47,924 nt of DNA from Bartonella clarridgeiae ATCC 51734 (GTDB lineage: Bacteria > Pseudomonadota > Alphaproteobacteria > Rhizobiales > Rhizobiaceae). The stretch is from positions 1-47,924 of the forward strand of contig NZ_JADC01000017.1 of assembly GCF_000518185.1 (NCBI RefSeq), read 5' to 3'. Positions 1-47,924 of this stretch are shown here, in pieces; position 1 is the stretch's first letter, and each line of letters begins with the position of its first letter. Position numbers and translations under genes: made by a program. The notes beneath the pieces are model-generated. The model was not told the origin of the DNA. It was given only the letters and a program-made list of their open reading frames with translations, and searched no databases.

Positions 1-1
1 A

Positions 2-94
2 GTGCTTCATGGTGATTTGTTATATAAACATAAACTTACTAAAGCAGGTTTTTCTGGTACAAGTGTTTCCGGCGGAATACGCTACCAATTTTAA
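2..94 (+). CDS. Autotransporter beta-barrel, extreme C-terminus (partial, 5' end outside window)
   Basis: The frame starting at base 2 encodes the last 30 residues of an autotransporter barrel and stops with TAA at 92-94. The ending (GDLLYKHKLTKAGFSG, then ISGG-type residues and IRYQF) matches the end of the intact autotransporter at 4956-7811, including the terminal aromatic residue recognised by the BAM machinery. This is therefore the last beta-strand region of a third related gene lying to the left. The passenger domain is not visible, so its function cannot be stated. The first 36 bases of the window are identical to the last 36 bases. Confidence 0.85.
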   Translation: MLHGDLLYKHKLTKAGFSGTSVSGGIRYQF

Positions 95-117
95 AGGGGT
101 AGTTTATTGTTACGTTT

Positions 118-1089
118 TTAAGTGGTTATATTTATTATACCGCATTCACCATTTTCACTGCCAAAGGCAAGGTAATCACCTGTTTTGTTCCAACTGAGTG
201 TTGAGATAGCGCTTTTGCTACAAAATTTAAGAAGTATTTCTTTTCTATCACTAAAATGTACACACGAAATCATTCCATCGTTGAAGCCTATAGCTACAAT
301 TTCTTTGCTTGGATGGCATGAAACTATACTAACAAGTGCATTTGCTCGTACGCCAAGTTCTAATGGTGCTTTACCTATTGGGCCGTCTTTTGTATGAAAA
401 GGCCAAACAATTGCAGCTGATGCACCTGATGTTGCTAACCACTTTCCTTTTGTGCTCCAAGACCAGCTTTTAACTTTGCTTGGATAGCCACTCATGCGTA
501 AATGTTGTTTGTCTGCAAGGCGCCAACCATGTAAGGCGTTCTCTTGCATTGTGGAAATTACATAATGATTATCTGGTGAGAAAGTGACATCACAGTGTGC
601 TCCTTTCCATTCTAGTTTAGTTGGTTCTGTTTGCGTCAATAACCAATGAAGAGTAACACCATTATAGTGGGCAACCGCAAGCCGTAATCCCTTTGTGGCG
701 AAAGCTAAGCCTTCTACACTGTATTCGTGGAGAAATTCTTGTAAACCTTTACCAGTATTAGCTGACATTAGACGTGAAGAAGCAAAGGCAAATACATTAT
801 GTGGGCCGAAAGAAACACTGTTTATCCATTTGCCTTCTTGTATGCCTAATATCTCCACGCGACCATCTGCTGTTGTTTTACATACTTTCCCATCTTCTCC
901 ACCCGTTATAATAGCTGTCTTATCAGGAGAAAAGTGGCTTGAAATTATTCCTTTATGTACTTCAATAATTTGCGGGCTTTGTTTTAAAAAAACAATCAAA
1001 CCTTCTACTGAAACAAAAGCTGGTTTATCGTTAATAAAACCACAAGATAAACAATAACTTTGGAGATTATAAGGGATAATACTTGGCAT
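118..1089 (-). CDS. WD40 repeat protein
   Basis: A 323-residue protein with degenerate WD40-type blades, for example GKWLATSGASAAIVWPF, KEIVAIGFNDGMISCVHF and GDYLAFGSENGECGIIN. It has no signal peptide, so a cytoplasmic beta-propeller is expected. I chose the ATG at 1089. A TTG nine codons upstream would extend the gene into the preceding GTPase gene, whereas the ATG leaves a 10-bp gap. It follows the COG0523 GTPase on the same strand, a pairing I recall from related alphaproteobacteria, so a role in metal handling is possible but inferred only from position. Propellers like this are usually protein-interaction scaffolds; no catalytic motif is seen. Confidence 0.8.
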   Translation of the reverse strand: MPSIIPYNLQSYCLSCGFINDKPAFVSVEGLIVFLKQSPQIIEVHKGIISSHFSPDKTAIITGGEDGKVCKTTADGRVEILGIQEGKWINSVSFGPHNVFAFASSRLMSANTGKGLQEFLHEYSVEGLAFATKGLRLAVAHYNGVTLHWLLTQTEPTKLEWKGAHCDVTFSPDNHYVISTMQENALHGWRLADKQHLRMSGYPSKVKSWSWSTKGKWLATSGASAAIVWPFHTKDGPIGKAPLELGVRANALVSIVSCHPSKEIVAIGFNDGMISCVHFSDRKEILLKFCSKSAISTLSWNKTGDYLAFGSENGECGIINITT

Positions 1090-1099
1090 TTTGATTCTT

Positions 1100-2149
1100 T
1101 TATATGCAATTTTCAAAATCAGTTTTTAATTTTTCAGCATCGAGAGAACGACCAATAAAAACAAGTCGGCTTTCACGCTTTTCGTTTTGACGCCATGGGC
1201 GTTGATGTTGCCCTTCAAGAAGCATATGTATACCTTGGATAACATAACGATTATCATCTCCGTGAAACGCGATAATACCTTTTAAACGTAAGATATTAGG
1301 ACCTTGTTCTTGGGTAACTTGTTGAAGCCATGAGAAAAATTTTTCTTGTTGAAGAGCACCTGTTTTTAAACTTACAGAGGTTATTGTAACATCATGCATA
1401 AGAGATTCATGGTTGTGTTTATGACGATGTTCATGATTACATTGGGGACTACACACATGATCTGGATTTTCATGATCTAGAAAATGAGGATCATTTTCTA
1501 AAGCTCGTTGTAAGTCAAATGAACCACGATTAAGAATTTTATTAAGAGGAATGTTAGCATGTTCTGTTGCATAAATAATGGCATTGGGATTAATAGCATA
1601 AATAAGCGATTCAATGTGTGCTCGTTCTTCTACACTAACAAGATCGATTTTATTGAGCAAAATAATATCTGCAAAGGCAATTTGATCTTCCGCTTCAAGG
1701 CTTTCTTTAAGTTGAAGCGGTAGATGTTTTGCATCAACTAATGTAATGACACTGTCAAGGGCCGTTTTTTCACGGACAGTATCATCCATAAAAAAAGTTT
1801 GTGCAACTGGAGTAGGGTCAGCAATTCCTGTGGTTTCTATAATGATAGCATCAAATCGACTAGAGCGTTGCATTAGACTTTCCAAAACGCGGATAAGGTC
1901 GCCACGTACTGTACAGCAAACACAACCATTATTCATTTCATAAATTTCTTCTTCTGATTCAACAATCAGATCATTATCAATACCAATTTCACCAAATTCG
2001 TTGACAATAATTGCATAACGCTTGTTATGATTTTCATTTAAAATACGATTGAGAAGAGTAGTCTTTCCTGATCCAAGATATCCTGTAAGAACTGTAACAG
2101 GAATTTTGGGAGGTGTATTATGTATTTTTTCCATAGTTGTGTCTTTCAT
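1100..2149 (-). CDS. COG0523 / CobW-type metallochaperone GTPase
   Basis: A 349-residue G3E-family P-loop GTPase. Visible motifs are Walker A GYLGSGKT (residues 23-30), the family's metal-binding CxCC as GCVCC (76-79), ETTG in the switch/Walker B region, and the base-specificity motif NKID near residue 166. A His/Cys-rich insert lies near 231-253 ([18 protein letters not shown]) and the CobW C-terminal domain follows. Such proteins insert or traffic metals, commonly zinc or cobalt; the His-rich loop suggests metal binding, but which metal cannot be read from sequence. The ATG overlaps the stop of the upstream creatininase gene (ATGA), showing translational coupling. A second in-frame ATG at codon 6 is possible. 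It is not cobW of a cobalamin operon: no cob genes lie nearby. Confidence 0.9.
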
Positions 2150-2889
2150 TGTAATAAATCTATTTTAAACTTCTTCATATCATCAAGTAAGGCGCGAAGC
2201 TCGCAGAGAACATGGGAAAAAATTGCTTCACCTGCTTTTGCTGTTGCTTGGCTTGCGTTTCCTGCTGCTCCTTGCTCATTAATATCATGCATCATCCATC
2301 CAAAAGCATGAGGCCCATAGGCTCTTAAATATCGATAATTTTGAATCATCTCAGCTTGCTTATTATGAAAATTTTCTGCTTTATCCATATGTACTTTTTC
2401 TGGTGCTAAATAGAGCATTAAGGAGGTTTCAATAAATCCGCCATGGATATCAAGATGTTTCTGCGATTGTTCCATTAAGCCTTCTGGTAAATCGAAACGA
2501 TTCCAGCTTGTAGCTACTGCAAGCATTGAAAAACGTCTTCTTAATTCCGTAATGACGATGCTCATTAAAGGTGTGTTACCTCCATGAGCATTGAGAATAA
2601 GAAAACGCTTGATGCCTTTGTGATAGCAATTTTCACCAATGTTGATCCAGCGTTCTATAGCCTTAGAAAAAGTCAAGGTTTGTGTACCAATAACACTCAT
2701 ATGTTCTACCGAATAGCCAACTTTTTCAACTGGTAAGAGTGTGATTTGAAATTGTTCTTTTGTTGCTAAGGCAAGTGCTTTTGCAAAAGATTCAGCAATA
2801 ATCCAATCGGTTTCAAAGGGAAGATGATTGCCATGATACTCATGTGCGCCCAAAGGTAAAAGGGCGAGGGGAGGAATGTCGGATACCAT
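2146..2889 (-). CDS. Creatininase-family amidohydrolase
   Basis: The protein carries the creatininase-family N-terminal signature [19 protein letters not shown], with metal-ligand Glu/His/Asp, then LNAHGGNTP and later the GGFIETS segment typical of the family. The family includes creatinine amidohydrolase, mycofactocin protease and formamide hydrolases, so the substrate cannot be named. I chose the ATG at 2889 (247 residues), close to family length. The frame stays open upstream to 3027 (293 residues), and those extra residues are AT-rich and unlike the family, but a helix normally precedes the signature, so the true start could lie between these points. The 3' end overlaps the CobW-type GTPase by 4 bp, forming an operon with it and the WD40 gene. 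Confidence 0.82.
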
Positions 2890-3709
2890 AAATTCATTGC
2901 CAAAAAGAAGTGAATAAATGTGATATAAGTAATTTTCTTCAACTTTAATCCATACAAAGAAGAAACGCAAATATAGAGTATTTTTTGCATCAAAATATAT
3001 ATGAATTAAAATCAAAACTTTATTCAAAGTAGTGTTTTGAGTTATTTGAATGATCTCATTACTTTATAAAGAATTAATTTTAAAGGTTATCAAATGATCT
3101 GGATATAATTATGTTTCTCAAATTAATGCATATTTATATTTTAGTGTATATTTGAAAGATGGAAATTTCCTTTAAATATTATAAAGATTGATTAGTTTTT
3201 ATTAAGTTCAAAAAATGAATATAGAGTTATAATTTAACTGTATTATTCTACGCATGATGAATTATATATCCTGCATATCATGAAGAAAGTTGAGAATAAT
3301 CTCATTTATTTTGCTGCTCTCTTTTCGTTTTATATTAAGAAAAAATATAAATTTCATAATAGAATTATGATTAAAATTTTTTAAGCTCTTTTTATTTTTT
3401 CATAAAAGTTGTTTTTGTACATGTTGCAGATATTAGTGCGGCAAAAAAATATAGTATAAAATTAATTTAGGGAATATATACGATAAAATTGATGATAAGT
3501 GGTGCCAATGCTTTAATAGTAAAAAGCATACAATTATGAACAAATCATATCAGCTTAAAAACTCTAATAAATAGCAATAATAAAGCGTTGATTTCTTCAA
3601 TAATTTAAGTGTGAGTCATTCAAAGAACATTAGTATAGTAAAAAAAATCTCTCATGATTTAACAATGCACTTAGTTTAATTTACGAGAGAATTTTAAAAG
3701 ATTTATCAA
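2890..3709. other. AT-rich intergenic stretch with no recognised gene
   Basis: About 800 bp, very AT-rich, with stops in all frames. It must hold the promoter of the leftward creatininase-GTPase-WD40 operon, but I could not pick a convincing -35/-10 pair. The right end runs into autotransporter relics, so part of this stretch may be the eroded 5' end of the same pseudogene. Confidence 0.5.
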
Positions 3710-4778
3710 GAGGGCTCAATATCTTATTCTAGAATAATTGAAATGAGCGGTGGAACTGTTACCCTTATAAAAGGTTTCAGAGTTTTTTTGTTACAACGAA
3801 ATGTCACTTAAAATATTAGGCTGTAAAAGAACAAAACCAAGAAATAGAAAATAATGCAGCATTTTTTGTATCTAAGAGCAGACATTATAAATCTTTAAAA
3901 AGGAATATTGAAATCATTAATGTTCATAGTGTGAAAATAAATATTGCAAAGCTGCCAATTTATATCAAAATATAATGATGAGAAAATTGAATAAGCACTA
4001 TGTAAAATTCCTCTGATAGTTGAGATTAAAGATTCAATTATAAAAGCGAATGGTGATAAATCTTATAGCTTATAGTGAATACAATTTTCACAGTTTTGAG
4101 TAATCTGGATATATAATCAAGATGTCAGTTCATAAATTATCTTTTCAATCTTGGAATATTGAAAAAATTACCTTTAATAAATGATCGGGAATAATGGATG
4201 CCATTCTGCAGTATTTACTTTTAGCAGCATGTATTTTTATATTGAATTTTTATTTTATCTATCTGTTTTAATAAGAAGAATGTGATAGTTCAAAGCAAGC
4301 GGGGGTAAAAAAGCGATGTTAAAAGTTAAAGCTTTGAATGCTTCTTTAACGGGGGTAAATTTTTATGACGATTTATGATGTTTTTTAACGCATTTGCAGG
4401 TTATTTATCAGTTTTTCATGTTTTATAAGGCTTGTGAAACTGATCAGTTTGATATTGACTAGGATCATGATCGTTGGTCAATTCGTATTGGTCACCGTTT
4501 AACAAAAGCTGTTAAATGATCGAAGAGGTATATATTGTTTCCTTTTATAGTAAATTTCATCGTGCTTATAGTTACGGAACAAAATGGGTTGTGCATTTTA
4601 AGATGCTTTCTACTTAGAGACTTTTGTTTCAACAATGGAAATTTTAGATATTTGGTCTAATTATCTATCAATATAGTATTATAGTATTTCATAGTAAGCT
4701 TATATATCAGCATAAATTCACTAAAGCAGGATTCTCTTCCGGAGTGTTTTAGGTGGTGGGGTGCGTTATCAATTCTAA
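3710..4778 (+). pseudogene. Decayed autotransporter gene (passenger fragments plus C-terminal barrel)
   Basis: Translated pieces in shifting frames match the intact gene at 4956-7811. A passenger piece around 3860-3940 (NAAFFVSK, RNIEII) matches its NYAVFHID-to-INVT region, and KANGDKSYS near 4045-4070 matches its VKGDKSYG. The stretch from about 4310 (LNASL) to 4510 (DQFDID, RIGHRLTKAV) matches the barrel, and the terminal RYQF with TAA falls at 4776-4778. Stops and frameshifts are frequent. From the GDKSYS match to the barrel there are only about 200 bp, against about 1.5 kb in the intact gene, so the middle and the linker are deleted. The left boundary is approximate. Confidence 0.85.
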
Positions 4779-4840
4779 TTTACCTATCTGATAAATCTTT
4801 TGTGAGATCTTGCTTATTGTAGATTTGTTTTTATCTTTAC

Positions 4841-4882
4841 ATAAAATACAAAATGTATTAAATAAAATACAAAATGTATTAA
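4841..4882. repeat. Two tandem 21-bp units carrying AATACA-AAA-TGTATT dyads
   Basis: The 21-bp unit beginning ATAAAATACAAAATG occurs twice without a gap. Each contains a perfect 6-bp inverted repeat (AATACA, 3-nt spacer, TGTATT). The dyads are 21 bp apart, two helical turns, so bound proteins would sit on the same face. They lie 74-115 bp upstream of the autotransporter ATG at 4956. An operator role is inferred from this geometry. Confidence 0.6.
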
Positions 4883-4955
4883 ATTATATAGAATTTCTAA
4901 TTTTGAGTGGGTGCTTTTAATATTTAAATGCAGGGGAGAAAGTTTGAAATGAATT

Positions 4956-7811
4956 ATGATCAAAGTATTTAATAATTATGTGTATATCTTTACAGCAGCT
5001 ACTTTTTGTTTGTGGCAGAGTAGTGTGAAATCAGAAGCCGATCAATCATCTCAGTGTGATGAAAATGCTAAAGGTGGTTATACGTCAATTTATAAATGTA
5101 GTGAGGTTGGGAACAAAATAATTCGAGATAAGACTTTTCAGACAATAATAGCAGAGGGAAAAAATGTAGATATTAATGGGACAAATATAACGCTTGGTGG
5201 TTTAGATAGAATGCCTGAAAAAACTGGACGTAATTTATATGGTGTGAATGTATCGAAAGGAGGAAAAGTCGTTCTAACCGAATCCTATTTGAAGAATGTA
5301 CATATAGCTCTTAATGTTAGTGATGGAATAATTGGAATGTATGGTGGTGCGATTGAAGATAGCGATATGGCTGTTCAAGCATTGGGGAGGCCAACGAATG
5401 TTATTTTAGTTAATCCACAGATTAAGACGAAAGGTGGAAAAGCAAGTATTTTGACTATGGATGGTGCAAGTGTTGAGGTAAAAAACGGTGGGAGGCTTGA
5501 TTTTACAAACAGTGATGCAGTTTATACAGCTTTGACAGGGAGTGTTAATTTCGATGGTACTATTATTGTTAGAAAAGGTGGGAAAAAAGAACAAGGAAAT
5601 TATGCTGTTTTTCATATAGATCAAGGCGGTTCTGTTGATTTTAAAAATGGCAATATTAACGTTACTGGTAGTCATGGTCTATTATTGGAAAATACGGTTG
5701 CTACTTCCAATTCGATTCAATTGAGTCGAAATTTACAAAAAGACATTAAAGTAACAAAGGCGAACATCGAAAAATCAACTATCGAGGTAAAAGGAGATAA
5801 ATCCTACGGTATATATTTTAAAGGAGAGAATGTAGTAGCAACAGTCAAAGCTGATGCGGATGAAGAAAATTTAGACATGACAACAATTGAACCTGGAATA
5901 CGGCTTGTTAATTTAAAAGATACGCATCTAACGGTTTTAGATAGTCCAGCTATTTATAGTACTGATGCAGAAGGAGGTAATATTAGCTTATTACAAAGTT
6001 CTATTAGCGCTGGTCATTTATTGTTAGTGGCTAAAAAGAAATCTTCTCTGCTTGTCTTAGCTGATAATTCTTCACTTACGGGGGGTACATATGTTGATGA
6101 CAGTTCTACTGCTGAACTTTATTTAAGTGGTAATTCTGTATGGTTTTTGACACAAACCAAACAAAATTATAAAGATTTGGATTTGAACGATTTATCTATT
6201 TCAGTAGTTAGCCTTGATAATAGTTCCATTAATTTTAAAAGATTAAAGTCTAGCGAAACCTATAATTATAGAACACTTCGCATTGGTAAAGGGGAGGGTG
6301 ATGTCTATATTGCGAAGAATAATGCACAGATTCATTTAAACACAAGTTTCAGTCCTGATGGTTCGCTTGATAGTCAGAAAACTGATAGAGTTTTGATCCA
6401 TGGTAATATTTCTGGGAAAACTACAATTGATGTACGAGGTATTTCAGAAAATCGAAGGGGAAATAGGAATAATATAAATGCTAATGATGTTGGAAATACT
6501 GAGGGTATTTCCCTTATTCAGGTGTCTGGAACAGCACAACAAGATTCCTTCAAACTGAAAGGTGATTACATTACAGTAGATGATTTTCCTTATCGATATA
6601 AGCTTTCTGCTTATGGTCCAAGTTCTAATTTAGGGCCGGCGAATCTAGGACAAAAATTGGTTGGAAATAATGAGAAAGAAGAAAATGAATCTAATAAGGA
6701 TTTTTGGGATTATCGTCTTCAGAGCGAATATATTGCTGCACCTCCAGTAGAACCTATTCCTCCAGATGCTGATACTCCTTCACCACCACAACCTAAGCCA
6801 TCTGAACCTCAGCTTCCAAAGAAACCAGATTCATCTGAAAAAAAAGTGCCGGCAGTTGTACCACAACTTCCAAGTTATTTGCTTTTGCCTCATGCTTTAT
6901 TTCATGCGGATTTGACAGATATGAATAATCAACACGAATTGTTGGAAATCATGCACAATGCTATCAACAAGCCTGAGAAAAATAGAAAGCCAAGCTTTTT
7001 TATACATGGTTATGGCGGTAGTCACCGTTATGCTTCGAATTTGACCGTGTTTGAATATGGTTATGGAGCCGATCTTGATTATAATGCTATGATAACGGGT
7101 TTTGTATTAAGCACGTTAGAGCGTAAGCACAGTGCTTTGTCTTTTGGAGCTATGGGAACTTACGGTAGGCTCTCTCTTCAGCCTTGTGCTGTTGAACAAA
7201 GTCAGAAGAGTATATTTAATAAATGGTCAGGAAAGCTTTATGCTCATTTGCAGCATGATACAGGATTTTATACGAATGGATTTATGTCTTATGGTTTCTT
7301 TAAAGGTAATGTTTCGACTTTAGTTCGAGGAAAAACAGCAACATTAAAAGGTATACTTTTGAGTGCTTCTTTAATGGGAGGTCAAGCTATTTTAACGAAT
7401 TATGATGGGTTTGTTATTGAACCGCAGCTTCAGGTTATTTATCAGTCTGTCATGTTTGATAAAGCTCGTGATATTGATCAGTTTGATGTTGAGCTAGGGA
7501 ACCATGATCAATGGATTGCACGTTTTGGTGGTCGTCTTACCAAAGCTGTGACAGGGGTTGAAGAGGCACGTGTTGTTTCTTTTTATAGTAAACTTCATCT
7601 TGCGCATAATTATGGAAGTAAACGGATGGTATATTTTAAAGATGCTTTTCAGTTAGGAGCATTTGGTTCCACAGTGGAAGCAGGCATAGGTGTTCATGCT
7701 CAGTTACTTCCTAATATAATACTTCAGGGTGATTTGTTATATAAACATAAACTAACCAGAGCTGGGTTTTCTGGAGCTAGTATTTCAGGTGGATTGCGCT
7801 ATCAGTTTTAA
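4956..7811 (+). CDS. Type V autotransporter, intact
   Basis: A 951-residue outer-membrane autotransporter. Residues 1-29 form a signal peptide (hydrophobic IFTAATFCLW, Ala/Ser cleavage area). Residues 30-440 form a beta-helix-like passenger rich in Gly, Asn, Ser and Val. Residues 441-560 resemble the pertactin-type stabilising region (RIGKGEGDVYIA, TDRVLIHGNISG, ISLIQVSG). A Pro-rich linker (PPVEPIPPDADTPSPPQPKP) spans about 595-640, and the translocator barrel runs from about 680 to the terminal RYQF. The ATG at 4956 follows the purine-rich GGGGAGAAAG. Duplicated dyads at 4841-4882 suggest regulated expression. Adhesion or host interaction is the usual role in Bartonella, but no binding motif identifies a ligand. 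The barrel is nearly the same as that of the gene at 44968, while the passengers differ. Confidence 0.93.
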   Translation: MIKVFNNYVYIFTAATFCLWQSSVKSEADQSSQCDENAKGGYTSIYKCSEVGNKIIRDKTFQTIIAEGKNVDINGTNITLGGLDRMPEKTGRNLYGVNVSKGGKVVLTESYLKNVHIALNVSDGIIGMYGGAIEDSDMAVQALGRPTNVILVNPQIKTKGGKASILTMDGASVEVKNGGRLDFTNSDAVYTALTGSVNFDGTIIVRKGGKKEQGNYAVFHIDQGGSVDFKNGNINVTGSHGLLLENTVATSNSIQLSRNLQKDIKVTKANIEKSTIEVKGDKSYGIYFKGENVVATVKADADEENLDMTTIEPGIRLVNLKDTHLTVLDSPAIYSTDAEGGNISLLQSSISAGHLLLVAKKKSSLLVLADNSSLTGGTYVDDSSTAELYLSGNSVWFLTQTKQNYKDLDLNDLSISVVSLDNSSINFKRLKSSETYNYRTLRIGKGEGDVYIAKNNAQIHLNTSFSPDGSLDSQKTDRVLIHGNISGKTTIDVRGISENRRGNRNNINANDVGNTEGISLIQVSGTAQQDSFKLKGDYITVDDFPYRYKLSAYGPSSNLGPANLGQKLVGNNEKEENESNKDFWDYRLQSEYIAAPPVEPIPPDADTPSPPQPKPSEPQLPKKPDSSEKKVPAVVPQLPSYLLLPHALFHADLTDMNNQHELLEIMHNAINKPEKNRKPSFFIHGYGGSHRYASNLTVFEYGYGADLDYNAMITGFVLSTLERKHSALSFGAMGTYGRLSLQPCAVEQSQKSIFNKWSGKLYAHLQHDTGFYTNGFMSYGFFKGNVSTLVRGKTATLKGILLSASLMGGQAILTNYDGFVIEPQLQVIYQSVMFDKARDIDQFDVELGNHDQWIARFGGRLTKAVTGVEEARVVSFYSKLHLAHNYGSKRMVYFKDAFQLGAFGSTVEAGIGVHAQLLPNIILQGDLLYKHKLTRAGFSGASISGGLRYQF

Positions 7812-8319
7812 AACATAAAGATTAGCCTATTTTTATTTTTAACAACTGTTTATAGATTACGTTAAGTTTTTTAATGGAACTTATACAGATTACAGTTCTA
7901 GTTTTCAGAAACAGAGAATTTTAATCTGTATTTATGATTTCTATAGACACATAAGGTTGCTAAAAAAGAGTTCATAGTAACGTGTTTAGAAAAGTGGCTT
8001 GGCTTGTGCATTTGATTTAGAAATAAATTTTTTAAATATAGATCGCTTTCCGAGTTGTTTGCTGTAGTCTGCTATATAGCACGTTAGGCTGATTTCAGGG
8101 TAATCAGGATAAAAACTACTGATATCAGTCTAAAGAGCAGCTGTAATAATTATTTTAAAATTTAGCATTATTTATTGAAGAGTTTTAACTTATTTTTTAA
8201 TTATTTTAATAGCCAATAAAAGACTGAGTATGAAGTCAAAACTACATTATATTATGATAATAATTTGAAATATATTTATTAATATAAGCTATAATGTAAT
8301 TAGATAAACTGAGCTATAT
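7812..8319. other. Intergenic; right part resembles the upstream region of the 44968 autotransporter
   Basis: No ORF of note. From about 8165 onward the sequence can be aligned by eye with 44800-44967: both show a stretch ending AATAATTTGAAATATATTTATT or a close variant, then a TATAGCT/AAGCT-ATAATG element. It is thus a copy of an autotransporter promoter region, placed before the relic that starts near 8320. No clear terminator follows the intact gene. Confidence 0.5.
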
Positions 8320-8850
8320 TGAGTTGTTGGATATTAAATATATCATAAATTCTCTTCTTGTTTCAGTTAATGCTATTAATACGAATAATTGTAGCACAAT
8401 AGAAACAAGCGCTTTATCTCTATTTAATAAATCATGATATGAAATTTTGTAAGACGATAGCTAAATATCATCGGTAAACGATATATGATATTTATTGATG
8501 GAAGAAGTAAAATACAGAAGATATGTATTAAATGAAGGTATGGTTATTAATGCAGACAATATAATTATTGTCGGTGTTCTGTTAAGTTAATACAGATATA
8601 TCATCAGCCTAACGATTTGAAGGTAAAACAGGTGAAAGTGATTTTGAAGAGAACAAGTTTGCAGAAATCGGCAATAGGTTTTCACACTGAGATGGGTGTA
8701 ATAGAATAGTATAGAAATCAATTGAGAGTAGAAAATTGATATTTATTTTTATGGTGATAAGTCTTCTATTAATCTAACTAACCCAGAAATTATAGTATCT
8801 CATGGGAGAATAGGTTTTACGAAATGTTGAAATGTATCTATTACGATGAT
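8320..8850 (+). pseudogene. 5' relic of an autotransporter gene
   Basis: The segment GGATATTAAATATATC followed by TTCTCTTCTTGTTTC at 8326-8365 lines up with the start of the 44968 autotransporter (GGTAAATATTAAATATG, then TTCTCTTC repeats). Further on, scattered passenger-like peptides occur (EGMVINADN; FYGDKSSINLTNPEIIV near 8730-8800) among stops and frameshifts. No barrel follows: near 8850-8885 the sequence changes to ribose-binding-protein codons. This is a fragment truncated by deletion, not a gene. Confidence 0.6.
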
Positions 8851-8884
8851 AACCAGAAATATTGATTTTAAGATAGTTTTGCAG

Positions 8885-9346
8885 TTAATGTGCAAGAAGA
8901 AAAGGTTATCAAATTAGAAGGGGTTCCTAATAGAACATCTGCTGCACATGAGCGAGGACAAGGTTTTAATTAAGCAGTGTCTTCTTTAGGATTGAATATA
9001 TTGCAAAGCAACCAGCAAATTTTTATCGTATAAATGTGACTGAAAATTTGTTACAAGTGCATAAAGATGTTGATGCTGTTTGCACAAAATGATGAGATGG
9101 CTTTGCGAGCAAGTACGTGTTGTACAGGCAAGTGGACATTAATATTATAGTTGTTGGTTTTGATGATCAGATACAGATGAAGGGATAGCTACTGTAAAGT
9201 GGTGTAATTTATGAATGATTTCTCAGCAATTAAACGAAATTGGGAAATTAGGTGTGAAAACAGTAGATAAATTCATCAAAGCTGAAGCAGTAGAAAATCA
9301 TATTTCTATTCCGTTGAAATTAGTGATAAAGGATCAGGAAAACTAA
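8885..9346 (+). pseudogene. rbsB: 3' part of a ribose ABC transporter binding protein gene, decayed
   Basis: Frameshifted pieces match the C-terminal half of periplasmic ribose-binding protein: EEKVIKLEGVP, TSAAHERGQGF, VTENLLQVHKDVDAV, AQNDEMALRAS, VVGFD, then QQLNEIGKLGVKTVDKFIKAE and IPLKLVIKDQEN, ending with TAA at 9344-9346. The order and spacing agree with RbsB, whose typical sequence reads ELEGVPGT, AARERGQGF, AQNDEMALGA and VVGFDGT. The 5' half is missing; the DNA before it is autotransporter relic. The gene is followed 71 bp later by the rbsK relic, the usual neighbour in alphaproteobacterial ribose operons. Confidence 0.82.
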
Positions 9347-9417
9347 TAGGTGATTGTATGTTTATCTGTGATTAATATAGAGAGTTTTCTAGAAAAATAA
9401 TGCGAAGAAAATTTTAT

Positions 9418-10294
9418 ATGTCTACACCTTCTATTACTGTTTTTGATAGTATTACCAGTGATATGGTATGCTAAGTTTCTGATTTTCGCTTAAAGGGTGA
9501 AAGTCTTCATATGAAAATTTTTCTATGGGAGTAGAAGATAAGTGAGCCAATCAAGCTGTTGCGGTGAGTAGATTAGGTCTTGCTATAGGACTTGCTAGTT
9601 GGATTAGTAATGATACTTTGGGAATATTTACTCGCCAGCACTTTGAAAAAACTTCTTTTGATTTGAGTGGTTTGCACGTTAATCCGAATGCTATGACTGG
9701 TATTGCTTCTATTACTCTGAGTGAAAGCGGGGAGGATACAATTATTGTCGCAGGAAGATCTAATATGGCTATTAAGTTAGAAGATATTAAGAAAAGCAAT
9801 TTGTTGTTCTGAAATTTTGGTGATGCAGCTAGAAATTGGTAATAGCTGCCTAAGGTTGGGCGTGATGCGGTATTAGATCCAGTACTTTACCCGATTTTCC
9901 TCAGGAACTTTATCATTGGGTTCATATTATGACACTTATCTAATGAAAAAGAAACCGAGAGATTAACAGGTATCGGTAGATATAAAGGTAGCTCATTTAG
10001 CAACAGCAGTATTTTTAGAGCGTGGATTAGAGGTGGCTGTTATAAAAATGGGAAATAAAGAAGTCTTTTTTTACAAAGAATGAAGCTGGTTTCGTCCCTA
10101 TTTTTAGGTGGAAACGGTTGATACTGTTGCAGCTGTTGATAACTTTAATGATGGTTTGGTTGCTGGTTTAAAAAGGTATGTCTTTTGCAGAAAGTATTCA
10201 TTTAGCTGCTGCATGAGGTATTTTGGCAATTAAAAGAAGAGTATCTGATTCCACTGCATCGTAGGAAAAGGTTAATGCTTTTCTTAAAAGCTAG
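9418..10294 (+). pseudogene. rbsK: Ribokinase (PfkB family) pseudogene
   Basis: Starting from the ATG at 9418, pieces in alternating frames rebuild a full-length PfkB kinase: SITVFDSITSDMV, FRLKGESLHMKNFSMGVEDK, ANQAVAVSRLGLAIGL, DTLGIFTRQHFEK, TGIASITLSESGEDTIIVA, EKETERLTGI, LERGLEVAVIKMGNKE, VETVDTVAAVDNFNDGLVAGL, FAESIHLAAA and GILAIKR. In ribokinase the penultimate block reads VDTTGAGDAFNGGL; here the anion-hole and catalytic-base residues (GAGD) are altered as well. Several stops and frameshifts are present. The total length of about 880 bp equals a normal rbsK. One open piece (9564-9812) survives only by chance. Ribokinase would phosphorylate ribose to ribose-5-phosphate. Confidence 0.9.
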
Positions 10295-10355
10295 AACATG
10301 GTATAAATTTAATATATAAAATGAAATTTTTGTTTTCGTGCTAATAACATTAGGG

Positions 10356-10529
10356 CTACAGTTCTTTAATAGAAGTATTATGTGTAATTTTTTTGATTTG
10401 TTCAATTCCCATTAGAGTATCTTGTTTTGTTGAATAACCTTGACTAGAAAAAGCAATTTTTTTCTGATCTTTTGAGATTAAACGCCAATACCACTGATCG
10501 CGAACACCCTGAAATACCTCAAAATACAT
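10356..10529 (-). CDS. DUF1508 (YegP-like) small protein
   Basis: A 57-residue protein whose pattern YFEVFQGVRDQWYWRLISKD, then IAFSSQGYSTKQDTLMGIEQIKK, is the single-repeat form of DUF1508, a small beta-beta-beta-alpha fold found in YegP. The family function is not established. I chose the ATG at 10529 because GGGGTGG lies just upstream; an ATG eight codons earlier lacks such a site. It stands alone between the ribokinase relic and the XRE gene, on the same strand as the latter. Confidence 0.8.
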   Translation of the reverse strand: MYFEVFQGVRDQWYWRLISKDQKKIAFSSQGYSTKQDTLMGIEQIKKITHNTSIKEL

Positions 10530-10757
10530 GATTTCCACCCCATAAATAATCATTAAATAAAGAAATCTTCAACATATTTGATATCAGAAGACACATCGTT
10601 ATGGTAGAAAATCAATATGTTTTTTTTAAAAACTTTTTTGATTTTCAACAAAATTTTTAAAAAATGAGTTATAATTATTAAAATTTTTATATCAGCATCA
10701 GCAGATAGTATTTAATTATTTTATCACGATGGTAAAACGCCATAAAATAAACTATTT

Positions 10758-10798
10758 TACCAGATAATAAAAGCTAACTGTTCTCTTATTATCTGGTA
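10758..10798. repeat. 13-bp perfect inverted repeat (TACCAGATAATAA / TTATTATCTGGTA)
   Basis: The two 13-nt arms are perfectly complementary with a 15-nt loop. It lies 36 bp downstream of the XRE gene's stop on the minus strand, so it may act as its transcription end or stabilise the 3' end. There is no U-tract on either side, so it is not a textbook intrinsic terminator. A second smaller dyad, GGTAAAA (10731-10737) with TTTTACC (10755-10761), overlaps its left arm. Confidence 0.6.
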
Positions 10799-10833
10799 GT
10801 GAAAGGATTATATCATATTTTTCAATATAAAAG

Positions 10834-11373
10834 TTATTGATTAGAAAGTCTTTCTTTGCGCGCTATACTTCGAATAAGTAAATCAATAAATAAGCTAAGA
10901 GCGTAGGAATTGGCGAGTTTTGCTTTCATATTAACGAGAGAATTCGCTGCTTTAGAATTTAGGCCATTAGGAACGCCTTGGGATAGTAAATATTGCTGTA
11001 ATTTTTCATAAGAGCTTTCAATTTTATCTTGGTTTGGTTCGTCACTATGTGCACTAGTTGTAAGAACATCTTCAAGTCCTTCAATTTTTTTAATGAAGTA
11101 GTCCCAATCAAATTCTCCTTTAGTATATTCAGTGTCGAACATTTTACCTTGTCCAGTTAAAAGCCAATTGATATTGACTCCATACAACGTACGATATGTT
11201 TGTAATACGTTGAGATTAGGTTCTCTCTCTCCACGCTCATAAAAAGCAATAGAGTTTTTTGTCATGTTAAACTGCTTGGCTAACGTTTCACGCGGCGGAT
11301 CACCTAAGGCGATGCGTATATGACGTAGACGTTTTCCAAATATAGTTTTTGCTTCTGTTTCAGGACGCGCCAT
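10834..11373 (-). CDS. XRE-family HTH transcriptional regulator
   Basis: A 179-residue protein with an N-terminal Cro/C1-type helix-turn-helix at about residues 11-75 (FGKRLRHIRIAL, LAKQFNMTKNSIAFYERGER, VNINWLLTGQG). The phrase INWLLTG is typical of phage-derived repressors. The C-terminal part (about 85-179) is helical and charged with no recognised domain, and it lacks the Ser/Lys peptidase motif of LexA/CI-like self-cleaving repressors. The start ATG is preceded by GAGGGAGA. A near-palindrome about 60 bp upstream suggests autoregulation. It could be a domesticated phage regulator, but no other phage genes are visible. Possible targets include the neighbouring autotransporters; this is speculation. 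Confidence 0.88.
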   Translation of the reverse strand: MARPETEAKTIFGKRLRHIRIALGDPPRETLAKQFNMTKNSIAFYERGEREPNLNVLQTYRTLYGVNINWLLTGQGKMFDTEYTKGEFDWDYFIKKIEGLEDVLTTSAHSDEPNQDKIESSYEKLQQYLLSQGVPNGLNSKAANSLVNMKAKLANSYALSLFIDLLIRSIARKERLSNQ

Positions 11374-11730
11374 GAATTATCTCCCTCAAATAAATCATCA
11401 TGGTGTGAGCTTTTGTCCATAAAGGCACACAATGTATTAATATATCAATACTTTATAATAATATTTGTAGTCAACATTTATAATTTTAATTCTCTTATTT
11501 TTTTTGAGTTTTTTAGTGAAAATTAAAAAAAAACTTTAAATTTTATTAGTATTCCACAATTTATTATATTTTTTGTTTCGAAAAAAAATACAATTATCAA
11601 ATTTTCTCTTGTTTTTTCTTAGAGAGATTCCATATAATTTTTGTCATATGCATTTTATTTTTCTATTAATAGGTGCAATACTTCGATTTATACAAATTTA
11701 GATTGAAGAGATGAATTTTGAGGAACAATC
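11374..11730. other. Divergent intergenic region between the XRE and DUF475 genes
   Basis: 357 bp, very AT-rich with A- and T-tracts (11511-11600). It must contain the promoters of both the leftward XRE gene and the rightward membrane-protein gene. Apart from the operator-like dyad at 11434-11451 I see no defined element and no ORF. Confidence 0.5.
11434..11451. promoter_or_regulatory. Candidate operator, GTATTAATATATCAATAC near-palindrome
   Basis: An 18-bp dyad with only one mismatched pair, 61 bp upstream of the XRE gene's start codon. Cro/C1-type regulators typically bind such short dyads in their own promoters. The link is inferred from position and symmetry only. Confidence 0.4.
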
Positions 11731-12783
11731 ATGGCCCTATTAGGTTATTTTAGATGGCCTTTTTTCTTCACAATTATTGGTATCTTTTGGGGTGGTCTTA
11801 TTGGCTGGCTCGAAACAGGAACCATTGTTGGTTGTCTTAAATATTTTTTTATTTGCTGTGTTTTAGGAATTTTAGAAATTTCTTTATCTTTTGATAATTC
11901 TATTATCAATGCACGTTTTCTCGGAGCAATGAATCAGTTATGGCGCCGTCGTTTTTTGACATGGGGCATTTTGATTGCGGTATTTGGTATGCGAATTGTT
12001 TTTCCATTGTTGGTGGTTGCTGTTTCTGCTTGGATTAATCCAATTGCTGCAGTCAAATTGGCAATATGGGATCCCCATCAATATGCTGCAATTTTAACGG
12101 ATGCTCATAACGGTATTGCAGCTTTTGGTGGAACCTTCCTTATGATGGTTGGTTTAAAATATTTTTTTGATTCTGAAAAAAAAGTACACTGGCTCGTTTT
12201 TATAGAAAAGCCAGCTCAAAAGCTTGGTTCGTTTGTGAAGATTGATATTATAGTTATTTTGATGCTCATGTTATTTTTTTCATATCAGATTGTGGCAGAA
12301 AATAAGTTAATTGTTTTATTGGCAATGTTGTATGGGCTTTTGACGTTTTTGATTGTCGAAGCAATTTGTTCACTTTTAGATTCTCAAAAAGATACTTTGA
12401 TTGCAGTTTCTAAAGGAGGAGCAGGTTCATTTCTTTATTTAGAAGTTCTAGATTCTAGTTTTTCTTTTGATGGTGTTATAGGTGCTTTTGCCTTTTCTCA
12501 CAATCTTTTTATCATTGCCATTGGTCTTGGTATTGGTGCATTTTACGTACGAGCTATGACGATTATGTTGTTTGAAACAGGAACATTATTGCATTACCGT
12601 TATCTAGAGCATGGCGCTTTTTATGCAATTTTGGTCTTAGCTGTGATTATGTATATGCAAATTATTATGTCGATCCCTGAAGCATTAACAGGGCTCATTG
12701 GTGTATGTATTATTGGAATAGCATTTTATTCTTCTATTCGTTTTAAATCTAATCACTCAGATGAACATATTACATTTCAATAA
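11731..12783 (+). CDS. DUF475 / TerC-like integral membrane protein
   Basis: A 350-residue polytopic inner-membrane protein with about nine or ten hydrophobic segments spread over its length. The conserved acidic motifs in membrane context, EISLSFDNSI (residues 49-58) and the repeat LEVLDSSFSFDG (about 238-249), are typical of the TerC/YkoY/DUF475 superfamily, where paired Asp/Asn residues are thought to handle metal ions. Related proteins are linked to tellurite resistance or manganese efflux; a precise substrate cannot be assigned. The start ATG follows GAGGAAC with good spacing. It is monocistronic and convergent with the nicotinamidase gene. Confidence 0.88.
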   Translation: MALLGYFRWPFFFTIIGIFWGGLIGWLETGTIVGCLKYFFICCVLGILEISLSFDNSIINARFLGAMNQLWRRRFLTWGILIAVFGMRIVFPLLVVAVSAWINPIAAVKLAIWDPHQYAAILTDAHNGIAAFGGTFLMMVGLKYFFDSEKKVHWLVFIEKPAQKLGSFVKIDIIVILMLMLFFSYQIVAENKLIVLLAMLYGLLTFLIVEAICSLLDSQKDTLIAVSKGGAGSFLYLEVLDSSFSFDGVIGAFAFSHNLFIIAIGLGIGAFYVRAMTIMLFETGTLLHYRYLEHGAFYAILVLAVIMYMQIIMSIPEALTGLIGVCIIGIAFYSSIRFKSNHSDEHITFQ

Positions 12784-12836
12784 TAATTAGCATATGAAAA
12801 CTTTTTGATTGCTATAATAACAGTTAGAAAGAGAAT

Positions 12837-13445
12837 TTAGGAGACCATCAACAATTCTACACCAGCTTCATTCATAACTTTGAGCATTGTATTAAGTGAT
12901 CCGTTTAGATCAATACCAGCACAAGCGTTCAACAAAACACTAACTTTAAAACCGCATTTTACAGCATGCAGTGCAGAAAATCCAACACAAAAGTCAGTTG
13001 CCAAGCCGCACATGAATAATGTTGTAAAATCATGTTCTTTAAGATAACCGTGTAAACCTGTTGGTGTTTTTTGGTCATTTTCAAAGAAGGCGGAACAACT
13101 ATCAATTTCCTTATTATAGCCTTTTCGAAGGATAAGTTGTGCTTTTTCAACTTCGAGAGATGTATGAAATTCCGCTCCTTGTGTTCCTTGTATACAATGA
13201 TCAGGCCAAAGTATTTGAAGGCCATAGTCAAGCTTAACAGTATCATAAGGAGTTTTCTCAAGATGAAAAGAAGCAAAGCTACAGTGGTTTTTTGGATGCC
13301 AATCTTGGGTTAAAATAACATGATCAAAACGGGATATAAGGTTATTAACAGCAGGGAGAATGGCATTGCTTTCTGGTATTGCAAGTGCTCCGCTTGGTAA
13401 GAAATCATTTTGAACATCAATAACGATTAAGGCTTTTTTTTTCAT
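12837..13445 (-). CDS. pncA: Nicotinamidase (pyrazinamidase)
   Basis: An isochorismatase-fold amidase of 202 residues that hydrolyses nicotinamide to nicotinate in NAD salvage. The catalytic triad is visible as Asp10 (IDVQNDF), Lys108 (ILRKGYN) and Cys153 (ATDFCVG). The metal site is the DWHPKNH motif (Asp48, His50, His54). WPDHCIQGTQGAEFH is also characteristic. I chose the ATG at 13445, which starts the protein at MKKKALIVID like other family members and has GGAA upstream. An in-frame ATG at 13511 would add 22 basic residues and overlap the preceding gene by 11 bp. The partner gene pncB is not in the window. Confidence 0.93.
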   Translation of the reverse strand: MKKKALIVIDVQNDFLPSGALAIPESNAILPAVNNLISRFDHVILTQDWHPKNHCSFASFHLEKTPYDTVKLDYGLQILWPDHCIQGTQGAEFHTSLEVEKAQLILRKGYNKEIDSCSAFFENDQKTPTGLHGYLKEHDFTTLFMCGLATDFCVGFSALHAVKCGFKVSVLLNACAGIDLNGSLNTMLKVMNEAGVELLMVS

Positions 13446-13500
13446 GAGCTTATTCCAGTGAGTTTGTGGATGGTTTGCTTTTTTGTTTTTTTTAAAAAGA

Positions 13501-14037
13501 TTATGTTTCATCTTGAAGTTTTGAAATAATCTGATGAATGTCAGTACTCATTTTATCATTATCAAACCAAAAGAGAGGAATAGATAAATCTTTACGATAA
13601 TTGTGATAATTTTCCATCAGTTGTAACCATTTGCCAATAAGAAGAGAATGGTAGTCAGCAACTGCTATATGCTTGCGCAAAACTTTGGTGATCATAGGGC
13701 TTTGGACATCAGATCCTATGAGACGGCATTCGTTTTTTAAACGTAGTTTATACCACATTAAGAGAAAAGTTGAATACCATTTCGGTCTATGACACAAGAT
13801 TGACGAAAAGAGATGGGGATTTTTTACAGTATACTGTACAGCCCATAGGATAAGGAAAGAAGGAGCATAAAGGATAGGTTTATCTTGTGGTTCTATATTG
13901 CATTGATAGGCTGGTTTGATACGGTAAAAACATAATTTCAGATCTGGTATAGAAAAAAGAGATGATTTTTGATAGCACGTCTCAGGTATAGCTAAGAGTA
14001 TTTGCTTTTTCCTCTTTGAAGGAGTGTTTTTTTGCAT
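13501..14037 (-). CDS. Hypothetical protein, unrecognised
   Basis: An open frame of 178 residues. It has a Lys-rich N-terminus (KNTPSKRKK), hydrophobic aromatic stretches (APSFLILWAVQYTV, YSTFLLMWYKLRL) and a charged C-terminus, and I cannot place it in a family. It has no signal peptide or Cys motif. It sits directly upstream of pncA on the same strand and its stop lies within 60 bp of the pncA ATG, so the two are probably co-transcribed. No good Shine-Dalgarno precedes the ATG. The coding call rests on length and operon position; a lineage-specific or degrading gene is possible. Confidence 0.6.
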   Translation of the reverse strand: MQKNTPSKRKKQILLAIPETCYQKSSLFSIPDLKLCFYRIKPAYQCNIEPQDKPILYAPSFLILWAVQYTVKNPHLFSSILCHRPKWYSTFLLMWYKLRLKNECRLIGSDVQSPMITKVLRKHIAVADYHSLLIGKWLQLMENYHNYRKDLSIPLFWFDNDKMSTDIHQIISKLQDET

Positions 14038-14201
14038 TTAGAGTCGTAATGGGGCTTGTGAGATCAGAAAAAATATATCAATATAGAGCAAAGAGTTATT
14101 AAGGCAATAATTAAGTATTACGATTTACAAAATTTAGGAAAAGCAAAATAGTATTTTCATAATACAAGCTTCATAATATTGCACGATATAAAGAGAAATT
14201 T

Positions 14202-15851
14202 ATGGCACGTCAATTTATCTATCATATGGCTGGGCTTAATAAGGCTTATGGCAATAAGAAAATTTTGGAAAATATCCATCTGTCTTTTTATCCAGATGCA
14301 AAAATCGGTATTTTAGGTCCAAATGGTGCGGGTAAATCAACCATTTTACATATTATGGCTGGATTAGATAAAGAATATACTGGAGAAGCATGGCTTGCTG
14401 AGGGAGCACGTTGTGGTTATCTTCCGCAAGAACCTGTTCTTAATACAAGTAAAGATGTACGTGGAAATGTGATGGAAGGGCTTGCCGATAAGCAGGCAAT
14501 TGTGGATCGTTATAATGAACTAATGATGAATTATAGTGATGAGACAGCTGATGAAGGTGCTAGACTTCAGGATATTATCGATAGTCAGAATCTTTGGGAT
14601 TTAGAAAGCCAAGTAGAAATGGCTATGGCTGCTCTTGGTTGTCCATCAGGGGATAAAGATGTGACAAAGCTTTCAGGAGGTGAAAAGCGGCGTGTTGCTC
14701 TTTGTAAATTGCTTTTATCGAAACCTGATTTATTGCTTTTGGATGAACCGACAAATCATTTGGATGCTGAGACGACGGCTTGGCTTGAAAGGCATTTACG
14801 TGAATATCCGGGCGCAGTGCTTTTAATTACACATGATCGTTATTTTCTCGACAATGTAACAAGTTGGATCTTAGAATTAGATCGCGGTAAAGGAATCCCT
14901 TATGAGGGGAATTATTCTGCCTATTTAGATGCTAAAGCTAAACGTATAGCACAAGAAAGTCGCGAGGAGGTTGCTCGTCAGCGTGTATTGTCACGCGAAA
15001 AAGAGTGGATAGCTTCTAGCCCAAAGGCGCGTCAGGCAAAATCGAAAGCCCGCGTTAAGGCTTATGATGCATTGGTTCAGGCAGCGCATGAGCGTCGTCC
15101 AGGAGATGCACAAATTATTATTCCTATTGGCGAAAGATTGGGACAGGTTGTTATTGAAGTTGATAATCTGTCAAAAGCATATGGTGATCGCGTATTGATT
15201 GATTCTCTTTCTTTCAAGTTGCCTGCAGGTGGTATTGTTGGAGTTATTGGTTCTAATGGTATGGGAAAATCTACCTTATTTAAAATGCTGACCGGGCAAG
15301 AGAAGCCAGATTCAGGACAGATACGTATTGGAGAAACAGTTCAGCTGAGTTATGTTGACCAGAGCCGCGATACGTTGGTAGGTGATAAAACTGTTTGGGA
15401 AGAAATTTCCGGTGGAAATGATATCATTAAGCTAGGCAGACATGAGATGAATAGTCGTGCTTATTGTGGTGCTTTTAACTTTAAAGGTACAGATCAACAG
15501 CAGAAAGTGGCACAGTTATCAGGAGGACAGCGCAATCGTGTGCATTTAGCTAAGCTTTTGAAAGAAGGAGGAAATGTTCTTCTTCTTGATGAACCAACAA
15601 ATGATCTTGATACAGAAACATTGGGTGCGTTAGAAGATGCACTAGAGAGCTTCGCTGGTTGTGCAGTTATTATATCGCATGATCGTATGTTTCTTGATCG
15701 ATTAGCAACACATATTTTGGCCTTTGAGGGAGATGGCCATGTGGAATGGTTTGAAGGTAATTTTTCTGAATACGAAGCAGATAAGGTTAGTCGTCTTGGA
15801 GCAGACTCTATTAATTTTAGGCGTGTCAGTTACAAACCTCTTACACGTTAA
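14202..15851 (+). CDS. ettA: Energy-dependent translational throttle protein EttA (ABC-F ATPase)
   Basis: A 549-residue soluble ABC-F protein with two ATPase domains. Domain 1 has Walker A GPNGAGKS (Lys45), signature LSGGEKRRVAL and Walker B LLLLDEPTNHLD. Domain 2 has GSNGMGKS (Lys356), LSGGQRNRVHL and LLLDEPTNDLD. Between the first Walker A and signature lies the arm insertion, and between the domains a basic linker rich in Arg/Lys (SREKEWIASSPKARQAKSKAR), cut here to key positions. These are EttA features: it binds the ribosomal E site and gates early elongation according to the ATP/ADP ratio. There are no membrane segments, so it is not a transporter. GAGAAA precedes the ATG. It converges with the DUF2293 gene with a 2-bp gap. 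Confidence 0.93.
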   Translation: MARQFIYHMAGLNKAYGNKKILENIHLSFYPDAKIGILGPNGAGKSTILHIMAGLDKEYTGEAWLAEGARCGYLPQEPVLNTSKDVRGNVMEGLADKQAIVDRYNELMMNYSDETADEGARLQDIIDSQNLWDLESQVEMAMAALGCPSGDKDVTKLSGGEKRRVALCKLLLSKPDLLLLDEPTNHLDAETTAWLERHLREYPGAVLLITHDRYFLDNVTSWILELDRGKGIPYEGNYSAYLDAKAKRIAQESREEVARQRVLSREKEWIASSPKARQAKSKARVKAYDALVQAAHERRPGDAQIIIPIGERLGQVVIEVDNLSKAYGDRVLIDSLSFKLPAGGIVGVIGSNGMGKSTLFKMLTGQEKPDSGQIRIGETVQLSYVDQSRDTLVGDKTVWEEISGGNDIIKLGRHEMNSRAYCGAFNFKGTDQQQKVAQLSGGQRNRVHLAKLLKEGGNVLLLDEPTNDLDTETLGALEDALESFAGCAVIISHDRMFLDRLATHILAFEGDGHVEWFEGNFSEYEADKVSRLGADSINFRRVSYKPLTR

Positions 15852-15853
15852 GA

Positions 15854-16198
15854 CTATTTGTTTTGAAATTGTATTGAGTAGATACTGATGTCGTCTATGT
15901 TCTCTTCAAGTTTTAAAAGGCGATTTGCACCCCATTCGATAAGTGTTTTGTTAATTGCATCAAAGACAAAAAAGAGCGCTGAATCTCGATCATAACCTTC
16001 ACAAAGTAAATTGTCATACTCTGTATGCTGATGGCGTATATGAGCAATTGTTGCTAACCAAACTGCAATGGAGGTAGGAAGGTATTTCATCGAGGCTCGT
16101 GTGGCGGCAGTGCAAATGTATTGGCTATCAATATATGGAACTTGTGGGATAAGGGCTATTAATTCTTTAGAAATTGCCCGTTTTCTTCTTATTCTCAT
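15854..16198 (-). CDS. DUF2293 domain protein
   Basis: A 114-residue protein matching the pattern of DUF2293: a short basic N-terminus, ELIALIPQVPYIDSQYICTA, then SIAVWLATIAHIRHQHTEYD and GYDRDSALFFVFDAIN followed by EWGANRLL. The His-rich HIRHQHTEYD segment is the most recognisable part. The function is unknown. The gene stands alone, convergent with ettA, and its stop codon is 2 bp from the ettA stop, so the two transcripts probably overlap. Confidence 0.8.
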   Translation of the reverse strand: MRIRRKRAISKELIALIPQVPYIDSQYICTAATRASMKYLPTSIAVWLATIAHIRHQHTEYDNLLCEGYDRDSALFFVFDAINKTLIEWGANRLLKLEENIDDISIYSIQFQNK

Positions 16199-16478
16199 AA
16201 GTCTGGTTTTCCGACTGCTTTGTCATTTTCATTTTATTTGATAACATAAAATGGTGCTTTTAATTGATCATTGAATGGTTAGCGTTTTTATTTCCATATT
16301 TTATGGTTATGGTATCAGTAACTTAGCAGTTAAATATAATCAAATGCATTTTCACAGAAACCAGATATTTTGTAGTGTGTTTATCGTTAACTATATGTGA
16401 TATTTGCTACAATAGCTAGTATTGTGTAGCAATTTAATATCTAGGCATTTGCTATTTTATAATCTTATAGGAGGAAAT
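16199..16478. other. Non-coding stretch before the 24-codon ORF
   Basis: AT-rich and free of ORFs. Its only clear structure is a bulged hairpin at 16404-16432 (TTGCTACAATA pairing with TATTGTGTAGCAA). It must contain the promoter of the DUF2293 gene (minus strand) and, if expressed, of the small ORF at 16479. Confidence 0.45.
16404..16432 (+). promoter_or_regulatory. Hairpin upstream of a small ORF
   Basis: TTGCTAC-AATA pairs with TATT-GT-GTAGCAA around a 5-nt loop (GCTAG), leaving a 2-nt bulge. It ends 47 bp before the ATG at 16479, with the ribosome-binding site outside the stem. It could be a leader structure or a protein-binding site; nothing distinguishes these. Confidence 0.35.
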
Positions 16479-16553
16479 ATGTGTGTATTGGTTAGTAGTT
16501 CATTGAAGCTTATTACTGGTTTGAAAGCTGTTGGGAACAATTTTAAATTGTGA
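16479..16553 (+). CDS. Candidate 24-residue small protein
   Basis: ATG TGT GTA ... TGA encodes 24 residues, beginning MCVLVSSSLK and ending GNNFKL, with a hydrophobic and weakly basic composition. It is preceded by TAGGAGGAAAT, one of the best Shine-Dalgarno sequences in the window, at ideal spacing in otherwise non-coding AT-rich DNA. It is too short for a domain call. Expression is inferred only from the ribosome-binding site, so a chance match remains possible. Confidence 0.4.
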   Translation: MCVLVSSSLKLITGLKAVGNNFKL

Positions 16554-16762
16554 CAATATTTTGGTGAAATTTTAATAAAAATTAAGATGATTAGGAAGAA
16601 TCTGATGACAAATATTTAAAATAGATTTGCTCCAAATTGGATCATTTTTGAATATTTTTTTGCCTTATTTTTTCTATTTTTATAAGAATTACAATCTTTT
16701 TTGCATTTTTTTATAAACGATCATAAGAATTTCTTGTCGTTTAAAATATTTTATTTCATATG

Positions 16763-16887
16763 AAAGTACTGCGTCATTCGCATTAATGGGTGATGCAAGC
16801 AGACGGTCAGGGAACCTATCCCCCCCCCCGCGTGGATCCCTTAGATTGTCTGACCCGGCTGAAGTATTTCTTCAGTCGGGTTTTTTT
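16763..16887 (+). ncRNA. Candidate structured small RNA with intrinsic terminator
   Basis: The stretch has three consecutive stem-loops: GCGTCATTC paired with GGGTGATGC (about 16771-16796), then GGTCAGGGAACC paired with GGATCC and CTGACC (16805-16855) around a loop with ten Cs, then a strong terminator. A weak promoter-like pair (TTGTCG 16734-16739, CATATG 16757-16762, spacing 17) lies upstream, so transcription could start near 16768. It is much GC-richer than the flanks. No gene follows within 1.5 kb on this strand, so a riboswitch or leader is less likely than a free-standing RNA. No Rfam family is recognised; 6S, SRP and tmRNA signatures are absent. Confidence 0.5.
16854..16887 (+). terminator. 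Rho-independent terminator
   Basis: CCCGGCTGAAG pairs with CTTCAGTCGGG (11 bp, one G-T wobble) around a TATTT loop and is followed by seven Ts. It is the clearest intrinsic terminator in the window and ends the candidate small RNA. Confidence 0.88.
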
Positions 16888-18576
16888 AAATTATATGTGT
16901 TCTATAACTTTGTTTTTCATAAAAAGTAGAACATTTGAGAGCTGTGGTCAGCATAATAAGACCATCACATTAATTAAGTACAACAATGTATAGATTCATA
17001 TCAAAGTATCTTTACAAAGTTAGTTTTTGATTTCACGAAAGCATAGAAGAAATTAAATGATATAAGACTTCAATATTTTCAGTGGATATGCCTGGTTTTT
17101 CTTAATAGATCGTCTTACTCAGGCTATATAAAAAAGGGAAAATAAATACAGTATTTAACGCGAGGAATATGAAATATTAAGAAGACACGGTATCTTGGAA
17201 GATAAGCGGAGCAAGGTTGTTAAATGAACTTCATCTCTGGAAGGAAAAGAACCATATAAGATGAGTTTTGAGTATTTAATACATGTTGTATTCGTATTAA
17301 GAATTAAAAGTTTTACACTTCTTCGTTATGATTTTTGGAATGAGTGAAAAATGCGACGAAACAGATTTAAAACCATTTACAAACATATAATTGTCTCAAA
17401 ATTATAAAAAAAGATTAATAAAAGTTTACAATAGAAGGACATAAAATTTATTCTGATATATAATATAACGCTGATTACGATTGCAGAAATTTTTGTGCTT
17501 ATTCGTTATTTTGATTGCTTTCAAGAGAAGAAGCAATTGCATCTTTAGGTCCTTGATAAATAATTTTTCGCTTTTGTCGGTTATTTATTTTAGAAAAGCT
17601 CATTGTAACTTTCGGGAAAAATATTGCTTCTTTAAACTCCATGTCTTTTGTTGTATTAATTTGATGAAAAACAATCATCCTATTAAATACAAAGTAATAG
17701 GCTAATAAACTAGCTATAAATAACAAAATCAGAATAATATTAATGCTGGCTGAATTTTATCATTTTTTAATCCTAAGAATTACAACATATAAGATCGCAT
17801 CTAAACACATAATTTTTTGATATTCTAATCAAAAATTATTTTTGTATTAAATTTGTATAAAGAAAAATATTTATATTCCTCAATTTGTTATATTTTATTG
17901 CTTCTAAATAATAGTAAATAAAACATAAATGATAATTTATTAATAATCATTATTTTACCAGGAAATTGTTTTTAGCTATTTAAGTTTTTCAAATTATAAT
18001 TCTATGTCTTCTATTCTAGAAATAATATATAAAAAGCAATATATTGCTTTTTTAAAATGAAATTCAATCGTATTTTTTTGTAAATATATATTTAAAAATT
18101 GAGTAATTTTTTGAGCATTAGTTTTTTAACATTGCTTTGATTATTGAATATAACAGATAGTTGTTTTCAAACCATTATATAATGACATCTAAAAAGGTAT
18201 TGAATGGAAGTATTTCAGTTTACATTAGCAAGATGGAATTATGAATTTAATATTAATGGAATCTTGATAATCTTGTATTGAAGGTAATAAAATTTTTTTG
18301 GTACGATTTTTTTCTACTTAAAATTTCTTATCATAACATATCAATGATAAATGCGTTATATTTTTTACTCTATTATAAATTTATCTTAGTTTTTTTATTT
18401 ATAAAACAAAAACAATATAATCAAAATTTTAAAAAGTTATTCTCTAATATTAGAACTTCTTGAAATTATCTTAATATTTTCATTTTTATGACGTTTTTTA
18501 GCTTTTTTTCTCAATAAAATACATTTTCAATATCATTATGGCTATGATTACCAATGTATTAGTGAAGAGAGAAAGA
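16888..18576. other. Long non-coding AT-rich stretch
   Basis: About 1.7 kb with no gene I can support. Several short open frames occur by composition. The best is a 75-codon minus-strand frame at 17499-17726 with a hydrophobic start, but it begins with TTG and has no ribosome-binding site. Around 17100-17350 there are peptide-like stretches interrupted by stops that might be relics, with no identifiable parent. The right end must hold the lytic transglycosylase promoter. Confidence 0.5.
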
Positions 18577-19095
18577 ATGCAATTTTTGAAAATCTTTTTA
18601 AGTACAGCATTTGCTGTATTTTTTATGTTAAGTATCAATATAGCTTTTGCAGGAATAAATGTTGTAGATTCAAGTAAAAATTCATTGTTTACTTCTTATA
18701 AGGTTTCTAAGATGTCTGTTCGTCCTTATGAGGGTCTCATCCAAAAAATTGCGATTAAACATAAAGTTCCTATTAATTTGGCGCATGCTGTTATCAATGT
18801 TGAGAGCAGTTATAATGCAAGCACAAAAGGTTCTTCCGGTGAAATAGGATTGATGCAAATTAAACCATCTACTGCGCGATGGTTGGGTTTTAATGGTCCT
18901 GTAAAAGATCTTTATGAGCCTGCAATCAATCTTGAATATGGTATGCGTTATTTGGCGCGGGCACATAAATTAAGTAGGGGAGATACATGTCGTACAGTTC
19001 TTAAATATAACGCAGGTCATTCTGCAAAAAAAATGAATTCTATTTCAGCAAGATATTGCTCAAAAGTTAAAACGTATTTAGCTTCATTTAAATAA
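18577..19095 (+). CDS. Lytic transglycosylase (SLT domain)
   Basis: A 172-residue exported murein hydrolase. The signal peptide is residues 1-25 (FLKIFLSTAFAVFFMLSI, cut site after AFA). The SLT (GH23) fold follows, with catalytic Glu76 in VESSYN, then SSGEIGLMQIKPSTARWLGF, NLEYGMRYL and a C-terminal KYNAG motif. It would cleave the MurNAc-GlcNAc bond to 1,6-anhydro products in the periplasm. I chose the ATG at 18577 because GAGAGAAAG lies just upstream and the signal peptide starts cleanly; an upstream ATG at 18538 adds 13 residues. At this size it resembles small transglycosylases used in wall remodelling or secretion assembly; no secretion genes adjoin it, and it sits just before rnpB and the wall-synthesis cluster. 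Confidence 0.9.
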   Translation: MQFLKIFLSTAFAVFFMLSINIAFAGINVVDSSKNSLFTSYKVSKMSVRPYEGLIQKIAIKHKVPINLAHAVINVESSYNASTKGSSGEIGLMQIKPSTARWLGFNGPVKDLYEPAINLEYGMRYLARAHKLSRGDTCRTVLKYNAGHSAKKMNSISARYCSKVKTYLASFK

Positions 19096-19199
19096 TAATG
19101 TGCTTTGTAACCGATTAACTTATCTTGATAAGCCTAAAAATATCTTTTGGTCACTATTTTCACTTTCTGAAAAATATTGTATAGATAAATAATAAGAAG

Positions 19200-19585
19200 T
19201 CAGTCGGCCGGGCAGCCGCGCGTATCCAATGCTAAAAAGTGATAGGTGAGGAAAGTCCGGGCTCCATGGAAAAACGATGCCGGGTAACACCCGGCGGGGG
19301 CGACCCTAGGGAAAGTGCCACAGAAAGCAAACCGCCTATTTTTATAGGTAAGGGTGAAAGGGTGGGGTAAGAGCCCACCGCGCACTCAGTAATGAGTGTG
19401 GCAAGGTAAACCCCATCGGGAGCAAGACCGAATAGAAATGATGCGCAAGGTTTAACTTGCAGCCAGTTTCCAGGCGAGTCATTTGGGTAGGTTGCATGAG
19501 GCGGATGGTAACATCCGTCCTAGATGAATGGTTGCCATGTAAAGCGTAAACTTTACTAACAGAACCCGGCTTATAGGCCGACTGA
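19200..19585 (+). ncRNA. rnpB: RNase P RNA (type A)
   Basis: The ends pair as P1: TCAGTCGGCC at 19200-19209 with GGCCGACTGA at 19576-19585. Conserved core blocks are present in order: GAGGAAAGTCCGGGC (about 19248), GGGAAAGTGCCACAGAAA, GGGTAAGAGCCCACCGCG, and the 3' block CCCGGCTTA. This is the catalytic RNA that matures the 5' ends of tRNAs. It lies upstream of the dcw cluster, as in other Hyphomicrobiales. Open frames on the minus strand across it are artefacts. Confidence 0.97.
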
Positions 19586-19807
19586 TATTTTCTATACAAT
19601 AAAAATTCATATGTTTTTATAAAAACGCATATTTTTGTTTTTGGAGTTTTTATACTCAAAAATAAAAATAAAGCGTTTTTTTAAATTATAACATTTCTTT
19701 AAGTATTAGTAAGCCAATGTATATAGTGATTCAGCTTTAACTTGATTTACTCTTCGTAGTAAGGATGAGAGTTAAAGTTTTAGTTATAATGATGTCATAT
19801 ACCATTG

Positions 19808-20848
19808 ATGGCTATTGATTTGGAAAAACATAAATCAAGATGGATTATTTTGATAAGACAGGATAGTGGAGTCGAACGCCATATTCCAGTATTGTTGCAG
19901 TCAGTATTAGCTGGAATTGCACCATTAGCTGGAGCGAGAGTAATTGACGGTACCTTTGGTGCTGGGGGTTATTCGCGTGCTCTATTGAATGCAGGTGCAG
20001 AGGTTATCGCACTTGATCGTGATCCTCTTGCAATTCGTGAGGGACAAGCACTTGTTGATCAGTTTTTCCCACGTCTTCATTTAATTCAAGCAAAGTTTTC
20101 ACAGTTGGATCGCATAGTGGAAGGCGAAGTAGACGCAGTTATTCTTGATATTGGTGTTTCTTCTATGCAGCTTGATGAAGCCGAACGCGGTTTTTCTTTT
20201 CAAAAAGATGGTCCGTTAGATATGCGAATGGCACAGACCGGTTTTACGGCAGCTGATGTTGTTAATTATTTAAAGGTAGATGATTTGGCGCAACTTTTTA
20301 AGACTTTGGGGGAAGAGCGTTACGCAGGTCGAATTGCACGGATGATTGATAAACGTCGTTATGTGCGTCCTTTTTTACGCACAATTGATCTTGCTCATGC
20401 TATCGAAACTTTAATAGGACGCAAACCAGGTGATCATATTCATCCTGCAACGCGTGTATTCCAAGCACTGCGAATTTATGTTAATAATGAGCTTGGCGAG
20501 CTTGCATGTGGTTTATTCGCTGCTGAGCGCGTTTTAAAAGCAGAAGGTCGTTTGGCAGTTGTTAGCTTTCATTCTCTTGAAGATCGCATGGTAAAAAAAT
20601 TTTTATCTGCTCGCTCGGGTTATAAAAAGGGATCACGTTATCTTCCTGAAATAAAATCAGTTCCAGCGACATTTGTTCCTTTATTTAAAGGTGTAAAAAC
20701 TGCAACTCAAGAAGAATTACAACAAAATCCTCGTGCACGTTCTGCGAGGTTGCGTATTGGTGTACGGACTCAAGAAGCTGCTATTGCGGCGGATATGAAA
20801 TTATTTGGCTTGGCAGAAATTGCTCGTTTTGAAGGCAGTAAGAAATGA
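19808..20848 (+). CDS. rsmH: 16S rRNA (cytosine1402-N4)-methyltransferase
   Basis: A 346-residue SAM-dependent methyltransferase (MraW). It has [10 protein letters not shown] near residue 25, the SAM-binding motif [35 protein letters not shown], then [15 protein letters not shown] and [13 protein letters not shown]. It modifies C1402 in the 30S decoding centre. The ATG at 19808 is preferred over an adjacent TTG. It is the first gene of the dcw cluster here; the mraZ gene that usually precedes it is not found in the 220 bp between rnpB and this start. Its stop overlaps the ftsL start (ATGA). Confidence 0.96.
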
Positions 20849-21249
20849 TAATTTTTCGCACATTAGATGTGATTTTAGTGGTAGTTATGATTTGTATGGC
20901 AGGTCTTACATATAAGGTTAAATATGATGTCCAAAAACAAATTAGTGAAGTGCATCGTATTGAGCGAGAAATTGCAGCCGAAAAAAATATGGTTAATTTG
21001 CTTCATACTGAATGGGCTGTAATGATTGAGCCTTCACGAATGAAAAAACTTGCAGAACGTTACCAAAAAGAACTGAACTTAGAGGTAATACAGCCACGTC
21101 AAATTGTAAAATTAAAAGATATTCCAATGCGTTTGCAAGATCAAATTGAAGAATTGATTAAGCAGAATAGTTTTGAAGATGATGATAAAGCTTTTTTAGC
21201 TGAGAATCGTAGTGTTCAAAGTAGTGTTGTTCAAAAAGGTGGACGGTGA
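20845..21249 (+). CDS. ftsL: Cell division protein FtsL-like
   Basis: A 134-residue bitopic membrane protein: a short cytoplasmic N-terminus, one transmembrane helix at about residues 7-24 ([17 protein letters not shown]), then a periplasmic helical coiled coil (about 28-70) and an acidic tail. The sequence itself is poorly conserved; identification rests on size, topology and position between rsmH and ftsI. FtsL bridges FtsQ and FtsW/FtsI in the divisome. The start overlaps the rsmH stop by 4 bp, and the stop TGA shares a base with the ftsI ATG, so translation is coupled on both sides. Confidence 0.85.
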
Positions 21250-23000
21250 TGCAATTATCGTTCCCGTTTTCACGAAAGAAAAATTATTTAAGTAATCAAT
21301 TGAAGCCTCTAGTTTCTTCTATGTGTCAGCCATATTCTAACCATCCACGCTTGATTTTTTCTTTATTGTGTTTTCTTTTTCTTTATGGACTCATAGGAGG
21401 GTGTCTTATTTCCTATGGGCTTAAAGGTGGTCAAATTGAAGAAGCAAAAGGGCCGATAATAGTGCAACTAGCTTCTCGACCTGATATTGTTGATCGTAAT
21501 GGGCGTTTATTAGCAAAAGATATTACCACTTATTCGCTTTTTGCTGAACCACGTCGTATTATTGATGTGGATGAAACGATTGAATTGATCTCAACAGTTT
21601 TGCCAAAACTCAATTGGCAGGAAGTCTATAAACGTTTAAAAAGAAATTCCGGTTTTTCTTGGATTCAACGTGGGTTAACCCCAACGCAAAAGGCACAAAT
21701 TATGGAGCTCGGCATTCCAGGTATTGGCTTTCGTACCGAAATACGTCGTTTTTATCCAGGTGGATCTATAGCTTCACATATTCTTGGTATGGTTAATGTT
21801 GATAATCAAGGCCTAGCTGGCATGGAAAAATATATTGATGATAATGGTTTGAGTATTCTTCGTGCGACCGGTCTTGCAACTGAGGAATCATTGAGGCCAG
21901 TGCAACTTTCGATTGATGTACGTGTTCAGGCAATTGTTCATGATGAACTGATGGAAGCTATGAAACGTTATAAAGCAATTGCTGCAGGAGCTGTTATTTT
22001 AAACATTCATACCAGTGAAGTTTTAGCTATGGTCTCTGTGCCCGATTTTTCTCCTGCGAATCCTGTTGATGCTCTTAAAAATAATCATTTTAACCGGATA
22101 ACGGCTGGAACTTTTGAAATGGGGTCAATTATTAAAAGTTTTACTACAGCAATGGCGCTTGATTCAGGTCTTTTTCATTTAAATAGTATTATTGACGCTT
22201 CCCAACCAATTCAGGCAACTCGCAATCATTTTATTCGTGATTTTCATGCGAGAAATCGCCCTTTAACATTGTGGGAAGTTTTTATTTATTCTTCTAATAT
22301 TGGTTCTGCCAAAGAGGCCTTGGCAATAGGAGTAGATAAACACCGCAATTTTTTAAAACGCCTTGGTTTACTTGATCGTATGTTAACGGAATTACCTGAA
22401 GTTGCCCAACCGATTTATCCTCATTATTGGAAGGATATCAATTCTATGACGATTTCTTTTGGACATGGTATTGCGACAACACCATTGCAAACAGCGGTAG
22501 CTGCTGCTGCTTTGATGAATGGTGGTTTGTTGATTGATCCCACGTTTTTAAAACGTTCTAAAGAAGAGGCTTTGAAACATGCTAAACAGGTTCTCCATCC
22601 TCAAACAAGTCAAGATATGCGTTATCTTTATAAATTGAATAGCGATATTGGTTCGGGTCGTAATGCAAAGGTGGTGGGTTATCGCATTGGTGGTAAGACA
22701 GGAACATCTGAAAAAGTTGAAAATGGAAAATATTCTAAAGAAAAAAACTTTAATAGTTTTTTGGCTGCTTTTCCTATAGATAATCCGTCTTATATTGTCT
22801 TAACAATTATTGATGAACCTAAACCTGAAAATGAAAAACATTCAGCGACAGCAGCGATGAATGCAGCACCAGTGCTTGCGAACATTATTCGTCGTTCAGC
22901 TATTTTTCTTGGAGTAGAACCAGATTTTAAGAAAGAATATGAACCAATTATAAGAACAAAAAGCAATTTGGGACTACCGAAAACGGTAGTGAAAAATTAA
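21249..23000 (+). CDS. ftsI: Septal peptidoglycan transpeptidase (PBP3)
   Basis: A 583-residue class B penicillin-binding protein with one N-terminal membrane anchor (about residues 36-58). The non-catalytic dimerisation domain starts at RPDIVDRNG, and the transpeptidase domain carries the three active-site motifs: SxxK as SIIK (Ser293, Lys296), SxN as SSN (348-350) and KTGT (Lys483). It cross-links septal peptidoglycan together with FtsW. The ATG at 21249 shares a base with the ftsL stop; a GTG one codon earlier is less likely. AAGGTGG upstream serves as ribosome-binding site. It is the beta-lactam target for division. Confidence 0.96.
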   Translation: MQLSFPFSRKKNYLSNQLKPLVSSMCQPYSNHPRLIFSLLCFLFLYGLIGGCLISYGLKGGQIEEAKGPIIVQLASRPDIVDRNGRLLAKDITTYSLFAEPRRIIDVDETIELISTVLPKLNWQEVYKRLKRNSGFSWIQRGLTPTQKAQIMELGIPGIGFRTEIRRFYPGGSIASHILGMVNVDNQGLAGMEKYIDDNGLSILRATGLATEESLRPVQLSIDVRVQAIVHDELMEAMKRYKAIAAGAVILNIHTSEVLAMVSVPDFSPANPVDALKNNHFNRITAGTFEMGSIIKSFTTAMALDSGLFHLNSIIDASQPIQATRNHFIRDFHARNRPLTLWEVFIYSSNIGSAKEALAIGVDKHRNFLKRLGLLDRMLTELPEVAQPIYPHYWKDINSMTISFGHGIATTPLQTAVAAAALMNGGLLIDPTFLKRSKEEALKHAKQVLHPQTSQDMRYLYKLNSDIGSGRNAKVVGYRIGGKTGTSEKVENGKYSKEKNFNSFLAAFPIDNPSYIVLTIIDEPKPENEKHSATAAMNAAPVLANIIRRSAIFLGVEPDFKKEYEPIIRTKSNLGLPKTVVKN

Positions 23001-23012
23001 TATTAAAGGTAA

Positions 23013-24470
23013 ATGGCCATGTTGCTTGGAGAATTATTTATAGAATGTATTAAAGATGATTATTTTGCATCAATTGACATTACAGGGATAAGCGCTGATT
23101 CTCGTCAGATATTGCCAGGTTATGTTTTCGTGGCGCTTAAGGGAAATCAAAGGGATGGCAGAGAGTATGTAAATGATGCTATAAAGCGTGGTGCGCGGGT
23201 AATCGTTACAGATCATAATTTTGTTTTTGAGAATTCACTTGTTCCTGTTGTTCGTGTTTTGAATGTACGTCATAGTTTAGCTATAGCAGCTGCCCGTTTT
23301 TATAATTCTCAACCTGAAATAATGGTGGCTGTTACAGGTACAAGTGGTAAGACATCGGTTGTATCTTTTATTCGGCAAATTTGGAAATATGTTGGTTGTT
23401 GTGCTGCTAGTATAGGAACAGTAGGTGTTGTCTCCCCTAAACGTCATGATCTTGGTTCTCTAACCACACCTGATCCAGTGATGTTACAGCGTTTGTTATG
23501 TGAAATTGCCAATGAAGGTGTCACACATGCTGCCCTTGAAGCTTCTTCACATGGGCTTGATCAATGTCGGATTGATGGAGTGCGTTTAGCTGCGGCTGCT
23601 TTTACCAATTTAGGGCGTGATCATATGGATTATCACAAGTGCATAGAGGATTATTTTCACGCTAAGATGAGATTATTTAATACGCTTTTACCGCAAGACG
23701 CGCCTGCTCTTATTTTTGCGGATGATATTTATTCACAAAAGGTTATCGATATTGTTAGGCGAGCTCACCGGCAAGTTTTGACAATTGGACGCACAGGGAA
23801 ATTCATCACACTTAATCGTGTTGAACATCAACGATTAAAACAATGTGTTGAATGTCGGATGGGAAATAATATTTATACATTTGATTTGCCTCTTGTTGGC
23901 GATTTTCAAGTAGCTAATGCACTTATGGCTGCAGGTTTAGCAATTGCGACACGTGCATCTCCAGATATGGTTTTTCGTTCTCTTGAAAAATTACAAGGGG
24001 CACCTGGTCGGTTAGAATTGGTTGGAAAAACAGAAGATGGAGCACCTGTTTACGTCGATTATGCGCATAAGCCAGAGGCCTTAGAACAGGTATTACTTTC
24101 TGTTCGTCCTTTTACGCAAGGACGTTTAATTCTTGTTTTTGGTTGTGGTGGTGATCGCGATCAAGGAAAGAGAGCTTTGATGGGAACAATTGCAGGAAAT
24201 AAAGCTGATATTGTAATTGTAACTGACGATAACCCTCGTACGGAAGCACCGGAGAAAATTCGAAAAGATATTTTACAAGCGGTGCCGGAAGCAATAGAAA
24301 TAGCGGATCGTGCTGAAGCAATTTATTATGCAGTGAGATTGCTGAAAACTGGAGATACATTAATTGTTGCAGGAAAAGGTCACGAAAATGGACAAATTAT
24401 AGGGCAAAAAACATATCCTTTCTCAGATCGTTTGCAAGTGATTGCTGCTTTAAAGGAACTGAATAAATGA
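23013..24470 (+). CDS. murE: UDP-MurNAc-L-Ala-D-Glu:meso-diaminopimelate ligase
   Basis: A 485-residue Mur ligase that adds meso-diaminopimelate to UDP-MurNAc-dipeptide. The ATP site is TGTSGKT (Lys113). The substrate Lys-carbamate region follows around [16 protein letters not shown] and [12 protein letters not shown], and the diaminopimelate-specifying motif is DNPR (406-409). The length is normal. It follows ftsI by 12 bp with AAAGGT upstream; a second ATG two codons in is also possible. Its stop overlaps the murF start (ATGA). Confidence 0.96.
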
Positions 24471-25888
24471 TAGCTTTATGGGATAAGCAGGCACTCATTT
24501 CTGCGATGAATGGTTTTACGGTTGGATGTTTACCAGAAACTTTTCCTGGGATTTCTATTGATAGCCGAACTCTTTTAGAAGGTGATGTTTTTTTCTGTAT
24601 TAAAGGGCATCATCTTGATGGTCATGATTTTGCTGCACATGCCTATGCGCAAGGCGCGGGAGTTTTAGTGGTTGCAGAAAATCGTTTGGATGAAATGAAA
24701 AAAATAGATGCTCCACTGATTGTTGTTTCTGATGTTTTACAGTCATTAGAAAAGCTTGCGCAAGCAGCACGTAAACGTTCAAAAGCTAAAATTATAGCTA
24801 TTACAGGTTCTGTAGGGAAAACAACGACAAAAGAGGCTCTTAAACAAGCACTTGAAACTGTTGGAAAGGTTCATGCTAATCTTGCTTCTTTTAATAATTG
24901 CTGGGGTGTTCCACTGACTTTGGCACGAATGCCTATAGATAGTGATTATGCTATCTTTGAAATTGGTATGAATCATAAAGATGAAATTCGCCCTTTGGTG
25001 AAGTTGGTTTGTCCGCATGTGGTATTAATTACTCGTATTGCAGCTGGGCATATGGAATTTTTCAAAAGTCTTGAAGAAATTGCAGATGCCAAGGCTGAAA
25101 TTTTTGAAGGATTAGATAAAGATGGTATAGCTCTTTTAAATGCAGATGATCATTTTTTTTCTTATTTGCTTCAAAAAGCAAAACAATTTGGTGTGAAAAA
25201 AATTCGGAGTTTTGGTCAGTCTAATTGTGCTGATTATCAAGCTAAGGAAGTTCGTCGTTTAGAAAATTGCTCTTGTATGATTGTACATCTTGATCAGAAA
25301 GATGTAATGATTAAAATTGGTGCACCTGGCCAACATATGGTACAAAATGGTTTAAGTGTTCTTGCCGCTTGTGATGCCGTTGGTGCTGATTTGGCATATG
25401 TTATGCTTGCTTTGGCTCGCTTTTCTCTTCAAAAAGGCCGTGGGGCTCTTTATAAACTCTCTTTATCAAATGGTGGTACGTTTCATTTAATTGATGAAAG
25501 TTATAATGCTAATCCTACTTCTATGCGTGCTGCTCTTGATCTTCTTGCGACAGGACCAATAGGCATAGGTGGGAGACGAATTGCTATTTTGGGTGATATG
25601 CTTGAATTAGGGGATCACAGTGAAAAATTACATCGTGATTTGCTACAACCTATATGTGTTTCTGGTGTTCATTTGGTTTTTTTGGTTGGCAAAGAAATGA
25701 AGTTTTTAGCTAATGATCTTTCTTCTCATGTTAATGTTTGTCATTCTGAAAATATTGAAGAAATTTTGCCACTTGTTTTTTCAGAAATTTCAAATGGAGA
25801 TCTTATTATGATTAAATCATCCCGTCGCATTTATTTATCAAATATTGTGACTGCAATTCTTGATCGTTATAAAGTAATTTCTTTATAA
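24467..25888 (+). CDS. murF: UDP-MurNAc-tripeptide:D-Ala-D-Ala ligase
   Basis: A 473-residue Mur ligase that completes the UDP-MurNAc-pentapeptide. N-terminal domain motif [22 protein letters not shown] site [11 protein letters not shown] (Lys118), central [11 protein letters not shown], and the C-terminal domain with [15 protein letters not shown] and LGDMLELG are all characteristic of MurF. The start overlaps murE by 4 bp; mraY follows after 19 bp. Its substrate D-Ala-D-Ala is made by Ddl, encoded further down the cluster. Confidence 0.96.
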
Positions 25889-25907
25889 TTTTATTAGGTT
25901 TTTTACT

Positions 25908-26978
25908 ATGATGCTATTTTTTTCCTTGCTGAATGATTGGATTCCGGGTGTTAATGTTTTTCGATATATTACTTTTCGAACTGTTGCCGCTATCCTAACA
26001 TCAGGTTTAATTGTTTTTTTGTTTGGTCCAAGTATTATTGCTTTTCTTAAAAGTCGGCAGGGTCAAGGACAGCCAATTCGAGCTGATGGTCCCCACACTC
26101 ACTTTAAAAAAGCTGGAACACCTACTATGGGTGGATTAATGATTTTAATTGGTATTATGGTATCGGCATTTTTATGGTGTAATTTATTAAATATTTATTT
26201 TTGGGTATCGTTGTTTGTTATGCTTTCTTTTGGGATGATTGGCTTTTATGATGATTATCTTAAAGTGACAAAGCAAACGGATAAAGGTTTTTCTGGAAAA
26301 GCCCGGTTAAGTTTAGAATTTGTAATTGCTGTCATTGCCTGTTTTATTATTTTAAAAGTTGGTTCACCAGGATTAGCTTTGCCTTTTGTAAAGGATTATT
26401 TTATTAATTTGAGTTGGTTTTTTATTCCTTTTACCGCTTGTGTTATTGTAGGTACTGGTAATGCTGTTAATTTGACCGATGGTCTTGATGGGCTTGCTAT
26501 TGTTCCTGTGATGATTGTATCTTTATCTTTTGCATTGATTGCTTATCTTGCTGGTAATGTGAATTTTGCTGATTATTTACAAATTCATTATGTGGCGGGC
26601 ACAGGTGAGTTAGCTGTTTTACTCGGAGCAGTTTTTGGTGCTGGTCTTGGTTTTTTATGGTTTAATGCGCCCCCAGCTGCTATTTTTATGGGAGATACTG
26701 GTTCTTTGGCTCTTGGAGGGCTGTTAGGTCTTATTGCTGTTGCAACGAAGCACGAAATTGTTTTAGCTGTTATTGGTGGACTTTTTGTCTTAGAAGCGAT
26801 GTCAGTTATTATTCAGGTGGGTTGGTTCAAACTGACGAAAAAACGTTTATTCCTTATGGCACCGATTCATCATCATTTTGAGAAAAAGGGTTGGACAGAA
26901 AGTCAGATCGTGATACGCTTTTGGATTATTGCAATTGTTTTAGCGTTGATTGGTCTTTCAACACTTAAATTGAGGTGA
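25908..26978 (+). CDS. mraY: Phospho-MurNAc-pentapeptide transferase
   Basis: A 356-residue integral membrane enzyme with about ten transmembrane helices that transfers phospho-MurNAc-pentapeptide to undecaprenyl phosphate, making lipid I. Signature motifs are [25 protein letters not shown] (Asp-Asp pair), [25 protein letters not shown] and the HHHFEKKGW loop. The start has two consecutive ATG codons (25908 and 25911), either of which may be used. murD begins 4 bp after the stop. Confidence 0.96.
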
Positions 26979-26982
26979 AATC

Positions 26983-28398
26983 TTGATTTCTGTTGAGTGT
27001 TATAAAGGCCAAAAAGTTGCTGTATTTGGATTGGGACAATCAGGAATAGCTACAGCAAAAGTTTTGATTTCTTGTGGTGCAGAAGTAGTTGCATGGGATG
27101 ATAATTTTTCTAGTGTGGAAGCTGCTTGTAAGGAAAACATTCCAACAAAGAATCTATATTATGAGGATTGGTCAGAATTTATTGCGTTGATTTTAGCTCC
27201 TGGAGTACCTTTAACTTATCCAAGACCACATTGGGTTGTTGAAAAAGCACGTCAAGAAAATATAGAAATTATCGGTGATATTGAGCTATTTGTCCGTGCT
27301 CGTAATCTTTTTTTACAGCAAAATGATTTTTCTGATCAAGATGTTCCGTTTGTTGCTATTACGGGTACAAATGGTAAATCAACAACGACTGCTTTACTTT
27401 CCCACCTTTTAGAAAAAATGGGTTATGATGTGCAAACGGGAGGAAATATTGGGACAGCAATATTAACGCTTAAGCCATTTGTTAAAAAACGTATTTATGT
27501 TATTGAATGTTCGTCATTTCAAATAGAATTAGCTCCATCTCTTCAGCCAACTATTGGTCTTTTGTTGAATTTAACACCCGATCATATTGATCGTCATGGT
27601 AGCTTTGAACTTTATGGACAGATCAAAGGGCGTGTCGTTTCTAAAGCTTCTAATGCTCTTATTTCAGTTGATAGTTTAGTTTGCCGTGCTTTATATCAAA
27701 AGCTTTTTGATGAAGGTTATCAGATTAAGCCAGTTTCTAAAGAGCGTTTTATTAAAAATGGTTTTTATGTAGAAGGAACAAAGCTTTTTTCTGTTCGTTA
27801 TGGGCATCGTCATCTGCTTGCAGATTTAGCTAATATGACTTCGTTACGTGGAAGTCATAATGCGGAAAATGCTCTTATGGCTCTAGCAACTTTACAGATG
27901 TTAAAAATTACTACCTCAGAGATATCAGATATAGAAGAGCATTTAGCAAGTTATTTAGGGCTTGCACATCGAATGCAGGAGGTGTGTAAGATTGGATCTA
28001 TTTTGTTTATTAATGATAGTAAGGCTACAAATGCAGAGGCATCTGCTCCTGCACTTGCTACTTTTAACAATATTTTTTGGATTGTTGGAGGACAAGCAAA
28101 AGAAGGTGGGATTGATTCTCTTAAAGGATTTTTTTATAAAATTCGTAAAGCGTATTTAATTGGTACTGCAGCGGAAAATTTTGCGCGCATTATTGGTTCT
28201 GCCTTTCCTTTTTCGATGAGTCTAACTTTAGAAAATGCAGTCCGCGAAGCGGCTAGTGATGCAGCCCGTGATACAACGCAGGACGCTGTGATTTTGTTTT
28301 CTCCAGCGTGTGCAAGTTATGATCAATTTAAGAATTATAAAGTACGCGGAGAAGCTTTTGTTTCTCTTGTTATGCAGCTAAAGAAGGAAGAATTATAG
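26983..28398 (+). CDS. murD: UDP-MurNAc-L-Ala:D-Glu ligase
   Basis: A 471-residue Mur ligase adding D-glutamate to UDP-MurNAc-L-Ala. An N-terminal Rossmann-like domain ([15 protein letters not shown]) is followed by the ATP site TGTNGKST (Lys132), [20 protein letters not shown] and HRMQEV, ending with [21 protein letters not shown]. The gene appears to start with TTG at 26983: GAGGTGAAA lies 5 bp upstream and this start places the Rossmann motif at the normal distance, while no ATG is available nearby. A rare start codon may lower its translation relative to neighbours. A gap of about 125 bp separates it from ftsW. Confidence 0.94.
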
Positions 28399-28524
28399 AA
28401 AGTTATTCTATGTTAACAATCCAGAATCTTTTTGAGTGTAACTTAAATTTTTAAGTACTTATCAAAGATAATAGGAAAATCATATCATTTTGTTTTGGAT
28501 GTGATTATAAAAGGTAAAGTGAAA

Positions 28525-29685
28525 ATGATGATTACTCGTGCAGATCGAGGCCCAATCTCCGATTGGTGGTGGACCATTGATCGCTCTATTTTTACTGCTT
28601 GTCTGATCCTTATGGGAATTGGTATTATGCTATCTTTTGCAGCTAGTCCCTCTGTTGCAAAAAAAATTGGGATTGCTGATAGTTTTTATTTTGTTCGTTG
28701 GCACATTATTTTTAGTATTTCCGCATTTGTGACCATGATTACTATTTCTTTTTTTTCACCTCGTAATATTCGCCGTTTATGTGCTTTATTGCTAATTACG
28801 ACCCTTATACTTATGATTGCAACTTTGTTATTTGGTATTGAGTTAAAAGGGGCGCGACGTTGGATTTCTGTATGTGGTGTTTCTTTACAAGCGTCAGAGT
28901 TTATGAAACCGGCTTTTGTTATTATATCCGCTTGGCTTTTTGCTACACAGGTACAGCATAAAGGTATTCTCATCTATATATTGGTTATTGCACTGTATGT
29001 GATTTGTTGTATGCTTCTTGTCTTGCAACCAGATATTGGTCAAACACTTTTAATAAGTGCGACATGGGGTGGCTTGTTTTTTGTTGCAGGTGTACCTCTT
29101 ATCATTATCTTCTTATTTCTTATTCTCGGCATTTTAGGAGGTTTTTTAGTTTATTTTTTTGTTCATCATGTGCGTGAACGTATCAATGGTTTTTTAACAG
29201 GTGAAGGCAATACATTTCAAGTTGATGTAGGACGTGAAGCTATTTTGAATGGTGGATGGTTTGGTCGAGGCCCTGGTGAGGGTACGGTTAAACGTATTAT
29301 TCCTGATAGCCATACAGATTTTGTATTTTCTGTTGCAGCTGAAGAATATGGTATTATTCTTTGTTTATTGATTACAGTACTTTTTGGTTTTATTGTTATA
29401 CGCTCTCTTTATGTAGCGTTAAACACCCGTGATATCTTCACACGTTTTGGTATTACTGGCATAGCAATGATAATTGGTTTTCAATCAGCGATTAATATGG
29501 CAGTTAATCTTCATCTAATGCCTCCAAAGGGTATGACACTACCATTTATTTCTTATGGTGGCTCATCTATGGTAGCAATTGCAATTTCTATAGGCATTTT
29601 ATTAAGTTTGACACGCCGTTGGCCAGAAGCGCGTGTTTCAACTTTTCTTTTAACTTCTGTTTCGGATGCTACTTATGAAACATAA
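28525..29685 (+). CDS. ftsW: Septal peptidoglycan glycosyltransferase (SEDS family)
   Basis: A 386-residue SEDS protein with about ten transmembrane helices that polymerises lipid II at the septum with FtsI. Typical motifs are GARRWISV followed by QASEFMKPAFVI, LVLQPDIGQTLLI, GEGTVKRIIPDSHTDFVFSVAAEEYG and MPPKGMTLPFISYGGSSM. I chose the ATG at 28525 (AAGGT upstream) instead of a TTG ten codons earlier. The 126-bp gap before it contains one GANTC site and may hold an internal promoter. The stop overlaps murG. Confidence 0.95.
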   Translation: MMITRADRGPISDWWWTIDRSIFTACLILMGIGIMLSFAASPSVAKKIGIADSFYFVRWHIIFSISAFVTMITISFFSPRNIRRLCALLLITTLILMIATLLFGIELKGARRWISVCGVSLQASEFMKPAFVIISAWLFATQVQHKGILIYILVIALYVICCMLLVLQPDIGQTLLISATWGGLFFVAGVPLIIIFLFLILGILGGFLVYFFVHHVRERINGFLTGEGNTFQVDVGREAILNGGWFGRGPGEGTVKRIIPDSHTDFVFSVAAEEYGIILCLLITVLFGFIVIRSLYVALNTRDIFTRFGITGIAMIIGFQSAINMAVNLHLMPPKGMTLPFISYGGSSMVAIAISIGILLSLTRRWPEARVSTFLLTSVSDATYET

Positions 29686-30811
29686 AAAAATTATTGTTTT
29701 GGCCGCTGGTGGTACAGGTGGGCATCTTTTTCCTGCAGAAGCACTTGCTGTTGAATTGAGAGAGCGTGGATATGATGTTCATTTGACGATAGATGAAAGA
29801 GCTAAACGTTTTTTACGTCATTTTGATGAAGAGCATGTTCATATTATTTCATCGGCAACTTTTGTACGATCTCGTTCTTTTGCATTTATAAAAACATTTT
29901 GGTATTTGCTGAAGGGAATGTTTCAATCATGGATACTTTTTTGTAAATTGCGGCCTGTTCTTGTCGGTGGGTTTGGTGGTTATCCTACTTTTCCGCCAGT
30001 TTTAGTTGCTACCTTAATGGGATATAAGACATTTATTCATGAACAAAATGCTGTTATGGGACGTGCTAATAGATTATTGGCGTCTAGGGTCAATGCCATT
30101 GCCGGTGGTTTATTATCAGCTAACAGTGTTTATATTCATAAAACATTCCTTACAGGTAATCCTGTTCGTAAGGCTATTCTTCAAGCTGCAAAGGTTCCTT
30201 ATTGTCCTTCTATGGGTGAACAACCATTTCATTTTTTGGTTTTTGGTGGTAGCCAAGGGGCAGCTTTTTTTTCACAAGTTGTTCCTGGAGCAATTGCTTT
30301 ACTTGATCAAAATATACGGAAACGTTTACGCATTGTTCAGCAGGTTTATGATGAAACCGTAGATCTAATAAAAATTTATCATGATATGGGAGTACAGGCA
30401 AAAGTTGCACGTTTTTTTGATAATATGGCTGAACATATCGCTCAATCCCATTTTATTATGTCACGTGCTGGTGCTTCAACAGTTTGTGAAATAGCTGTGA
30501 TTGGTCGACCAGCTTTACTTATTCCATATCCCTATGCTTTAGATCACGATCAAGCAGAGAATGCGGCTAAACTCTCTGAAATGGGAGGCGCTCAGATTAT
30601 AATAGAAAAAGATTTAAATACGCAAACACTTGCTTCTCTCTTGAAAAAAGTCTGTTGTGAGCCACACTTATTGAAAAAACAGGCTCTGGCTGCAAAAAAA
30701 GTTGGGCAACCCCATGCGACCGTTGTTTTAGCAAATATGGTTGAAGCGTTGATTCTAGAACGATCATTATCAGATATTAAAAAGGAGTTTTTTGATGAAA
30801 ATGCCGCTTAA
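29675..30811 (+). CDS. murG: Lipid II-forming N-acetylglucosaminyltransferase
   Basis: A 378-residue GT-B glycosyltransferase that adds GlcNAc to lipid I on the inner membrane face. The N-terminal glycine-rich loop [47 protein letters not shown], the C-domain loop [11 protein letters not shown], and [24 protein letters not shown] with the donor-binding HDQAENA are all present. The ATG at 29675 places [13 protein letters not shown] at the usual start; an ATG three codons upstream (29666) is possible. Both overlap the end of ftsW. The 3' end overlaps murC by 17 bp. Confidence 0.95.
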
Positions 30812-32222
30812 TATTGGCCTTATCCATTTTGTAGGAATCGGAGGTATAGGCATGAGCGGAATTGCTGAAGTTCTTCATAATCTTGGTTATAAAGTTCAAG
30901 GATCCGATCAAACTCATAACGCAAATATTGAACGCCTACAGAATAAGGGAATTAATATTTATATAGGGCATCATGCTGAAAATTTAGGAGCAGCGGAAGT
31001 TGTTATTATTTCTACTGCCATTAAGAAAACAAATCCTGAATATATCGCTGCCAAAAAGAGGCATCTACCGGTTGTTAAGCGTGCAGAAATGCTTGCTGAG
31101 TTAATGCGTTTTCGTCGGACAATTGCTATTGGTGGTACACATGGAAAAACAACGACTACATCAATGGTAGCTGCACTTCTTGATGTAGGTCGTTTTGATC
31201 CTATAGTCATTAATGGTGGTATTATCAATGCTTATGGGACTAATGCACGTATGGGAGACGGGGATTGGATGGTGGTTGAGGCTGATGAAAGTGACGGGAC
31301 ATTTTTAAAATTGCCTGCTGATATAGCTGTGGTTACTAATATCGACGTTGAGCATTTAGACCATTATGGCAATTTTAATGCTTTACGTGAGGCTTTTCGG
31401 CAGTTTGTAGAAAATGTGCCTTTTTATGGTTTTGCTGTTATGTGCCTTGATCATCCAGAAGTTCAGACATTAGTTAGTCGTATTCATGATCGTTGGGTGA
31501 TTACGTATGGTGCAAATCCACAAGCAGATGTTCGTTTTCTTAATCTTTCGATGGAAGGTCAAAAAATGTATTTTGATATTCTCATTCGATCACAAAAAAC
31601 AGGCGAAAAAACTGAAATCAACAATTTGATTTTACCGATGTCCGGGAAGCATAATGTTTCTAATGCTACTGCAGCAATTGCTATCGCATATGAGCTCGGC
31701 GTTTCACCTGAAGCTATAAAAAAAGGATTAGCAGAGTTTGGGGGTGTAAAACGACGTTTTACGAAAACAGGGGATTGGAATGGAGTTGAGATATTTGATG
31801 ATTATGGGCATCATCCAGTGGAAATAAAAGCTGTTTTGCATGCAGCACGTGAGAGCGCAAAAGGACGAGTCATTGCAGTTGTGCAACCACATCGTTATAC
31901 GCGTTTATATCATTTATTTGATGATTTTTCTGCTTGTTTTAATGATGCGGATACAGTGATGATTACACCGGTTTATGCAGCTGGTGAGGAGCCAATAGCT
32001 GGTTTTAGTTCTAAAGAATTAGTAGAGCATATTCAAATGGCTGGTCACCGTGATGTGCGTCTGATTAATACTTTGGAAGATGTTATTTCTATTGTATCTA
32101 CATTAGCTAAATCTGGTGATTATGTAGTTTTTCTTGGTGCTGGTTGCATCACACAATGGGCTTACGCATTGTCCAATCAATTAGTGGTATTTGATAAAAA
32201 TGATGAAATTTCAACCGATTGA
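30795..32222 (+). CDS. murC: UDP-MurNAc:L-alanine ligase
   Basis: A 475-residue Mur ligase adding L-Ala, the first residue of the stem peptide. It shows [17 protein letters not shown] at the N-terminus, the ATP site [11 protein letters not shown] (Lys118), [25 protein letters not shown], and [14 protein letters not shown] with QPHRYTRL in the C-domain. The ATG at 30795 is 7 bp after AAAGGAG, a near-ideal ribosome-binding site lying within murG; a TTG one codon earlier is less likely. murC overlaps murB by about 20 bp. Confidence 0.96.
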
Positions 32223-33177
32223 TGGTGAAGGGCTATTGAAGAAATTACAGCCGGCGTTATGTGGTATACAGGGCAAATTAACGCCCAATGTTGATATGCG
32301 TAAGGTGACATGGTTTCGTACCGGTGGACTCGCTGAGATTTTTTACCAGCCTTCTGATGAAGCAGATTTAGTTTTATTTTTTCAATCTTTGCCTGAATCC
32401 ATTCCTGTAACGATTGTAGGGATCGGTTCTAATCTTTTGGTACGTGATGGGGGTATCCCTGGTGTTGTTATTCGTCTTTCAGCAAAAGGTTTTGGACAGT
32501 TAAAGCAAGTGTCATCGAAGCGCTTCTTGGTTGGTGCTGCGGTGGCGGGTAAGCATTTGGCCGCAGCAGCTTTAGAGGCTGAACTTTCTGGTTTTCATTT
32601 TTATCATGGTATTCCTGGTGGTTGTGGAGGAGCATTAAAAATGAATGCTGGAGCTAATGGTGTTGAAACTGCTGAGCGTGTTATTGAAGTTTATGCGCTT
32701 GATCGTAAAGGACAACGCCATATCTTGAGTGTAAATGATATACATTATTCTTATCGTTGTTGCGATATTCCTGATGATTTTGTTTTTATTGCTGCCTTAT
32801 TTGAAGGAGAGAGAGGGAATAGAAATTATATCCGTGCTGCTATGGATGAAGTTGCTCTTCATCGGCAGATGGTGCAACCTATTCGTGAAAAAACAGGTGG
32901 GTCTACTTTTCGTAATCCTGTAGGTACGTCTGCATGGCGTGTTATTGATGAGGCAGGGTGTCGCGGTTTAAAGATTGGTGGCGCTCAAATGAGTAAGATG
33001 CACTGTAATTTTATGATTAATACCGGTCAAGCAACAGGCTATGATCTTGAAAAATTAGGTGAAGTAGTACGTGCTCGTGTTTTTGCTCATTCAGGGCATT
33101 TGTTACAATGGGAAATACAACGTATTGGTCAATTTGAACAAGGTTGTATCGTCCCTTCTTTTAATCAGAATAATTGA
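32200..33177 (+). CDS. murB: UDP-N-acetylenolpyruvoylglucosamine reductase
   Basis: A 325-residue FAD-dependent reductase that converts UDP-GlcNAc-enolpyruvate to UDP-MurNAc using NADPH. It shows [18 protein letters not shown]-binding [21 protein letters not shown] (given here to key residues), [22 protein letters not shown], the catalytic serine context GGSTFRNP, and [12 protein letters not shown]. The absence of the Tyr-loop insert suits the type II form common in alphaproteobacteria. Two ATG codons (32200, 32203) are possible; a TTG at 32191 is further upstream. A hairpin begins at its stop codon. Confidence 0.95.
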
Positions 33178-33198
33178 TTTTTTAGGTAACTAAAAAAT
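33177..33198 (+). terminator. AU-rich hairpin with GTAA tetraloop at the murB stop
   Basis: ATTTTTTAG and CTAAAAAAT form a perfect 9-bp stem closed by a GTAA (GNRA-type) tetraloop, starting in the stop codon of murB. No T-run follows, so it is not a standard intrinsic terminator; it may partly end or stabilise the upstream transcript before the ddl promoter region. Confidence 0.35.
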
Positions 33199-33199
33199 T

Positions 33200-33316
33200 G
33201 AGTCATTTCAAAGAGATAAGAAAAAATTTCTATTAAGAATCAATAAATTAACAGAGAAGCTCTTGCGTCAAGCGCTTGAGTCTGATTCATTAGAGAAAAC
33301 GCTAGGTTATTGATTC
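33200..33316. promoter_or_regulatory. Cluster of five GANTC sites upstream of ddl-ftsQAZ
   Basis: GAGTC at 33200, GAATC at 33237, GAGTC at 33278, GATTC at 33284 and GATTC at 33312. GANTC is the target of CcrM, the cell-cycle-regulated adenine methylase of alphaproteobacteria, whose marks steer GcrA-dependent promoters. A perfect 12-bp palindrome TCAAGCGCTTGA (33268-33279) overlaps one site. With about 38 percent GC one would expect fewer than one GANTC in this length. A cell-cycle promoter is an inference. Confidence 0.5.
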
Positions 33317-33403
33317 GCAAAGATAAATCTAGTTCTTTCCTATATATAGTATTTTTAATTTTTATATATTCTGTATTTAGTATATAAAGAGGGATAAGTC
33401 GTT

Positions 33404-34324
33404 ATGAAAGGTAAGCATATAGCTGTATTGATGGGAGGGGTTTCATCAGAGCGGTCTGTAAGTTTATCTTCAGGTTCTGCTTGCGCTGATGTTCTTGAAG
33501 CTCATGGCTATTATGTAACCCGTGTGGATGTTGATAGTCGTATTGCTTCTATTCTTGAGAAATTACAACCACATATCGCTTTTAATGCATTACATGGTTC
33601 ATTTGGTGAGGATGGATGTATTCAAGGCATTCTTGAATACTTAAAAATTCCTTATACGCATTCTGGAGTGATGGCGTCATCATTAGCAATGGATAAAGGA
33701 CGGGCAAAAATTATTGCCGCTAGTGTTGGTGTGCCTGTTGCTCCTTCTTATGTAATGAATCGTTTTGCAATTGGGGTAAAACATCCTCTGGAGCCGCCGT
33801 ATGTAATTAAACCTGTTCATGAAGGATCAAGTTTTGGTGTTGTTATTGTGTTGGGTGATGAAGAATGCCCACCCCATAATATTGCAAGCTCTGAGTGGAA
33901 GTATGAAGATGAGGTGATTGTTGAAAAATATATTCCTGGTCGGGAGCTTACCTGCGCTGTTTTAGGTGATGAAGTTCTAGATGTTTGTGAAATTATACCT
34001 GATCAGCATTTCCAGTTTTATGATTATGATTCAAAATACAAAGCTGGTGGTTCTATTCATATTTGTCCTGCACAACTTTCATTAAATATTTACCAAAAAG
34101 TGCAAAGAATGTCTTTAGCAGCACATCAAGCGATAGGTTGTCGAGGTGTTAGTCGTTCTGATTTTCGTTTTAATGAAGAAACGGAAGAGCTGATTTGGCT
34201 CGAAATTAATACGCAACCCGGTATGACAGTAACGTCTCTTGTGCCAGATATTGCAAAAGCAAGTGGTCGTACTTATAGCGACATTGTTAAATGGATAGTG
34301 GAGGACGCGTCATGTATGCGTTAA
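33404..34324 (+). CDS. ddl: D-alanine--D-alanine ligase
   Basis: A 306-residue ATP-grasp enzyme making the D-Ala-D-Ala dipeptide used by MurF. It contains [42 protein letters not shown], the ATP-binding [11 protein letters not shown], the EKYIPGREL segment, and metal-binding [10 protein letters not shown] near the C-terminus. GAGGGATAAG lies upstream of the ATG. It is the first gene after a 226-bp gap, the largest within the cluster, so it probably starts a separate transcription unit with ftsQ, ftsA and ftsZ. It overlaps ftsQ by 13 bp. Confidence 0.96.
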
Positions 34325-35229
34325 ATGTTGGTAAGATGGGAGTTTTAGGAGCCTTAAAGGTGCTATTAGTGCCAATTTTCCGACGTTTTTATCGTCGCTT
34401 TCTTCGATTTATGTTGCAATTTGTATTAGTTGATATTCATGTACCGCGTTATTTTGGCTCTTTTGCTGTTTTTTCTTTTTTCTTGCTTTCCTTATTTTAT
34501 GGAATTGTTTCTAGCAGTCATATGGACAAAATTATAAGGTTTGCGACGTCAAATTTTGGTTTTGTAATTACTCATGTTGATATGAGTGGCAATAAAAATA
34601 TGACGGAACAATCTATTTTGAAGCTTTTAGAGCTTGATGCTCATCCATCAATTATCAGCTTTGATGTTGATAAAGCACGTTCTACTTTAGAACAACAGAT
34701 GTGGGTTCAATCGGCTTATGTTCAAAAAATTTATCCTAATCGGATATATATTGCAGTGGTGGAGCGTGAACCATATGCGATTTGGCAACATGACGGTGTA
34801 ATGGATATTATTGATGATACGGGGTATATTATTTTACCATTTCAGGCAGGTTTAGTTCAGGATTTACCACTCGTTGTTGGTCAGGGAGCACAAAATGCAG
34901 CTAAGTTGTTTATCCAATCGCTTTCAGCATATTCGCAATTCCGCGATCGTATCCGTGCTTATGTACGTGTAGGCGATCGGCGTTGGGATATTTTTTTAGA
35001 GAATGGAGTGCGTATTATGTTGCCTGAACAAGGCGCTATTGAAAGGCTTGTTGCTCTTGTGAAGACGGATATGGTGGATGATCTTTTTTCTCGCGATGCT
35101 TTAAGCATTGATTTACGTCTTTCTGATCGAATAACGATTGCTTTGTCGGATGAAGTGTTAGCAAGGCATCGTGCTATGCTAATGGAAGAAGAACGTATTT
35201 TAAAGATATTGAAAGAAAGGAGTATATGA
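34312..35229 (+). CDS. ftsQ: Cell division protein FtsQ
   Basis: A 305-residue bitopic protein: a cytoplasmic basic N-terminus, a transmembrane helix at about residues 44-64 ([19 protein letters not shown]), then a POTRA domain (about 83-155, beginning [17 protein letters not shown], with the conserved [10 protein letters not shown]) and the FtsQ beta-domain. It links FtsA/FtsZ to the periplasmic division proteins. The ATG at 34312 follows GGAGG at 7-bp spacing; a frame-internal ATG at 34291 is upstream within ddl. Its stop overlaps the ftsA start (ATGA). Confidence 0.93.
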
Positions 35230-36527
35230 TGTTTTTGAAATCACATCATGGGGGGGGACGCAAAACGCGTTTTCTGACAGTTCTTGATGTGGGTTCAAGT
35301 AAAGTTGCTTGTCTTATTGCTTGTTTACGTCCTTTGAAGCATTCGCAACATTTACATGGTCGTACACATTTTATGGAGATTTTGGGCTTCGGTGTACAGC
35401 GCTCATGCGGTATTAAATCTGGTGTTGTTATGGATATGCTTGCAGCGGAAAAGTCAATACGTTTAGCTGTTGGTGCGGCAGAGAAAATGGCCGGTTTGGT
35501 AGTGGATTCAGTAATTGTAAACTTTTCCTCAAACCGACTAAAAAGTGCGTTTGTTAATGGTACAGTACATTTAGGTGGGCGTGAAGTTACTGCACGTGAT
35601 ATGCGTATGGCATTAGCAGATGTTTCGCGTAAAGTTTTTGATGCTGATCGTCATATTGTACATTCAATTCCGGTATCTTATGCATTGGATGGAGATAAAG
35701 GGATCTCTGATCCTATTGGAATGATAGGTGAATTGTTTGGGGTAGATGTTCATGTGGTGACAGCAGAAACAGCATCTTTACGTAATTTGGAAGCTTGTAT
35801 TAATCGTGCTCATTTAAGTGTTGAAGCAATGGTTGCGACACCTTTTGCGAGTGGTCTCGCAGTTTTGATTAATGATGAGGCGCGTTTAGGAGCTGCATGT
35901 ATTGATTTTGGTGCTGGAACAACGACATTTTCAATATTTTCTGAAGGAAAATTTGTTCATGCATATACACTTGCGATTGGTGGGCACCATATAACTCTTG
36001 ATGTTGCACGGGGATTATCTATGTCTATTGAAGAAGCAGAGCGTTTAAAAGTTATGTATGGATCAACACTTTCAGAAAGTGCTCCTGATCATCATATGAT
36101 TAATGTCGCAGAAATTGGAAATGAGCATTATAAAACTCAATATCCATGTGCTGTTCTTGGCCGTATCATTCGTGCACGTGTTGAAGAAATATTAGAAATG
36201 CTTCGTGATTATTTAAATTGTTCTGGGTTTGGTCACATTATTGGTAAGCGTGTTATTTTAACTGGGGGAGCAAGTCAGTTAACGGGTTTGCCAGAAATGG
36301 CGCGTAATATATTGGGAAGAAATGTTCGTATAGGGCGACCTTTAGGCGTTTCTAGGCTTCCTGCTCCTGCAAAGGGAGCGGCGTTTTCGTCTGCTGTTGG
36401 ATTGTTAATCTATCCGCAATTAGCGGGTTTTGAAGAAAAAACAATTCAAACGACAGTGAGACAGTTATCAACTGGCACAGGTGGGTATTTTCAGCGTGTT
36501 GGTCAGTGGTTGCGTGAGAGTTTTTAA
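35226..36527 (+). CDS. ftsA: Cell division protein FtsA (actin-like)
   Basis: A 433-residue actin/HSP70-fold ATPase that tethers FtsZ to the membrane. The first phosphate loop is LDVGSSKVACLIA. The 1C domain follows (SVIVNFSS, GREVTARDM), and later IDFGAGTTTFSIF and LTGGASQLTGL give the other nucleotide-binding loops. The C-terminal amphipathic helix (YFQRVGQWLRESF) is the membrane-targeting sequence. AAAGGAG precedes the paired ATG codons at 35226 and 35229. It is followed by a 67-bp gap before ftsZ. Confidence 0.95.
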   Translation: MMFLKSHHGGGRKTRFLTVLDVGSSKVACLIACLRPLKHSQHLHGRTHFMEILGFGVQRSCGIKSGVVMDMLAAEKSIRLAVGAAEKMAGLVVDSVIVNFSSNRLKSAFVNGTVHLGGREVTARDMRMALADVSRKVFDADRHIVHSIPVSYALDGDKGISDPIGMIGELFGVDVHVVTAETASLRNLEACINRAHLSVEAMVATPFASGLAVLINDEARLGAACIDFGAGTTTFSIFSEGKFVHAYTLAIGGHHITLDVARGLSMSIEEAERLKVMYGSTLSESAPDHHMINVAEIGNEHYKTQYPCAVLGRIIRARVEEILEMLRDYLNCSGFGHIIGKRVILTGGASQLTGLPEMARNILGRNVRIGRPLGVSRLPAPAKGAAFSSAVGLLIYPQLAGFEEKTIQTTVRQLSTGTGGYFQRVGQWLRESF

Positions 36528-36594
36528 GTTAAGTCTATTTGGTTATTAATTTTCATCGCTTTGGCTTGCGGTGTTTTATGAGAAGGAAAAAAAC

Positions 36595-38340
36595 ATGACG
36601 ATTAATCTGCACCGGCCAGATATTGCGGAATTGAAGCCACGTATTACCGTTTTTGGTGTTGGGGGTGGTGGCGGAAATGCCGTAAATAATATGATAAATG
36701 CTGGCCTTCAGGGGGTTGACTTTGTTGTTGCTAATACGGATGCACAGGCTTTGGCTATGTCAAAAGCTGAACGTGTGATCCAACTTGGAGCAGCAGTAAC
36801 AGAAGGTTTAGGTGCTGGTGCTTTACCAGAAGTTGGGCGGGCTGCTGCGGATGAGTGTATCGATGAAATTATCGATCATCTTGCAGATTCTCATATGGTT
36901 TTTATTACAGCAGGTATGGGTGGAGGCACAGGAACCGGAGCTGCTCCTGTTGTTGCCAATGCAGCACGTGAAAAAGGTATTTTGACTGTTGGTGTTGTGA
37001 CGAAGCCTTTCCAATTTGAAGGTGCACGTCGGATGAAGACAGCAGAAGCTGGCATAGAAGAATTACAAAAATCTGTTGATACGTTGATTGTTATTCCTAA
37101 TCAGAATCTTTTTCGTATTGCGAACGAAAAAACAACATTTTCTGATGCCTTTGCTATGGCTGATCAAGTTCTTTACTCTGGTGTTGCTTCTATTACAGAT
37201 TTAATGATTAAAGAAGGGCTGATTAACCTTGATTTTGCAGATGTTCGTTCTGTTATGCATGAGATGGGTCGTGCAATGATGGGAACTGGAGAGGCGTCTG
37301 GTGATGGACGTGCTTTGGCTGCTGCTGAAGCTGCTATTGCAAATCCATTGTTAGATGATACTTCGATGCGTGGGGCTCGTGGTCTTTTGATTTCCATTAC
37401 GGGTGGTCGCGATATGACCTTGTTTGAGGTCGATGAGGCGGCTAATCGTATTAGGGAAGAAGTTGATGCTGATGCAAATGTTATTTTTGGTGCTATTGAT
37501 GATGAGTCACTGGAGGGTGTTATTCGTGTATCGGTGGTTGCGACTGGTATTGATCGTGAGATTAATGATGTAATACAGCCTTCTAATACTAAATTTCATC
37601 GGTCTGCAACTTCAATGCGTAAGAATGATGCTGGAGTAACACAGACTTCTTCTCAATCATCATCGTTGCGTTCTGAATCGATGGTAGAAGTTATAGAAGC
37701 TCTTGAAGTAGAAATGAAACAGCCAATTGAAGAGCCATTTTGTCCAAAAAGTCAGTTTTTTGTGCAGTCTACAGATACATATACTCCGCGAAGTATGAAT
37801 GCTGCTTCTTATGGGCAAAATATACATGGACAGACATCAAATGCATTACGTATGCAGGTTGGCTGCGTTTCTCAACAGCCTGTTGCTAAAGCAGTGAATA
37901 TGGAAGCAACGGCGCATGTTCTTGATGACATGACTAGAATTGTAGAACAGAAGAAAAAACAAGCGCAAATGCAATCTCATTCAATGTCAATGCGCATGCC
38001 TGAGTTAAAGGATTTCCCGTCGTCTATTCGCGGTCAAAGTACAAATTTTTCTAATGCCGATCAAGGACCACGTAATCTTTGGCAGCGCTTGAAACAAAGT
38101 TTGACGTATCGTGAAGAAGCTGAACCAGAAGCTCGGTTAGAGCCTGCTGTGAATTCTTCTTTGTGTAAGGATTCTCATATTTCTAGTGCAAGCTCTCAGG
38201 GAATTTCTCAAGATACTTCTGTGTATATACCACGTCACTCTACTGAATTGCAGCAACACGCATCGCAAGATCAAAACGTTTGTGTCAGTGAAGAGGATGA
38301 ATTGGAAATACCGGCGTTTTTGCGTCGTCAAGCACATTAA
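36595..38340 (+). CDS. ftsZ: Cell division GTPase FtsZ, with extended C-terminal linker
   Basis: A 581-residue tubulin-like GTPase that assembles the Z ring. The GTP-binding loop [13 protein letters not shown] and tubulin signature GGGTGTG (residues 109-115) are intact, as is the T7-loop [11 protein letters not shown]. The conserved core ends near residue 325. A Gln/Ser/Met-rich, probably disordered linker of about 240 residues then leads to the C-terminal conserved peptide [14 protein letters not shown], which binds FtsA. Most bacterial FtsZ proteins have about 380-400 residues; long forms are known in Bartonella and other rhizobia. I chose the ATG at 36595, just after AGAAGGAA; a GTG eight codons upstream would read through that site. 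Confidence 0.95.
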
Positions 38341-38529
38341 TGGATATAAAAGTTGGTAAAGAAGAGAATTCTATATTTCTATCGATAGTAAAATGGAGGC
38401 TTTATTATAGTATAACTTATAGAATTTTTATGGGAAGTTTTAAACTTTCTCATTAAACGGGATTATTTACCGTAAAGATAATTTTGATGGTCTTATGATG
38501 AGAGTCCAAAAAAGTTATTAAGAAAATTC

Positions 38530-39414
38530 ATGAAGTGGTATTATAAGTTGGTGCAGAAATATCAATCAACTCTTAAAGATACATTAATATTTAAAGGGCA
38601 TGGTGTTCATAGTGGACATTTATCTGTTGTAAAAATTTATCCAGCTGATGTTGAATGTGGTATTGTTTTCAAGCGTTATGGCATAGATGGGAAAGAGCAA
38701 ATATTTCCAGCGCATGCATCACAAATTGGAGCAATTGAATTATCAACAGTACTTGGATGTGGAGATATAAGAGTTGAAACAATTGAGCATTTGATGGCAG
38801 CAATTGTTGCATATGATCTGGATAATCTTATTATTGAGGTGTCAAGCAATGAAGTACCTATTTTGGATGGTGCTTCGTGGCAGTATTGTCACGGTTTTGA
38901 AAAAACGGGTATTATCCAGCAGACAGCATTGCGATCTTATTTTGTTATAAAAAAACCAGTACGCGTTGAAACAGAAAATGGCATGGCAGAATTTTTGCCA
39001 TTTGACGGGCGTCGTTTTGATGTTACGATTTCTTTTTCTGCGTCTGTTATTGGCAAACAACATTTGAGTTTTGATCTTACTTCACAAGGATTTAGAGATG
39101 ATTTGTCTTGTGCACGCACTTTCGGTTTTGTTAAGGACGTGGAAAAATTATGGGTTTCTGGGAAAGGCATAGGTTCTTCTTTAGAAAACTCTCTTATTAT
39201 TGGTCTTGATAATCAAATTATTAATCCAACTGGCACTTATTTTGAAAATGAATTTGTTCGGCATAAAATGCTTGATGCTATTGGTGATACTGCTTTACTT
39301 GGTGCGCCTTTTATTGGATTATTTCGTTCCTATTGTAGTGGACATGCGCTTAATTCAGAATTAGTTAAGGCTGTTTTACGCGACGAATCATGTTACGAAA
39401 AAAGCAATGTATAA
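38530..39414 (+). CDS. lpxC: UDP-3-O-acyl-N-acetylglucosamine deacetylase
   Basis: A 294-residue zinc amidase that commits UDP-GlcNAc to lipid A synthesis. Zinc ligands are visible in ETIEHLMAA (Glu-His) and HKMLDAIGD (His and Asp), and the catalytic His lies in SGHALN. KGHGVHSG near the N-terminus and the SCARTFGF motif are also typical. The length is normal. It is separated from ftsZ by 189 bp, which contain one GANTC site. It continues the usual rhizobial order after ftsZ. Confidence 0.94.
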   Translation: MKWYYKLVQKYQSTLKDTLIFKGHGVHSGHLSVVKIYPADVECGIVFKRYGIDGKEQIFPAHASQIGAIELSTVLGCGDIRVETIEHLMAAIVAYDLDNLIIEVSSNEVPILDGASWQYCHGFEKTGIIQQTALRSYFVIKKPVRVETENGMAEFLPFDGRRFDVTISFSASVIGKQHLSFDLTSQGFRDDLSCARTFGFVKDVEKLWVSGKGIGSSLENSLIIGLDNQIINPTGTYFENEFVRHKMLDAIGDTALLGAPFIGLFRSYCSGHALNSELVKAVLRDESCYEKSNV

Positions 39415-39469
39415 ATAGAATGAAAAGAAATTTAAAAAACTTTACCCTGTTCTATATAATTTTAAAGTG

Positions 39470-39525
39470 GATGGGGATTTAGAGTATATAAATTCTAGAT
39501 GGGGATTTAGAGTATATAAATTCTA
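39470..39525. repeat. 28-bp exact tandem duplication upstream of bamD
   Basis: A 28-bp unit (starting GATGGGGATTTAG, ending ATAAATTCTA) occurs twice head to tail with no difference. It lies 80-136 bp before the bamD start codon and contains a TATATA stretch, so the duplication may repeat a promoter element. The region is non-coding. Confidence 0.85.
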
Positions 39526-39605
39526 TTAGTTGGTTTGAAAGTGATATGATATAAAATTTAATGAGTATTTTCTGCAAAATGACATTTTCTGGAGGCCGAG
39601 AAACT

Positions 39606-40499
39606 ATGAACAAACCTGATACGTATATTGGGAATATAGCGCATAGAAAATTGACCATTGTACGCAAAGTCTTGATTGGGATTTTTTTGGGGGGAACTTG
39701 CTGTTTAGCAGGGTGTTTAGGTAAAGGTAAAAATGTCCTTGATCCATCTGTGCATGTTTTAAAAATCGATCCGCCGGATGTTTTGTATAATCAAGCGCTT
39801 GCTAATCTTGATGCGGGGCGACTTAATGAAGCTGCAAAAAAGTTTGCTATTATTGAAAAACAATACGCTTATACTGAATGGGGCCGTAAAGCGTTGGTAA
39901 TGGGTGCTTTTACAAATTATCGATTAGCTAAGTATGATGATGCAATTAGTATGGCGCAGCACTATATTTCTCTTTATCCTCTGGCGGATGATTCTGCTTA
40001 TGCTTACTATATTATTGGTCTTTCCTCTTTCCGCCGGATTCCTGATGTTACCCGCGATCAGCGGGATACTAAGCGTGCTATTGCCGCTATGCAACTTTTG
40101 ATAGAACGCTATCCACAATCAGAATATGTCAGTGATGCTAAGGCTAAAATACGTTTTGGTCGGGAGCAATTAGCTGGTAAAGAAATGCAGATTGGCCGTT
40201 ACTATGAAGAAGGTCAGCAATATTTAGCAGCAAGTAGAAGGTTTCGTACTGTGATTGAAGAGTATTCAGATACAAACCAGATCGAAGAAGCACTTTTCCG
40301 ATTGACAGAAGTTAATTTTGCTCTTGGTTTAACTATGGAAGCGCAGACAGCAGCAGCTATTTTGGGTCGCAATTACCCAGGAAGTAAATGGTATAAATTT
40401 TCTTATGATTTACTGCAAAAAAATAGTGTATCACCTCAAGAGCACAAATCTTCTTGGATTTCACGTGCTTTAAGTGGTCATAAGAACAAGGTGAATTGA
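39606..40499 (+). CDS. bamD: Outer membrane protein assembly lipoprotein BamD
   Basis: A 297-residue lipoprotein of the BAM complex. The lipobox is LAGC after a hydrophobic segment (VLIGIFLGGTCC), giving a lipid-anchored Cys at about residue 37. TPR-like helical repeats follow, beginning PPDVLYNQALANLDAGRLNEAAK and including the family motif YIIGLSSFRRI-DVTRDQ and LIERYPQSEY. BamD works with BamA to fold barrels, including the autotransporters in this window. The ATG at 39606 is 10 bp after GGAGG; the frame is open 15 codons further upstream without a ribosome-binding site. It is followed 6 bp later by recN. Confidence 0.95.
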   Translation: MNKPDTYIGNIAHRKLTIVRKVLIGIFLGGTCCLAGCLGKGKNVLDPSVHVLKIDPPDVLYNQALANLDAGRLNEAAKKFAIIEKQYAYTEWGRKALVMGAFTNYRLAKYDDAISMAQHYISLYPLADDSAYAYYIIGLSSFRRIPDVTRDQRDTKRAIAAMQLLIERYPQSEYVSDAKAKIRFGREQLAGKEMQIGRYYEEGQQYLAASRRFRTVIEEYSDTNQIEEALFRLTEVNFALGLTMEAQTAAAILGRNYPGSKWYKFSYDLLQKNSVSPQEHKSSWISRALSGHKNKVN

Positions 40500-40505
40500 T
40501 TTTAT

Positions 40506-42173
40506 ATGCTAGTGCAGCTTTCGATTCATAATATTGTTTTGATCGAAAGACTTGATATTCATTTTACAAAAGGCTTATCAGTTTTAACTGGAGAAACTGG
40601 AGCAGGCAAATCTATTCTACTTGATTCTCTATCGTTAGCTCTTGGTGGACGTGGAGATGCTTCCCTTGTGCGTCATGGTATGACACATGGGCAGGTGACA
40701 GCTATTTTTGATATTCCTGTTTCACATCCTGTGCGCCGACTGATATGTGAGAATGGCTTTGATGATGAAGGTGATATCATTTTACGGCGTGTACAATCGA
40801 ATGATGGTCGTAGTCGTGGTTTTTTGAATGATCAGGTGATTAGCGTTGCATTGATGCGCAGTATTGGCCGTATGTTAGTTGAAATTCATGGACAACATGA
40901 TGATCGTGCGCTTGTTGATATTGGTACGCATCGCCAATTATTAGATGCTTTTGGTGGTCTTGAAAGTGAAGTGGAAAATTTGCGCGAATGCTATTGCGTA
41001 TGGCATGCGTTAAAAGAACGCGTGCAACAACAACGTGTCAAAGTTGAAAATGCTGCACGTGAAGTTGATTATCTTCGTGCAAGTGTGGAAGAACTTGATA
41101 AGTTTGATTTTAAAGCTGATGAAGAAGATGCTCTATCTCTTCGCCGTGCTGATATGCTTAAATTAGAAAAGATAGCAACCGATATTAGAGAGGCTGATGA
41201 TCTCCTGGGGGGGCCGAAATCACCAATTCCTGTTCTTGCCAATTTGGTAAGACGTTTGGAGCGGAAAATTCCTGAAGCACAGGCTTTGATTACACCTGTA
41301 GTGAAGTCTATCGACGATGCATTGCATGCACTCGCAACGGCACGAGATGGTATCGAAGCTGCAATGCAAGCTTTGGATTTTGACACTAACGAATTGGAAC
41401 GAGTAGAAGAGCGCCTTTTTGCACTTCGAGGTTTTTCTCGTAAATATCATGTTTCTGGAGTTGAACTCGCTCAGTTACGCGATAAGATGTGTGCTGAGCT
41501 TGCTGATTTTGATTGTGCTCAAGCTACATTAGTTCATTTGGAAACTGAGGCTCGAAAAGCGCAAAAAGATTATGACATATTGGCACAAGCGCTTTCGATA
41601 AAACGTCAAAAGGTAGCGCGTCGTTTATCTGCAAGTGTTATGGATGAATTACCTGCGTTGAAATTAGAAAAGGCAGAATTTATCGTTGAAATGCACAGTG
41701 ATGCTGAAAAGTATAGCCCAGATGGTATAGATCGTGTTGAATATTGGGTACGCACAAATCCTGGAACAAAAGCAGGACCGATATTAAGTGTGGCTTCTGG
41801 TGGTGAATTGTCTCGTTTTTTATTGGCACTGAAGGTTGTATTGGCTGATCGTGGGTCAGCACCAACATTGGTCTTTGATGAAATTGATACAGGTATTGGT
41901 GGGGCTGTTGCTGCTGCGATTGGAAAGCGGTTGTTGTGTTTATCAAAAAATATTCAAGTTTTTTCTGTCACACATGCACCGCAAGTGGCATCTAAAGCCC
42001 ATAATCATTTTCTTATTTCAAAGGTTGAAAGTGGTGATACAGGATGCTTTGTTACGAGTATCAATAAAATAGAAAATCATGAACGTGCAGAAGAAATTGC
42101 ACGCATGTTGGCAGGAGAACAAATTACTGAAGAAGCACGTGCAGCGGCCCAAAAGCTTTTAGCACAGGCATAA
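40506..42173 (+). CDS. recN: DNA repair protein RecN (SMC-like ATPase)
   Basis: A 555-residue SMC-family protein in double-strand break repair. Walker A is TGETGAGKS near residue 31. Two coiled-coil segments flank a central region (about residues 150-380), with a typical MLVEIHGQHDD motif (about 122-132). The C-terminal ATPase half has VASGGELSRFLLALK as signature and VFDEIDTGIGG as Walker B, then VTHAPQVA. The length is normal. AAGGTG upstream lies in the end of bamD, so the two genes are probably co-transcribed. Confidence 0.95.
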   Translation: MLVQLSIHNIVLIERLDIHFTKGLSVLTGETGAGKSILLDSLSLALGGRGDASLVRHGMTHGQVTAIFDIPVSHPVRRLICENGFDDEGDIILRRVQSNDGRSRGFLNDQVISVALMRSIGRMLVEIHGQHDDRALVDIGTHRQLLDAFGGLESEVENLRECYCVWHALKERVQQQRVKVENAAREVDYLRASVEELDKFDFKADEEDALSLRRADMLKLEKIATDIREADDLLGGPKSPIPVLANLVRRLERKIPEAQALITPVVKSIDDALHALATARDGIEAAMQALDFDTNELERVEERLFALRGFSRKYHVSGVELAQLRDKMCAELADFDCAQATLVHLETEARKAQKDYDILAQALSIKRQKVARRLSASVMDELPALKLEKAEFIVEMHSDAEKYSPDGIDRVEYWVRTNPGTKAGPILSVASGGELSRFLLALKVVLADRGSAPTLVFDEIDTGIGGAVAAAIGKRLLCLSKNIQVFSVTHAPQVASKAHNHFLISKVESGDTGCFVTSINKIENHERAEEIARMLAGEQITEEARAAAQKLLAQA

Positions 42174-42229
42174 TTAGGAAGTAATGAAGATACTATAAAG
42201 CATATGTTCATTTAGATTCTCTATGATAA

Positions 42230-44434
<2,205 letters not shown>

Positions 44435-44967
44435 GGTTTTCATTTTAAACAATGATTGTTATAATATTATTTTATTTCCAATAATAAAACACGTGATCAT
44501 AAGTATTATTTTTTGTTGTTATTTTGTACCCAAAAACATTATCATTATTGTTACAAAATAATCATAGGACATGAATTTTAGTACAAATTATTAAGTAAAG
44601 TACAGATCCATAAAAGAAAAAGTATAAGAAATTCTCTTAATATTGCCAATAAAATATTTCTAACAAAAATTGCACCATTTTATTTTTTATTTAAATTAGT
44701 TTCTTTGTTATTTTTTTGATTAATATTTACCGCATTCTATATTTTAAAATTCAGCTCTTAAGAGATTCTTTTTTAATTTAATATCGAGTTTAAATCTTAA
44801 TTTTGTTCATTGAGTAGTTTTTAATTGGTAAAGGTCAATACAAATATACAGTATGTAATAAAGATACTTTATGTTATAATAATAACTTGAAATGTATTTA
44901 TTGCTATTATATAGCTCATAATGTGTTTAAACGATTTTAAATATTTGAAACTTTATTGAGTTTTGTA
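44435..44967. other. Intergenic region upstream of the right-hand autotransporter
   Basis: 533 bp without an ORF. It contains a short dyad AACAATGATTGTT (44448-44460) just after ligA. A 10-bp inverted repeat, TTATTTTGTA (44519-44528) with TACAAAATAA (44552-44561), follows. From about 44800 the sequence resembles 8165-8325, so this is a conserved autotransporter promoter region. The 8-mer TACAAAAT in the inverted repeat also occurs in both 21-bp units at 4841-4882. Confidence 0.5.
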
Positions 44968-47924
44968 ATGGTAAATATTAAATATGCTGCAAGTTTTCTC
45001 TTCTTTTCTCTTCTTTTCTCTTCTCTTTTTATAGCTGATACTGTTTATCCGAAAACTAAAGTTCCTCGTAAAATAGAATCGGACGATCGTGCTTTTGTTG
45101 CAGAAATTTATAGAGACGATGGAAATATAAAGGTCCGTACAATAAAAAATATAACATGTAGTATACCTAATAAAAGTGAAGCCTTTTGTTGCAAATCCGA
45201 TCAGAAAAATTGCAATAGTTCAAAAAAGAAGAAAGAAAAAAATAACAGTAAAAACAACAATGAAGAGTTAGCTGCACTAAATGAAGGGGTAGTTGCAATA
45301 TATGCGTCGGAATTGGGCACTGTTATTGATGTGGACGATATGAAGATTTTTGGTCCAGTACAAAAGAGTGAGCAGCCTAAAGGTACTGAGCATATATATG
45401 GTGTGTGGGTAAAACAACAGGGAGCAGTTACTGTAGGTGAAGCAACCTTGAAAGACCTAACAGTAGGTCTTAATGCTGAAGCCGATAGTATAATATACAT
45501 AACATCGGGATCAATTAAAGATAGTGAGGTTGCTGTTTATTCTCATGGTAATAGAGCTTATATTGGGTTAGAGGATGTAAGCATTACAGTAGGTGATAAG
45601 GGAGTCGGTCTTTTAAATAAGGAAAATGCTTCTATTATTATGATGGGAGATGAAAACAAGGGAGACATTACTTTTACGGCAGGTAATGCAGTTTATATAG
45701 ATACAGGAGAGGTTATTTTAGAAAATATTACTATTCGTAATAATGTTAAAGGCAGTGATACTGTTAACCGTCAGCATGCTATATTTTCTTCTACTGTTCA
45801 AACTGCTATTCACATACATCCAGATAGTGTTTTTAAGATGGAGGAGGGAAATGTTACTCTAGAATATGCGCATGGTCTGGTATTTGACGTTGGAGGGTCT
45901 AGAGAAGAAAAAAAAGCTTCAGGACCAATAGAGGTTGATATTGATAGTGCAAATATTCAAGTAAATAGTGCTCAATTTTATGGCATGTATTTACATTATT
46001 CGGATAAGAAGAGCCAATCTTCTAATGGAAAATCTCCAGAAAATCACATTTCTAATGGAAATAATAGAAAATCTCTAGAAAATCACAATAGTATAGTTGT
46101 TTCTTTGAAGAAAACAAATTTTTCTGTTCCCAAAAGTGCGGTTATTTATAGTGATAAGTCTGATAATACCCATAATCTCACCTTTAAATTGTCAGAGAAT
46201 GCAACTCTTTCTGGCAATCTTTTGTTACAAGCTAATAGTGGCGTTGTAAAAGTTGAGGCTGATGGATCTAAACTGGAAGGTGGTTCTTTAATTACTAATG
46301 GAGCTATAGCAAATTTGCATTTAAAAAATCATTCGACATGGACTTTGACAAAAAGGAAACAGCAACCTTCGAAAGATTTGAGTGTTACAGATTCATCTAT
46401 TTCTACTATGATCCTTTCAGATAGTAGCATTATTTTTGAAAAGCCAACATCCAATATTTATCAAACGCTCCGTATTGGTAAAGGGAGCGGCACTGTTTAT
46501 ACAGCGCAGGGCAATGCAGAACTTTATATTAATACTTATCTAAATCAAGGAGGGGAGATTGCTCGTCAAAAGACGGATCGCCTTTTAATTCATGGAGACG
46601 TATCTGGTACTACTACAGTTCATGTTTTAGCTGTTTCAGGAAGTCCAGGAGACGAAATAGGTCGAGGTGCAAAAAATAATAACAAGGGTATTTCTATTAT
46701 TCAGGTTTCTGGAGCAGCTCAGGAAGATTCTTTTAAATTATTTAATGATTATATCACCTTGTATAATTTACCTTATCAATATCGTCTTTATGCTTATGGT
46801 CCAAGTTCTGCTTTAGGGGCGGCGGATCCAAAACAAAAATTGGTTGGAAATAATGAGGAAAGAGAAAATAGAGACAGTAAATCTAGTAAGCCTTTTTGGG
46901 ATTATCGTCTTCAGATTGAATATATTAGTTTTCTCCCTTTTTTAAAACCTATGTCATTAGACCTTGCATCATTTAAACCTCGACGTTTCCAGAAGCCAGG
47001 CTTACCTGAAAAAAGAGTGCCGGTAGTTGTGCCACAGCTTCCAAGTTATTTAGTCTTGCCTCATGCTTTATTCCATGCGAATTTGGTAGATATAAATAAT
47101 CACTATGAACTATTAGAATCTACGCACAATGGGACCAATGAAACTGGGCACAATGGAAAGGCAAACTTTTTCATACATGGTTATGGTAGTAATTATCGCT
47201 ATGCTTCAAATTTGACTGTTTTTGAATATGGTTATAGCGCTGATCTTGACTATAATGCTATGATGGCAGGTGTTGTATTAAAGACGTTAGAGAGTAAGCA
47301 TAGTGCTTTGTCTTTGGGAGCTATAGGAACTTATAGTAGCCTTTCTCTTCAGCCTTATGTTGTTGAACAAAGTCAGAAGAGTATATTTAATAAATGGTCA
47401 GGAAAGCTTTATGCTCACTTACAGTATGATACAGGCTTTTATGTGAATGGAGTTATGTCTTGTGGTTCCTTTAAAGGTGATGTTTCGACTTTGGTTCGAG
47501 GGAAAACAGCGACGTTAAGGGGTGAACTTCTGAGTTCTTCTTTAATGGGAGGTCAAGCTATTTTAACGAATTATGATGGATTTGTTGTTGAGCCACAGCT
47601 GCAAGTTATTTATCAGTCTGTGATGTTTGACAAGGCTCGTGATATTGATCGGTTTGATATTGATTTAGGAAATCATAACCAATGGATTGCAAGTATTGGT
47701 GGTCGTTTCACTAAAACTATGATGGGGTCTGAAGAAGGACGTATTGTTTCTTTTTATAGCAAATTTCATTTTGCCCATAATTATGAAAATAAACGGATAG
47801 TGCATTTTAAAGATGCTTTTCAGTTAGGAGCATTTGGTTCTACAGTGGAAGCAGGTTTAGGTGTTCATGCCCAATTGCTTTCTAAAATAGTGCTTCATGG
47901 TGATTTGTTATATAAACATAAACT
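44968..47924 (+). CDS. Type V autotransporter (partial, 3' end outside window)
   Basis: An uninterrupted frame of 985 codons from the ATG at 44968 to the window edge. The signal peptide (residues 1-23: VNIKYAASFLFFSLLFSSLF) is encoded partly by a 10-bp tandem repeat. A Lys/Asn-rich segment with four or five Cys (about 60-100) precedes a long beta-helix-like passenger. The pertactin-like stabilising region (LRIGKGSGTVYTA, TDRLLIHGDVSG, ISIIQVSG) starts at about residue 501, then a linker with few prolines (about 655-695) and the barrel from about residue 737. By comparison with 4956-7811 only about 18 residues are missing. Its Shine-Dalgarno is weak. The passenger differs strongly from the intact gene's, the barrel hardly. 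Confidence 0.92.
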   Translation, partial: MVNIKYAASFLFFSLLFSSLFIADTVYPKTKVPRKIESDDRAFVAEIYRDDGNIKVRTIKNITCSIPNKSEAFCCKSDQKNCNSSKKKKEKNNSKNNNEELAALNEGVVAIYASELGTVIDVDDMKIFGPVQKSEQPKGTEHIYGVWVKQQGAVTVGEATLKDLTVGLNAEADSIIYITSGSIKDSEVAVYSHGNRAYIGLEDVSITVGDKGVGLLNKENASIIMMGDENKGDITFTAGNAVYIDTGEVILENITIRNNVKGSDTVNRQHAIFSSTVQTAIHIHPDSVFKMEEGNVTLEYAHGLVFDVGGSREEKKASGPIEVDIDSANIQVNSAQFYGMYLHYSDKKSQSSNGKSPENHISNGNNRKSLENHNSIVVSLKKTNFSVPKSAVIYSDKSDNTHNLTFKLSENATLSGNLLLQANSGVVKVEADGSKLEGGSLITNGAIANLHLKNHSTWTLTKRKQQPSKDLSVTDSSISTMILSDSSIIFEKPTSNIYQTLRIGKGSGTVYTAQGNAELYINTYLNQGGEIARQKTDRLLIHGDVSGTTTVHVLAVSGSPGDEIGRGAKNNNKGISIIQVSGAAQEDSFKLFNDYITLYNLPYQYRLYAYGPSSALGAADPKQKLVGNNEERENRDSKSSKPFWDYRLQIEYISFLPFLKPMSLDLASFKPRRFQKPGLPEKRVPVVVPQLPSYLVLPHALFHANLVDINNHYELLESTHNGTNETGHNGKANFFIHGYGSNYRYASNLTVFEYGYSADLDYNAMMAGVVLKTLESKHSALSLGAIGTYSSLSLQPYVVEQSQKSIFNKWSGKLYAHLQYDTGFYVNGVMSCGSFKGDVSTLVRGKTATLRGELLSSSLMGGQAILTNYDGFVVEPQLQVIYQSVMFDKARDIDRFDIDLGNHNQWIASIGGRFTKTMMGSEEGRIVSFYSKFHFAHNYENKRIVHFKDAFQLGAFGSTVEAGLGVHAQLLSKIVLHGDLLYKHK
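44994..45025 (+). repeat. Short tandem repeat (10-bp unit TTCTTTTCTC) in a signal-peptide region
   Basis: Two full units at 45001-45010 and 45011-45020, with a 7-base partial unit before (TTTTCTC, 44994-45000) and a 5-base partial after. The unit is 10 bp, so each gain or loss shifts the reading frame of the autotransporter that starts at 44968. Copy number in other strains is not known. Confidence 0.8.

Follow-up and report, generated by a model that had tools for sequence, protein, structure and literature searches.

Among the closest described systems are the opa genes of Neisseria, where CTCTT repeats lie within the sequence coding for the leader peptide and a change in the number of units breaks or restores the reading frame (PMC3745409, in the portion of that paper drawn on here). 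Repeats in the 5' codons of surface genes were named in the initial annotation of this DNA as a known design in Neisseria and Haemophilus. Judged by that portion of the source, the likeness to the Bartonella locus described here is a pentamer in the leader codons of an outer-membrane protein, and the array of one other Bartonella genome (G042) is the same pentamer in another register. The leader in the window itself has a 10-mer and no CTCTT pentamer; the perfect pentamer array is that of G042. The two systems work similarly but are not homologous. The Pfam matches of the window protein and of its relative P0002 are to Autotransporter and AC_1 only, with no homology to the Opa barrel, and the window gene is a classical autotransporter, whereas Opa is a small barrel protein. 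Also unlike opa, the Bartonella unit differs by species (10, 5 or 4 nt), and there are two staggered ATGs in two of the species.

At the lic loci of Haemophilus influenzae, tetranucleotide repeats lie near the start, and there are start codons in different frames. These are LPS genes without a signal peptide, and their arrays are longer. Common to lic, as it is generally described, and the present locus are a short non-triplet 5' repeat and more than one start codon, with phases that need not be simply on or off; the portion of PMC2651432 drawn on here gives no confirmation of this arrangement at lic.

In Bartonella, badE and other mononucleotide SSR contingency loci are described early in surface genes, and a C11 tract in the gene of an autotransporter barrel protein is listed there as ON (PMC11466379, in part). 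That survey, in the same part, is one of homopolymers of at least nine bases, and its main text nowhere uses the words dinucleotide, tetranucleotide or pentanucleotide; badE belongs to the trimeric autotransporter adhesins. The BadA/Vomp surface adhesins are lost or changed by recombination or frameshift (PMC8859334 and PMC10936683, each in part). They are trimeric autotransporters, and a leader repeat of the present kind is absent from those portions of the accounts of them. A search of the open-access literature, mostly at the level of listings, found no leader repeats of 4, 5 or 10 nt in Bartonella. Bartonella persist in the blood of the host, and the contingency loci that we found published for the genus, in the parts of these sources used, are homopolymers.

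Against this background, the leader array described below is very probably a contingency (phase-variation) locus of a Bartonella classical autotransporter, as judged from comparison of sequences. The kind of locus is already known; this member is new and has an unusual turnover of the repeat unit.

The window comprises all 47,924 bases of contig C7, one of the 17 contigs that make up a genome of 1.49 Mb, and its named protein matches are to Bartonella. The features of the gene under study are as follows.

44887..44915, + strand: putative sigma-70-type promoter, TTGAAA-N17-TATAGC, proposed from its conservation, which is the evidence for it
44968..47922, + strand: autotransporter gene, 985 codons to the contig end, 3' end missing (open reading frame from ATG 44968; C4 copy)
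44968..44970, + strand: first ATG, in the passenger frame at three units, with leader MVNIKYAASFLFFSLLFSSLFIA, the end of which is predicted (frame reading)
44984..44986, + strand: second ATG, in another frame, 16 nt 3' of 44968 (frame reading)
44994..45024, + strand: tandem repeat TTTTCTCTTC x3.1, within the codons of the putative signal peptide (Tandem Repeats Finder, exact scan, codon randomisation)
46393..46788, + strand: autochaperone domain AC_1 (PF18883), residues 476-607 (Pfam)
47233..47901, + strand: autotransporter beta-domain (PF03797), residues 756-978 (Pfam)

The gene had been called an autotransporter, and it is one of the classical (type Va) kind, with matches to PF03797 (E 3.7e-15), AC_1 (E 5e-14) and TIGR01414 (E 1.3e-25). 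A second copy on contig C4 has a complete 3' end and encodes 1004 residues counted from the ATG equivalent to 44968. A simple hydropathy scan gives the window leader a typical hydrophobic core. The promoter-like element is kept in six array-bearing copies (window, C4, G042A, G042B, G036_601 and G036_555), in which TTGAAA-N17 is followed by a -10-like hexamer TATAGC, TATAGT or TATAAT. A consensus promoter scan had 5 promoter-like sites against a shuffle mean of 5.2, i.e., no excess, and the conserved TTGAAA-N17-TATAGC element was not in its list; a simple pattern for the element also matched unrelated places in C4, G036 and G041.

About three tandem copies of a 10-mer had been noted in the early codons at 44994, and Tandem Repeats Finder returns 3.1 perfect copies of TTTTCTCTTC at 44994-45024, with period 10 and 100% match. 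The unit as first written, TTCTTTTCTC, is TTTTCTCTTC in another register. An exact scan of the window (units of 4-12 nt, at least 3 copies, at least 24 nt) found this as the sole array. With up to 2 mismatches allowed, two TTTTCTCTTC units match in the own genome only at the window leader and at the second gene copy, C4:58811-58840; a reversed control of the two-unit pattern gave one match per strand. With up to 1 mismatch, the own genome (G000) is the only one of the 71 genus genomes to contain two units, and they lie at these leaders only. The array is a non-triplet tandem repeat within a reading frame, as expected of an SSR contingency locus.

The passenger part of the protein has 11 matches in 6 of the 71 genus genomes, and 6 of the 11 have leader arrays, two each in G000 (10-mer), G042 (CTTCT) and G036 (TTTC). 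In G042, another species, (CTTCT)n takes up the same leader position, with 7.6 copies at locus A and 6.6 at locus B. In G036 there are 9.25 copies of TTTC in each of two homologous autotransporter leaders, listed here.

G036:C1:556547-556582 and 601731-601766: (TTTC)9 leader arrays, in frame with the passenger

The frame lengths of these two G036 genes are unusable, both running into masked sequence. Four exact copies of CTTCT occur in 1 of 71 genus genomes (G042) and five exact copies of TTTC in 1 of 71 (G036), in each case only at these leaders; the reversed CTTCT and TTTC patterns are the same kind of repeat and thus no control. At periods 4, 5 and 10, the other five passenger matches have no array (two in G041 and one each in G036, G010 and G029, the last a weak match). 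From the array tests in the 71 genomes, it follows that the repeat unit is common to copies within a species and different between species. As a separate observation, the passenger homologue at G010:C3:392-1207 (L085), which is without an array, has an internal stop TAG and is possibly a pseudogene.

The number of units can be compared among close relatives at each of the three repeat types, with the counts in proteins P0002, P0003 and P0043 read back from protein rather than taken from DNA. P0002 is a 99.7% identical protein from a contig of 1,533,747 bp, which exceeds the total length of the own assembly and so belongs to another assembly, perhaps of the same strain. It differs from the C4 copy only at residues 44 and 113 and within the first six residues. 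From its start, at the equivalent of ATG 44984, to the first conserved Ala codon, P0002 has 60 nt and the window 50 nt, which is four 10-mer units against three, exactly one more. P0003, from Bartonella sp. JB15, matches G042 locus A without a difference over residues 5-955, and its distance is 57 nt where G042 locus A has 62 nt, or one pentamer fewer; JB15 and G042 are two records, with contigs of 1,494,018 and 1,493,693 bp, representing two isolates or two assemblies. P0043, from Bartonella sp. A1379B, shares its leader with the G036 556-kb locus except that 4 residues are missing, i.e., 12 nt or three tetramers, so that the count is 6 against 9 in G036. This difference keeps the reading frame, and it need not be recent because P0043 is 92% identical to its G036 counterpart over 422 aligned unmasked positions.

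Copy number, the comparison of which had been set as a check on phase variation, is therefore not invariant: 3 versus 4 ten-mers, 7.6 versus 6.6 pentamers and 9 versus 6 tetramers. Whole-unit differences between close relatives at the same leader position, three of the counts being protein-derived, are what an SSR contingency locus has, and they support the phase-variation reading. It had been suggested that switching at so short a repeat could be only historical. The array is short, at three units, for fast slippage, but merely historical switching is unlikely because assemblies with otherwise identical or nearly identical proteins already differ in count.

The effect of a change in count depends on two start codons. 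ATG 44984 sits between ATG 44968 and the array, and P0002 and P0003 have their listed starts at the homologous place; a TTG at 44956 shares the frame of ATG 44968. With 3 units, as in the window assembly, ATG 44968 is open and ATG 44984 closes after 16 residues. By frame arithmetic, with 4 units ATG 44984 is open and ATG 44968 closed, and with 2 or 5 units the gene is closed from both. The claim of the initial annotation that a slip of one unit turns the gene off thus holds for the frame from 44968, which is lost, but not for the gene as a whole, since one unit more opens ATG 44984 and only the third phase is closed. G042 locus A is in the same phase as the window and locus B in the other open phase, and locus A of JB15, by its protein P0003, is in the phase of G042 B. 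In each G036 leader a single ATG shares the passenger frame, which stays open throughout the unmasked sequence. By eye, the sequence downstream of this ATG resembles that of 44984, and its upstream spacing resembles that of 44968.

The two leaders differ in that the one from ATG 44968 has a lysine near its start and the one from ATG 44984 has no charge, and this difference may change export. Both the 10-mer and the pentamer encode Phe, Leu and Ser in all frames, so the hydrophobic core is kept in either open phase. Shine–Dalgarno duplex energies, calculated with what we take to be the 16S tail, are -2.2 and -2.8 kcal/mol for the window ATGs, neither of them good, and are indecisive as a way to choose between the two. 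In G042 they favor the upstream ATG (-2.2 and -3.1 versus +1.5 twice, in kcal/mol).

Two open phases raise the alternative that there is no on/off switch: the two starts would give two leader variants of one protein, and the closed phase would be rare or never selected. This would fit with the phase closed from both ATGs being found in none of the six DNA copies (window, C4, G042 A and B, and two in G036). Full-length database proteins, however, are visible only when open, and proteins without a matching leader do exist. In Bartonella sp. C271, P0048 has its listed start at about residue 52 of the G036 homologue, and P0004 fails to align over its first 30 residues. Such proteins could be closed-phase alleles, judging from how they align. 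A scan of genome contigs with the window protein gave no match, and one with P0048 gave matches only in the AR 15-3 and G70 loci. In addition, two of three phases would be closed in the G036 leaders by frame arithmetic, given their single ATG in the passenger frame. We regard the absence of an off state as unlikely.

Gene copies enter the argument because unit differences might be made by gene conversion between two copies rather than by slippage, the repeat being then a passenger of antigen shuffling. G042 has two direct copies 48.9 kb apart that are 97.4% identical (A and B), and in the own genome the C4 and C7 copies are identical over 3072 bp (44853-47924). Both loci within a species carry one repeat unit, and the count read for JB15 locus A equals that of G042 locus B. 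On the other hand, residues specific to A are retained in P0003, and the first difference between A and B comes 19 nt past the array, so a conversion tract would need to stop inside those 19 nt. Conversion also makes no new count in the first place, and homogenisation and slippage may both act. We therefore consider conversion instead of slippage to be improbable, while recombination between copies probably does homogenise the unit within a species.

The equal unit counts of C4 and C7 in the own genome may stem from the assembler having placed a single consensus in both. The ends of C7 share 36 identical bases (1-36 and 47889-47924), and the left end carries a piece of a copy of the gene.

2..94, + strand: 3' terminus of a copy of this autotransporter gene (30 codons plus stop), at the left end of the contig (differs from the C4 copy by 1 synonymous change in 95 nt)

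With G042 as the reference, C4 (54500-63000, L009) has the flank upstream of locus A connected to the flank downstream of locus B, and C7 has the opposite combination. C7 would read as a 48-kb circle closed through a hybrid copy, with C4 as the counterpart left by its deletion, from either real direct-repeat recombination or an assembly artefact. A true loss of C7 is implausible because it carries ligA-like and lpxC-like genes.

An assembly so broken, exactly at this autotransporter gene, together with counts that come from different assemblies, also raises the question of whether the copy-number differences are sequencing or assembly errors. Such errors rarely add exactly one 10-mer. Moreover, whole-unit differences recur at three repeat types, and G042 A and B differ inside one assembly, which leaves error a very improbable source of the differences.

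The repeat coding is beyond chance. With the peptide of the window leader fixed and local codon usage applied, 0 of 100,000 random codings reach the 31-nt run of period 10, the best being 28; the period was taken from the observed repeat, i.e., chosen after seeing the array. The result is 0 of 100,000 in each of four further leaders as well, where the longest randomised runs are 24 of 38 nt for G042 A, 21 of 33 for G042 B, and 33 and 31 of 37 for the two G036 leaders. Two codons that are rare here, TTC and CTC, occur within the array (local usage TTC 32 versus TTT 309, and CTC 24 of 742 Leu). In a scan of the first 200 nt of the open frame at 32 homologous loci, covering part of the homologue matches, long arrays are present at two (G042 locus A and the C4 copy), and at the remaining 30 the maximum for runs of 3 or more copies is 11 nt. 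That selection for a hydrophobic Phe/Leu/Ser leader produced the repeat by accident is hardly credible, for although the leader core is of a typical kind and T-rich coding is natural in an AT-rich genome, the codon test in all five leaders, the rare codons inside the array and the lack of long runs at those 30 loci go against it.

As a contingency locus, the array would act in the following way. Strand slippage would add or drop whole units, and the resulting change of frame would lead to a choice of two leaders or none: one phase would be read from ATG 44968, the next from ATG 44984, and the third would be closed from both. The two starts may give different amounts of surface protein, and switching presumably serves immune or host variation. 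As to its history, we see an even chance that one contingency site was kept through speciation while its repeat was replaced, giving 10-, 5- and 4-nt arrays in three species with both copies in each species sharing a unit. In two of the species, a 16-nt insertion by the start would then have given the staggered ATGs, turning a two-state switch into a three-state one (two leaders plus off). A leader switch of the Opa type whose units are longer, and which is duplicated and seemingly kept uniform within each species, would offer a distinct path to antigenic variation that is easy to type. There would also be convergence on a CTCTT-type leader repeat in an unrelated protein family, and the 10-, 5- and 4-nt arrays would be a natural series for how a slippage site persists while the repeat changes.

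A relic with a related repeat stretch had been pointed out at 8350.

8228..8420, + strand: decayed homologue, 5' region, no tandem repeat (alignment)

TTCTCTTCTT does exist there, within the start of a decayed homologous gene, but as a single stretch rather than a tandem repeat. The decayed copy of this related autotransporter spans 8228-10300, of which only the 5' part was aligned, and adjoins an intact paralogue at 4956-7811; there is a similar stretch in G042. Upstream of the autotransporter at 4956, a 21-bp unit is present in 2.3 copies with 96% match (4837-4884). Elsewhere in the window, a perfect 28-bp direct duplication lies between the lpxC-like and YfiO-like genes (39470-39525).
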